Positions 1-48,420 of a DNA stretch of 48,420 nucleotides are shown here, piece by piece. A program made the translations under genes and the position numbers. Within the stretch, counting starts at the first letter, position 1; the number at the start of each line of letters is the position of its first letter. The notes under the pieces are model-generated. The model saw only the letters and a program-made list of their open reading frames with translations. It was not told the origin of the DNA and made no database searches. The stretch is from Synechococcaceae cyanobacterium (lineage in GTDB: Bacteria; Cyanobacteriota; Cyanobacteriia; PCC-6307; Cyanobiaceae), in the NCBI GenBank assembly GCA_947461705.1, contig CANHMF010000002.1:1-48420 (forward strand). Reading direction: 5' to 3'.

Positions 1-737
1 ACCGCTTCCACATAGTCCACCACCAGCCCCGCTGAGGCGAGCTCAGCGACCACCTGCGCCATGAGCTGGCTGGGGGTGGCGCTGCGCTGTTGCCGGGTGG
101 CCATCAGCGCCCGTGGCAGGGCCGCCGCCTGCTGCCGCTGCTCCGCCGTGAGATAGCGGTTGCGGGAACTGAGGGCCAGGCCATCGGCCTCCCGCTGGGT
201 GCGGCAGCCGATCACCTGCACCGGCAGGCCCAGGTCGGCCACCACCCGCCGCAGGATCACGAGCTGCTGCCAGTCCTTCTCCCCCAGCAGCAGCGCATCG
301 GGGCGAATCAAGCCCAGTAGCCGCGCCACCACGGTGGCCACGCCATCGAAGTGTCCAGGGCGTCGGGCACCGCAGAGCCCCCGTTGCAGCGAGGCCGGGG
401 GCTGCAGCCGGGTGAGCTCCGCGTCGCCGTCGGGGTAGAGCTCCGCCACGCTGGGAGCAAACAGGGCTTCAGCCCCTGCGGCGGCGGCCAGTTCCGCATC
501 GGCCGCCAGGGTGCGGGGGTAGTGGTCGAAATCTTCGCTGGGCCCGAATTGCAGCGGGTTCACAAACACGCTCACCAGCACCCGGGGCGTGCGGCCAGTG
601 GAGATGGCGGCTGCCCGCCGGATCAGGCTCTGGTGCCCGGCATGGAGCGCCCCCATCGTGGGCACGAAGTGCAGGGGCGCATCGGCGGCCTGCCGGCGCC
701 AGTGCAGCAAGTCAGTGCGGGTGTGCAGCAGGCGCAC
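1..737 (-). CDS. panC: Pantothenate synthetase, N-terminal part (3' end outside window)
   Basis: PanC joins pantoate and beta-alanine using ATP, the last step of pantothenate (coenzyme A precursor) synthesis. The minus-strand reading frame is open to the window edge, so it is missing from the ORF track. I read it from a GTG at 737, preceded by GGGAG. The HIGH-type nucleotide-binding segment PTMGALHAGHQSLIR lies near residues 26-40, followed by VSVFVNPLQFGPSEDFDHYPRT-like sequence typical of the family. About 245 codons are present. In cyanobacteria PanC is usually fused to a C-terminal cytidylate kinase. That part would lie outside the window, so the fusion cannot be confirmed here. The start is less certain than the identity. 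Confidence 0.93.
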   Translation of the reverse strand, partial: MRLLHTRTDLLHWRRQAADAPLHFVPTMGALHAGHQSLIRRAAAISTGRTPRVLVSVFVNPLQFGPSEDFDHYPRTLAADAELAAAAGAEALFAPSVAELYPDGDAELTRLQPPASLQRGLCGARRPGHFDGVATVVARLLGLIRPDALLLGEKDWQQLVILRRVVADLGLPVQVIGCRTQREADGLALSSRNRYLTAEQRQQAAALPRALMATRQQRSATPSQLMAQVVAELASAGLVVDYVEA

Positions 738-781
738 CGGGACTCCCGTTGGGCCCTGACACTACGAGTGGGGCCCGCAGC

Positions 782-814
782 AAAAAAGCCCACCCGCCGG
801 AGAGGCGGGTGGGC
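782..814 (-). terminator. Rho-independent terminator of rlpA
   Basis: An 11-bp perfect stem (GCCCACCCGCC / GGCGGGTGGGC) with a 5-nt loop is followed, on the minus strand, by six T residues. It lies 30 nt after the rlpA stop codon and separates rlpA from panC. Confidence 0.9.
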
Positions 815-843
815 TGAGCGGGATGCCTGGGGGCGCCCTAGGC

Positions 844-1362
844 CTACTGGAGAACTTCCAGCTTCACCTGGGCCACACCACTGGCGACCACACCGAGTTG
901 GTTGGCGGCGCCATGGGCCAGGTCGATCACCCGGTTGCCGTGGAAGGGGCCTCGGTCGTTGATGCGAACCACGGCCGTGCGGCCGTTCCAGAGGTTGGTC
1001 ACCCGCACCTTGGTGCCGAAGGGCAGGGTGCGGTGGGCGGCGGTGAGGGTGCCTGGGCGGAACACCTCGCCATTGGCGGTGCGGTTGCCATAAAAACCAG
1101 GGCCGTACCAACTGGCTTGGCCATTGCTCACGGAGCGCACCGTCGGCTGAGCCGGAGGGGTGGCAATGGGCAGGCTGGGGGCCGCAGGCTTGAGGGGCTG
1201 TTCCTCGATGGCTTGGGGGGCCTCCACTTCACGGATGGCCACCTCAAAGCGGGATTCGCTGGTGACAGGGTCCACCCGGCCGGTGGTTGCGAAAGCAGGG
1301 GCCAGGACGTTGCTGCCAGACAGCAGGAGGGCGGAGCCGCTCAGGAAAATCGTGCGACGCAT
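844..1362 (-). CDS. rlpA: RlpA-like exported septal-ring / double-psi beta-barrel protein
   Basis: The protein is 172 aa. A hydrophobic N-terminal segment (FLSGSALLLSGSNVLAPAFA) looks like a signal peptide. A proline-rich linker follows (about residues 45-75), then a double-psi beta-barrel domain from about residue 80: ASWYGPGFYGNRTANGE, HRTLPFGTKVRVTN, INDRGPF and RVIDLAHGAA are classic RlpA motifs. The family includes lytic transglycosylases acting on denuded peptidoglycan at division septa. The C-terminal SPOR domain of E. coli RlpA is absent, as in many short homologues. It is monocistronic with its own terminator. Enzymatic activity is inference. Confidence 0.9.
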   Translation of the reverse strand: MRRTIFLSGSALLLSGSNVLAPAFATTGRVDPVTSESRFEVAIREVEAPQAIEEQPLKPAAPSLPIATPPAQPTVRSVSNGQASWYGPGFYGNRTANGEVFRPGTLTAAHRTLPFGTKVRVTNLWNGRTAVVRINDRGPFHGNRVIDLAHGAANQLGVVASGVAQVKLEVLQ

Positions 1363-1773
1363 AACAAGCGAAACTCGCTGCGGTGAACGCAGCAGCCACT
1401 GGGAAAGACGTGGCCCGCTAGCGGTGTAAACGCTCCAGCTCTTTGGAAGAGTTGATGGAGTGAACCGCCCTGCGAAGTTCCTATCGGGAATTGACGACTC
1501 AGCAAAGTTAGGGGCTATCTGCAGGAGATCTGATCAAGAAAGGCCCGTATTCCATCGATCAGGATTCACTATCAAAGTGCTGAGCCCTGGCCTGGCCTGA
1601 GATCTGCGCCTGTCAAGTCCCGCCTGGCCATCAGCAAGAGCGATCGCGTCCATAAGGCCGGCTGATCCTTGCTTGGGTCAATCGGCCGACTGTCCACTCC
1701 CTCGGAGGTCTTGGGCCGGGGTTTCAGGCGCGCGGCGGGGCAGGATCGGGTTAGGAGATTGATGGGATCACGC
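1363..1773. other. Non-coding gap between divergent rlpA and purM
   Basis: About 400 nt with no convincing gene; ORFs in it are short and have no recognisable content. It must carry the promoters of both divergent genes. A stem-loop at 1433-1460 (CTCCA..CTCTT-TGG-AAGAG..TGGAG) would lie in the 5' untranslated region of rlpA. A TTGACG hexamer occurs at 1491-1496 but the matching -10 element is poor. A HIP1 octamer GCGATCGC lies near 1640. Confidence 0.5.
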
Positions 1774-2808
1774 ATGGACTACCGCACAGCCGGTGTGGAC
1801 GTGGTGGCTGGACGGGCGTTTGTCGAGCGGATTCGCGCCAGCGTCGAATCCACCCGCAGGCCCGAGGTGGTGGGCGGTCTGGGTGGGTTCGGCGGCCTCT
1901 GCCGTCTGCCGGAGGGGCTCAAGAAGCCCCTGCTGGTGTCCGGCACCGATGGCGTCGGCACCAAGCTGGAGTTGGCCCAGGCCCATGGTCAGCACCACGG
2001 TGTGGGAATCGATCTGGTGGCGATGTGCGTCAACGACGTGATCACCAGCGGCGCCCAGCCCCTGTTCTTTCTCGATTACATCGCCACCGGAAAGCTCACC
2101 CCCGAGGCCATGGCCGAGGTGGTGGAGGGCATCGCCGATGGCTGTCGCCAGAGCGGCTGCGCCCTGCTGGGGGGGGAAACGGCCGAGATGCCGGGCTTCT
2201 ACGGCCCCGGTCGTTACGACCTGGCGGGCTTCTGTGTGGCGGTGGTGGATGAGGACGCTCTGATTGATGGCCGGGCGGTACGGGCCGGCGATCGCCTCGT
2301 GGCCGTGGCCAGCAGTGGCGTGCACAGCAATGGCTTCAGCCTGGTGCGGCGGATCCTTGAGGCCCACAGCGTCGGTCCGGATACCCCGCTGGTGGCCGGC
2401 GGGCCGCCGGTGCTCGAAGCCCTGCTCACGCCCACCCGTCTCTACGGATCCCTGGTGCAGGCCCTGCTCACGGCCGGCGTGCCGCTGCATGGCATGGCCC
2501 ACATCACCGGCGGGGGCCTGCCGGAGAACCTGCCCCGCACGCTGCCGGCCGGGGTTCACGGCCGCATCGATGCCACCAGCTGGGAGCGCCCGGAGCTGTT
2601 CCGCTGGCTGCAGCAGAAAGGGGAGGTGCCTGAGGCCGATCTCTGGAACACCTTCAACCTCGGCGTGGGCTTCTGCCTGGTGGTGCCGGAAGCCGCCGTG
2701 GCCCAGGCCCTCGCGGTGTGTGATGAGCAGGGGCATCAGGCCTGGCTGCTGGGGTCGGTGGAGCAGGGCGAAAACCTGGATGCGCCCCTGGCGGGTTTGC
2801 CGTACTGA
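1774..2808 (+). CDS. purM: Phosphoribosylformylglycinamidine cyclo-ligase (AIR synthetase)
   Basis: PurM makes aminoimidazole ribotide from FGAM with ATP, in de novo purine synthesis. The start [13 protein letters not shown] is the conserved N-terminus, giving 344 aa, the normal length. [44 protein letters not shown] and [13 protein letters not shown] are family motifs of the ATP-grasp-like PurM fold. A Shine-Dalgarno TAGGAG at 1752-1757 is better spaced for an ATG at 1762, which would add only MGSR. The ORF-track start at 1669 is too long. No purine genes are adjacent. Confidence 0.96.
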
Positions 2809-2986
2809 GGCCCCTGGCGACACCTGCCAGATTGCTTCAAGTGTGCAGCGTTTGCTGCTGAACAGGCCTGGGATCCCTAGGGTGCCAGCCAGCAGAGGCT
2901 GGCGCTCGGCACGACCGAGCGTTCCCCAGCTGAAGAAGAGGCGCTCGCGCCCGACAGATAACAACCGCGTCAATAGGTCCATTGGT

Positions 2987-3712
2987 ATGTCCTTTAGTTC
3001 CCCTTCGGCTGCGTCTGGCCTCAATGGCACGGGCTCGGGCTTCAACGGCACCAGTCGCATCACCCGCCGGCGCAGTTCTGCCGGCCCGATGCCGCCCAAC
3101 CGCCCCCAGCGTCCGCGGGAGGCCTATCCCAGTCGGGGTACGGTGCGGCCCACCTTCCTCACCCTGCGGGACCACGGCAAGGTGTTCGTGGCGGATCTGC
3201 CTCGGCTGTCCGACGGCCAGTTGGCCCACGTGGGCAAAGAGGCCCGCGAAGTGCTCGAGAGCCTGAGCCGTCGCCTAGAGGAGCTTGAGCTGCAGGGCAC
3301 GCTCACGCCGCTGGAGCAGGAAACCCGCATCCGGGCTGCCACCAAGCGCGATGTCACCGAGCGCTTCATTCGGGCCGTGGAAGATGAACAGGAGCAGCGG
3401 CGCTCCAACCCCGCCCTCAAGGCTGCTGCGGGAGAGTCGTTGGCGCGGGCCTTTCTGGAGATTGCCCGCCATCGCCTGGCTGGGGCCACGTTCGATTCCT
3501 TGCTGCAGGAGGCCCTGGCCGCTTGCGATCACAGTGGCGAGGTCGCCGATGAAGAGCCGGACGTTCCTGCCCTGGCCCTGGCTGAGCCTCCCCGCCCTCG
3601 GGTGGTGAGCCTCGTGCGTCATGGCGAGGTGGCAGCGGCTGCGGAGCCGGAACGCGAGCGCCTTCCCGTGGTGCTCACCCCGGATCCATCCCCGGAGATG
3701 GGCCGGATCTGA
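2987..3712 (+). CDS. Conserved-looking protein of unknown function, helical and charged
   Basis: The protein is 241 aa. The N-terminal 60 residues are low-complexity, rich in Ser, Gly, Arg and Pro. A Thr/Leu-rich segment follows (RPTFLTLRDHGKVFVADL), then a long charged helical region of about residues 80-150 (KEAREVLESLSRRLEELEL, VTERFIRAVEDEQEQRR) that may form a coiled coil. The C-terminal third is acidic and proline-rich. There is no signal peptide or catalytic motif. I chose the ATG at 2987 because the frame upstream reads through purM and lacks protein-like content. It ends 4 nt before the convergent aldo/keto reductase. I do not recognise the family. Confidence 0.7.
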   Translation: MSFSSPSAASGLNGTGSGFNGTSRITRRRSSAGPMPPNRPQRPREAYPSRGTVRPTFLTLRDHGKVFVADLPRLSDGQLAHVGKEAREVLESLSRRLEELELQGTLTPLEQETRIRAATKRDVTERFIRAVEDEQEQRRSNPALKAAAGESLARAFLEIARHRLAGATFDSLLQEALAACDHSGEVADEEPDVPALALAEPPRPRVVSLVRHGEVAAAAEPERERLPVVLTPDPSPEMGRI

Positions 3713-3716
3713 GGGT

Positions 3717-4700
3717 TCAGGCGCTCTGAAACGGATTGGCCGGCATGCGTGGCCCGTCTGCCAGCACCAGTTGATCCAGGGCGCCGCGTTCGCCGGCGTT
3801 CAGCTGCCAGCTCCAGGCTGCGGCGGCCGCCTCCACCTGTTCGGGGCTGCGCAGGCCCGGAATCGGCATGGCGCCATGGGCTCGACACCAATTCAGCGCC
3901 ACGGCTGCCCGCCCGCCGGGGCGGTCGCCGCCAATGCTGTCCATCAGCTGCAGCAGTGGGGTGAGACGGGGACCCAGTCGCCGGAACAGGGCCCCGCGCG
4001 GCCCCCTGGGCAGCGCCGTTGCCGTGTCGGTCCCGCCACGACCCAGAAGGCCCAGAGCTAAGGGGCTGTAGGCAATCAGCTCGATTCCCAGCTCACGGCA
4101 CACCTCCGCCACTCCGCCAGGGCCGATGGCCTCGGGGGCCAGCAGGGAGAGTTGCACCTGCAGGCTGCTGATGGGCACGCCCCGCATCTGCAGGTCCGTG
4201 GCCACTTGGCGTAGCCGCTGGGGCCCCATGTTGGACACCCCCAGGCTCCCTACAGCTCCCTGCTCCACTAGGTCGGCGAGGCCCTGCAGCAGGGGGCCTT
4301 CCTGCCAGGGCGCATAGCGGGCCGTGCTCCAGTGCAGCTGCACCCGGTTGAGCTGCCCCTGCAGCCGTGCTTGGGAGGCGGCAAAGGCCCTGGCGTAACC
4401 GCGCCGCCCCAGCCGCCAGGGGAACGGGGCGAGCTTGGTGGCGATGCAGAGCTGGCGCCGCTGCTCGGCGCTGGCGGCTGCGGCGAACCGCCCGAGTAGC
4501 AGCTCGCTACGGCCGTTGAAGCGGCCTGTGCCGTAGGAGTCGGCGGTGTCGAAGAACTGGAAGCCAAGCGCCAGGCAGCGCTCGAAGGTGGTTGCCAGAG
4601 CCGCGTCGTCGCGCTCGGGGTCGTAACCCCACAGGAATTGATTGCCCCAGGCCCAGGTGCCAACCCCGATCCCCGGCGTGGGGGGCTTGTCGGTTGCCAT
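3717..4700 (-). CDS. Aldo/keto reductase
   Basis: An NADPH-dependent oxidoreductase of the AKR superfamily, 327 aa, (beta/alpha)8 barrel expected. The catalytic tetrad is visible in order: Asp and Tyr in FFDTADSYGTGRF, Lys in IATKLAPFPW and His in VQLHWSTARY. The C-terminal cofactor segment PIPGLRSPEQVEAA is also typical. The start MATDKPPTPGIGVGTWAWG was chosen over the longer ORF because it begins just before the first barrel strand. Its ATG overlaps, on the opposite strand, the candidate ATG of the next gene within one CATG. Substrate unknown. Confidence 0.9.
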   Translation of the reverse strand: MATDKPPTPGIGVGTWAWGNQFLWGYDPERDDAALATTFERCLALGFQFFDTADSYGTGRFNGRSELLLGRFAAAASAEQRRQLCIATKLAPFPWRLGRRGYARAFAASQARLQGQLNRVQLHWSTARYAPWQEGPLLQGLADLVEQGAVGSLGVSNMGPQRLRQVATDLQMRGVPISSLQVQLSLLAPEAIGPGGVAEVCRELGIELIAYSPLALGLLGRGGTDTATALPRGPRGALFRRLGPRLTPLLQLMDSIGGDRPGGRAAVALNWCRAHGAMPIPGLRSPEQVEAAAAAWSWQLNAGERGALDQLVLADGPRMPANPFQSA

Positions 4701-4896
4701 GATCAACGTCCACGGGGCTGCAACTGCAGTGAAGTCTCTGCCCACACCGGTGTCCACGGGCCTTGAACAGAAGCCGCCTGCTGCAGAGCCCGCCTCCCCT
4801 GGGTCGGTGGATCCGGTGCTCTGTAACCACTGCGGCCGCACCGCCACCAACGGTCTGGTGTGTGTGGGAATCTGTGTGGCCGATTCGGGCTATTGA
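4699..4896 (+). CDS. Small protein with a C-x2-C-x9-C-x3-C motif
   Basis: A 65-aa frame whose last 30 residues read LCNHCGRTATNGLVCVGIC then VADSGY. The four cysteines suggest a small zinc knuckle. I believe similar short proteins with this C-terminus occur in marine picocyanobacteria, but cannot verify that here. The N-terminal half is Ala/Pro/Ser-rich and poorly defined. The ATG at 4699 would overlap the aldo/keto reductase start; GTG codons further in (for example 4729) would avoid this. Function unknown. Confidence 0.6.
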   Translation: MINVHGAATAVKSLPTPVSTGLEQKPPAAEPASPGSVDPVLCNHCGRTATNGLVCVGICVADSGY

Positions 4897-4937
4897 GCCC
4901 AGTCGCCGCAGAATGGCTCTGCCTTGAGCGCCTGCCG

Positions 4938-5468
4938 ATGTTGTCCTTCCCGGGTCGTCGTCTGGTCAGGCCAGCGGGCCTGGCTCTGGCCAGCATGCTG
5001 CTCGCCGCTCAGCTGCTGCCGCCACAGGCCCTGGCCCGCGGCGGCCAGGAGGGTTTTGGTCGTTGGGAGCTGCGCAGCGACCACTGCAAGCGCAATCTTG
5101 CGGAGTCGTTGGCAACCTCGCCCTGCCAGGTTGTGCAATTGGATCAGCGCCAGGAGGGGCTGCTGAATGTGACGTTCCTGGCCCGTGGTGCCGAAAAGGG
5201 TGCCATCAATCAACTCACCTTTGTGGGTGAGCTCAAGCCCGGCAGCCTGGCGATGCGCTGCGCTCAGGCGCGCTGTACGCCCCAGGGGAGCATGCAGGCC
5301 CAGCTCAGTAGCGTCAGTGAGACTCGCTTTGATGGCCGCGGCATTGCCCAGGGGCTTCCCAGCGCCTGGCCGGTGAATGGCACTTGTCTGGTGGAGGACC
5401 GTCAGGTCCGTTGTGAGGCTAAGGCGCTCAGTGGAGAGGCCTGGACTGCTGAGGCAACGACACCCTGA
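4938..5468 (+). CDS. Exported protein of unknown function with six cysteines
   Basis: A 176-aa protein. The N-terminus (MLSFPGRRLVRPAGLALASM then LLAAQLLPPQALA) is a clear signal peptide with a probable cleavage after ALA near residue 33. The mature part has six cysteines (DHCKRN, TSPCQV, MRCAQARC, GTCLVED, VRCEA), which could form three disulfides in the periplasm. The start at 4938 puts the two arginines right before the hydrophobic core. The longer ORF start at 4860 overlaps the upstream small gene and adds nothing signal-like. I do not recognise the family. Confidence 0.75.
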   Translation: MLSFPGRRLVRPAGLALASMLLAAQLLPPQALARGGQEGFGRWELRSDHCKRNLAESLATSPCQVVQLDQRQEGLLNVTFLARGAEKGAINQLTFVGELKPGSLAMRCAQARCTPQGSMQAQLSSVSETRFDGRGIAQGLPSAWPVNGTCLVEDRQVRCEAKALSGEAWTAEATTP

Positions 5469-5639
5469 GCGCTCTCTTTGTAGTGGAAGGCGGCACGCTG
5501 AGGTCATCACGTCAGTAGGAATACCTAGCGTTAGCTCGAATCGCGCACCATGCGCAGGGAACTCGCCCAGGGAAAGTGGAAGAAAAGATAAGGGAGTGTG
5601 TCATGCTGGCGAAGTCCCGATGGGAAAGGGGGGTCTGTT

Positions 5640-5831
5640 ATGGCTGCCTCTCAAGCAGACGTTGAGCCACGAGACCGAGCTCTTTTTCGCTCCTCGCGAA
5701 GAGTGTCCGTCACCTTGTCCTATGTGGCCTATTCGCGATTGCTGAAGCGCAGTGATCAGGAGGGTAGATCGCTCAGTAATCTTTCTGCCTTTCTGCTGGA
5801 ATCAGCGCTTGGATTAGAGGAGGAGCACTGA
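5640..5831 (+). CDS. Ribbon-helix-helix (CopG/Arc-like) DNA-binding protein
   Basis: A 63-aa protein whose core RRVSVTLSYVAYSRLLKRSD followed by GRSLSNLSAFLLESAL fits a ribbon-helix-helix fold: one beta strand (RVSVTLS), then two helices, the second beginning at the conserved turn (SLSN). These act as dimeric repressors or antitoxins. The ATG at 5640 follows a strong AAAGGGGGG ribosome site, which makes it preferable to the ATG at 5598. No toxin-like partner is adjacent; the next genes are LysR-like regulators. Target unknown. Confidence 0.75.
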   Translation: MAASQADVEPRDRALFRSSRRVSVTLSYVAYSRLLKRSDQEGRSLSNLSAFLLESALGLEEEH

Positions 5832-5954
5832 TTTCACTGGTGCTCGTTCGGCTGGTGGCCAGCGGCGAGGATTGCCTGGCTGGCAACGCTGTTGTAACGC
5901 GAGCTTCCCTGGCCTGATTGCGCCCGTAAAGTTGAGTCCGCTTGGCACTGGGCG

Positions 5955-6845
5955 GTGGTTGATCTGGATGCCCTGACGGCGCTCGATGCGCTGCAGTGGT
6001 TGAGAACCGGGGACGAGGTGTCCAGGCGCTTTGCCATCAGTGCGGCTTCCGTGAGCAGGCAATCCAGGAAATGCCTGGATCTCTTTGGTCTTGATTTGCA
6101 GCGTGTGGATGGGGAGTGGAACACTCTGGGGGATAGCTCAATCCTTCTGCTTGAGCGCAGGGTGCATCAAACCGCGCGTTGGATGGGGCGGCGGCTGCTG
6201 AGGCTGGAGGCCACCTATTGGTCGGGGCCTTTGCTGTGTTCACCGGTTCCAGAGGGTTGGATTCTGGGTTTGTCGAATATTGTTGGCGTGCCCAGAAGCT
6301 TCCAGCTTGTTCGCGAGCGGATTGTGGATGTGTGCCTGGCTGCGCTGCCCGATTGTCCCTCTGAGGATGATCCTGAGCTGACGTCCTTGACCCTGTCTTG
6401 GATGCCGGTGTTCTTCATTGTGAGCGCAGGCCATCCATTGGTGGGCCGGCGTCATCTCACCTATGCGGATATCGCGGAGTACCCCACGCTTGGCTTGCCC
6501 GGTGGCGCCTATCCGCTGGTGGAGACATCGTTGAAGTCGATTGGTCTTTGGAACGATTTTGTTCGCATGTCGCGCTACCGGCGTGAGGCGTGGGAAGGGA
6601 AGACTGAGGCTGAACTCACGGTTGGCTACGGAACGGTGCTCAGCATGGAGGTGAGCGGTTCCGGTTTGGTGCCACTTCCCTTGCGCTTGCCCTTCGATTC
6701 AGGCGAGGTGATGGTGGTGCGAAGGGATTTCTGCGCCCATCCCAGGCTGCTGGCTCTGCGCGATCTGATCGTCGCCCGTCTGCGGCAGTTCGCCGAACGG
6801 TATCCGGAGATTCGCCTGGAGCCTCCTGATTCCCGGCCTAGCTGA
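5955..6845 (+). CDS. LysR-like transcriptional regulator, first of a tandem pair
   Basis: A 296-aa protein. Residues 1-50 resemble a LysR winged helix-turn-helix (LTALDALQWLRTGDEVSRRF, then ISAASVSRQSRKCLDLFGL). The rest would be a periplasmic-binding-protein-like effector domain (WSGPLLCSPVPEGWILG; MPVFFIVSAGHPLVGRRHLT). It is clearly paralogous to the next gene along its whole length. The start is a GTG at 5955; the frame is open further upstream, to 5898, but contains no ATG. There is no good Shine-Dalgarno sequence. The divergence from canonical LysR proteins is strong, so effector and targets cannot be guessed. Confidence 0.72.
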   Translation: MVDLDALTALDALQWLRTGDEVSRRFAISAASVSRQSRKCLDLFGLDLQRVDGEWNTLGDSSILLLERRVHQTARWMGRRLLRLEATYWSGPLLCSPVPEGWILGLSNIVGVPRSFQLVRERIVDVCLAALPDCPSEDDPELTSLTLSWMPVFFIVSAGHPLVGRRHLTYADIAEYPTLGLPGGAYPLVETSLKSIGLWNDFVRMSRYRREAWEGKTEAELTVGYGTVLSMEVSGSGLVPLPLRLPFDSGEVMVVRRDFCAHPRLLALRDLIVARLRQFAERYPEIRLEPPDSRPS

Positions 6846-6956
6846 GCCGACGGGATTCACCGCTATGCGAAATCTGCAAGATTTTGCGTGGATCGTTGAA
6901 CTCCTCCGGAAGCTGCTGAATTGATGCCATAGTGCAGGTCCATTGCTTTCGGGGGC

Positions 6957-7928
6957 TTGGTTGATCTTGACTCCCTTGCGGCCCTCGATGGGTTGATCTG
7001 GTTGCGAACCGGGCACGCGGTAGCCAGCACCTTCTGTTTCAGTCAGTCCTTTGTGAGTCGAAGTGCGAGGAAGTGCGCCGATGTTTTCGAAGTTGAACTG
7101 AAAAAGGCTGAATCCGAGTGGTGCTTAGAAGGCGATCTGGTGCTGCTCAACCTTGAGCGCAAGGTTCATCAGCACGTCAGGTGGCAGAAGGGTCTTCCAT
7201 TGCGGCTGGATGCGCAACATTGGTCGGGGCCCTTGCTTTGCACGCCGCCGCCTCCCGGCTGGATCACGGGCAACCTGAATTATCTGGAGTATCACAGGCC
7301 GTTGCACTTGCTGGAGCTGGGCGTGATCGATGCCTGGCTTGCCTCCTATCCCGATGCACCCTGCGGCGATGACTCGGACATCGTTGCGATCCCCCTGAGT
7401 CGGATGCCGATGCGCTTGGTTGTGAACCAAGGGCATCCTCTGCAGGCCCTTGGGCATCACATCACCTTTGCTGATGTGGCTCAGTACCCCTGCCTGCCGC
7501 TGCCCAATGGCGCGTTCCCGCAGTTCCAGGCCGCCTTGCAGCGGTGCGGGCTCTGGCAGGACTCAAGCCCCGCTGAGCCCCAGTCTCGCCGCCGGGGCTG
7601 GGCGGGGCAAGCTGGTGTGGAGGATCTTCTGGTTGGCTTCGCGACCCCCTTGGCCCTGCCTCTCTATGGAGAGTCTGTTGTGGAGCTCCCGCTGGATTTC
7701 CCCATGGTCGTTGGAGATGTTCTGCTGATCCGTCGGGAATTCAGTGATACCCCGCAAGCCCATGGTCTGGTATCCCAGCTGCGCCAGCGTCTGCGGAAGC
7801 TGGCCTCCACAACGCCGGATGTGGAGGTTCTGGAGGATTCAATGTGGAGCGGCTGTGAAGCGGCTGCAGGCTTAAACGAGTTGGATGGCCGTGATGTTGG
7901 TGTTTCGGGAACAGCCAAGATCCTCTGA
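6957..7928 (+). CDS. LysR-like transcriptional regulator, second of a tandem pair
   Basis: A 323-aa paralogue of the upstream gene. Compare VDLDSLAALDGLIWLRTGHA with VDLDALTALDALQWLRTGDE at the N-termini, and HWSGPLLCTPPPPGWITG with YWSGPLLCSPVPEGWILG in the middle. It has the same short LysR-type helix-turn-helix (FSQSFVSRSARKCADVF) and a C-terminal extension of about 30 residues. The start is apparently TTG at 6957, aligned exactly with the GTG of the first copy. A stop at 6930-6932 limits how far upstream it could begin. A run of G residues precedes the TTG closely. Confidence 0.72.
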   Translation: MVDLDSLAALDGLIWLRTGHAVASTFCFSQSFVSRSARKCADVFEVELKKAESEWCLEGDLVLLNLERKVHQHVRWQKGLPLRLDAQHWSGPLLCTPPPPGWITGNLNYLEYHRPLHLLELGVIDAWLASYPDAPCGDDSDIVAIPLSRMPMRLVVNQGHPLQALGHHITFADVAQYPCLPLPNGAFPQFQAALQRCGLWQDSSPAEPQSRRRGWAGQAGVEDLLVGFATPLALPLYGESVVELPLDFPMVVGDVLLIRREFSDTPQAHGLVSQLRQRLRKLASTTPDVEVLEDSMWSGCEAAAGLNELDGRDVGVSGTAKIL

Positions 7929-7940
7929 CATCCTCACGCA

Positions 7941-7958
7941 GGCCGCGCTGGGGCGGCC
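7941..7958. terminator. Weak hairpin between convergent genes
   Basis: GGCCGC and GCGGCC form a 6-bp stem with a 6-nt loop between the end of the second LysR-like gene and the end of the small minus-strand gene. There is no T-tract on either strand, so a termination role is only a guess. Confidence 0.3.
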
Positions 7959-7970
7959 GATGCCATCGGG

Positions 7971-8102
7971 TTAGCGCTTGCTGCCTTCCACATCGGTGTC
8001 GGAGCCGTTCTGATGCCCGTTCATGTGCTTCTCGCAGGCCGTGGCGGTGAGCGTGCCCACAATGGTCACGGTGGCCAGGGCCAGCAGCAGGAGGCGTCTC
8101 AT
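7971..8102 (-). CDS. Tiny exported peptide or lipoprotein candidate
   Basis: A 43-aa frame starting MRRLLLLALATVTIVGTLTA, a typical signal sequence (two Arg, long hydrophobic core), followed by ATACEKH and a polar tail rich in His, Asn, Gly and Asp. The Cys at about residue 22 could be a lipobox cysteine, although the preceding residues fit the consensus poorly. The mature peptide would be only about 20 residues. The longer ORF-track start runs into the tRNA-Cys flank and is unlikely. Function unknown. Confidence 0.5.
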   Translation of the reverse strand: MRRLLLLALATVTIVGTLTATACEKHMNGHQNGSDTDVEGSKR

Positions 8103-8239
8103 GGGAGTGAGCTCAATGCCCGAAGGGTATGCCTGCTTGCCCGGTTCTGCCACGGATACCAGCAGGTGCTCAACACAGTGCGTGGCGTGTCGGGGCACTG
8201 CACACCCGATCGTGGCCCCGATAGGGATCAAAAAGTAAG

Positions 8240-8310
8240 AGGCGGCACCCAGATTCGAACTGGGGGTAAAGGATTTGCAATCCTCTGCCTTACCACTTGG
8301 CCATGCCGCC
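8240..8310 (-). tRNA. tRNA-Cys (anticodon GCA)
   Basis: The minus strand folds as a 71-nt cloverleaf: acceptor GGCGGCA pairs with TGCCGCC, the anticodon stem-loop GGATTGCAAATCC gives GCA, and the T-arm contains the standard GTTCGAATC. The discriminator base is U73, the expected identity element for tRNA-Cys. CCA is not encoded. Confidence 0.96.
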
Positions 8311-8353
8311 GGTCAGGAGCAAACTCCCTGGCACGGATCGTATCAGCCACAAG

Positions 8354-9622
8354 ATGCCCGGCCGTCTGCTGGTTCTGAGCAACGGCCATGGGGAAGACCT
8401 GATCGCCCTGCGGGTGTTGCTCGCCCTGCACCAGCGTTGCCCGCAGCTGGAGCTGGCGGTGTTGCCCCTGGTGGGGGAGGGCACGGTGTTTGCCGCGGCG
8501 GAGCAGGCCGGGGTATTGCGCCGCATCGGCCCCAGGCGTCAGCTGCCCAGCGGTGGCTTCAGCAACCAGAGCCTGACGGGCTTGCTGCGGGATCTGGCGG
8601 CCGGTGTGCTGGGGCTGAGCTGGCGCCAGTGGCGACTGGTGCGGCGCTGGGGGCGCCATGGTGATCCCGTGCTGGCGGTGGGTGATCTCCTGCCCCTTCT
8701 GCTGGCCTGGGGCAGTGGCGCTCCCTATGGCTTCATTGGCACTCCCAAGAGCGATTACACCTGGCGTAGCGGTCCTGGTTCGGCGGGCTTGGCCGCTCTC
8801 TACCACCGCCTCAAGGGCAGCGAATGGGATCCCTGGGAATGGGCCTTGATGGGGCACGCCCGTTGCCGTCTGGTGGCCCTGCGCGATGGCCTCACGGCCA
8901 GGGGGTTGCGGCGCCATGGCGTGAGGGCCCTGGCTCCGGGCAATCCGATGATGGATGGCCTGGAGGGCATCCCCCTGCCCGCCGCCCTAGCGGGGCACCG
9001 TCGACTGGTGTTGCTGGGCGGCAGCCGGATGCCCGAGGCCCTTGGCAATCTCGAGCGCCTGCTGCTGGCCCTCGATCCCTGGGCGCTCCATCCGCCAGGC
9101 CCACCGCCGGCTGCTGGGCTGCTGGTGTTGGCTCCCACCGGCGCACGGCCCAGCCTTGACGATTGCCAGCCGCTGCTGCTGAGCCTGGGCTACGCACCGG
9201 CGGCCATCCCGGATGGCACAGGGGCGCAGGCGGCCTGGGGCCGGGGGGCAGTGCTGCTGCTGATTGGCAGTGGCGGGTTTGGCCGTTGGGCCAGCTGGGG
9301 CGAGGTGGGAGTGGCGGCAGCCGGCACCGCCACCGAGCAGTTGGTGGGGCTTGGCGTGCCCTGTCTGTCGTTGCCGGGGCCGGGGCCCCAGTTCAAATTG
9401 GGCTTTGCTCAGCGGCAGAGCCGTCTGCTGGGCGGGGCTGTGGGGGTGTGCCGCAGTGCCGCAGAGCTGGCGGACCGGCTGGAGCTCTTGTTGCGGGAGC
9501 CCTCCGACCGCCGTGCCTTGGGCCGCATGGGCCGCCGGCGCATGGGCCGGGCGGGTGGCAGTGCTGCCCTGGCGGAGCTGGTGCAGCAGCGGCTGGTGGA
9601 CACCGCCCGCGCCGCGGGATGA
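8354..9622 (+). CDS. Lipid-A-disaccharide-synthase-like protein (cyanobacterial family)
   Basis: A 422-aa protein with a GT-B-like layout. It starts MPGRLLVLSNGHGEDLIALR, a signature of the cyanobacterial LpxB-related family. Further motifs are YGFIGTPKSDYTW (about residue 125) and ALAPGNPMMDGL. The C-terminal domain contains AAAGTATEQLVGLGVPCLSLPG-like sequence resembling the nucleotide-sugar-binding half of LpxB and MurG. True LpxB makes lipid A; marine picocyanobacteria have unusual lipid A, and the role of this paralogue is not settled to my knowledge. I chose the ATG at 8354 rather than 8297, which lies inside tRNA-Cys. Confidence 0.8.
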   Translation: MPGRLLVLSNGHGEDLIALRVLLALHQRCPQLELAVLPLVGEGTVFAAAEQAGVLRRIGPRRQLPSGGFSNQSLTGLLRDLAAGVLGLSWRQWRLVRRWGRHGDPVLAVGDLLPLLLAWGSGAPYGFIGTPKSDYTWRSGPGSAGLAALYHRLKGSEWDPWEWALMGHARCRLVALRDGLTARGLRRHGVRALAPGNPMMDGLEGIPLPAALAGHRRLVLLGGSRMPEALGNLERLLLALDPWALHPPGPPPAAGLLVLAPTGARPSLDDCQPLLLSLGYAPAAIPDGTGAQAAWGRGAVLLLIGSGGFGRWASWGEVGVAAAGTATEQLVGLGVPCLSLPGPGPQFKLGFAQRQSRLLGGAVGVCRSAAELADRLELLLREPSDRRALGRMGRRRMGRAGGSAALAELVQQRLVDTARAAG

Positions 9623-9653
9623 TGGGGGGTGAGCCCATGCCCGCACCCGTTCG

Positions 9654-9911
9654 ATGCCCGCACCCCAGGACAAGGACTTCGTGACGGCTTGCGGGCGGCT
9701 GGCCAGCCAGCTGAGCATCAGCATCGCCGCGGCCCGCCGCAAGGTGGAGCTGGTGGCCGCCAGGGAAGGGGTGCGGGACGCCGATGGCCGCCTGTTGATT
9801 GCCCAGAGGTTGCTGCTGGAATCCCAGGGGGTGAGTGCCGAATCCCGCCAGCTGCTGGATGTGCTGCTGGAGGCCGTGGCGGAGGAGGCCAACTACATCG
9901 GCGACGACTGA
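9654..9911 (+). CDS. Small conserved-looking protein of unknown function
   Basis: An 85-aa, mostly helical protein: ACGRLASQLSISIAAARRKV then a second helix pair (LLIAQRLLLESQG, LLDVLLEAVAEEANYI). It has no signal peptide, cysteine motif or recognised domain. It begins 31 nt after the LpxB-like gene on the same strand and ends 23 nt before the convergent RNase D gene, so it probably shares the upstream transcript. The ATG at 9654 is the only sensible start. I do not recognise it. Confidence 0.65.
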   Translation: MPAPQDKDFVTACGRLASQLSISIAAARRKVELVAAREGVRDADGRLLIAQRLLLESQGVSAESRQLLDVLLEAVAEEANYIGDD

Positions 9912-9934
9912 TCCGCTCCCTGTGCGGCAGGCGC

Positions 9935-10603
9935 TCAGCAGCGGTGCTCGAAGATCGCCCCGAAGCGGCCGCGATCGAGCTCGGCGATCACTGGGATGCA
10001 GGCAAAGCTGCGGCGGGCCAGGTCCATGCGCTCCTCGCGTTCCAGCATCTGCGTGAGCCGGTCGCGGGCGGCCAGCAGATAGCGCACGTCGTTGGCGGCG
10101 TAGGCGAGCTGGGTGTCGCTGAGGTCCTCCACCCGGCCCCAGTCGCTGCTCTGGGCGCCCTTGTCGAGTTCCACGCCGCAGAGTTCCTGCACCAGTTCCT
10201 TGAGCCCATGCCGGTTGGTGTAGGTGCGGGCCAGCCGGCTCCCCACCTTGGTGCAGAACAGGGGCGCCACGGCGATGCCCAGGCCCTCCCCGAGGGCCGC
10301 CACGTCAAAGCGGGCGAAGTGGAACACCTTTTCGATCGTGGGGGCCTCCATCAGTTGCTGGAGCAGGGGGGCCTGCCGTTGGCCGCGCTGGATGCGGATG
10401 CAGCACACGTTGTCGTGATCGTCGCTGATCTGCACCAGGCAGAGCCTGTCGCGGCCGTGCACCAGGCCCATGGCCTCCGTGTCCACGGCCAGGGCGCTGG
10501 AGGCCCCCAGCAGGGCATGCCATTCGGCATTCAGATCGCCATCGAGAACGGCAAAGCGAGCGGGGCTGGAGCCGGCGGCCGGGGCGCTGTGGGGGGTGGT
10601 CAT
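9935..10603 (-). CDS. rnd: Ribonuclease D family 3'-5' exonuclease
   Basis: A 222-aa protein covering only the DEDDy exonuclease domain. The catalytic residues are in place: AVDTEAMGL (DxE, about residue 40), FHFARFDVAAL (second Asp) and YAANDVRYL (Tyr and last Asp). The HRDC domains of E. coli RNase D are absent, as in the short cyanobacterial type. Expected role: 3' trimming of tRNA precursors or other small RNAs. The start MTTPHSAP was chosen because the longer ORF runs through the intergenic region without protein-like content. Confidence 0.9.
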   Translation of the reverse strand: MTTPHSAPAAGSSPARFAVLDGDLNAEWHALLGASSALAVDTEAMGLVHGRDRLCLVQISDDHDNVCCIRIQRGQRQAPLLQQLMEAPTIEKVFHFARFDVAALGEGLGIAVAPLFCTKVGSRLARTYTNRHGLKELVQELCGVELDKGAQSSDWGRVEDLSDTQLAYAANDVRYLLAARDRLTQMLEREERMDLARRSFACIPVIAELDRGRFGAIFEHRC

Positions 10604-10677
10604 GGCTGGTGGGTGAGGGCCGGAGGTCCCGGCCTGGACACTGTGCCGCCATCGTCGCGGACGCCGAGGCCCCTCCG

Positions 10678-10709
10678 CCCAAAACCCAAGATCGTCTATC
10701 GCTTTTGGG
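10678..10709. repeat. Inverted repeat between rnd and the next gene
   Basis: CCCAAAA and TTTTGGG are perfect 7-bp arms separated by 18 nt, in the 160-nt gap between divergent genes. The spacing would suit a dimeric repressor or a loose hairpin. No further support. Confidence 0.3.
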
Positions 10710-10763
10710 ATTCGAGCCGAGACTGGGCTAGTTGGTGGGTAGAGCGCGCTCCGATAGGCCGTG

Positions 10764-11243
10764 ATGCGATCCACCCCTAAGCCCGCCCGCTCCGGCCTGG
10801 AGGTCATTCATGCCTTCTTCGCCCGGCCCGCCATTCAGCACCTGGGGCTGGAGCTGGCGGTGTGCTGGGTGCTGGAGCGCCTGTTGGAGGTCGACACCTA
10901 TCCCACGGCCCTGATGCACGATCTCGCTGCAGCCCATCCCAAGTTGCGCCTTTCCGAGACCGTGTTGCAGCAGGCTCTCACCTTTTTGGATCAGCAGGGA
11001 GCCATCAGCAGCTATGCCCAGCGCTGCCCGAGCCGGGGTCGCCCCCGGCGGATGCTTCACCTGCTGGAGGGCAGCCGCGAGCAGGCCCTGGGTCTGATGC
11101 TGCCGTGGCATCACTGGTTGGAGGAGAATGAGTTCCACCTTCGTGTTGAGGCTGGGTCCCATGCCACCAGCTCTGGGCTCCACGCTGCTGCTCACGGTTC
11201 TGCTGGCTGTCGGCCTGGTGTTCTTCCTTCGGGCTGCCAGTAA
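10764..11243 (+). CDS. Possible winged-helix protein overlapping the downstream CCB-type gene
   Basis: A 159-aa frame. Residues 10-115 look like a real protein with a helix-rich, winged-helix-like part (TALMHDLAAAHPKLRLSETV, LTFLDQQGAISSYAQR, SRGRPRRMLHLLEG) reminiscent of PadR or MarR-like folds. From about residue 122 it overlaps the next gene by 116 nt in another frame, and the tail (SHATSSGLHAAAHG) reads like out-of-frame sequence. The natural end may once have been near the downstream start. ATG 10764 follows a GTG at 10761. Function not recognised. Confidence 0.55.
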   Translation: MRSTPKPARSGLEVIHAFFARPAIQHLGLELAVCWVLERLLEVDTYPTALMHDLAAAHPKLRLSETVLQQALTFLDQQGAISSYAQRCPSRGRPRRMLHLLEGSREQALGLMLPWHHWLEENEFHLRVEAGSHATSSGLHAAAHGSAGCRPGVLPSGCQ

Positions 11244-11715
11244 GGACCGCACCACCGTGGTGGAGGTGCGCTCCTCCAAGCCCCCGCTGGAGGTGTTGCC
11301 CGGCATTGCCGACTGGTTGCAGCAGCGCGGCTGGACGGCCGAGGACGCCAACCCGGAGCGGCGTCTGCTGCGCTTCCGTGGCCAGGTGGAGGCCAGCCCT
11401 GTGCTGGCGGTGTTGCTCTCGCTCCTGGGAGGCGTGGGTGCCGGTTGCCTGGGCCTGGTACTCCGCCAGCTGTTGCCCCAGTTGGGCTGGTGGCCGCTGC
11501 TGTTGGTGGGCCTCGGGCCGCTGGCGGGGGTGATCTACCGCCGCCGGGCTGCCCGGGCTGAAACCGTTGAGCTTCGGCTGATCAGCCACGACACCGCCAC
11601 CGGCAGCGCCCTGCGCCTGCGCGCCCACCGGGATGAACTGATTGCCCTGGAGCTGGAGATGGGACCGAAGCTGGGCCTGTTCAGCGACGGCAACCTGCTC
11701 AGTTCGCCGATCTAA
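11128..11715 (+). CDS. Cofactor assembly of complex C subunit B (CCB-type) protein
   Basis: A 195-aa membrane protein resembling the cyanobacterial/plastid CCB2/CCB4 family, which helps attach heme c(i) to cytochrome b6 of the b6f complex. Visible: an N-terminal transmembrane segment (LLLTVLLAVGLVFFLRAASK), the family phrase KDRTTVVEV, a paired hydrophobic hairpin (about residues 90-140: VLLSLLGGVGAGCLGLVL; LLLVGLGPLAGVIY) and a soluble C-terminal domain. ATG 11128 follows GGAGGAG; the ATG at 11161, with GAGG upstream, would shorten the overlap with the preceding frame. Membrane location in thylakoids is inference. Confidence 0.75.
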   Translation: MSSTFVLRLGPMPPALGSTLLLTVLLAVGLVFFLRAASKDRTTVVEVRSSKPPLEVLPGIADWLQQRGWTAEDANPERRLLRFRGQVEASPVLAVLLSLLGGVGAGCLGLVLRQLLPQLGWWPLLLVGLGPLAGVIYRRRAARAETVELRLISHDTATGSALRLRAHRDELIALELEMGPKLGLFSDGNLLSSPI

Positions 11716-11718
11716 CGA

Positions 11719-12543
11719 ATGGGCCGCCGCCTTCCCCTGTTGCCCCTGGTGCTGGGCCTGGGGCTGCTGGCTCCGGCCTCAGCCCAACCCCTGGCCAGAG
11801 CCAGCGCCAGGGAGAGTGAGAGCCTCACCGGCCCCCGCAGTGCGCTGCAGAAGAACTGGATCGGCCTGCGGACGTTGCCGGCAGCCACCGAGATCCTGGT
11901 GATGGCGGGCCATGCCGATTCTCAGGGGATCGCCGGTTCAGGCACCGCCGGAGCCGCGGTGGCGCTGGCGGGCTTTGCCCCCATGCAGTCCGGCATCACC
12001 GACGAGCTCTACTGGAATCTGGCGGTGGCCCAGGCGGTGGTGGCCCGCGGTCAGTTGCGGGGCCTCGACATCCGCTACTACGAGCCGCCGCTGCGCACAA
12101 TCCACCACCAGGACGATCCGCGCACCAACTGGAGCGTGGGCCAGCGCCATGTCCGCAATGGGGGCTACGCCCTCGAGATTCACTTCGATGCCTACGGCTC
12201 GAGTGGCATCGGCTCCGGCGTGATCCCGGCCCTGCAGGGCCCCTTCACACGGGTGGACGAAAGCCTGGCCGCGGCCTTCGGTGCCTATCCGATGTGGTTC
12301 CGTGGCGGCCTGGGCGGGCCTCGCCGGGGGGTCACCTTGCTCGAGATCGGCAAGCTCGAAGGGGCCTTGGAAGCCACCCTGCGGGATCCCAGCCGTCGTG
12401 AGGCGGCCATCGCGTTCATCGCCGATCGCGTTGCGCTGGCCCTGGTGGGGGGCCTGGATCAGCCGCTCGCTAGCCCACCGCCCCGTGGGGTTGGCAGCGT
12501 GCCGCCAGGGAGGGGTCGCTCAGCCAGTTCTGGGGGCGGGTGA
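11719..12543 (+). CDS. Exported N-acetylmuramoyl-L-alanine amidase-like protein
   Basis: A 274-aa protein with a signal peptide ([16 protein letters not shown]). The body looks like a divergent amidase_3 fold: [12 protein letters not shown] could supply the first metal His, LEIHFDAYG resembles the second (canonical HxNA), and [17 protein letters not shown] the glutamate region near the C-terminus. It begins 3 nt after the CCB-type gene, so it is probably co-transcribed. The last 70 residues are low-complexity and overlap hemF by 74 nt tail to tail. Activity on peptidoglycan is inference. Confidence 0.62.
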
Positions 12544-13582
12544 ACAGATCAGTCAGCAGGGCCTCGCGGCTGCCGGCTGCGGCCTGATAGCCGTACTCCC
12601 AGCGCACCAACGGCGGCAGCGACATCAGGATCGACTCGGTGCGGCCATTGGTCTGCAGGCCGAAGATCGTGCCCCGGTCGAACACCAGGTTGAACTCCAC
12701 GTAGCGGCCGCGGCGGTAGAGCTGGAAGTCGCGCTCGCGGGTGCCGAAGGGGGTGAACTGACGTTTCTCGGCGATGGGCAGATAGCTCGGCAGGAAGGCG
12801 TTGCCGCAGGCGGAGGCCAGCTGGAACAGCTGTTCCCAGCTCTGGCTCACGGCCCCGACGGCCTGGCTGGCGGCCGCCGCGGGGCCGTTCGGATCCTGCC
12901 CCTTGTACAGCACGCCACGGGGATCCTGGTAGTCGTAGAAGATGCCGCCCACACCGCGGGTTTCCTGGCGGTGCTTGAGGAAGAAATACTCGTCGCACCA
13001 GGGCTTGAACACCGGGTAGTAGGCCGGGTTCACGCTGTCGCAGGCGCCCTTGAGGGTGCGGTGGAAGTGCTGGGCGTCTTCCAGGAACGGGTAGTAGGGG
13101 GTGAGGTCGGCGCCGCCGCCGAACCACCACACCGGCCCGGCCTCGAAGTAGCGGTAGTTGAGGTGAACGGTGGGGATATATGGATTGCGGGGATGGAGCA
13201 CCATCGAGGTGCCGGTGGCAAACCAGCGGTGCCCCTTGGCCTCTGGCCGCTGGCTGAGAATGGACGGGGGCAGTTCCGAGCCCTCCACCTCCGAGAAGTT
13301 CACACCGCCCTGCTCGAACACGCGGCCCTGCTTCATCACCCGGGAGCGGCCGCCACCGCCTTCTGGGCGCACCCAGCTCTCTTCGGCGAAGCTGCCCACG
13401 CCATCGAATTGCTCGAGGCCGGCGCAGATGGAGTCCTGCAGGCCCATCAGCAGGGCCTTGGCCCGAGCCCGCGAATCGGCGGGAGGGGCCTCCAGGGCCG
13501 GCGCGGCGGGCATGGCGTCGGCGCTGGCTGGGCGGAGCCCGGTCACCTTGTTCTTCGCGCGGGACAGCAGGCCCTTCAACAT
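12470..13582 (-). CDS. hemF: Oxygen-dependent coproporphyrinogen III oxidase
   Basis: HemF decarboxylates coproporphyrinogen III to protoporphyrinogen IX using O2, on the way to heme and chlorophyll. The 370-aa sequence carries family motifs [58 protein letters not shown] and [16 protein letters not shown]. The ATG at 13582 ([12 protein letters not shown]) gives the usual length; a GTG at 13621 is an alternative. It is divergent from mrp, with an imperfect palindrome in the gap, and overlaps the amidase-like gene at the 3' ends. Confidence 0.96.
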
Positions 13583-13645
13583 CAACGCCACACCCCAGGG
13601 GGTGCCAGATAAGCGCCTCACCTTTTCAGCCCGCGGCCCCGGCGC

Positions 13646-13667
13646 ACAAGCTCTCGAGAGAGTTTGT
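13646..13667. promoter_or_regulatory. Imperfect palindrome between hemF and mrp
   Basis: ACAAGCTCTC-GA-GAGAGTTTGT is a 10+10 dyad with one mismatch, centred in the gap between divergent hemF (starts 13582) and mrp (starts 13748). Its length and symmetry fit a dimeric regulator operator for heme or Fe-S genes, but no known consensus is matched. Confidence 0.35.
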
Positions 13668-13747
13668 CATCACGATCATGGAATGTCTGGACCTGAAGGC
13701 GCCAGAACGGGGCCCCTAGGATCCAGGCCCTCGCTCAGTTCCGCCGG

Positions 13748-14866
13748 ATGGCCAGCGCCGATCCAGCTCTCGCCCAGGCCCTCGCCGCGCTTGAGCCCCT
13801 CCAGGATGCCGGCAGTGGTCGCAGCCTGCTGGCGTTGGAGTGGATCCAGCAGGTGCGCCTGCAGGGCAGTCGTGTGGTGTTCCGTCTGGCGCTGCCGGGC
13901 TTTGCCAACAGCCAGCGGGAGCGGATCGCGGCGGAAGCCCGCACAGCCTTGCTGCAACTCAGCGGGATTGATGACGTTCAGATCGAATTGGCACAGCCCG
14001 CTGAAGCGGCGGCGGCCCATGCCCATAGCCATGGCGGCGCCCCCATTGGTGCCGCGGGCCACGGTGGTGGTGGTCCGGAGCGCCAGCCCGTACCCGGGGT
14101 GAAGCAAGTGATTGCCGTGAGCAGTGGCAAGGGCGGCGTTGGCAAGAGCACCGTGGCGGTGAACCTGGCCTGCGCCCTGGCGGCCAGTGGCCTCAAGGTG
14201 GGCCTGCTGGATGCCGACATCTACGGCCCCAATGCCCCCACGATGCTCGGGGTGGCCGACCGCACTCCCGAGGTGCGGGGCAGCGGCAACGAGCAGATCC
14301 TCACCCCGATCGAGAGCTGTGGCATCGCCATGGTGTCGATGGGGTTGCTGATCGCCGAGAACCAGCCGGTGATCTGGCGTGGACCGATGCTCAACGGCAT
14401 CATTCGCCAGTTCCTCTACCAGGTGGACTGGGGCGAGCGGGATGTGCTCGTGGTGGATCTTCCCCCCGGCACGGGAGATGCCCAGCTCAGCCTGGCCCAG
14501 GCCGTGCCCATGGCCGGTGTGATTGTGGTCACCACCCCGCAGACCGTGTCTTTACAGGATGCGCGGCGTGGGCTGGCCATGTTCCTGCAGATGGGTGTGC
14601 CGGTGCTGGGGGTGGTGGAGAACATGACGGCGTTCATTCCGCCCGATGCGCCCGACAAGCGCTACGAACTGTTCGGCTCCGGTGGCGGGGCCCTGCTGGC
14701 CGAGGAGGCCGGCGTGCCGCTGCTGGCCCAGTTGCCCATGGAACTGGCGGTGGTTCAGGGCGGTGATGCGGGTCGGCCGGCGGTGCTCAGCGCCCCCGCC
14801 TCGCTCACGGCCGAGGCCTTCCGCCGCTTGGCTGATCGGGTTCTCGGCGGCGTGCCGGTGGCATGA
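13748..14866 (+). CDS. mrp: Mrp/ApbC-type P-loop ATPase, Fe-S cluster carrier family
   Basis: A 372-aa protein. Residues 1-85 are a MIP18/DUF59-like domain and residues 120-360 a deviant Walker ATPase (AVSSGKGGVGKSTVAVNLAC; LLDADIYGPNAPTML; VVDLPPGTGDAQLSLAQ). A Gly/His-rich linker (HAHSHGGAPIG) joins them. Mrp proteins carry or insert Fe-S clusters. The usual CxxC pair near the C-terminus is not present: the corresponding stretch reads VENMTAFIPPDAPDKRYELF. Cluster binding, if any, must differ from ApbC. It is coupled to rodA by an ATGA overlap. Confidence 0.93.
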   Translation: MASADPALAQALAALEPLQDAGSGRSLLALEWIQQVRLQGSRVVFRLALPGFANSQRERIAAEARTALLQLSGIDDVQIELAQPAEAAAAHAHSHGGAPIGAAGHGGGGPERQPVPGVKQVIAVSSGKGGVGKSTVAVNLACALAASGLKVGLLDADIYGPNAPTMLGVADRTPEVRGSGNEQILTPIESCGIAMVSMGLLIAENQPVIWRGPMLNGIIRQFLYQVDWGERDVLVVDLPPGTGDAQLSLAQAVPMAGVIVVTTPQTVSLQDARRGLAMFLQMGVPVLGVVENMTAFIPPDAPDKRYELFGSGGGALLAEEAGVPLLAQLPMELAVVQGGDAGRPAVLSAPASLTAEAFRRLADRVLGGVPVA

Positions 14867-16146
14867 CGGTGCTCGGCCTCTGGGGCAGGCGCGCCGGCAT
14901 GTTCGGCAGCGGCAAGCTGCGTCGCCGCGGCTGGCCGGACGGCGTGGACAAGCTGCTCTGGTGGATCCCCCTGGCGATGATCTTCATCGCCGGAATCCTG
15001 ATCGCCAGCACCCAGCGCCAGGCCGATTACGCCGACTGGTATCAGCACTGGGTCACCGCTGCCGTGGGCATGGCCATCGCCCTGCTGTTGGCGCGGGTGC
15101 CCCTGGAGCGGATCAGCAGCTGGCAGTGGCCCATCTATGGCGCCATGGTGGCCAGCCTCATCGCCGTGCGGATCGTGGGCGTCAGTGCCCTCGGTGCCCA
15201 GAGCTGGATCAACATCGCCGGCTTCCACGTGCAGCCCTCCGAGTTCGCGAAGGTGGCGGCGATCCTGTTGCTGGCCAGGGTGTTGTCCCGCCATCCGGTG
15301 GAGCGCCCCGTGGATCTCCTGCGGCCTGTGGCGATGATCAGCATCCCCTGGCTGCTGGTGTTTGTTCAGCCAGATCTGGGCAGCTCGCTGGTGTTCGGCG
15401 CCGTGCTGCTCGTGATGATGTTCTGGTCGCGCATTCCCGGGGCGTGGGTGATGCTGTTCATGGCACCGCTGTTCACGGCGATCCTGGCCGGTGCCTTCCC
15501 CTGGCTGCTATTCGCCTGGATTCCGGCCATGGGCTGGTTGGCCTGGACATCCCTGCCCTGGAAACGGGTGGGGCTCGCTGTGGGGCTGGCTGTGCAGGCC
15601 GCCTTTGCCGTGGGGACCCCCTGGCTCTGGAACAACTTTCTGCAGCCCCACCAGCGCGCCCGGCTCACCCTGTTTCTCGATCCCTCCCAGGACCCCCTTG
15701 GCGGGGGCTATCACCTGCTGCAGAGCACGGTGGGGATTGGCTCCGGGGGCCTCCTGGGCACCGGTTTGATGCAGGGCCACCTCACGCTGCTGCGCTTCAT
15801 CCCCGAGCAGCACACCGATTTCATCTTCAGTGCCCTGGGCGAGGAAACCGGGTTCATCGGCTCGATGGTGGTGGTGCTGGGGTTTGTGGTGTGGATCTGG
15901 CGGTTGCTCCAGATCGCCGGTAAGGCCCGCACGGACTACGAGTCGCTCGTGGTGGTGGGGATTGGGGCGATGGTGATGTTCCAAGTGGTGGTGAACATCA
16001 ACATGACCATCGGCCTGGGGCCGATCACCGGCATTCCCTTGCCCTGGCTGAGCTATGGCCGCTCGGCCATGCTCGTGAACTTCATCGCCCTTGGCCTGTG
16101 CGCCTCGGTGGCTCGCCGCGGCATCTCCGCCCAGGGCCGCCGCTGA
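14863..16146 (+). CDS. rodA: Rod-shape-determining SEDS protein RodA
   Basis: A 427-aa polytopic inner-membrane protein of the SEDS family (peptidoglycan glycosyltransferase with class B PBPs, lateral wall growth). About ten hydrophobic segments are visible. SEDS signatures: GAQSWINIAGFHVQPSEFAK, FVQPDLGSSLVF, GGGYHLLQSTVGIGSGGLLG, PEQHTDFIFSALGEETGF and GIPLPWLSYGRSAML. The ATG overlaps the mrp stop (ATGA) and the stop overlaps the next start (TGATG), so the three genes are almost certainly one transcript. Confidence 0.96.
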   Translation: MTVLGLWGRRAGMFGSGKLRRRGWPDGVDKLLWWIPLAMIFIAGILIASTQRQADYADWYQHWVTAAVGMAIALLLARVPLERISSWQWPIYGAMVASLIAVRIVGVSALGAQSWINIAGFHVQPSEFAKVAAILLLARVLSRHPVERPVDLLRPVAMISIPWLLVFVQPDLGSSLVFGAVLLVMMFWSRIPGAWVMLFMAPLFTAILAGAFPWLLFAWIPAMGWLAWTSLPWKRVGLAVGLAVQAAFAVGTPWLWNNFLQPHQRARLTLFLDPSQDPLGGGYHLLQSTVGIGSGGLLGTGLMQGHLTLLRFIPEQHTDFIFSALGEETGFIGSMVVVLGFVVWIWRLLQIAGKARTDYESLVVVGIGAMVMFQVVVNINMTIGLGPITGIPLPWLSYGRSAMLVNFIALGLCASVARRGISAQGRR

Positions 16147-17525
16147 TGGCGGCCTCAGCCAGCGGCAGCCTGGATTCCCTGCGGCAGCTGTTGGCCGCGG
16201 GTGTCCCCGCTGGCCGCAGCGACGAGGACAGCATTCGCCGCCAGTGGTGGGCGGCCCTCGCCACCCTTCAGGAGGATTTCCTGCTGCCCTTGCAGCCCCT
16301 GCAGGGGGTGTGGCTGGCCTCGCCCCTGCCGGCCCTCTATGAACCAGCCCTGCTCGCCCAGTTGCAGGGCTGGGTGTGGGCTCCGGAGGAGCTGGGGGAC
16401 CTCTTCACCCAGGCGGCTCCCCTGTTGCCCAGCTCCCGGGCCGCCAGTGCGCCGCCGGCTCGGGAGGCCCTCGGTGGCTTCAGTCGGCTGCCCTTGGAGG
16501 AGGGCGATGGCAGTGATCCCCTGCTGCTGGTGATCACCCCCCAGCTGCAGGTGGCCATGACCCTGGCGGGCCCCCCCCAGGCGCGGCAGCTGGTGGTGCG
16601 CTTTGATCCATCCACCCTGTCGGCGGCCCTGACCCTGCTGGATGGGCGCCTGCAGCGCTCCGCTCCGCACCAGGGCAGACGGTTGCGGGAGGCGTTGCAG
16701 GGCCTCGGCCCGCTGCAGAGCGATGGCCAACTGGCGGAGGCGTTCTGGCCGCGGCTGGCGGAGCGGCTGGCCACCATGGCTCCAAGCGTGACCCTCCAGC
16801 CCCTGGTGCACCGCAGTGAGGGCCAGGAGGCGAAGCCTGGCCCCAGCAGTGAACTGGCCCTGCTTGAGGCCCTCACCCATGAGGTGCGTACCCCCCTGGC
16901 CACCATTCGCACCCTGATTCGCTCCCTGCTGCGCCGCGCCGATCTCTCCGCCCTGGTACGCCAGCGGCTGCAGCAGATCGATGGCGAATGCAGTGAGCAG
17001 ATCGATCGCTTCGGCCTGATCTTCCACGCCGCTGAACTGCAGCGCCAGCCGGGTTCGGAGCCGGCTCAGCGGCTGGCCCGTACCGACCTGGCAGAGCTGC
17101 TGCGTCAGCTGGAGCCCCTCTGCCGGCACCAGCTGGAACGCCGCGGCCTGCTGCTGGAGCTCGAGATGGCGGCGGACCTGCCGCCGGTGCTCAGTGATCC
17201 CAGCCGCCTCGAGACCATGCTCGGCGGGTTGATCGATCGGTTCAGCCGTGGCCTGCCGGCTGGCTCGCGTGTGCTGCTCAGCCTACAGCCGGCCGGGTCG
17301 CGGCTCAAGCTGCGGCTCAGCGGGGCCGGTGACCCGGCATTTAGCGCCGAGCCGGAGGCTGGCGAACGCCGCTCCGTGGGACCTGTGCTCAGTTGGAACC
17401 CCGGCACCGGCAGTCTGCAGCTCAGTCGCCAGGCCACCCAGCGCCTGTTCCACAGCCTTGGTGGGCGGCTCACCGAGCGCTCGGGCAACGACCTCACGGT
17501 GTTCTTCCCCGTGGCTCCCGGCTAG
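16146..17525 (+). CDS. Histidine-kinase-like protein with a degenerate ATPase domain
   Basis: A 459-aa soluble protein with no membrane segment. Residues 1-235 have no recognised sensor domain. Around residue 245 is an intact H-box (EALTHEVRTPLATIRTL) followed by a HisKA-like helical hairpin. The C-terminal part resembles HATPase_c (PPVLSDPSRLETMLGGLIDR ... LGGRLTERSGNDLTVFFPV), but the N-box asparagines and the DxGxG and GxGLGL glycine motifs are not recognisable. It may be a phosphotransfer protein or pseudokinase rather than a normal sensor kinase. Translationally coupled to rodA; no response regulator is nearby. Confidence 0.78.
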   Translation: MAASASGSLDSLRQLLAAGVPAGRSDEDSIRRQWWAALATLQEDFLLPLQPLQGVWLASPLPALYEPALLAQLQGWVWAPEELGDLFTQAAPLLPSSRAASAPPAREALGGFSRLPLEEGDGSDPLLLVITPQLQVAMTLAGPPQARQLVVRFDPSTLSAALTLLDGRLQRSAPHQGRRLREALQGLGPLQSDGQLAEAFWPRLAERLATMAPSVTLQPLVHRSEGQEAKPGPSSELALLEALTHEVRTPLATIRTLIRSLLRRADLSALVRQRLQQIDGECSEQIDRFGLIFHAAELQRQPGSEPAQRLARTDLAELLRQLEPLCRHQLERRGLLLELEMAADLPPVLSDPSRLETMLGGLIDRFSRGLPAGSRVLLSLQPAGSRLKLRLSGAGDPAFSAEPEAGERRSVGPVLSWNPGTGSLQLSRQATQRLFHSLGGRLTERSGNDLTVFFPVAPG

Positions 17526-17532
17526 GCGTTTG

Positions 17533-17560
17533 TTGACGGGTGTGAAGAGAGGGCTAGACC
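17533..17560 (+). promoter_or_regulatory. Candidate psaD promoter and hairpin
   Basis: TTGACG (17533) and TAGACC (17555) are spaced by 16 nt about 90 nt before psaD. The same stretch contains 7-bp arms GACGGGT and ACCCGTC around a 16-nt loop, so it could instead end the rodA transcript. Neither role is certain. Confidence 0.33.
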
Positions 17561-17645
17561 CGTCTGTCTGCCCCAAAACACGGTGCTAGCTTCCGAGCGA
17601 AACGGTCTGCCGATTCCCTTCTCAGGACCCTTCTCTGAAAAAGCC

Positions 17646-18068
17646 ATGGCATTGAGCGGTCAACTCCCGAAGTACATCGGCAGCACGGGCGGTCTGCTCA
17701 ACGCCGCTGAAACCGAAGAGAAGTACGCCATCACTTGGACCAGCTCCAAGGTTCAGGCCTTCGAGCTGCCCACCGGTGGCGCCGCCCACATGAATGAGGG
17801 CGAGAACATCATGTACTTCGCTCGCAAGGAGCAGTGCCTCGCCCTGGGTACCCAGCTGCGCACCAAGTTCAAGCCCCGGATCGAGGACTACAAGATCTAT
17901 CGGATCTTCCCGGGTGGTGACACCGAATTCCTGCATCCCAAGGATGGCGTGTTCCCCGAGAAAGTGAACGAAGGTCGGGTGATGGTCGGGCACAACGCTC
18001 GCCGCATCGGTCAGAACGGCAACCCTTCCAGCATCAAGTTCACCGGCAAGAACACCTTCGATTCCTGA
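17646..18068 (+). CDS. psaD: Photosystem I reaction centre subunit II (PsaD)
   Basis: A 140-aa stromal/cytoplasmic-side PSI subunit that docks ferredoxin and holds PsaC. Recognised by [26 protein letters not shown] sequence (here [20 protein letters not shown]), [40 protein letters not shown] and the C-terminal [20 protein letters not shown]. The start [10 protein letters not shown] is the normal N-terminus. A 120-nt leader precedes it and a strong terminator follows, so it is probably monocistronic and highly expressed. Confidence 0.98.
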
Positions 18069-18119
18069 TCGCAGTCCGGTTGCGCCCGGAGTGGCCACAG
18101 CCCAGCCAACCTCTATAAA

Positions 18120-18146
18120 GGCGGGGCCAGGCGCCCCGTTTTTTTT
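18120..18146 (+). terminator. Rho-independent terminator of psaD
   Basis: CGGGGC and GCCCCG form a stem with a 5-nt loop, followed by a run of eight T residues, 52 nt after the psaD stop and 17 nt before the trpE start. Readthrough would place trpE on the psaD transcript, so the hairpin probably sets the ratio. Confidence 0.88.
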
Positions 18147-18163
18147 GCCTGCCCGTTGCCGTG

Positions 18164-19684
18164 ATGCCTTCCCCCGATCGCGCCACCTTTCTGGACCAGG
18201 CCGCGGCGGGCAGCACCTTCATCCCAGTGGTGCGCTGCTGGCCGGCTGATCTGGAAACTCCCCTCACCACCTGGCTGAAGGTGGGAGCCGCCAGCGACCA
18301 CGGCGTGCTGCTGGAGTCGGTGGAGGGCGGTGAGCGCATTGGCCGCTGGAGCTTTGTGGTGAGTGATCCCCTGTGGACCCTCACGGTGCGCGCGGATCGG
18401 GCTGAGCAGCGCTGGCGTGATGGTCGCTGCGACCACCATCAGGGCAACCCGTTCGACCTGCTGCGCCAGGCCCTGGCGCCCTACAGCGCTCCACCGGTAC
18501 CCGGGCTTCCCCCGGTGGGCCAGCTGTTTGGGTTCTGGGGGTATGAATTGATTCGCTGGATTGAACCCAGCGTGCCAGTGCACCCCACGGCACCCGATGG
18601 GCCGCCCGATGGCTGCTGGATGTTGGCCGACAGCCTGCTGGTGTTCGACCAGGTGAAGCGCCAGATCACCGCGGTGGCCTACGCCGATCTCACGGCCGCC
18701 GCGGATCCGGCCGCCGCCTATGACGCTGCCGTGGCCCGGCTGGATGCCCTGGAGGGCCAGATGCATCAGCCCTTGCCCCCCGGCGTGACACCGCTGGACT
18801 GGCATGACAGCCCTGGCCTGGAGCTCGAGACCCGCAGCAATCGCAGCCGCGACGACTTCGAAGCGGCGGTGCTCACGGCCAAGGAGCACATCGCCGCCGG
18901 TGACGTGTTCCAGCTGGTGATCAGCCAGCGCCTGGACACCCAGATTCAGCGCGAGCCCTTTGAGCTCTACCGCAGCCTGCGGATGGTGAATCCCTCGCCG
19001 TACATGGCCTTCTTCAACTTCGGCGGCTGGCACCTGATTGGCTCCAGCCCTGAGGTGATGGTGAAGGCCGAACCCCTGGCCGATGGCAGTGGCCGGGTGA
19101 AGGCCTCGCTGCGGCCCATCGCCGGCACCCGGCCCCGTGGCGCCGATCCGGCGGAGGACAGGGCTCTAGAGGCCGATCTGTTGGCCGATCCCAAGGAGCG
19201 GGCCGAGCACGTGATGCTGGTGGATCTGGGCCGCAACGACCTCGGCCGTGTCTGTGAGCCCGGCACGGTGCGTGTGAGCGAGCTGATGGTGATCGAGCGC
19301 TACTCCCACGTGATGCACATCGTGAGCGAAGTGGAGGGGTTGCTGGATCCTCGGCACGATGTCTGGGATCTGTTGATGGCCTCCTTCCCGGCGGGCACCG
19401 TGAGTGGAGCCCCCAAGATCCGGGCGATGCAGCTGATTAACCAGCTCGAGCCCGATGCCCGGGGCCCCTATTCCGGCGTCTATGGCGCCATGGATCTGGG
19501 GGGCGCCCTGAACACCGCCATCACCATCCGCACCATGGTGGTGCTGCCCACTGCTGATGGCAGCTGGCGGGTGCAGGTGCAGGCCGGTGCCGGCCTGGTG
19601 GCCGATTCGGTGCCAGCCTCGGAGTACCAGGAAACCCTCAACAAGGCGCGCGGCATGCTCAAGGCTCTGGCCTGCCTGCAATGA
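18164..19684 (+). CDS. trpE: Anthranilate synthase component I
   Basis: TrpE converts chorismate to anthranilate, with glutamine-derived ammonia from TrpG, opening tryptophan synthesis. The protein is 506 aa. The C-terminal chorismate-binding domain shows VNPSPYMAFFNFGGWHLIGS, LRPIAGTRPRG, VMLVDLGRNDLGRV, AGTVSGAPKIRAMQLI and the final GAGLVADSVPASEYQET. The N-terminal part would carry the tryptophan feedback site. The ATG at 18164 is preceded by an in-frame GTG. The stop overlaps the gshA start (ATGA). It could act in anthranilate or, less likely, para-aminobenzoate synthesis. Confidence 0.95.
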   Translation: MPSPDRATFLDQAAAGSTFIPVVRCWPADLETPLTTWLKVGAASDHGVLLESVEGGERIGRWSFVVSDPLWTLTVRADRAEQRWRDGRCDHHQGNPFDLLRQALAPYSAPPVPGLPPVGQLFGFWGYELIRWIEPSVPVHPTAPDGPPDGCWMLADSLLVFDQVKRQITAVAYADLTAAADPAAAYDAAVARLDALEGQMHQPLPPGVTPLDWHDSPGLELETRSNRSRDDFEAAVLTAKEHIAAGDVFQLVISQRLDTQIQREPFELYRSLRMVNPSPYMAFFNFGGWHLIGSSPEVMVKAEPLADGSGRVKASLRPIAGTRPRGADPAEDRALEADLLADPKERAEHVMLVDLGRNDLGRVCEPGTVRVSELMVIERYSHVMHIVSEVEGLLDPRHDVWDLLMASFPAGTVSGAPKIRAMQLINQLEPDARGPYSGVYGAMDLGGALNTAITIRTMVVLPTADGSWRVQVQAGAGLVADSVPASEYQETLNKARGMLKALACLQ

Positions 19685-20838
19685 CAGGGACTCTTCTGCT
19701 CAAGGGCTTTGAGGTGGAGCTGTTCACCGGCCAGCCCGACGGGACGGTGGTGGGTTGCTCGGCTGAGGCGGCGGCGGCCCTTGAGGGCTTTGTGACCGAG
19801 CCCGATTGCCGCAATCTCGAGTACACCACCCCCCCGGATGCCAGCTACCCGGCCCAGCTGGAGCTGCTGTTGGAGCCCCGCCGGCGGCTGCGGTCGTGGC
19901 TGGCCCAGCGTGGGCTCACCCTGCTCCCCGGCAGCACCCTGAGCACGGGCGACAGCACCCGCTTCGAGCGCTCCAACCCCGACAACCCCTATCACGCCTA
20001 CATCGAGGCCAGCTACGGCACCCGGGTGGTGACGGCCAGTGTGCACATCAATCTGGGCCTCACCGACATGGATGCCCTGTTTGCGGCCTGCCGACTGGTG
20101 CGCTGCGAGGCGGCCCTGCTGCTGGCCCTCAGTGCTTGTTCCCCCTTTGTGGATGGCCGCGTGAGCGGCGCCCATTCCCAGCGCTGGTTGCAGTTCCCGA
20201 TCACGCCCGAGCAGGTGCCCCTGTTCACCAGCCATCCGCACTACATCGGCTGGGTGGAGCAGCAGCTGGCCCTCGGCACGATGCAGAACGTGCGCCATCT
20301 CTGGACCTCCGTGCGCCCCAATGGCGAGGACCGGCCCCACGATCTCAACCGCCTCGAGATCCGTATCTGTGATCTCATCGCCGATCCGGAGCTGTTGCTG
20401 GCGGTCACGGCCTTCGCGGAACTCCGCATCCATCAGCTGCTGCGTGACCCCGCCAGCCACGACCCGCTGCTGGCCAGCGTCCTGGATGCCGAGCAGCTGG
20501 CAGAGCTGGCTGACGCCAACGACCGCAGCGCCGCCCGCAGCAGCCTGGAGGCCCAGCTGCACCACTGGCGGACGGGGGAGCCGGTGATCGCCCGCGACTG
20601 GATCGCCGCAGAGCTCGAGGCCATGGCCCCGCTGGCGGCGGAGCTGGGCTTGCAGGGTGTCCTGGCGCCTGTGCAGCAGGTGCTCAGCCAGGGGAATCAG
20701 GCCATGCAGTGGCTGGCCGCTCACACTGCCGGTGCTGCGGTGGCGGCGTTGGTGGCCGATGGTGCGGTAGCGATGGCCGCCCTGGAGGCCAGGCTGAATG
20801 CAGGCCTTGCGACAGATCGGGCCGGCACTTTGGGATGA
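19681..20838 (+). CDS. gshA: Glutamate-cysteine ligase, cyanobacterial type
   Basis: The first, rate-limiting step of glutathione synthesis: ATP-dependent ligation of glutamate and cysteine. The 385-aa sequence fits the cyanobacterial/EgtA-like GCS2 branch: [10 protein letters not shown] at the N-terminus, [56 protein letters not shown] and [13 protein letters not shown]. It starts inside the trpE stop (ATGA) and its own stop overlaps the ppc start (ATGA), implying translational coupling on both sides. Confidence 0.92.
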
Positions 20839-23800
20839 TCATGGATCGCCCGCTTGCCGTGCCCACCTCCATGGGGCCAACCCTCGCTGCCACTGGCTCT
20901 GATCCAGAAACCAGCCTTGCGGCAGGTGCCGCCGAGCCGAGGGTGATGCGCCTGCTGGGTGAACGGCTCGAGCTGGTGGAAGACCTCTGGCAGACCGTGC
21001 TGCGCAGTGAGTGCCCCTCCCAGCAGGCCGAGCGTCTGCTGCGCATGAAGGAGCTCAGCAATGGCATTGATGGCGGCGCTCCCGATCAGGCCTCGGAGGC
21101 CGCCACCGCGGCGATCGTGCAGTTGATCCGCGACATGGACCTGGCGGAGGCCATCGCCGCGGCCCGGGCCTTTTCCCTCTATTTCCAGCTGGTCAACATC
21201 CTTGAGCAGCACATCGAGGAAGACAGCTACCTCGCCAGCCTCCAGGTCCAGCACCCTGAAGCGGTCAGCGATCCCTTCATCCCGCCGCTGGCCACCCAGA
21301 CCGAGCCGGCCACCTTCCGGGAGCTCTTTGCCCGGCTGCGGGGCCTGGGTGTGCCGCCCGCCCAGATCGAGCAGCTGCTGCAGGAGCTGGACATTCGCCT
21401 GGTGTTCACGGCGCACCCCACGGAGATCGTGCGCCACACCGTGCGTCACAAGCAGCGCCGGGTGGCGGCCCTGATCCAGAAACTGCAGCAGAGCCAGCCC
21501 CTCAATGTGGATGATCGCCACAGCCTGCGCCAGCAGCTGGAGGAGGAGATCCGGCTCTGGTGGCGCACCGATGAACTCCACCAGTTCAAGCCCTCAGTGC
21601 TGGACGAGGTGGATTACGCCCTCCACTACTTCCAGCAGGTGCTGTTCGGGGCCATGCCCCAGCTGCGCCAGCGCATCCGCACGGCCCTGGCGGCCAACTA
21701 CCCCGATGTGGTGCCCCCCAGCGATGCCTTCTGCACCTTCGGCTCCTGGGTGGGGTCAGACCGCGATGGCAACCCGTCGGTCACCCCGGAGATCACCTGG
21801 CGCACGGCCTGTTACCAGCGCCAGCTGATGCTGGATCGTTACCTCGCGGCGGTGGCTGATCTGCGCGATCAGCTCAGCATCTCGATGCAGTGGAGCCAGG
21901 TGAGCGCTCCCTTGCTCGAGTCGCTCGAGATGGACAGGCTGCGCTTTCCGGAGATCTATGAGGAACGTGCCGCCCGGTATCGGCTGGAGCCCTATCGCCT
22001 CAAAATCAGCTATGTGCTGGAGCGGCTCAAGCTCACCCAGCAGCGCAACCAGCAGCTGGCTGCCGCCGGTTGGGAAGCCCCGGGCGATGCCAAGCCAGCG
22101 CTGCCGGATTTTGGCCAGGGCTCCCTGGCCCCGGCCCCAGCTCCGGAACTCCACTACGCCTCCGTCACGGAGTTCCGCAGTGACCTGGAACTGATTCAGG
22201 ACAGCCTGCAGGGCACGGGCCTGAGCTGTGAACCGCTGCAGGGCCTGATCGCCCAGGTGCACACCTTTGCGTTCTGCCTCGCCAGCCTGGATATTCGCCA
22301 GGAGAGCACCCGCCATAGTGATGCCCTCGATGAGCTGAGCCGCTATCTGCAGCTGCCCCAGCCCTACTCCGAGATGGATGAGGAGCAGAAGGTGCAGTGG
22401 CTGCTCACCGAGCTCAAGACCCGGCGGCCCCTGATCCCGCCGGCGGTGCAGTGGACGCCCGCCACGGCTGAAACCTTCGATGTGCTGCGCATGCTGCATC
22501 GCCTGCAGCAGGAGTTCGGAGGCCGCATCTGCCGCACCTATGTGATCTCCATGAGTCACACGGTGTCGGATCTGCTGGAGGTGCTGCTGCTGGCCAAGGA
22601 GGCCGGCCTGGTGGATCCCATGGCCCAGCGTTCCGACCTGTTGGTGGTGCCACTGTTTGAAACGGTGGAAGACCTCAAGGCCGCCCCGGCGGTGATGGAG
22701 CGGCTGTTCCAGGAGCCCTTCTATCGCCAGTTGCTGGTGAGCAGCAGCCCCACCACCCGGCCCCTGCAGGAGCTGATGCTCGGGTACTCCGACAGCAACA
22801 AGGATTCCGGCTTCCTCTCCAGTAACTGGGAGATTCATCAGGCCCAGATCGCCCTGCAGCAGCTCGCCACCCGCCACGACGTGGCCCTGCGCATCTTCCA
22901 CGGCCGCGGCGGTTCCGTGGGTCGTGGCGGTGGGCCTGCCTACCAGGCGATCTTGGCCCAGCCCAGCGGCACCCTCAGCGGTCGTATCAAGATCACGGAG
23001 CAGGGTGAAGTGCTGGCCTCCAAATACTCCCTGCCGGAGTTGGCGCTCTACAACCTGGAAACCGTCACCACGGCGGTGCTGCAGAACAGCCTGGTCACCA
23101 GCCACGTAGACGACACCCCCAGCTGGAATGAGCTGATGGCGCGGTTAGCGGCCCGCTCCCGCAGCCACTACCGGGCCCTAGTGCATGAGAACCCCGATCT
23201 GGTGGCCTTTTTCCAGCAGGTCACCCCGATTGAGGAGATCAGCAAGCTGCAGATCTCCAGCCGTCCGGCCCGCCGCAAGAGTGGCGCCAAGGATCTCTCC
23301 AGCCTGCGGGCAATTCCCTGGGTCTTCGGCTGGACCCAGAGCCGCTTCCTGTTGCCCAGCTGGTTCGGCGTGGGAGCGGCCCTGCAGGAAGAGGTGGACG
23401 CGGACCCCGGCCAACTGGAACTGTTCCAGCGCTTGTATCAGCGCTGGCCCTTCTTCCGCATGCTCATCTCCAAGGTGGAGATGACCCTCTCCAAGGTGGA
23501 TCTGGACCTGGCCCACCACTACGTGCAGTCGTTGGGACGGGCCGAGTCGCGCCAGGCCTTTGAGCAGATCTTCGAGGTGATCGCCAAGGAGTTTGTGCTC
23601 ACCCGTGATCTGGTGCTGGCGATCACCGGCCACCAGCGCCTGCTGGATGGTGATCCGGCCCTGCAACTCTCCGTGGAGCTGCGCAACCGCACCATCATTC
23701 CCCTGGGCTTCCTGCAGGTGGCTCTGCTGCGGCGCCTGCGCGATCAGAACCGCCAGCCCCCCATGAGTGAGGCCGCCGCCAGCGATGACGGACGCACCTA

Positions 23801-23876
23801 CAGCCGCAGTGAACTGTTGCGCGGTGCCCTGCTCACCATCAATGGCATTGCCGCCGGCATGCGGAACACGGGTTGA
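20835..23876 (+). CDS. ppc: Phosphoenolpyruvate carboxylase
   Basis: Fixes bicarbonate onto PEP to give oxaloacetate, the main anaplerotic reaction in cyanobacteria. The 1013-aa protein has all active-site blocks: [19 protein letters not shown] near residue 190, [27 protein letters not shown] near residue 690, [12 protein letters not shown] and the C-terminal [12 protein letters not shown] start it at ATG 20835, which overlaps the gshA stop; a second ATG follows at 20841. The ORF-track start at 20709 lies inside gshA in another frame. Confidence 0.97.
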
Positions 23877-23892
23877 GGAGTCTCCTGAGCCC

Positions 23893-24363
23893 GTGCTGGA
23901 TTCGCTCTTGATTCCCTTTCGCAGCCAGCCCCAGCCGCCGGTGTTGCCGGAGGGCTACAGCCTTGAAGCCGCGGCGCCTCCCGCGGCTGCGGAGCTCAAT
24001 GGCCTGCTCGTGGCCTGCGGTGATCCCTCCCGCGGCTGCGAGCGCCTGGAGCAGGCGCTGGCCCGCAGTGCCTGGCAGCTCACCGTGCGCAACGGTGCCG
24101 GTGCATTGGTGGGCTTTGTGCGGGCCACCAGTGACCTCGCCCTCAATGCCAACCTCTGGGACCTCAGCGTGCACCCCAGCGAAACGGAGCACGCGCAGCA
24201 ACTGCTGCTCGTGCTGGTCCATGGCGCGCTCGGCCGCCTGCGGCGGGAGTTGCCCGGTTGCAGCATTTCGGTGGCTGCGCCACCGGTGGCTCTGGAGGCC
24301 CTCCGGCGCCATGGCTTCGTGGTGGATCCCGGCGGCATCCGTGCCATGGGCTTGCATCTCTAG
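23893..24363 (+). CDS. GNAT-family N-acetyltransferase
   Basis: A 156-aa protein with the GNAT order of elements: GALVGFVRATSDLALNANLW (strands 2-4), VHPSETEHAQQLLLVLVHGA (where the acetyl-CoA-binding loop should be) and VALEALRRHGFVVDPGGIRA (C-terminal strand and helix). The canonical Q/RxxGxG/A loop is poorly kept. Start is the GTG at 23893, just after the ppc stop, with GAGGAG upstream; a TTG at 23908 is possible. Substrate unknown. It is probably transcribed with ppc. Confidence 0.72.
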   Translation: MLDSLLIPFRSQPQPPVLPEGYSLEAAAPPAAAELNGLLVACGDPSRGCERLEQALARSAWQLTVRNGAGALVGFVRATSDLALNANLWDLSVHPSETEHAQQLLLVLVHGALGRLRRELPGCSISVAAPPVALEALRRHGFVVDPGGIRAMGLHL

Positions 24364-24381
24364 GCCAGTGGGCTGGGCCTA
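24361..24381 (+). terminator. Weak hairpin at the end of the ppc/GNAT transcript
   Basis: TAGGCC and GGCCTA form a 6-bp stem overlapping the GNAT stop codon. A second small hairpin, CCTGCA-CCC-TGCAGG, follows shortly after. No T-tract is seen. The tRNA-Arg gene ends just downstream on the other strand. Confidence 0.3.
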
Positions 24382-24425
24382 GGGATGAGGAGGATTGGCC
24401 TGCACCCTGCAGGACCGGAAGCCAA

Positions 24426-24499
24426 CGAGCATGGAGGGACTCGAACCCCCGACATTCAGAACCGGAATCTGACGCTCTATCCAACTGAGCTACATGCCC
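24426..24499 (-). tRNA. tRNA-Arg (anticodon CCG)
   Basis: A 74-nt cloverleaf on the minus strand: acceptor GGGCATG with CATGCTC, anticodon stem TCAGA/TCTGA around loop TTCCGGT (anticodon CCG, codon CGG), T-arm with GTTCGAGTC. Discriminator G73; no encoded CCA. It is divergent from recF, whose apparent start lies 58 nt away. Confidence 0.95.
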
Positions 24500-24557
24500 G
24501 TGCAGGGATCGGATCCCTTCACGGGCCTTACCTTACCCGTCAGACGGCCCCAGACCC

Positions 24558-25667
24558 ATTCGGCTGCATCGCCTGGAGCTGCTGCACTTCCGCAACTACG
24601 GCCGGCTCAGCCTGAGTCTCGAAGCGCCACGGCTGTTGGTGATCGGCAGCAATGGCGAGGGCAAGTCGAACTTGCTGGAGGCCGTGGAGTTGCTGGGAAG
24701 CCTGCGCTCCCATCGCTGCAGCGCTGATCGGGATCTGATCCAGCAGGGGGAGCGTCAGGCCCTGATCGCCGCCGACTGTGCGGATGGCGATCGGCTGGAG
24801 CTGGAGTTGCGTCGCCAGGGCGGTCGCCAGGCCCGCCGCAACGGCAAGCTGCTGGAGCGGCAGCACGAGTTGATCGGTCCGCTGCGCTGTGTGGGCTTCA
24901 GCGCCCTGGATCTCGAGCTGGTGCGGGGTGAGCCGGCCCTGCGGCGCCAGTGGCTGGATCGGGTGGTGCTGCAGCTGGAGCCCGTGTACGCCGAACTGCT
25001 CAGCCGTTATGGCCGCTTGCTGCGCCAGCGGGCCCAGCTGCTGCGGCGGGGCCTGGGCCAGGGGCATCTGGGGGATCTGCTGGAGGTCTTTGATCAGCAG
25101 ATGGCCCTGGTGGGCACCCGTCTGCATCGCCGCCGCTTGCGGGCCCTCACGCGGCTGCAGCCCCTGGCGGCGGCCTGGCAGCAACGGCTCAGTGGTGGCC
25201 GTGAGCAGCTGCACCTGCGCTATCGGCCTGGCAGCCTGCTGGAGGGGGAGGAGGCCGAAGGCCCCTGGCGTGAGGCGCTGCTGCACCAGCTGCGGGCTCA
25301 GCGCGACACGGAGCTGCGCCTGGGCCAGTGCACCGTGGGGCCCCACCGCGATGAAATTGCCCTGGAGATCGGCGAACAGCCGGCCCGGCGCTATGGCTCG
25401 GCAGGGCAGCAGCGCACCCTGGTACTGGCGCTCAAACTGGCGGAACTGAACCTGGTGCATCAGCTCTGGGGGGAACCGCCGCTGCTGCTGCTCGACGATG
25501 TGCTGGCCGAGTTGGACCCCACCCGCCAGCAGCTGTTGCTGGAAGCCGTGGGGGAGGGCCACCAATGCCTCGTGAGCGCCACCCACCTGGGGGCCTTCAG
25601 CGGTGGCTGGCACGAATGTTCCCAGGTGCTCACCGTGACAGCCGGTTCCATCAGCTCCACGAGCTAG
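24558..25667 (+). CDS. recF: DNA replication/repair protein RecF, apparent ATT start
   Basis: RecF is an ABC-type ATPase that loads RecA at gaps with RecO and RecR. Walker A is GSNGEGKSN near residue 32, the ABC signature region is [18 protein letters not shown], and Walker B is [12 protein letters not shown]. The conserved family N-terminus (normally M-x-L-x-x-L-x-L-x-x-F-R-N-Y) reads [15 protein letters not shown] directly after an ATT codon at 24558. No ATG, GTG or TTG occurs in frame between the tRNA gene and that point. The ORF-track TTG at 24636 would delete the first two strands. Length from ATT is 369 aa, normal. No Shine-Dalgarno is evident. Confidence 0.9.
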
Positions 25668-25693
25668 TGTTATGGGCTGTTTGCCTGGTTCTG

Positions 25694-26173
25694 ATGACCC
25701 AAGCGGCCTGCCTCCACCCGAACCCGGGATGGACCGGAGCTGAGAGCACCTTCTCCAATAGCCCCCAAACACCCAGTGCCACCGAGATGGTGGGCAAACA
25801 CTGCATCCTCGAGCTTTACAACTGCGATCCCGCCAAGCTCGACGACGAGGCTTTCCTCAGGAACGCCATCACCACCGCTGCGAAGCGTGCTGGCGCTACT
25901 CTCCTGAATCTGATCACCCATCGGTTTGACCCCCAGGGTGTGACGGGGCTGGCTCTATTGGCCGAATCCCATATCTCCATCCATACGTGGCCCGAGTCGG
26001 GTTACGCCGCTGTGGATGTGTTCACCTGTGGTGATCACACCATGCCGGAACGCGCCTGCATCGTGCTGAGCGAAGAGCTCAATGCCGGCAACTACAAGCT
26101 CAAGAGCTTCCGGCGCGAAACCCCTGGTTCCGTGGCTGGTGCCGAACGGGAGCCGGTGCTGGCGGCGGCCTGA
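25694..26173 (+). CDS. speD: S-adenosylmethionine decarboxylase proenzyme
   Basis: A pyruvoyl enzyme giving decarboxylated SAM for spermidine synthesis. The core from [14 protein letters not shown] (codon at 25787) matches the short bacterial SpeD/SpeH type: self-cleavage at the Glu-Ser bond of [22 protein letters not shown], and the conserved Cys/His in [11 protein letters not shown] chose the ATG at 25694 ([13 protein letters not shown]), adding 31 residues that look non-random; the ATG at 25787 is the conservative alternative. It follows recF by 26 nt and ends at a strong terminator. Confidence 0.94.
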
Positions 26174-26193
26174 TCCGCCGTCTACCGGTCTGG

Positions 26194-26220
26194 AGCCCCT
26201 TCGATCGGAGGGGCTTTTTT
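26194..26220 (+). terminator. Rho-independent terminator of speD
   Basis: AGCCCCT and AGGGGCT form a 7-bp stem with an 8-nt loop, ending in a T run, 20 nt after the speD stop. It closes the recF-speD transcript before the convergent larE. Confidence 0.88.
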
Positions 26221-26258
26221 GTGCCTGCTCCTCGGCTCTCGGCGATGGCGGCGGCGGT

Positions 26259-27110
26259 TCAGGGCGTCAGGTCGCGGTTGAGCTTGCCGCTCACCAGTCC
26301 CTCCAGGTCGAGGCTCACGGCCGAAAAGCCCAGCTCGCGGAAGGTCTGCACCAGCTCCAGTCGCGCCACGCGCTGCAGCAGGGCCTCCACCTGATGGCTG
26401 GGCAGTTCGATGCGGGCCGTTTCCCCCTGGCTGCGCACCCGCAGCTCCTGGAACCCCTGCTGCCGCAACCAGGCCTCGGCGGCGGCCACCCGGTGCAGGC
26501 GCTGGGCGTTGATGCTGTCGCCGTAGGGGAAGCGGGAGGCCAGGCACGGCTGGGCGGGCTTATCCCACCAGGGGAAGCCCAGGCTGCGGGAGATGGCACG
26601 CACGCCTGCCTTGTCGATGCCGAGCTCCGCCAGTGGCGAGCCCACCCCGCGTTCGCGGGCGGCCTCGATACCCGGCCGGTGGTCGCCTAGGTCGTCGCGG
26701 TTCACCCCGTCCAGCACTTGGGTGGCCGGGGCCCCAGGGGCAAGGGCTTCCCGCGCCACCAGGGCCAGCAGCCCATGCAGTTCGCGCTTGCAGGCGTAGC
26801 AGCGATCGGTGGGATTGCTGCTGTAGGCGGGATCCTCCAGCTCGGCTGTGGCGATCTCCCGGTGGCGGATGCCCATCCAGTGGGCCTGCAGGCGCGCTTC
26901 GTTGAGTAGATGGGGGGCGAGGGCCGGCGAGACGCCGGTCACGGCCAGGGCGCGATCCCCCAGCTGCTCCGCGGCGATGGCCGCCACCAGGGCGCTGTCC
27001 ACGCCGCCGGAGTAGGCCACCACCACGGCGGGATAGCCAGCCAGGTGGGCACGGAGCCCGGCTAGGGCGTTCTCCAGCTCTGGGGGAAGGGCTTCAACGG
27101 CGCGATGCAC
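26259..27110 (-). CDS. larE: LarE-type ATP-dependent sulfur transferase
   Basis: A PP-loop ATPase, 283 aa, that in Lactobacillus donates sulfur from its own cysteine to the nickel-pincer cofactor precursor. Visible: the PP-loop VVAYSGGVDSALVA near residue 32, SSNPTDRCYACKREL, GVNRDDLGDHRPGI, and PAQPCLASRFPYGDSI, whose Cys corresponds to the sacrificial cysteine. No larA, larB or larC lies in the window. I chose the GTG at 27110 (GAGG just upstream); the ORF-track TTG at 27167 and a GTG at 27119 are alternatives. Confidence 0.85.
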   Translation of the reverse strand: MHRAVEALPPELENALAGLRAHLAGYPAVVVAYSGGVDSALVAAIAAEQLGDRALAVTGVSPALAPHLLNEARLQAHWMGIRHREIATAELEDPAYSSNPTDRCYACKRELHGLLALVAREALAPGAPATQVLDGVNRDDLGDHRPGIEAARERGVGSPLAELGIDKAGVRAISRSLGFPWWDKPAQPCLASRFPYGDSINAQRLHRVAAAEAWLRQQGFQELRVRSQGETARIELPSHQVEALLQRVARLELVQTFRELGFSAVSLDLEGLVSGKLNRDLTP

Positions 27111-27184
27111 GGGCCTCACCGGGCTGAAAGGGGCACGGCAGGGCCTATGACCCTCGTTAGGATCCAACGGTAAGTGGCCCGGCT

Positions 27185-28396
27185 ATGGCCCCGCAGGCAA
27201 CCACCGCCACCACCTCTAGTCGCAGCGGCACCGGCCGTGGCATTGGGATCCGTACCGCTGCCGATAGCAGTGAGCGGGCCCGCGGCCAGTTGCACGTCTA
27301 CGACGGAGAGGGCAAGGGCAAGAGCCAGGCGGCCCTGGGGGTGGTGCTGCGCACGATTGGCCTGGGCATCTGCGAGCAGAAGCGAACCCGGGTGCTGCTG
27401 CTGCGCTTCCTCAAGGGGCCCGGCCGCTCCTATGACGAGGACTCCGCCATCGAAGCCCTGCAGCAGGGTTTCCCCCACTTGATCGACCAGGTGCGCACGG
27501 GGCGTGGGGAGTTCTTCACGGCGGATGAGGCCACCCGCTTCGATCAACAGGAGGCACAGCGCGGCTGGGATATCGCCAAGGGCGCCATCGCCAGCGAGCT
27601 CTATTCGGTGGTGGTGCTCGATGAGCTCAACCCCGTGCTCGATCTGGGCCTGCTCGAGGCCGACGACGTGGTGCGCACCCTGGCGGCCAAGCCGCCGGGT
27701 ATGGAGGTGATCGTGACTGGGCGCGGGGCTCCTCGCCAGTTGGTGCAGATCGCCGACCTGCATTCAGAGATGCGGGCCCATCGCCGCGATGACCGCCGCA
27801 CCGCGGGCTTCGACTCCGACCTTGAGGCCGACCAGGTGCAAGGGCTGGAGGGAATCGAGATTTACACGGGGGAAGGCAAGGGCAAGAGCACCAGCGCCCT
27901 TGGCAAGGCCCTGCAGGCCATCGGCCGCGGCATCAGCCAGGACAAGAGCCATCGGGTCTTGATCCTGCAATGGCTCAAGGGCGGCAGTGGGTACACCGAA
28001 GATGCCGCCATCGCTGCCCTGCGGGAGAGCTACCCCCACCTGGTGGATCATCTGCGCTCCGGGCGCGATGCCATCGTGTGGCGCGGTCAGCAGCAACCGA
28101 TCGACTACGTGGAGGCGGAGCGCGCCTGGGAGATCGCCCGGGCCGCCATCTCCAGTGGGCTCTACAAGACCGTGATCCTCGATGAACTCAACCCCACGGT
28201 GGATCTCGAGCTGCTGCCGGTGGAGCCGATCGTGCAGACGCTCCTGCGTAAACCGTCGGAAACCGAGGTGATCATCACCGGCCGCTGCAAGCACCAGCCG
28301 GCCTATTTCGACCTGGCCAGCGTGCACTCGGAGATGGTGTGCCACAAGCACTACGCCGAGCGTGGCGTGGATCTCAAGCGCGGGGTGGATTACTGA
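27185..28396 (+). CDS. Double-domain corrinoid adenosyltransferase-like P-loop protein
   Basis: A 403-aa protein made of two CobA/CobO/BtuR-like domains in tandem. Each has a P-loop (GEGKGKSQAALG near residue 42; GEGKGKSTSALG near residue 230), a hydrophobic strand ending in FLKG or WLKG, a VVLDELNPVLDLGLL / VILDELNPTVDLELL block, and VIVTGRGAP / VIITGRCKH with a nearby LHSEM / VHSEM. CobO-type enzymes adenosylate cob(I)alamin or its precursors. Here the two halves may form an intramolecular dimer. The first 30 residues are Ser/Thr-rich. It is convergent with moeB-like across a perfect hairpin. Confidence 0.85.
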   Translation: MAPQATTATTSSRSGTGRGIGIRTAADSSERARGQLHVYDGEGKGKSQAALGVVLRTIGLGICEQKRTRVLLLRFLKGPGRSYDEDSAIEALQQGFPHLIDQVRTGRGEFFTADEATRFDQQEAQRGWDIAKGAIASELYSVVVLDELNPVLDLGLLEADDVVRTLAAKPPGMEVIVTGRGAPRQLVQIADLHSEMRAHRRDDRRTAGFDSDLEADQVQGLEGIEIYTGEGKGKSTSALGKALQAIGRGISQDKSHRVLILQWLKGGSGYTEDAAIAALRESYPHLVDHLRSGRDAIVWRGQQQPIDYVEAERAWEIARAAISSGLYKTVILDELNPTVDLELLPVEPIVQTLLRKPSETEVIITGRCKHQPAYFDLASVHSEMVCHKHYAERGVDLKRGVDY

Positions 28397-28399
28397 CAT

Positions 28400-28440
28400 C
28401 GCAGCACTGAGGCCGGGTCTGCCCCGGCCTCAGTGCTGCG
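28400..28440. terminator. 18-bp perfect hairpin between convergent genes
   Basis: CGCAGCACTGAGGCCGGG and its exact complement flank a 5-nt loop, 3 nt after the corrinoid adenosyltransferase stop and 8 nt before the end of the moeB-like gene. T-runs are short on both sides. Position and stability suggest a shared bidirectional terminator or mRNA-stabilising hairpin. Confidence 0.8.
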
Positions 28441-28448
28441 GTTGTTCT

Positions 28449-29621
28449 TCAGTACCGGGGCACGCTCGGATCCACCTCCTGGCTCCAGGCGTCGATGCCG
28501 CCGGCCACGTTGATGCCCTCGATGCCGGCCCGCTTAAGGGCGATCAGGGCCTTGGCGCTGCGGCCGCCCAGCTTGCAGTGGGCGTAGAGGGTTTTGCCCG
28601 CCGCCAGCTGCTGGATGCGTTCCACGGCCGTGCCGTTCTCGATTTGATCGAGGGGGATCAACACGGCGCCGGGAATCACGGCGATGTCCGCCTCGGGGGG
28701 GTTGCGCACGTCGATCAGCACCAGGCCACTGGTGTCGCCATCCAGCACTGTTTTGAGTTCGCGCACGCTGATGCTCTCCACCGCGCCGGCCTCCTCCTGG
28801 CCCGGGGCGCTGCCGCCCACGCCGCAGAACTCCTGGTAGTCGATCAGTTTGTCGATCACCGGCCGCTCGGGGCTGGGCCGCAGCTTCAGCTCCCGGAACT
28901 TCATGCCCAGGGCATCGAACAGCAGCAGCCGGCCGCTGAGGGTGGTGCCGATGCCGGTGATGATCTTCACCGCCTCGGTGGCCTGGATCACCCCGATGAT
29001 TCCGGGCAGCACGCCCACCACGCCACCTTCGGCGCAGGAGGGCACCATGCCCGGCGGCGGCGGCTCGGGGAACAGGTCGCGGTAGTTGGGGCTCTCGGCA
29101 TCCAGGTTGAACACCGTGGCCTGGCCCTCGAAGCGGAAGATCGAGCCGTACACGTTGGGCTTGCCCAGCAGCACGCAGGCGTCGTTCACCAGGTAACGGG
29201 TGGGGAAGTTGTCCGTGCCGTCGCAGACGATGTCGTACGGGCGGATGATCTCCAGGGCGTTCTCGCTGGTGAGGGCCGTCTCGTAGAGATCCACCTGGCA
29301 GTGGGGGTTGATCTCGAGGATGCGGGCCTTGGCCGATTCGATCTTGGGTTTGCCCACCCAGCTGGTGCCATGGATCACCTGGCGCTGCAGGTTGGAGTGG
29401 TCCACCACATCGAAATCCACGATCCCCAGGCGCCCCACGCCGGCGGCGGCGAGGTAGAGCAGCAGGGGGGAGCCGAGGCCGCCGGTGCCCACGCACAGCA
29501 CCGAGGCGGCTTTGAGGCGCTTCTGCCCCTCCATGCCCACCTCGGGCAGGATCAGGTGCCGGGCAAAGCGGGCCACCTCATCGGGGCTCAGCTGAATGCC
29601 GCTGGTATCGAGGGGAAGCAT
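28449..29621 (-). CDS. moeB: MoeB/MoeZ-like E1 adenylyltransferase with rhodanese domain
   Basis: A 390-aa E1-like enzyme that adenylates the C-terminal Gly-Gly of sulfur-carrier proteins (MoaD, ThiS, CysO) and, via rhodanese, can thiocarboxylate them. ATP site VGTGGLGSPLLLYLAAAGVG near residue 45; DFDVVDHSNLQRQ; rhodanese domain from about residue 285 with catalytic Cys349 in AHCKLGGRSAKA. The zinc CxxC of E. coli MoeB is replaced (SPNYRDLFPEPPPPGMVPS), as in actinobacterial MoeZ. The JAMM protease gene lies just upstream on the same strand, 51 nt away. Confidence 0.93.
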   Translation of the reverse strand: MLPLDTSGIQLSPDEVARFARHLILPEVGMEGQKRLKAASVLCVGTGGLGSPLLLYLAAAGVGRLGIVDFDVVDHSNLQRQVIHGTSWVGKPKIESAKARILEINPHCQVDLYETALTSENALEIIRPYDIVCDGTDNFPTRYLVNDACVLLGKPNVYGSIFRFEGQATVFNLDAESPNYRDLFPEPPPPGMVPSCAEGGVVGVLPGIIGVIQATEAVKIITGIGTTLSGRLLLFDALGMKFRELKLRPSPERPVIDKLIDYQEFCGVGGSAPGQEEAGAVESISVRELKTVLDGDTSGLVLIDVRNPPEADIAVIPGAVLIPLDQIENGTAVERIQQLAAGKTLYAHCKLGGRSAKALIALKRAGIEGINVAGGIDAWSQEVDPSVPRY

Positions 29622-29672
29622 GGGCCTCTGGGCGCTTTCCAGGTCCCTACTCTCCCAAATGCCCGGTCGGGT

Positions 29673-30140
29673 TCAGGCGTCCGCGCACACAACCAGTTGC
29701 AGCGGTCTGGCCTGGGGCTCGTCCTCCCCCTCTCCGTCAGCAATCCACCAGGCCCCGAAGGCCTGAGCGCTGTGGGTCAGTCCGCTGCGGATCAGCATCA
29801 GCGTGGGCCCCACGCACAGCTGCAGATCGGTGGCCGAGGGCCTGGCGGCACTGCTGGGGTGGCTATGGGCCGCACCGATCACCCGGAGCTGCCGCTGGCG
29901 CGCCCATTTCTGGGCCAGCAGTTGCTCGCGTGGATCCAGGCCGAAGCGGTGCGCCCGCTCGCCGGGCGGTTCCCAGCAGTTCAGGCATGGCCACACCTGC
30001 GTGAGCTGCAGGTGGTCTGGAGCCTGGTGGCCCAGCAGCAGCGCGCAACCTTCCAGGGGGTGTGCGGCCTGAAACACCTGCTCCAGAACGATCAGGCAAT
30101 GCCGATCTATGCGCAGGAGCTCTGGCCATGGGGCAGTCAC
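29673..30140 (-). CDS. JAMM/MPN-family metallopeptidase (Mec-like)
   Basis: A 155-aa stand-alone JAB1/MPN domain. The zinc-site signature is complete: Glu30 in PLEGCALLLG, then His92, His94 and Asp105 in AAHSHPSSAARPSATD. Bacterial relatives such as mycobacterial Mec cut the C-terminal amino acid or adduct off a sulfur-carrier protein. The downstream MoeZ-like E1 supports such a role. Start is a GTG at 30140 with AAGG about 8 nt upstream. No CysO/ThiS-like carrier is in the window. Confidence 0.88.
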   Translation of the reverse strand: MTAPWPELLRIDRHCLIVLEQVFQAAHPLEGCALLLGHQAPDHLQLTQVWPCLNCWEPPGERAHRFGLDPREQLLAQKWARQRQLRVIGAAHSHPSSAARPSATDLQLCVGPTLMLIRSGLTHSAQAFGAWWIADGEGEDEPQARPLQLVVCADA

Positions 30141-30183
30141 CCCGATACCTTATGACCGCTGAACAATCAAGACGCCTGCCTCC

Positions 30184-30549
30184 ATGACTGACGAGACCAC
30201 CGATCTGAAGGAGCAGGTGAGCACCGTGGCTGAGGAGGCCGGCGCCAGCTTCAGTGAGCGCTACAGCGACATCCTCGGCAAGGTGAACGAGACCCTCGAC
30301 AAGGTCGACTGGAGTCAGATGGGCCGCATCGGCAAGGGTGTGGGCGTGCTGGTGGCCGTGATCGTTGCCCAGGTGCTGATCAAGGGCGTGCTGGACACCA
30401 TCAACCTGCTGCCCGTGGTGCCTGGGCTGCTGGAGCTGCTGGGCCTGGTGGTGGTGGGCCAGTGGAGCTGGCAGAACCTCACCACCAGCGAGAAGCGCAA
30501 TGCCGTGGTGAGCAAGGTGCAGACCCTGCGCAAGGAATATCTCGGCTGA
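30184..30549 (+). CDS. CAAD-domain / CURT1-like thylakoid membrane protein
   Basis: A 121-aa protein with an acidic, amphipathic N-terminal half (DLKEQVSTVAEEAGASFSER), two closely spaced transmembrane helices (about residues 52-72 and 76-95: GVGVLVAVIVAQVLIKGVLD; VVPGLLELLGLVVVGQW) and a short charged tail ending TLRKEYLG. This is the CAAD architecture shared with plant CURT1, which bends thylakoid edges, and also found appended to some cyanobacterial aminoacyl-tRNA synthetases. Membrane-curvature function is inferred from the family. Divergent from the JAMM gene. Confidence 0.87.
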   Translation: MTDETTDLKEQVSTVAEEAGASFSERYSDILGKVNETLDKVDWSQMGRIGKGVGVLVAVIVAQVLIKGVLDTINLLPVVPGLLELLGLVVVGQWSWQNLTTSEKRNAVVSKVQTLRKEYLG

Positions 30550-30590
30550 GCTGGTCGCCTTCTCGGCCTGATCCGTCGGCTGTCCTCGCC

Positions 30591-31514
30591 TCAGGCGATG
30601 GGTGGCCGACGGATCAGCGTTTGGATGCATTGCTGGGCCTGAGGCCAGTAGCTGCCGCCGAACAGGTTGGCGTGGTTGAGCAGGTGATACAGGTTGTAGA
30701 GCTTCACCCGCTCTTGGTGGCCAGGCTCGAGGGGCCACTCCGCCTGGTAACCGGCGAAGAAGACCTCGGGATAGCCGCCGAACAGCCGCGCCATGGCCAG
30801 GTCCACCTCCCGATCGCCGCGATACACCGCCGGATCAAAGATGGCGCCGGTGTCCCCACGGCCCGTGAGCAGGGCGGCATTGCCGCTCCACAGGTCGCCG
30901 TGCACCAACACGGGCTGCACTCGGTGATCCCCCAGCCATGCCGGGACCCGCTCCAGCAGGGTGTCGGTGCCGGCCAGCCGGTGGCCTGAGCGCTCGGCCT
31001 GGGCCAGCTGAACCCCCAGGCGCTGTTCGGCGAAGAAGGCCCCCCAGCTCGCGCGCCAGCCATTGCGCTGGGGGCCCATGCCGATGAAGTTGTCGGCCGT
31101 CCAGCCATAGGGCGCCGCAGGGTTGCCCGGTGCCGCAGACAGGCTGTTCCGGTGCAGCCGGGCCAGGCCCCTGCCGAGGCCAAGCCAGCCGGCGTCGCTG
31201 CAGTTGTGGGCCCCACGGGCCAGCGGGAGCCACTCCATCAACAGGCAGGCCTGCCCATCCACGCGGCCCCAGTGCAGGGGGCGGGGGATGGTGAGTGCCC
31301 CACAGGCCGCGGCGGCCAGGGCATGCAGGCCGTCGGCCTCTGCCTCCAGCACTGGCAGCAGGTCGGCGCGGTTGGTCTTGGCGAACAGCGGGCCACCCTC
31401 CGACAGCTGCAGCTGCCAGGCGCTGTGGATGCAGCCACCGCCCACGGGGGTGAGGTGCCGCACCGGCTGACCCACCAGGGCCTCGACCCAGGTGCTGAGC
31501 AGGGCCAGCCTCAT
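30591..31514 (-). CDS. Fructosamine kinase family protein
   Basis: A 307-aa protein-kinase-like fold enzyme. Lys in FAKTNRADLLPVLEAEADGL, the catalytic loop VLVHGDLWSGNAALL near residue 200 and the metal-binding FDPAVYRGDREVDLAMARLF identify the fructosamine-3-kinase/ribulosamine-kinase family, which removes Amadori glycation adducts from proteins. The start MRLALLSTWVEAL is preferred; an upstream ATG at 31556 would run into the divergent crtD start. Bacterial members act mainly on ribulosamines; substrate here is inference. Confidence 0.9.
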   Translation of the reverse strand: MRLALLSTWVEALVGQPVRHLTPVGGGCIHSAWQLQLSEGGPLFAKTNRADLLPVLEAEADGLHALAAAACGALTIPRPLHWGRVDGQACLLMEWLPLARGAHNCSDAGWLGLGRGLARLHRNSLSAAPGNPAAPYGWTADNFIGMGPQRNGWRASWGAFFAEQRLGVQLAQAERSGHRLAGTDTLLERVPAWLGDHRVQPVLVHGDLWSGNAALLTGRGDTGAIFDPAVYRGDREVDLAMARLFGGYPEVFFAGYQAEWPLEPGHQERVKLYNLYHLLNHANLFGGSYWPQAQQCIQTLIRRPPIA

Positions 31515-31554
31515 CGCGTCACGACAGCCGTGGTGGCACTGCCAGCATGCCGCC

Positions 31555-33060
31555 ATGACCATGCGCTGTGACGTGGCGGTGGTGGGGGCGGGCATTGCCG
31601 GACTCACCGCTGCAGCCCTCCTGGCCGCGGAAGGGCTGGAGGTGGTGCTGCTGGAGGCCCACAGCCAGAGCGGCGGTTGTGCCGGCACCTTCCGGCGGGG
31701 CGCCTACACCTTTGACGTGGGGGCCACCCAGGTGGCGGGCTTTGAACCCGGGGGCATCCACCAGCGGCTGTTCCGCCATTTCGGGGTGCCGTTGCCGCAG
31801 GCCGCACCCCTGGACCCGGGGTGCAGTGTGTGGCTGGCTGGCGAAACTGAGCCCATCCGGCTCTGGCGTGATCCCCAGCGCTGGCAGGCCGAGCGCCTGC
31901 GCCAGTTCCCAGGGAGTGCTCGGTTCTGGGAGCTGTGTGCGGCCCTGCATCGCAGCAATTGGGCCTTTGCGGCCCGGGATCCTGTGCTGCCCCCCCGCAA
32001 TGGCTGGGATCTGGCCCAGCTGCTGGGGGCCCTGAGACCCGGAACCGTGGCCAGCGGCCTGTTCACGACGGCCACGATCGCCGATCTGTTGCGGCTGAGT
32101 GGCTGCGGTGGGGATCGGCGCTTGCGGCGCTTCCTCGATCTGCAGCTCAAGCTCTATTCACAGGAGCCCGCCGATCGCACCGCAGCCCTCTATGGCGCCA
32201 CGGTGTTGGCCATGGCCCAGGCGCCGCTGGGCCTCTGGCACCTCCAGGGCTCCATGCAGCAGTTGAGCCAGGCCCTGGAGCTGGCCCTGGCCCAGGCCGG
32301 CGGCCAGCTGCGCTTGCGGCACCGGTTGGAGCGGCTGCAGCCCAACCCCCTGGGGGGCTGGAGCCTGGAGGGCGCCGGCCCGGCTCGGCGCCCCTTCCTG
32401 TTGGAGGCTGATGAGGTGGTTTGCACCCTGCCGCCCCAGGCTCTGCAGGGCTTGCTGGGTGCCGCCTTGCCCCGCGCCTATGGCCGCCGGATCGAGGCCT
32501 GCGGTGATCCATCCGGCGCCCTGGTGCTCTACGGCGCCGTGCCCCGGCAGCTGTTGCCCCCCGATCTGGGGCTGCATGCCCAGTTGGAGTGGCGGGATCC
32601 CGGCAACCTGTTCGTGTCGATCAGCGCCGAAGCCGATGGCCGGGCCCCGGCGGGGCAGGCCAGCCTGATCGCCAGCGTGTTCACCCCAGCCCGGCCCTGG
32701 TTCGGCCTGGAGGAAGCGGCCTATCAGCGGCGCAAACAGAAGGCCATGGCGGGAATCCTTGCGGGCCTCGAGGTGCTGCTGGGCCTGAAGCCTGAGCAGT
32801 TTCTGCATGCCGAGTTGGCCACCCCCCGGGGCTGGGCCGGCTGGACCGGCAGGCCCTTCGGCTTTGTTGGCGGATTGGGTCAGCACCCCAGCCGCTTTGG
32901 CCCCTTCGGCCTGGCCAGCCGCACGCCCGTGCCGGGGCTATGGCTGTGCGGTGATGCCATCTATCCGGGAGAGGGCACCGCCGGGGTGAGCCTCTCGGCG
33001 CTGATGGCCTGCCGGCAGTTGCTGGCGCGGCGGGGGCAGGCCCTGGAGATTGGGGCCTAG
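31555..33060 (+). CDS. crtD: Carotenoid 3',4'-desaturase-like oxidoreductase (CrtD family)
   Basis: A 501-aa FAD/NAD(P)-binding protein of the phytoene-desaturase superfamily. N-terminal dinucleotide fold VVGAGIAGLTAAALLAAEGL followed by SQSGGCAGTFRRGAYTFDVG; C-terminal flavin motif GLWLCGDAIYPGEGTAGVSL. Length and sequence fit cyanobacterial CrtD (C-3',4' desaturase in myxoxanthophyll synthesis) better than CrtISO, though related enzymes are hard to separate by eye. Starts MTMRCDV; a second ATG lies at 31561. The stop codon shares CTAG with the convergent tyrA stop. Confidence 0.78.
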   Translation: MTMRCDVAVVGAGIAGLTAAALLAAEGLEVVLLEAHSQSGGCAGTFRRGAYTFDVGATQVAGFEPGGIHQRLFRHFGVPLPQAAPLDPGCSVWLAGETEPIRLWRDPQRWQAERLRQFPGSARFWELCAALHRSNWAFAARDPVLPPRNGWDLAQLLGALRPGTVASGLFTTATIADLLRLSGCGGDRRLRRFLDLQLKLYSQEPADRTAALYGATVLAMAQAPLGLWHLQGSMQQLSQALELALAQAGGQLRLRHRLERLQPNPLGGWSLEGAGPARRPFLLEADEVVCTLPPQALQGLLGAALPRAYGRRIEACGDPSGALVLYGAVPRQLLPPDLGLHAQLEWRDPGNLFVSISAEADGRAPAGQASLIASVFTPARPWFGLEEAAYQRRKQKAMAGILAGLEVLLGLKPEQFLHAELATPRGWAGWTGRPFGFVGGLGQHPSRFGPFGLASRTPVPGLWLCGDAIYPGEGTAGVSLSALMACRQLLARRGQALEIGA

Positions 33061-33914
33061 AGAAACTCCGGCCGCAGGGCCTGAGTGGCGGCGAGGGCCT
33101 GCTCCAGCTGCGGCCACTGCTCGCCCTGCACCAGGGCTTCCAGGCCATCCAGCTGCTGGCGGTAGTGCTGCAGGGCCCCCAGCACGGCCTCGCGGTTGCA
33201 GCGGGCCATCAGGGTGCCCAGCTCCGGGTTGCCGCCACCGATGCGGCTGGTATCGGCAAAGCCGCTGGAGGCCAGGTGCCGCACCAGGGCACTGGCTCCA
33301 GCCGCCGCCCCACCCAGAGCGGCGGCCTCCACCAAGGCGGCACTCACCAGCACGGGCATGTGGGAGATCAGGGCCACGGCCTGGTCGTGGGCGCTGGCCC
33401 CACAGGTGAGCCACTGGGCCCCAACGGCCTCGGCCAACTGCTGCACCGCTGCGAGGGCCGCGGGGTCGGTGCTGGCCTCCGGGGTGGCCACCCAGGGCCG
33501 CCCTTCAAACAGGCCGCGGAGGCCCGCTTCCACCCCTGCCTCCGCAGTGCCGGCCATTGGATGACTCGCCACAAAGCGGTCCAGCTGGCGCCACCGCTCC
33601 AGCACAGGAGCTTTCACGGAGCCCACATCCGTCACCACCGCCGCCGTGGGCAGTGCCGCCAGCAACGCCTCCGGGGGATGGAGCAGCCGGTCTAGGGGCA
33701 GGGCCAGCACGATCAGGCCGCAGTCCCGCAACACGGCGGGATCGGTGCTCACCACGGTGGCCAGCCCGCGCTCCAGGGCCCGTTCGGCGGTGGCGGGCCG
33801 GTGCACCAGGGCCTGCACCCGTGCTCCCTGCGCCAGCAGATCCAGGCCCAGGGAGCCCCCGATCAGGCCGAGGCCCACGATCCCCACGGGGCGCTCGCGC
33901 CACAGGCTGGTCAT
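33057..33914 (-). CDS. tyrA: Prephenate/arogenate dehydrogenase
   Basis: A 285-aa NAD(P)-dependent enzyme of tyrosine synthesis. N-terminal Rossmann motif VGIVGLGLIGGSLGLDL near residue 10, VVTDVGSVKAPVL, FVASHPMAGTAEAGVEAG (active-site His) and LISHMPVLVSAAL. In cyanobacteria the substrate is usually arogenate, with NADP. No ACT or chorismate mutase domain is fused. The stop TAG overlaps that of crtD on the opposite strand within CTAG. It is divergent, 41 nt apart, from the helicase-like gene. Confidence 0.95.
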   Translation of the reverse strand: MTSLWRERPVGIVGLGLIGGSLGLDLLAQGARVQALVHRPATAERALERGLATVVSTDPAVLRDCGLIVLALPLDRLLHPPEALLAALPTAAVVTDVGSVKAPVLERWRQLDRFVASHPMAGTAEAGVEAGLRGLFEGRPWVATPEASTDPAALAAVQQLAEAVGAQWLTCGASAHDQAVALISHMPVLVSAALVEAAALGGAAAGASALVRHLASSGFADTSRIGGGNPELGTLMARCNREAVLGALQHYRQQLDGLEALVQGEQWPQLEQALAATQALRPEFL

Positions 33915-33955
33915 GGCTGAACAGTTCGCTGGAGCCAGCTTCCTACGATTTGCCG

Positions 33956-35389
33956 ATGTTGGAAGCCCAGGCCCACCAACAGCTCAAGGCACTCCTCCGG
34001 CTGGAGGGGGAAACCCGCTGGCCGCATCACCTCACCCTGAGTCGGTTGGTGGCCCGCAGCTTGCGGCGCGCTGACCAGACCCTGGTGCGTCTGGCTCCGG
34101 GCAGTGATCCCAGTTGGTTGCTGGGCCTGCTGGTGCCCCTGGCCTTGAACGAGCAGCCCGTGGCCCTGGTGGTGAGTGCGGGGTTGCGGCAGCGGTTGCT
34201 GCAGGTGGAGCTGCCACGTCTCCAGGCCGTAGGGCTGCAGTTGCCCTGTTGGGAAGGGCCCTTGGCGCCACCCTCAGCGCGGCTGTGGCTGCTGGACCAC
34301 CAGGGCTTGGTGCGGGCCTGGCGAGAGGGGTTGCTGGACCAGCGTCAGCTGGTGATCCCGGAGGCGGAGCTGCTGGAGCCGTTGCTGCGCGCGGCCCTGG
34401 GGGTGGTGATCGACACCGAGCACTGGGAGCAGTTGCGCCGCAGCCTGCCCGGCGCTGCGTCCAGCCTGTTGCAGCTGCATGAGCGCCTCAGCCGCCGGCT
34501 GTTGGCACGTCCCTGTGGGCCGCTGCAGCAGGCGCCCATCACCCCGGAGGAGGAGGCGCCGCTGCGGCAGCTGCTGGCGGCGCTCGCCCCCCTGCCGGAT
34601 CCCTGGCCCCGCTGGCTGGCCGCCTCCGGCGATGGCTGGACCAGCTGGGCCTGCATCAACCCCACCCTGTTGCAATGGCAGTGGCACCGCCAGCCGCTGG
34701 ACCCCCTGGGGGTGATGGCCGGGCTGCTCCACCAGCGCGGGGCCGTGCTGGTGGGCCAGCTCTCGGAGGCGGCCGGCCGCGGCATGGGCTTTGTGCCCCA
34801 GGTGGAGCTGAGCCTGGCCGATCCGCCCCTGCAGGATCCCCTGCCGCTCTATGCCCCGCCGGCCCAGCCCCTGCCCAACGCCCCCCACTACGGCGAGCAC
34901 CTGCTAGCGCAGTGCCGGCGCCTGGTGTTGGGCCAGGCCGGCCTCACGGTGGTGCTGCTCGACGACGACGGCCTGCGGCGTCAGCTGGCCAGTGGACTGG
35001 CCGCTGAGTTCGGCAGCCGCGTGGGTCACGAGCTCACGGCGCCGGAGAGCAATGGGGTGATCTGCTGCGGCTGGCGCTGGTGGCTCGACCACCAGCACTG
35101 CTTGCCGCTCCCCTGCCAACTGGTGGCGGCCACCCTGCCGATCGCCAGCCTCGAGGATCCGCTCACGGCAGCACGGGTCGCGGCCCTGCGGCTTCAGGGC
35201 CGCGACTGGTTCCGGGAGTTGCTCCTGCCGGAAGCTCTCGGGAGGCTCCAGCGGGCGGTGGCCGGCCTACGCCGCAACGGGGGGCGGCTTGCTGTGCTCG
35301 ATGGCCGCATCAAGCGCCGGGGCTGGGGCCGCCAGGTGCTGGAGGCCCTGGAACCCTGGGTGGCTTTGCAACGGCTGTTGCCCAGCTGA
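33956..35389 (+). CDS. DinG-like helicase homologue lacking Walker motifs
   Basis: A 477-aa protein. The C-terminus (RRNGGRLAVLDGRIKRRGWG then RQVLEALEPW) closely resembles the motif VI region of DinG/XPD-type helicases, and WACINPTLLQWQ resembles their mid region. Where the P-loop should be (about residues 45-60) the sequence is LAPGSDPSWLLGLLVPLAL, without GKT; the DEAH position reads VIPEAELLEPLL. The four iron-ligand cysteines of XPD-type proteins are not seen. It may be a structural or DNA-binding relic, possibly conserved in picocyanobacteria. ATG 33956 was chosen as the first start after the tyrA gap. Confidence 0.68.
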   Translation: MLEAQAHQQLKALLRLEGETRWPHHLTLSRLVARSLRRADQTLVRLAPGSDPSWLLGLLVPLALNEQPVALVVSAGLRQRLLQVELPRLQAVGLQLPCWEGPLAPPSARLWLLDHQGLVRAWREGLLDQRQLVIPEAELLEPLLRAALGVVIDTEHWEQLRRSLPGAASSLLQLHERLSRRLLARPCGPLQQAPITPEEEAPLRQLLAALAPLPDPWPRWLAASGDGWTSWACINPTLLQWQWHRQPLDPLGVMAGLLHQRGAVLVGQLSEAAGRGMGFVPQVELSLADPPLQDPLPLYAPPAQPLPNAPHYGEHLLAQCRRLVLGQAGLTVVLLDDDGLRRQLASGLAAEFGSRVGHELTAPESNGVICCGWRWWLDHQHCLPLPCQLVAATLPIASLEDPLTAARVAALRLQGRDWFRELLLPEALGRLQRAVAGLRRNGGRLAVLDGRIKRRGWGRQVLEALEPWVALQRLLPS

Positions 35390-35443
35390 TGACTTGGCGG
35401 GATCGGGCCCTTAGCCTGACCCCCACCAGTTGAGAGAGGGTGC

Positions 35444-35713
35444 GTGGGAGAAGCCAAGCGCCGTGCAGAGCAGGGTTTGCCGGCCCGGCCCAAGCCTGCC
35501 AAGTCCCCGGCGGCCAAGGGCGCTTCCTCCAGGCCAAAAGACACCTCCCCCCGCATTGCGCCATGGCTGCCCCTCACTCAGCAGCAGGGTGAACAGTTCG
35601 TTCAGGTCACCACCCGCGGGGCCTGGATTGGGATCGCCGCGTTGGTGCTGTTTTGGGTCACGGTGCGGTTTTTGGGGCCTGCCTTGGGCTGGTGGACCCT
35701 CGCCGACGGCTGA
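35444..35713 (+). CDS. DUF2839-family small membrane protein
   Basis: An 89-aa cyanobacterial protein. It starts MGEAKRRAEQGLPAR (GTG start at 35444 with AGAGAGG upstream), the typical N-terminus of the family, and ends in one transmembrane helix within QVTTRGAWIGIAALVLFWVT followed by VRFLGPALGWW. A Lys/Pro/Ala-rich linker separates the two parts. Function unknown. Confidence 0.88.
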   Translation: MGEAKRRAEQGLPARPKPAKSPAAKGASSRPKDTSPRIAPWLPLTQQQGEQFVQVTTRGAWIGIAALVLFWVTVRFLGPALGWWTLADG

Positions 35714-35816
35714 TCCCTGGGTGGGCGAAACCGCACACAGGCCACGCCGGGAGTATTTCTACCCACCGAACTCTGAAGAAAACCTTAGGATTGCCGCACT
35801 CCTCGCTCGAAGGCCG

Positions 35817-36158
35817 ATGTTCGCGCGTCTCGCCGAGCACTACCGATCCGTTGTTGAAGACCTGGTGATGAGCCTGCGTGCTCTCGCCGATGGCCTGCAG
35901 CAGCAGGGAATTGCTGCCACCTGTTACGTCTGCGGCGATGGCCGCGATGGCCATGGCGCCTCCTTCGTGGCCGATCTGGGCGACGGTCACATGGTGCGTT
36001 TTCTGGTGTCCGACTACGGGATCAGCTGGGTGGAATCCCGCAATGGCCATGAACTCGTGAAGTTCGAGGGCGCTGAGGCGATTCAGGAACTCGAGCGTGT
36101 GGCCAAGGCCCTGCGTGAAGACGTGATCTCTGCCGCTTCCCTGGCGAGTCACGCCTGA
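35817..36158 (+). CDS. DUF1815-family cyanobacterial protein
   Basis: A 113-aa soluble protein: MFARLAEHYRSVVEDLVMSL, IAATCYVCGDGRDG, MVRFLVSDYGISWVESRN, KFEGAEAIQELERVA. The order and spacing match the DUF1815 family, small conserved cyanobacterial proteins without assigned function. The two cysteines in TCYVCGD are CxxC-like but a partner pair is lacking. The 103-nt gap upstream probably holds a promoter; a strong hairpin lies downstream. Confidence 0.88.
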   Translation: MFARLAEHYRSVVEDLVMSLRALADGLQQQGIAATCYVCGDGRDGHGASFVADLGDGHMVRFLVSDYGISWVESRNGHELVKFEGAEAIQELERVAKALREDVISAASLASHA

Positions 36159-36188
36159 CGCGCCTGCCCACACCTCGGGTGCGCGATG

Positions 36189-36224
36189 AACAAGCCCCCG
36201 GCAGAAGCTTGCCGGGGGCTTGTT
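36189..36224. terminator. Bidirectional terminator hairpin between DUF1815 gene and recA
   Basis: AACAAGCCCCCGGCA and TGCCGGGGGCTTGTT form a 15-bp perfect stem with a 6-nt loop. The AA/TT ends give short T-runs on both strands. It sits between the convergent DUF1815 gene and recA. Confidence 0.88.
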
Positions 36225-36241
36225 GCTTGGCCATAGCCCGC

Positions 36242-37411
36242 TTAGCCAGCTGCAGGTAGGGCTTCGTCGCTCGTGCTGGCCGCTGTGGCGGAGCCAGCGG
36301 CGGCCAGTTTGGCGGCGGCGGCTGCCACCGGCTTGAGTGAGTCGCTGGTTTCACTCAGCTTCTGGCGCACCTGCACTTCAATCACCTCCTTCTGTGCGGG
36401 GTTCTGCTCCAGCCAGGTGATGGTGTTGTCGCGGCCCTGGCCGATGTTGTCGCCCTCGTAGCTGTACCAGGCCCCTTTGCGCACCACCACGCCGTTCTCT
36501 TCGGCGAGATCCAAGAGGCAGCCCAGGGTGCTGATGCCCCGGCCGAACAGAATGTCGAATTCGGCGATGCGGAAGGGTGGGGCCACCTTGTTCTTGGCCA
36601 CCTTCACCTTGGCGCGGATGCCGTATTCCTCGGTGCCGCGCTTGAGGGTCTGGATGCGCCGGATGTCCAGCCGCACGGAGGCGTAGAACTTCAGGGCGTT
36701 GCCGCCCGTGGTGGTTTCGGGGTTGCCGTAGGTCACGCCGATCTTCTGGCGTAGCTGGTTCAGGAAGATCACCGTGCAGCCTGACTTGCCGATGTTGCCG
36801 GTGATCTTGCGCATGGCCTGGCTCATCAGGCGGGCCTGGCTGCCCACGGCCAGGTCGCCCATTTCGCCCTCGATCTCGGCGCGGGGGGTGAGGGCCGCCA
36901 CCGAGTCCACCACCACGATGTCCACGGCGGCCGAGCGCACCAGCTGATCCACGATCTCCAGGGCCATCTCGCCGGTATCTGGCTGCGACACCAGCAGGTT
37001 CTCGATGTCCACGCCCAGGGCGGCGGCATACACCGGATCCAGGGCGTGTTCCGCATCCACAAAGGCGGCCACGCCGCCGCGGCGTTGCACCTCGGCGATG
37101 GCGTGCAGGGTGAGGGTAGTTTTGCCGGAGCTCTCCGGCCCGTAGACCTCCACCACCCGGCCTTTTGGATAGCCGCCACCCAGGGCCAGGTCGAGGGTGA
37201 GGGCCCCGGTGGGGGTGGTTTCGATCCGCATGCGGGAGGCATCCCCCAGGCGCATGATCGAGCCCTTGCCGAAGTTGCGCTCGATCTGGTTCAGCACCAG
37301 GCCCAGGGCCTTGTCACGTTCGGCGGCGGCGCGGGAATCGCTGGCGGCGCTGGCACGGGCGGATTTGGGATCGGAGGTCTTGAGATCCGAGGTCTTGTCG
37401 TCGGCGGGCAT
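36242..37411 (-). CDS. recA: Recombinase RecA
   Basis: A 389-aa DNA strand-exchange ATPase and SOS coprotease. Walker [16 protein letters not shown], Walker [14 protein letters not shown]1/L2 loops with [12 protein letters not shown] and [15 protein letters not shown]-type sequence ([18 protein letters not shown]). The N-terminal 30 residues are Ser/Asp/Lys-rich and the C-terminal tail is Ala-rich ([17 protein letters not shown]) rather than strongly acidic. A LexA-box match lies about 150 nt upstream. Confidence 0.98.
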
Positions 37412-37561
37412 GTCTACGAAATCAGTGGGGGAACAGGCCGCGGATCAGGGGCCGGCGGAGGCCGGTGGCCATCCTCTGCGACCTCACAGGATGAAGTGCC
37501 ACCACACGTGCCATCCGTTCGATCGGGAGCTGCTGGCCGGGAGCCGTTAGCGGCATCTTGT

Positions 37562-37575
37562 AGTACAGGCGTACC
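37562..37575 (-). promoter_or_regulatory. LexA (SOS) box in the recA promoter region
   Basis: On the minus strand GGTACGCCTGTACT fits the published cyanobacterial LexA consensus RGTAC-N3-D-GTWCB at every position. It lies about 150 nt upstream of the recA start, in the gap after the HAD gene, and is followed on the minus strand by ACAAGAT, a plausible -10 region. Repression by LexA is inference. Confidence 0.65.
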
Positions 37576-37583
37576 CTAGCGGA

Positions 37584-38336
37584 TCAGGGCCAGTCCGCCA
37601 AGGGGGCGTCGAACTGCTCCGGGGCGAGCAGGCGGATGCCGTCGGGCAGCCCTTCGCGGTCTCCGGGGCCCAGGTATCCCCAGGACACCAGAAAGCAGCG
37701 CACGGCCTCCAGGCCAGGGGTGCGGCGCACGGTTTCCAGGGTGGGGCGCCGGTCTTCGATGAACCACAGGGGCTGTTCCTGGTCCTGGCTGAGTTGGAGC
37801 AGCACATCGGGTTTGCTGCCCTGCTCGTGGCCGAACACCGCTAGGGGTTCCAAGCCGATGGCCCCCAGCAGCTCCCGGGCAAAGGCGGCGCCCTTGGTGG
37901 TGAGTACCAGCCAGGAGCTGCCCTCGGCCTCCAGGCGCCGCAGCCGCTCCGGCACGCCTGGGTAGGCGCGGTGTAGGGCCAGCCAGGCAGCGGGGTTGTC
38001 CTGCAGGGCCCCATGGCGCAGGGTTTCCAAGGCTGTTTGCAGCGCCGCGGGCTCCAGGGCCCAGCGCTGCAGAGCTGCGGCGGTGCAGCCGTGGTAGTCC
38101 GCCAGATAGCGAGCCAGGTCGAGGTCTGGGCGGGAGAGCTCCAGCGCCGCCAGCACCATTTCCCAGCCCTTGTGGATCAGGGGTCGGAGCTGGCTGAAGG
38201 CCTCTGGCGCCTGGAGGGGCAGCTCCACGTCCGGGTGCAGGCTTTGGGCGGCGCTGCGGGCGCTCCACCAATATTCCGGCATGCCGTCCACAAGCACGCC
38301 GTCGAAGTCAAACACCAGCAAGGGGCCGGACTTCAC
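37584..38336 (-). CDS. HAD-family hydrolase
   Basis: A 250-aa phosphatase-like protein with all four HAD motifs: LLVFDFDGVLVDGMPEYWW near residue 7, VLTTKGAAFARELL (motif II), GSKPDVLLQL (motif III Lys) and WFIEDRRPTLETV (motif IV). The helical cap lies between motifs I and II. Start GTG 38336 is immediately before the first strand; the longer ORF runs through tRNA-Gln and cannot be right. Substrate unknown. Confidence 0.88.
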   Translation of the reverse strand: MKSGPLLVFDFDGVLVDGMPEYWWSARSAAQSLHPDVELPLQAPEAFSQLRPLIHKGWEMVLAALELSRPDLDLARYLADYHGCTAAALQRWALEPAALQTALETLRHGALQDNPAAWLALHRAYPGVPERLRRLEAEGSSWLVLTTKGAAFARELLGAIGLEPLAVFGHEQGSKPDVLLQLSQDQEQPLWFIEDRRPTLETVRRTPGLEAVRCFLVSWGYLGPGDREGLPDGIRLLAPEQFDAPLADWP

Positions 38337-38353
38337 GCAGAAATGGCTTTGAA

Positions 38354-38425
38354 CTGGGCCGCTAGGATTCGAACCTAGGAATGGCGGGACCAAAACCCGC
38401 TGCCTTACCACTTGGCGACGGCCCA
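38354..38425 (-). tRNA. tRNA-Gln (anticodon TTG)
   Basis: A 72-nt cloverleaf on the minus strand: acceptor TGGGCCG with CGGCCCA (the U1-A72 pair typical of tRNA-Gln), anticodon loop TTTTGGT giving TTG, T-arm GTTCGAATC. Discriminator G73, no encoded CCA. It is 17 nt upstream of the HAD gene on the same strand. Confidence 0.95.
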
Positions 38426-38428
38426 ATG

Positions 38429-38512
38429 CGCTGTGGGTTGAGATCAACCGGAGCTGATCGCCGCGACGCCTGAACGTCGCAACCCGGAGCACTCAGATAG
38501 TTACCCACAGCG
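38429..38512. repeat. Nested inverted repeats in the gap beside tRNA-Gln
   Basis: Perfect 10-bp outer arms CGCTGTGGGT and ACCCACAGCG are 64 nt apart. Inside them lie two further hairpins: GGTTG-AGAT-CAACC near 38436-38449 and GCGACG-CCTGAA-CGTCGC at 38463-38480. The whole 84-nt unit could fold as a multi-branched RNA. It may be a small RNA, a terminator for the gene ending at 38548, or an upstream element of tRNA-Gln. Confidence 0.4.
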
Positions 38513-38547
38513 GGGCGACCTTCGTCAATCGGGCAGCCGGATCGAGC

Positions 38548-40269
38548 TCAGGGCGGGAAGATCCGCAGCCGTTGCTGGGGCCCGCTGCCGAACACCGCAG
38601 AGCGCAGCCGGTAGCGGGCCGCCAGTTCCGCCTGCATCTGTCGTATGGCCTCCTGGCGGGGCAGCAACTCCACCGGCCGCCCCTGGGGCAACACCACCTG
38701 CTCCACCGCCAGGCGGCACTCCTCCAAGGCCCCGTGGGCGTCGTCCTGCGCGGCCGTTGGGGCTGCAGGCGTGGGGCCGGTGCCGCCTTGCCGCTGCAGC
38801 AGCCGTTCCAGGCCCCGTTGGATTTGGGGCAGGGTGTCGGCTTTGATCACCAGGATCGGCACCCCACTGGCCTGCGCGCGCCGCCGCACCTCGGGATCGC
38901 GCCCCAGCTGCTGGCGAATGGACAGCACGGCATCGGCCTCCTCCACCAGCGGCACCTGCTGCACCGGCAGTCGCCGGCTGCGCACGGCCTGCTCCACCAG
39001 CTGTTCGCTCACCCCCGCGCAATAGAGCTGCAGGGGGTGGGCGTCACTCACCGCAGCCGTCTCCCCCACGGCTGAGCGCTCCTCCTGGTCGGGGTCCTGG
39101 CTGCCCTGGGGGTCCGGCAGGGGCACCGGGGCCAGGGGGGTGAATCTGGGGCGGCCCGGGGGCGGCAGCGGGGTGGGCGAGGGCAGGGCCCTGGGGGCTG
39201 CTGGCGGAGGGGAATCCCTGAGCTGGAGCTCGCCGTTGGCATCCAGCTCCCGCACCTGGGGGCGGGGCAGCTGCCCCCGCAGCAGCAGATCCACGGTGCG
39301 GGCCACGTCCCGGTGCACCAGCCAGCGATGGCGGCTGTGCATCTCCACCGCCAGCGGGAAGGTGGGCTCTGCAGCCCGTTCCAGCACGGTCTTTTGGGTG
39401 CGCCGGCGCCGGGCTTCCTCGTCGCCCAGGGTCACCGATTCAATGCCCCCCACCAGATCGCTGAGGGTGGGGTTCTTCACCAGGTTGGCCAGCTCGTTGC
39501 CGTGGGCGGTGGCCACGAGCATCACGCCCCGCTCGGCAATGGTGCGGGCCGCCTGGGCCTCCAGTTCTGTGCCGATCTCATCGATCACGATGACCTCGGG
39601 CATGTGGTTTTCCACCGCTTCGATCATCACCTGGTGCTGCAGCTCAGGCCGGGCCACCTGCATGCGCCGTGCGCGCCCGATCGCTGGATGCGGGATGTCG
39701 CCATCGCCCGCGATCTCGTTGCTGGTGTCGATCACCACCACCCGCTTGCCCAGGTCGTCGGCCAGCACCCGGGCGATTTCGCGCAGGGCGGTGGTTTTGC
39801 CCACGCCGGGCCGGCCCATCAGCAACAGCGACTCGCCGCTGTCCATGAGGTCCCGCACCATGGCCACGGTGCCAAACACGGCGCGGCCCACCCGGCAGGT
39901 GAGGCCCACCACATCGCCGGTGCGGTTGCGGATGGCGCTGATGCGGTGCAGGGTGCGCTCGATGCCGGCGCGGTTGTCACCGCCGAAGGCCCCCAGCTTC
40001 TGCACCACCGCGGCCAGGTCGGCCCGCTCCACCACGGCCTCCCCCAGCGCCACGGCCCGACCGGGGTAGCGGGCCTCGGGCACCCGGCCCAGATCCAGCA
40101 CCACCTCCAGCAGCTGTTCGCGGGCCTCGGCGGGAGCGAGGGCCTGGCCCACCGCAGCGGGCAGCACCTCCAGGAGCCGGTCGAGGTCGTCGGTGATCCG
40201 CTGGGGCGTGATTGCTGCTGGCGAAGCCGACACGGGCGATGGGGTTTCTTGAACTGGCGTTCTAGCCAT
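38548..40269 (-). CDS. AAA ATPase with R3H-like C-terminal domain (Ycf45/SpoIIIAA-like)
   Basis: A 573-aa protein. Residues 100-310 are a RecA/AAA-type ATPase resembling SpoIIIAA and Ycf45: [20 protein letters not shown] (Walker A, residues 152-160), [20 protein letters not shown] and [20 protein letters not shown] (Walker B). A Pro-rich linker follows (about 345-395), then a C-terminal region ending in [20 protein letters not shown] and RLRIFPP, consistent with R3H-type nucleic-acid binding. Start ATG 40269 shares its first base with the end of ldpA. Cellular role unknown. Confidence 0.86.
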
Positions 40270-41336
40270 CAACGGCGTTGCCAGGGCGTGATCAGGTCCT
40301 GGGCGAGGGCCAGCGCCTCCTGCCAGAGCAGCGGCTGCTCCCGCAGGGGGATTCCGGTGGTGTCTGCCTGGACCAGCAGCGGCTGCAGCAGGCTGCGGGC
40401 CATGCCGCCGAAGGCCACGCCGGCCGCTCCGCTGTTCGCCGGCAGGCGCCGCAGCGTGGTGGCGTTGGTCCCCCCCGCCAGTTGCAGGGGGCCGGGCGGT
40501 GCCCAGGGGCGCAGGGCTGCCAGCAGGGCCACTGCCGCTCGCGCCGTGCCGGCGCCCACATCGCCGCTCATGGGCCGCCCATCCAGTTGCCAGAGGGGGC
40601 GGAAACCGGCGCCGCGCACCAGGGCAAAGCGTGGCCATAGCTCTGCCGCGAGCTGGCGGGCGCTGATCTGGTCGTTGCTGTCGCCAGCCGCCTTGGCCAT
40701 GGCACCCCGCTCCAGGCCGCAGCTCACCGCCAGCCGCCGCAGGGCTATGCCGCTGGCCTGTACCTGGGCGAGCCGCTCGGCAAAGGCCCCCAGGCGCCCT
40801 GGCTGGGTGTGGATCTCGATGGCATCGGGCTCAAGTTCGGCCAGCAGGGGCGGCACCTCCGCTGCCGTGAGCAGTTGCTGGTGCTCGTCAATCAGCCCCA
40901 GGGGGCAGGCGGGCAGGCAGCGGCCGCAGCCGTAGCAGCGCTCGTCAAGCACCCCTCCCGTGGCGCCGATGGCCAGGGCTGGGCAGACCCGTCGGCAGGG
41001 CCGGGGGCAGTCCGGCGGGCACTGGCTGGGATCGAACCGGGCCTTGCGGAAGTGGGGGTCGTCGCCGTCGCTGAGGCTCACCATCAACCAGGGGGGCTGG
41101 GCTCCCCTGGCTTCGGCCCAGGCCATGCCGCGCCGCGCCGCGGCCACCACTGCCCGATCGGCGGCCACGTCAATGCAGTGCACCCCCGCCAATGCGTAGA
41201 TGGCACAGAGGTCCTCGATGGCGGCGAGGTCCTGGTTGCTGGCGCCACAGATGAGCTTGACCCAGCGCCCCTCGGCCAGGGCCTGCTCAGCCGACAAGTT
41301 GCTGGAGCGGCTGCCAGCGCAGGGCGCGGGCTCCAC
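40269..41336 (-). CDS. ldpA: LdpA-like circadian redox input Fe-S protein
   Basis: A 355-aa soluble Fe-S protein; in Synechococcus elongatus LdpA adjusts circadian period to light/redox state. [20 protein letters not shown] starts the conserved part, then two cysteine-rich blocks: [16 protein letters not shown] and [16 protein letters not shown] (ferredoxin-like, about residues 106-145), enough for two 4Fe-4S clusters. The GTG at 41336 overlaps ndhN by 50 nt; a TTG at 41297 would leave only 11 nt overlap and gives an N-terminus closer to what I recall of the family. Confidence 0.87.
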
Positions 41337-41745
41337 CCATTTCCACCACGATCTTCAGCCGCGGCTCCCGCCGGGTGAGCTCCACCAGCGCGCTCAGCTC
41401 GGCATTGGAAAGCACCTGGCCCTCCAGCAACCACAACAGCACCGGGGCGGTGCCTTCAAACAGGTGCCCCAGCTGCGGCATGGCCATCTGCACCTCGCCC
41501 ACGGCGGCCCCGCGGCCCACGCTCTGGTGGCCGAGGTGGGGGGGGCGCACACCGTGCAATTGGAGCAGGAAAGCCTCCGGATCGCCGAGGCCACGGGCTG
41601 AGGTCATCTGGGCTCGGTAGCCTGCAGCCCGGAGCCGGCGCAGCAAGCGAGTCTCGGCACCGCCCTCTAGGGGGGCAAACAGAGCCAGGGCCCCTGCCCG
41701 CTCGAGCTCCTGGCGAAAACCGCGGCCGGTGAGCAGCAGGGGCAT
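41287..41745 (-). CDS. ndhN: NAD(P)H-quinone oxidoreductase subunit N
   Basis: A 152-aa peripheral subunit specific to the cyanobacterial/plastid NDH-1 complex, used in cyclic electron flow and respiration. Recognised by [40 protein letters not shown] and [23 protein letters not shown] 41745 gives the usual length; the ORF-track start at 41817 is too early. Overlapping start/stop with ldpA suggests ndhN-ldpA-AAA/R3H form one transcript. Confidence 0.94.
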
Positions 41746-42170
41746 GCGGACTGGAAAGCGCTCTGGCAAGTCTGGCAGCTGACTCCGGCAATAGGGGGGC
41801 AGGCGTTGCGGTACCATGGCCGCTTGTGCATCTGCAACTGTGCCCGTCCGCTAGCCGGGCCTCCAGCGCAATGCACCAGGTCGCCAGTGGTGGCGGCCTT
41901 CTCCGGCCAGTGCGGTTTCCCTTCTTCGGAAAGGAATCACCGCCGGGAAACTGCTCCGCGCACCCCTTAAAAGGTCCGGTCGAGCAAGTCCCAGCCCGCT
42001 GCGTCGACGCTGCTAGCCCAACCGAATCGTCTTGCTGGTGCTAGGTCCAACCGACCTGTCCCGTGGCTTCGATCCGGTCCCGACTGCGCAACGCGATTCA
42101 GCCACATCACCTGATGCCGCGACCTGTCGTCGCATCACGTGGTGGTCCTGCTGGCGTTTCTCCCCTCCTT
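41746..42170. other. Leader/promoter gap upstream of the ribosomal protein operon
   Basis: About 425 nt between divergent ndhN and rplC. No tRNA, gene or strong terminator was found. It should carry the ndhN promoter and the rplC operon promoter with a long leader. A small hairpin TTTCC-CTTCTTC-GGAAA lies near 41917-41933. The last 20 nt before rplC are pyrimidine-rich with no Shine-Dalgarno sequence. In-frame codons from GTG 42063 do not look like rplC sequence. Confidence 0.5.
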
Positions 42171-42818
42171 ATGTCCATCGGCATTCTTGGGAAGAAACTG
42201 GGCATGTCCCAGTTCTTCGACGACGAAGGCAGATCCATCCCGGTCACCGTGATCGAGGCGGGTCCCTGCCGTATCACCCAACTCAAAACCGACAGCACCG
42301 ACGGTTACACCGCGGTTCAGCTGGGCTTTGGCGAGATTCGCGAGAAGCTCGTCAATAAGCCGGCCAAGGGTCACCTGGCCAAGTCCGGCAGCGAGCCCCT
42401 GCGCCACCTGAAGGAATACCGCGTCGACAGCGTCGACGGTCTGGAACTCGGCAGCGATGTCACCGTGGCTGCCTTTGAGGCGGGCCAGAAGGTCGATGTG
42501 AGCGGCGACACCATCGGTCGTGGTTTCGCTGGTCTTCAGAAGCGCCACGGCTTCAGCCGCGGCCCCATGACCCACGGTTCGAAGAACCACCGCGAGCCCG
42601 GTTCGATCGGCGCCGGTACCACCCCCGGTCGCGTCTATCCCGGCAAGCGCATGGCTGGCCGTTACGGCGGCAAGCAGATCACCACCCGTGGTCTCGTGAT
42701 CCTGAAAGTGGATGCCGAGCGCAACCTGCTGGTGGTGAAAGGCTCGGTGCCCGGCAAGCCCGGCGCCCTGCTGAACATCCTCCCCGCCAAGCGGGTGGGC
42801 TTCAAAGCCGCGAACTGA
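42171..42818 (+). CDS. rplC: 50S ribosomal protein L3
   Basis: A 215-aa early-assembly 23S rRNA-binding protein. [20 protein letters not shown], the loop [20 protein letters not shown] then [21 protein letters not shown] reaching the peptidyl-transferase centre, and the [14 protein letters not shown] tail are diagnostic. It opens the operon; no rpsJ precedes it here, in line with cyanobacterial gene order. No Shine-Dalgarno before the ATG. Confidence 0.98.
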
Positions 42819-42829
42819 GGAGGTAGGAC

Positions 42830-43465
42830 ATGGCTAACTGTGTTGTTCGCGATTGGCAGGGAAAGGAAGCCGGTACGGCTGCCCTCGACCTGAAAGTCGC
42901 CAAGGAAAGTTCCGCTAACGACCTGGTGCATCGCGCCGTGGTGCGTCAGCTCGCCCATGCCCGTCAGGGCACGGCCAGCACCCTCACCCGTGCCGAAGTG
43001 GCTGGTGGTGGTCGCAAGCCCTACAAGCAGAAAGGCACCGGCCGCGCCCGTCAGGGTTCGATCCGTACGCCCCTGCGCCCGGGTGGTGGTGTGGTGTTCG
43101 GGCCCAAGCCCCGCACCTACAACCTGGCGATGAACCGCAAGGAGCGTCGCCTGGCACTCCGTACCGCGCTGATGAGCCGCACTGCCGACATCACGGTGGT
43201 GAAGGGCTTTGCCGCGGGCCTGGAAACCCCCAAAACCAAGGAAATCATCGCCGCCCTGGGTCGTTTCGGCATTGCCGATGGCACCAAGGTGCTGGTGGTG
43301 CTGGATGCCCCCAGTGAGGTGGTGCGCCGCTCGGTGCGCAACCTTGAAAAGGTCAAGCTGATCGCCGCTGATCAGCTCAACGTGTTTGATCTGCTCCACG
43401 CCAACTCCCTGGTGGTGAGCGAGGAAGCACTCGCGAAGATTCAGGAGGTCTACGGCGATGGCTGA
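42830..43465 (+). CDS. rplD: 50S ribosomal protein L4
   Basis: A 211-aa protein lining the exit tunnel; in E. coli it also represses its own operon. [20 protein letters not shown] is the tunnel loop; [19 protein letters not shown] and [19 protein letters not shown] follow. It has a strong GAGGAGG ribosome site and its stop overlaps the rplW start by 8 nt. Confidence 0.98.
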
Positions 43466-43760
43466 GCGTTTCACAGGACGGCTTGCGGACGTGATCCGTC
43501 GGCCGTTGATCACCGAGAAGGCCACCCGGGCCATTGAGCAGAACCAGTACACCTTCGAGGTGGATCACCGGGCTGCCAAACCCGACATCAAGGCCGCCGT
43601 TGAACAACTGTTCGACGTGAAGGTCGTCGGCATCAGCACCATGAACCCCCCGCGCCGTACGCGTCGCGTGGGCCGTTTCGCCGGCAAGCGTGCCCAGGTG
43701 AAGAAGGCCGTGGTGCGGCTGGCCGATGGCAGCGCCATCCAGCTCTTCCCTGAAGCCTGA
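43458..43760 (+). CDS. rplW: 50S ribosomal protein L23
   Basis: A 100-aa protein at the tunnel exit, docking site for trigger factor and [43 protein letters not shown] and [19 protein letters not shown] identify it. The ATG lies inside the rplD 3' end with AGGAGG upstream. Confidence 0.97.
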
Positions 43761-43775
43761 GGGGTCTGAAGAATC

Positions 43776-44639
43776 ATGGGAATCCGTAAGTACCGCCCTA
43801 TTACCCCCGGCACCCGCACCCGGGTCGCCAGCGACTTCGCTGAAGTCACCGGCCGTGGCCGCGAGCGGGGCTTGGTTGTCGCCAAGCACCAGCGCAAGGG
43901 CCGCAACAACCGTGGTGTGATCACCTGCCGTCACCGCGGCGGCGGCCACAAGCGCCTCTACCGCCTGGTGGACTTCCGTCGCGACAAGCACGGTGTGGCC
44001 GCCAAGGTGGCTGCCATCCACTACGACCCGCACCGCAACGCCCGCCTGGCGCTGCTCTTCTACGCCGATGGCGAGAAGCGCTACATCCTGGCTCCGGCTG
44101 GGGTGGCCGTTGGCGCCACTGTGGTGTCGGGCCCTGAAGCTCCGATCGAGAACGGCAACGCCCTGCCCCTCTCGGCTATCCCCCTCGGTTCCAGCGTCCA
44201 CTGTGTGGAGCTGTATGCCGGCCGTGGCGGCCAGATGGTGCGTACCGCTGGTGCCAGCGCCCAGGTGATGGCCAAGGAAGGCGATTACGTCGCTCTGAAG
44301 CTGCCCTCCACCGAGGTGCGTCTGGTGCGTCGTGAGTGCTACGCCACCCTCGGCGAAGTGGGCAACTCCGAAGTTCGCAACACGAGCCTCGGTAAGGCCG
44401 GTCGTCGCCGTTGGTTGGGCCGTCGCCCTCAGGTGCGAGGCAGCGTGATGAACCCCTGCGACCACCCCCACGGTGGTGGCGAGGGCCGCGCTCCGATCGG
44501 CCGTTCTGGCCCTGTCACCCCCTGGGGCAAGCCGGCCCTGGGTCTCAAGACCCGTAAGCGGAACAAACCCAGCAATCGGTTTGTGCTCCGGAAACGTCGC
44601 CGCACCTCCAAGCGGAGCCGTGGCGGACGCGATTCCTGA
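43776..44639 (+). CDS. rplB: 50S ribosomal protein L2
   Basis: A 287-aa 23S rRNA-binding protein needed for subunit joining and peptidyl transfer. [40 protein letters not shown], and the C-terminal [20 protein letters not shown] block with the catalytic-centre His are typical. Normal length. Confidence 0.98.
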
Positions 44640-44674
44640 TCAACCTCACCGCTTTGCTGTTCGTTTAAACCGCT

Positions 44675-44950
44675 ATGGGACGTTCACTCAAAAAAGGACC
44701 GTTTGTTGCCGACAGCCTTCTGCGGAAGGTTGAGAAGCAGAACGCCGCCGACGACAAGTCCGTGATCAAAACCTGGTCCCGGGCTTCCACGATCCTGCCG
44801 ATGATGATCGGCCACACCATTGCCGTTCATAACGGCAAGGCTCATGTGCCCGTCTATGTGACGGAGCAGATGGTGGGTCACAAGCTCGGGGAATTCGCGC
44901 CGACCCGCAACTTCCGGGGCCACATCAAGGACAAGAAAGGAGGCCGCTGA
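44675..44950 (+). CDS. rpsS: 30S ribosomal protein S19
   Basis: A 91-aa protein of the 30S head: [59 protein letters not shown]. No obvious Shine-Dalgarno in the 35-nt gap after rplB (TTTAAACCGCT precedes the ATG). Confidence 0.98.
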
Positions 44951-44954
44951 AGTC

Positions 44955-45314
44955 ATGGCAAACACCCCGAATTCCACAACCCAGGCCTTGGCCCACGGTC
45001 GCTATATCCGCGGCTCCGTGTCCAAGGTGCGCCGGGTGCTCGATCAGATCCGCGGTCGCTCTTATCGCGATGCGCTGATCATGCTCGAGTTCATGCCCTA
45101 CCGCTCCACTGGCCCCATCACCAAGGTGTTGCGGTCGGCTGTGGCCAACGCCGAGAACAACCTGGGTCTCGATCCCGCCTCTCTGGTGATCTCTTCCGCC
45201 ACGGCGGACATGGGTCCCTCGATGAAGCGCTTCCGTCCCCGTGCCCAGGGTCGCGCCTACGCGATCAAAAAACAGACCTGCCACATCAGCATTGCTGTGG
45301 CTCCTTCCGCCTGA
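44955..45314 (+). CDS. rplV: 50S ribosomal protein L22
   Basis: A 119-aa tunnel protein; [40 protein letters not shown] and [20 protein letters not shown] (the loop entering the tunnel and final strand). Its AAGGAGG ribosome site overlaps the end of rpsS. Confidence 0.97.
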
Positions 45315-45333
45315 CCCCCGAGGACACCGATCG

Positions 45334-46062
45334 ATGGGACACAAGATCCATCCAACCGGCCTGCGCCTGGGGATCACCCAGGAGCACCGCTCGCGTTGGT
45401 ACGCCCCCAGCAAGACCTATCCGACCCTCCTCCAGGAGGATGACCGGATTCGCAAGTTCATCCACAAGAAGTACAGCGCCGCTGGCATCAGCGACGTTCT
45501 GATTGCCCGCAAGGCCGATCAGCTCGAGGTGGAGCTCAAAACCGCCCGCCCCGGCGTGCTCGTTGGCCGTCAGGGCAGCGGCATCGAGGAACTGCGTGCC
45601 GGTATTCAGAAAACCCTCGGGGATGCGAGCCGTCAGGTGCGCATCAACGTGGTGGAAGTGGAGCGTGTTGACGCTGACGCTTACCTGCTGGCCGAATACA
45701 TCGCCCAGCAACTGGAAAAGCGCGTGGCCTTCCGCCGCGTGCTGCGCATGACCATCCAGCGCGCTCAGCGCGCCGGTGTTCTGGGCCTCAAGATCCAGGT
45801 GAGCGGTCGCCTCAACGGCGCCGAGATCGCCCGTACCGAATGGACCCGTGAAGGCCGTGTGCCCCTGCACACCCTCCGCGCCGACATCGACTACGCCACC
45901 AAGGTTGCCTCCACCACCTACGGGGTGCTGGGCATCAAGGTGTGGGTGTTCAAGGGCGAAGTGCTTCCTGGCCAACAGGACAAGGTGCCCGTGGGTGCGG
46001 CACCCAAGCGCCGCGCTAGCCGTCGGCCCCAACAGTTCGAAGACCGTTCGAACGAAGAGTGA
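45334..46062 (+). CDS. rpsC: 30S ribosomal protein S3
   Basis: A 242-aa protein at the mRNA entry site. [20 protein letters not shown]; type-II KH domain [21 protein letters not shown]-terminal [20 protein letters not shown] and [11 protein letters not shown]. The ORF-track start at 45241 lies within rplV; ATG 45334 with GAGGA upstream is right. Confidence 0.98.
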
Positions 46063-46078
46063 TCAGGAGGCCTGAACC

Positions 46079-46519
46079 ATGCTGAGTCCAAAACGCGTCA
46101 AATTCCGCAAGCAGCAGCGCGGCCGCATGCGCGGCATCGCCACCCGGGGCAACACCATTGCCTTCGGTGACTTTGCGCTCCAGGCCCAGGAATGCGGGTG
46201 GATCACCTCCCGTCAGATCGAAGCCTGCCGCCGTGCCATGACCCGCCACGTCAAGCGGGGTGGAAAGATCTGGATCCGGATCTTCCCCGATAAGCCGGTC
46301 ACCATGCGTCCTGCTGAAACCCGTATGGGTTCCGGTAAGGGCAACCCGGAGTTCTGGGTGGCGGTGATCAAGCCCGGCCGCATTCTCTTTGAGATGGGTG
46401 GTGCCGACATCACCCCCGAAATCGCCAAAGAGGCCATGCGCCTGGCGCAGTACAAGCTGCCCCTGAAAACCAAGTTCCTGGCCCTGGCGGATCAGGAAGC
46501 TGCCCCCGTGGAGTCCTGA
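46079..46519 (+). CDS. rplP: 50S ribosomal protein L16
   Basis: A 146-aa protein near the A site: [66 protein letters not shown] ribosome site 12 nt upstream. Confidence 0.98.
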
Positions 46520-46522
46520 ACC

Positions 46523-46732
46523 ATGGCCCGTCCCGACATCGCCGAGGTGCGCAAGCTCTCTGACGGCGACATCAACACGCAGATCGACGGCACCCGCCGC
46601 GAACTGTTCACTCTTCGCTTCGAGCAGGCCACCCGCCGTCTCGAGAACCCGCACCGCTTCAAGGCCGCCCGCATCAAGCTGGCCCAGCTACTGACGGTGC
46701 AAACGGAGCGCCAGCGCTCCACCGCGTCCTGA
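46523..46732 (+). CDS. rpmC: 50S ribosomal protein L29
   Basis: A 69-aa helical hairpin protein at the tunnel exit: [20 protein letters not shown] then [20 protein letters not shown]. Begins 3 nt after the rplP stop. Confidence 0.95.
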
Positions 46733-46752
46733 TCCCCCAAGGAGAACCAGTC

Positions 46753-47004
46753 ATGGCACTCAAGGAAAGGGTCGGCACCGTCGTCAGCGACAAGATGGAC
46801 AAGACCGTGGTGGTCGCGGTGGAAAACCGCTTCCCCCACCCCATCTATCAAAAGACGGTCAGCCGCACCAAGCGCTACAAGGCCCACGACGAAGCCAACG
46901 CCTGCAAAGTGGGCGATCGCGTTCGTATCACCGAAACCCGTCCCCTCAGTCGCACCAAGCGCTGGGCCGTGGCCGAGGTTCTGTCCAACACCAGCGCTAG
47001 CTGA
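46753..47004 (+). CDS. rpsQ: 30S ribosomal protein S17
   Basis: An 83-aa primary 16S rRNA binder: [64 protein letters not shown] ribosome site. Confidence 0.97.
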
Positions 47005-47016
47005 GGAAATCTCCCG

Positions 47017-47382
47017 ATGATTCAACAGGAAACTTTCCTCAACGTCGCTGACAACAGCGGCGCCAAGCGCATCCAGTGCATTCGTGTGCTGGGCACGAAC
47101 CGTCGTTATGCCCACGTGGGTGACGTGATCGTGGCTGCCGTTAAGGACGCCATGCCCAACATGGGCGTCAAGAAGTCCGATGTTGTGAAGGCCGTGGTGG
47201 TTCGCACCAAGGCCACCCTCCGTCGCGACACCGGCAACTCGATCCGGTTTGACGACAACGCTGCCGTGATCCTCGGCAACGACAACAACCCCAAGGGCAC
47301 CCGCGTCTTCGGTCCCGTTGCCCGCGAACTGCGCGAGCGCAATTTCACCAAGATTGTGTCCCTCGCTCCGGAGGTGATCTGA
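47017..47382 (+). CDS. rplN: 50S ribosomal protein L14
   Basis: A 121-aa protein at the intersubunit bridge: [67 protein letters not shown] upstream of the ATG. Confidence 0.98.
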
Positions 47383-47383
47383 G

Positions 47384-47740
47384 ATGGCCACTGCCACCCC
47401 CAAAGCCAAGGCCCAAGTGCGCATCAAGATGCGCATCAAGCAGGGCGACACCGTTCAGGTGATCAGCGGTAAGGACAAGGGCAAGACCGGTGAGGTCCTG
47501 CGCACCCTTCCCTACGAGAACCGTGTGGTGGTGCAGGGCATCAACCTGCGCACCCGCCACGTGAAGCCCACCCAGGAAGGTGAATCCGGTCGCATTGTGA
47601 CCGAAGAGACCTCCCTGCACGCCTCCAACGTGATGCTGTACTCCACCGATAAAAAGGTGGCCAGCCGCGTGGAGATCGTGGTGGAGAAGGACGGCACCAA
47701 GAAGCGCCGTCTTAAGAAGACCGGCGAGATTCTCGACTGA
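47384..47740 (+). CDS. rplX: 50S ribosomal protein L24
   Basis: A 118-aa KOW-domain protein that nucleates 50S assembly: [40 protein letters not shown]. Starts 1 nt after the rplN stop, with GGAGGTG inside the rplN 3' end. Confidence 0.97.
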
Positions 47741-47860
47741 TTCGTGCTCTGGCCCCGGTGCGGTGTTGCACCGAGGCTGCACGCCTACATCTCTCGTTCA
47801 CACCCCCTGTCCCTGTCCGCCTTCTGACAACGCCCAGAAGCGCAACCCCTTCCCCCCGTC
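47741..47860. other. 120-nt spacer with hairpin and C-rich leader between rplX and rplE
   Basis: The largest gap inside the ribosomal operon of this window. It holds a stem-loop CGGTGC-GGTGTT-GCACCG at 47756-47773, then about 85 nt poor in G and rich in C and T, ending CCCTTCCCCCCGTC before the rplE ATG. No Shine-Dalgarno, T-tract or ORF of substance. Confidence 0.6.
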
Positions 47861-48400
47861 ATGTCCCTCAAACAGAGCTATCGGGAGAAGATCCAGCCCA
47901 AGCTGCTCAAGGATCTCAATCTCTCGAACATTCACGAAGTCCCCAAGGTGGTGAAAGTCACCGTCAACCGGGGCCTCGGTGAAGCCGCCCAGAACGCCAA
48001 GGCCCTGGAAGCCTCCATCCAAGAACTGGCCGTGATCACTGGCCAGAAGGTGTTGGTCACCCGTGCCAAGAAGGCCATCGCCGGCTTCAAGATCCGTCAG
48101 GGCATGCCGATCGGCGTTGCCGTCACCCTTCGTGGTGACCGGATGTACGCCTTCCTCGAGCGTCTGATTCACTTGGCACTGCCCCGCATCCGCGACTTCC
48201 GCGGTGTGAGTGCAAAGAGCTTCGACGGCCGGGGGAACTACACCCTGGGGATTCGGGAACAGATCATCTTCCCCGAGATCTCCTTCGACAAGATCGACGC
48301 CATCCGGGGCATGGACATCACCATCGTGACCAGCGCCCGTAACGACGAAGAGGGCCGGGCCCTCCTCCGCGAGATGGGAATGCCGTTCCGCAGCAACTGA
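47861..48400 (+). CDS. rplE: 50S ribosomal protein L5
   Basis: A 179-aa 5S rRNA-binding protein of the central protuberance: [80 protein letters not shown]. Complete within the window; the next gene (normally rpsH) lies outside. Confidence 0.98.
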
Positions 48401-48420
48401 GCCCTCTTCGGACCCGACCA

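Follow-up and report, generated by a model that had tools for sequence, protein, structure and literature searches.

The locus and its genes

The window, by which we mean the whole 48,420-nucleotide stretch of DNA that was analysed, has a GC content of 67% and carries one unbroken reading frame of 477 amino acids, running from an ATG codon to a stop codon (Table 1). The start codon is very probably correct, since the same M(L/I)E motif opens the orthologues. The product is referred to here as an sDinG (short-type DinG), a kind of protein that was defined in 2025 in a review on the DinG-like proteins of bacteria (PMC11981726). Its closest named relative is the protein of Synechococcus sp. HJ21-Hayes, which is 98% identical, followed by those of Vulcanococcus and Cyanobium. 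The order tyrA, sDinG, DUF2839, DUF1815, with tyrA on the opposite strand to the other three, recurs in distantly related class genomes, loci L194, L196 and L197 among them. Proximity to recA was seen in picocyanobacteria only, and the remaining neighbours are not repair genes.

Table 1. Features of the sDinG locus, with positions in the window
Feature	Position	Strand	Basis
sDinG-type protein, DinG/XPD fold without ATPase motifs, 477 aa	33956..35389	+	ORF, fold, profile match to true DinG, orthologues
Degenerate Walker A, residues 45-56, RLAPGSDPSWLL, Trp54 at lysine position	34088..34123	+	DinG alignment, column counts
Site of missing FeS domain, residues 98-110, short loop	34247..34285	+	gap against E. 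coli DinG; short strand-to-strand gap in model
Degenerate motif II, residues 133-140, VIPEAELL	34352..34375	+	DinG alignments, column counts
Compact Arch-like helical region, residues about 154-225, limits approximate	34415..34630	+	model secondary structure; position in DinG alignment
P-motif equivalent, helicase domain 2, residues 394-402, LPIASLEDP	35135..35161	+	aligned with E. coli DinG 614-AFPPID-619; top 7% of conservation windows
Near-invariant DWFR, residues 417-420	35204..35215	+	aligned with E. coli DinG Y636-P637-F638-E639
Degenerate motif VI, residues 431-439, LQRAVAGLR	35246..35272	+	DinG alignments; QxxGRxxR count
Strand after motif VI, residues 443-458, GRLAVLDGRIKRRGWG, earlier taken for motif VI	35282..35329	+	DinG alignments, conservation
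tyrA, prephenate dehydrogenase, divergent neighbour	33057..33914	-	Pfam PDH_N, PDH_C; adjacency kept in distant cyanobacteria
DUF2839 small protein, co-directional neighbour	35444..35713	+	Pfam PF10999; synteny
DUF1815 protein, co-directional neighbour, start uncertain	35745..36158	+	Pfam PF08844; synteny
recA, convergent neighbour	36242..37411	-	Pfam RecA; nearby in 20/20 picocyanobacterial loci checked

Fold and family assignment

A Pfam search with the 477-residue protein gave no significant match. In NCBIfam, the YoaA (E 1.9e-9) and PRK08074 DinG (E 7e-9) models matched residues 389-468 only, and scored far below the curated cut-offs (36.8 bits against 680 for YoaA). A sequence search of the PDB with the single protein found no match, so that a comparison of folds was needed. 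The family profile could be aligned over 470 columns with one made from true DinGs of its own phylum (E 8e-50, as a single comparison), and over 449 columns when E. coli DinG was used as template (E 6e-43). An AlphaFold2 model built from 41 orthologues had a mean pLDDT of 90.2 and a pTM of 0.88. In Foldseek its best PDB matches were the ssDNA complex of E. coli DinG (6FWS, E 5.5e-16) and structures of S. aureus DinG, of CasDinG and of XPD. On the basis of the profile alignments and the structural matches of this predicted model, the SF2/XPD (DinG-type) helicase fold can be regarded as established computationally. Both DinG-type helicase motor domains were recovered, by Foldseek against DinG and by hhalign against the DinG profile, and a short helical region occupies the Arch position, as judged from the secondary structure of the model and not from its coordinates.

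An earlier note on this DNA had described the protein as DinG-like and had looked to structure prediction for similarity to superfamily 2 helicases. The C-terminal match to DinG/YoaA, the alignment of the profile to true DinGs over almost the whole length and the best structural matches (DinG, CasDinG and XPD) agree with that description.

Loss of the motor motifs

Motifs were counted in 176 distinct members of the family, and 14 true DinGs of the phylum served as the comparison set. None of the 176 members has a Walker A sequence. At the Walker lysine position picocyanobacteria almost always carry Trp, and the other members Tyr or His. In motif II of the window protein, DEAH is replaced by PEAE (residues 135-138); most other members have D-G-x-D, and the DE pair survives in one member (1/176). 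The earlier observation that the P-loop and DEAH positions are replaced is thus confirmed, with W54 at the P-loop lysine. As an account of what has been lost it was incomplete, because motifs III, V and VI and the FeS domain are gone as well. The SAT of motif III was found in a single member (1/176), EGxD of motif V is likewise replaced when the protein is aligned to E. coli DinG, the FeS insert has shrunk to about 13 residues, and neither four Cys in the FeS region nor the motif VI pattern QxxGRxxR occurred in any of the 176. In the true DinGs examined, motifs I, II and VI are intact, with small variations that keep the key residues, and the true motif VI (QGxGRLIR) is intact in all 14.

The earlier note had also stated that a motif VI-like C-terminus is well preserved, which proved to be a misplacement. 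The stretch it cited, GRLAVLDGRIKRRGWG, aligns with the 'GvVAIlDpRl..KgYG' stretch of DinG, downstream of motif VI, and the position of motif VI itself now reads LQRAVAGLR.

Distribution and selection

Orthologues were found in 149 of the 150 genomes of the order, essentially in single copy, and a search with the family profile identified sDinG in 166 of the 184 class genomes. Seventeen of the 18 class genomes lacking it belong to one family, here f23, and a class-wide profile also detected no sDinG in the 11 f23 genomes tested. Outside the class, genomes of the same phylum carried true DinGs or nothing, and no sDinG. A phage origin was not indicated, with no match in 50,697 phage records. Rather than standing alone, the protein belongs to a described and nearly class-wide subgroup.

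Selection on the gene was measured as omega by the NG86 method. The values were 0.04-0.22 in the 40 closest pairs; among 837 pairs with dS of 0.05-1 the median was 0.35, probably inflated by saturation in GC-rich genes, and the maximum was 0.66, omega being below 1 in every pair. For the adjacent tyrA the median in close pairs was 0.31, and sDinG is thus under stronger constraint than tyrA when the closest pairs are considered. Relaxed selection, which the earlier note had named as a refutation of its reading, is not seen. A pseudogene is ruled out and purifying selection keeps the gene, and the proposal of a repurposed helicase fold is upheld by the fold matches, the omega values and the orthologues in the order. 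The argument originally offered, that a 477-residue frame without stops implies selection, was sound in that the frame is real. Its inference from length is weak, as long stop-free runs are frequent by chance at 67% GC: in order-1 Markov windows of the same size and GC the longest stop-free run had a median of 454 codons, and the 659-codon stop-free run of this gene's frame was reached in 3 of 200. Frame length by itself is poor evidence of selection in such DNA, and selection is shown instead by omega and the orthologues.

The small neighbours were considered as obligate partners and rejected. DUF1815 and sDinG are jointly missing in 11/11 tested f23 genomes, but 12 picocyanobacterial genomes have sDinG without DUF1815, and neither of the two therefore depends on the other. 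DUF2839 stays in f23, where sDinG is gone. The f23 genomes lacking sDinG and DUF1815 and retaining DUF2839 were G171, G185, G198, G220, G231, G240, G249, G263, G274, G298 and G304. DUF1815 is present in most of the class, and several of the 12 sampled picocyanobacterial genomes lacking it are small and Prochlorococcus-sized.

Origin and other DinGs of the class

In a tree of the C-terminal half, all short forms formed one clade (100/100), with a long stem of 2.0 changes per site and apart from the intact DinGs also present in a few class genomes. Row s_L161 of this tree was mis-cut, giving a false long branch, and was disregarded. The deeper DinG branching was poorly resolved. The simplest reading of the tree is a single, ancient loss of the motor, early in the evolution of the cyanobacterial class.

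Intact DinGs of about 630-730 aa occur beside the motorless protein in a few class genomes (L132-L140 and L224-L228; genomes G161, G180, G193, G216, G206, G236, G168 and G226), and the four that were tested form a clade of their own. True DinGs occur in sister classes (L211-L220) and in a few class genomes (L224-L228). They are homologous to the window protein over its full length; they differ in having motifs I, II and VI intact and frames of 629-1021 aa, and in falling outside the sDinG clade. No second DinG helicase core was detected in picocyanobacteria in the searches made.

Comparison with known systems

The sDinG of Nostoc sp. PCC 7120 has been modelled with MD1, MD2 and a compact Arch, without an FeS domain and with the ATP site lost (PMC11981726). 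The same review considers sDinG ATPase activity doubtful, reports no functional study, states that domain 1 lacks its DNA-binding residues and that modelling yielded no more than a partial DNA complex, and gives Nostocales, Chroococcidiopsidales and Pleurocapsales as the only orders with sDinG (PMC11981726). The window protein resembles the Nostoc protein in having MD1 and MD2, in the absent FeS domain and in the lost ATP site, and its short helical region at the Arch position may be a compact Arch. It differs in coming from picocyanobacteria, outside those three orders, in having PEAE in motif II as against mostly D-G-x-D, and Trp at the Walker lysine position as against Tyr, and in having a short loop in its model where the Nostoc protein has an extra helix in the ATP site (PMC11981726). 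More distant class members are homologous to it over the full length and show the same motif losses. Its putative identification as an sDinG rests on an architecture and a set of losses common to both proteins and on distribution within cyanobacteria.

With E. coli DinG (PDB 6FWR, 6FWS) the window protein shares the fold over the aligned columns and equivalents of the domain-2 P motif and F638, but it is 477 and not 716 aa long and is without Walker A, DEGH/DEAH, motif VI and FeS. ATP hydrolysis or DNA unwinding cannot be expected of it. E. coli YoaA gives the best NCBIfam match for the C-terminal 80 residues. YoaA requires its own ATPase and works with HolC (PMC4636137). The cyanobacteria sampled yielded no HolC: DNA_pol3_chi was detected in 0/39 class genomes, with a positive E. 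coli control.

A search of the literature on the sDinG subgroup found no experiment of any kind. In the main texts of papers on DNA damage, UV fitness and RB-TnSeq the gene was not recognisable by locus tags guessed from recA.

Conserved surface of helicase domain 2

Residues 416-425 (DWFR..LLP) fall in the top 2% of conservation windows, the strand after motif VI in the top 4% and the P-motif equivalent in the top 7%, with a below-average value for the Walker A window; the best-kept of the motif-sized stretches compared are thus in helicase domain 2 and not at the former ATP site. DWF[RK] is present in 174 of the 176 members. The ssDNA contacts of E. coli DinG include the P motif (614-AFPPID-619), Y636 and F638 (PMC6300356), and these align with residues 395-400 and 417-419 of the window protein. 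F638 is kept as F419; the base-stacking Y636 is replaced by D417, with W418 adjacent. DWF is common in true DinGs too and may be structural. Other strongly conserved residues (H7, W22, H24, W157 and D449) lie outside the known DNA-contact sites. The conserved domain-2 surface favours a static grip on nucleic acid, in that the P-motif and DWFR stretches are among the best conserved and align with the ssDNA contacts of DinG; it does not prove one, given that DWF is common in true DinGs and that H7, W22, H24 and W157 lie elsewhere.

Proposed function and alternatives

We infer that the window protein, as a member of the sDinG lineage, may act as a static, ATP-independent nucleic-acid-binding protein that combines a domain-2 grip with a platform for partners, a reading to which we give an even chance. 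An XPD/DinG-fold protein has shed its ATPase motor, its FeS domain and its arginine finger, in the simplest case in a single event, and purifying selection has retained the motorless protein since. Helicase domain 2 would still offer the grip of DinG for the 5' side of ssDNA, through the P motif and the DWF patch, and the dead helicase domain 1 together with the compact Arch could serve as a platform for genome-maintenance partner proteins. The fold, the descent from DinG, the motif loss, the retention, the single clade, the alignment of well-conserved domain-2 stretches with the ssDNA contacts of DinG, the lack of another picocyanobacterial DinG core and the nearby recA speak for this explanation; against it are the replacement of Y636, the possibly structural role of DWF, the reported loss of DNA-binding residues in domain 1 and the merely partial DNA complex modelled (PMC11981726), the restriction of the recA vicinity to picocyanobacteria, the other neighbours not being repair genes, and the existence of family f23 without the protein. 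A wider statement, that the motorless helicase is a near-universal, vertically inherited cyanobacterial core protein of single origin, providing an ATP-independent grip on ssDNA or forks and kept in the smallest Prochlorococcus, is put forward more tentatively, at rather less than an even chance.

A pure protein-protein scaffold that binds no nucleic acid, its aromatic patches being partner interfaces or hydrophobic core, is a serious though doubtful alternative. It would account for the many top-conserved residues, D449 among them, that are off the known DNA-contact sites, and fits the reported loss of the domain 1 DNA-binding residues (PMC11981726), but it leaves the P-motif and DWFR stretches, aligned with the ssDNA contacts of DinG, among the best conserved windows. 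That the protein is still an NTP-driven enzyme with an unusual nucleotide site is improbable; the aromatic residue fixed in each clade at the Walker lysine position implies a site that is not unconstrained, yet motifs I, II, III, V and VI have all been lost together and the Walker A window is below average in conservation.

Two mechanisms that are known for relatives or might be supposed for them appear very improbable, being opposed by the lack of a second DinG core and of HolC, respectively. An inactive copy regulating an active DinG paralogue could be imagined in the few class genomes that hold an intact DinG together with sDinG, but picocyanobacteria and most of the sampled class keep sDinG without another DinG core. 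A YoaA-like factor acting through the clamp-loader subunit chi (HolC) would suit YoaA being the top-scoring known family for the C-terminal part, and YoaA does bind chi (PMC4636137); it is scarcely to be expected where DNA_pol3_chi is absent from every class genome searched and where the Walker A and B residues that YoaA itself requires (PMC4636137) are gone. A decaying pseudogene, open by chance, is barely conceivable: long chance stop-free runs are frequent at such GC, but the full-length orthologues throughout the order, omega far below 1 in close pairs, the confident fold and the conserved synteny all oppose it.

Significance

To our knowledge, among pseudoenzymes the kinases and proteases are well studied and the helicases hardly. 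Here, a dead helicase is kept by almost every sampled cyanobacterium, streamlined Prochlorococcus included. Since picocyanobacteria have no active DinG, a knockout could address the use of this dead helicase free of confusion by a paralogue. The automatic label "ATP-dependent helicase DinG" would mislead.

The sDinG kind was already named in 2025 (PMC11981726), and this study adds its picocyanobacterial branch. Also new are its near class-wide spread, reaching into streamlined Prochlorococcus, the measured constraint, the single ancient clade, the lack of an active DinG paralogue in picocyanobacteria, the lack of HolC as a partner, and the correspondence of conserved stretches to the ssDNA site of DinG.

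Additional observations

A picocyanobacterial sDinG (68% identity) is encoded on contig CALPNT020000014.1 (L051), whose label assigns it to a Bifidobacterium breve MAG; the genome is probably mislabelled or contaminated. In two genomes belonging to one genus, separate open frames of about 520 aa matched an ExoDinG-type profile at its N-terminal (exonuclease) end and are without the helicase part (G140:C9:2538-3011 and G439:C24:178438-178917). Additionally, proteins of 839-883 aa with a DEAD-like helicase core were found at L141, L144 and L147 (genomes G283, G256 and G274), with a partial one at L153 (G308). Their C-terminal stretch resembles a PD-(D/E)XK nuclease (for example 'ECKNGATTD'), which suggests that they are possibly defence systems.
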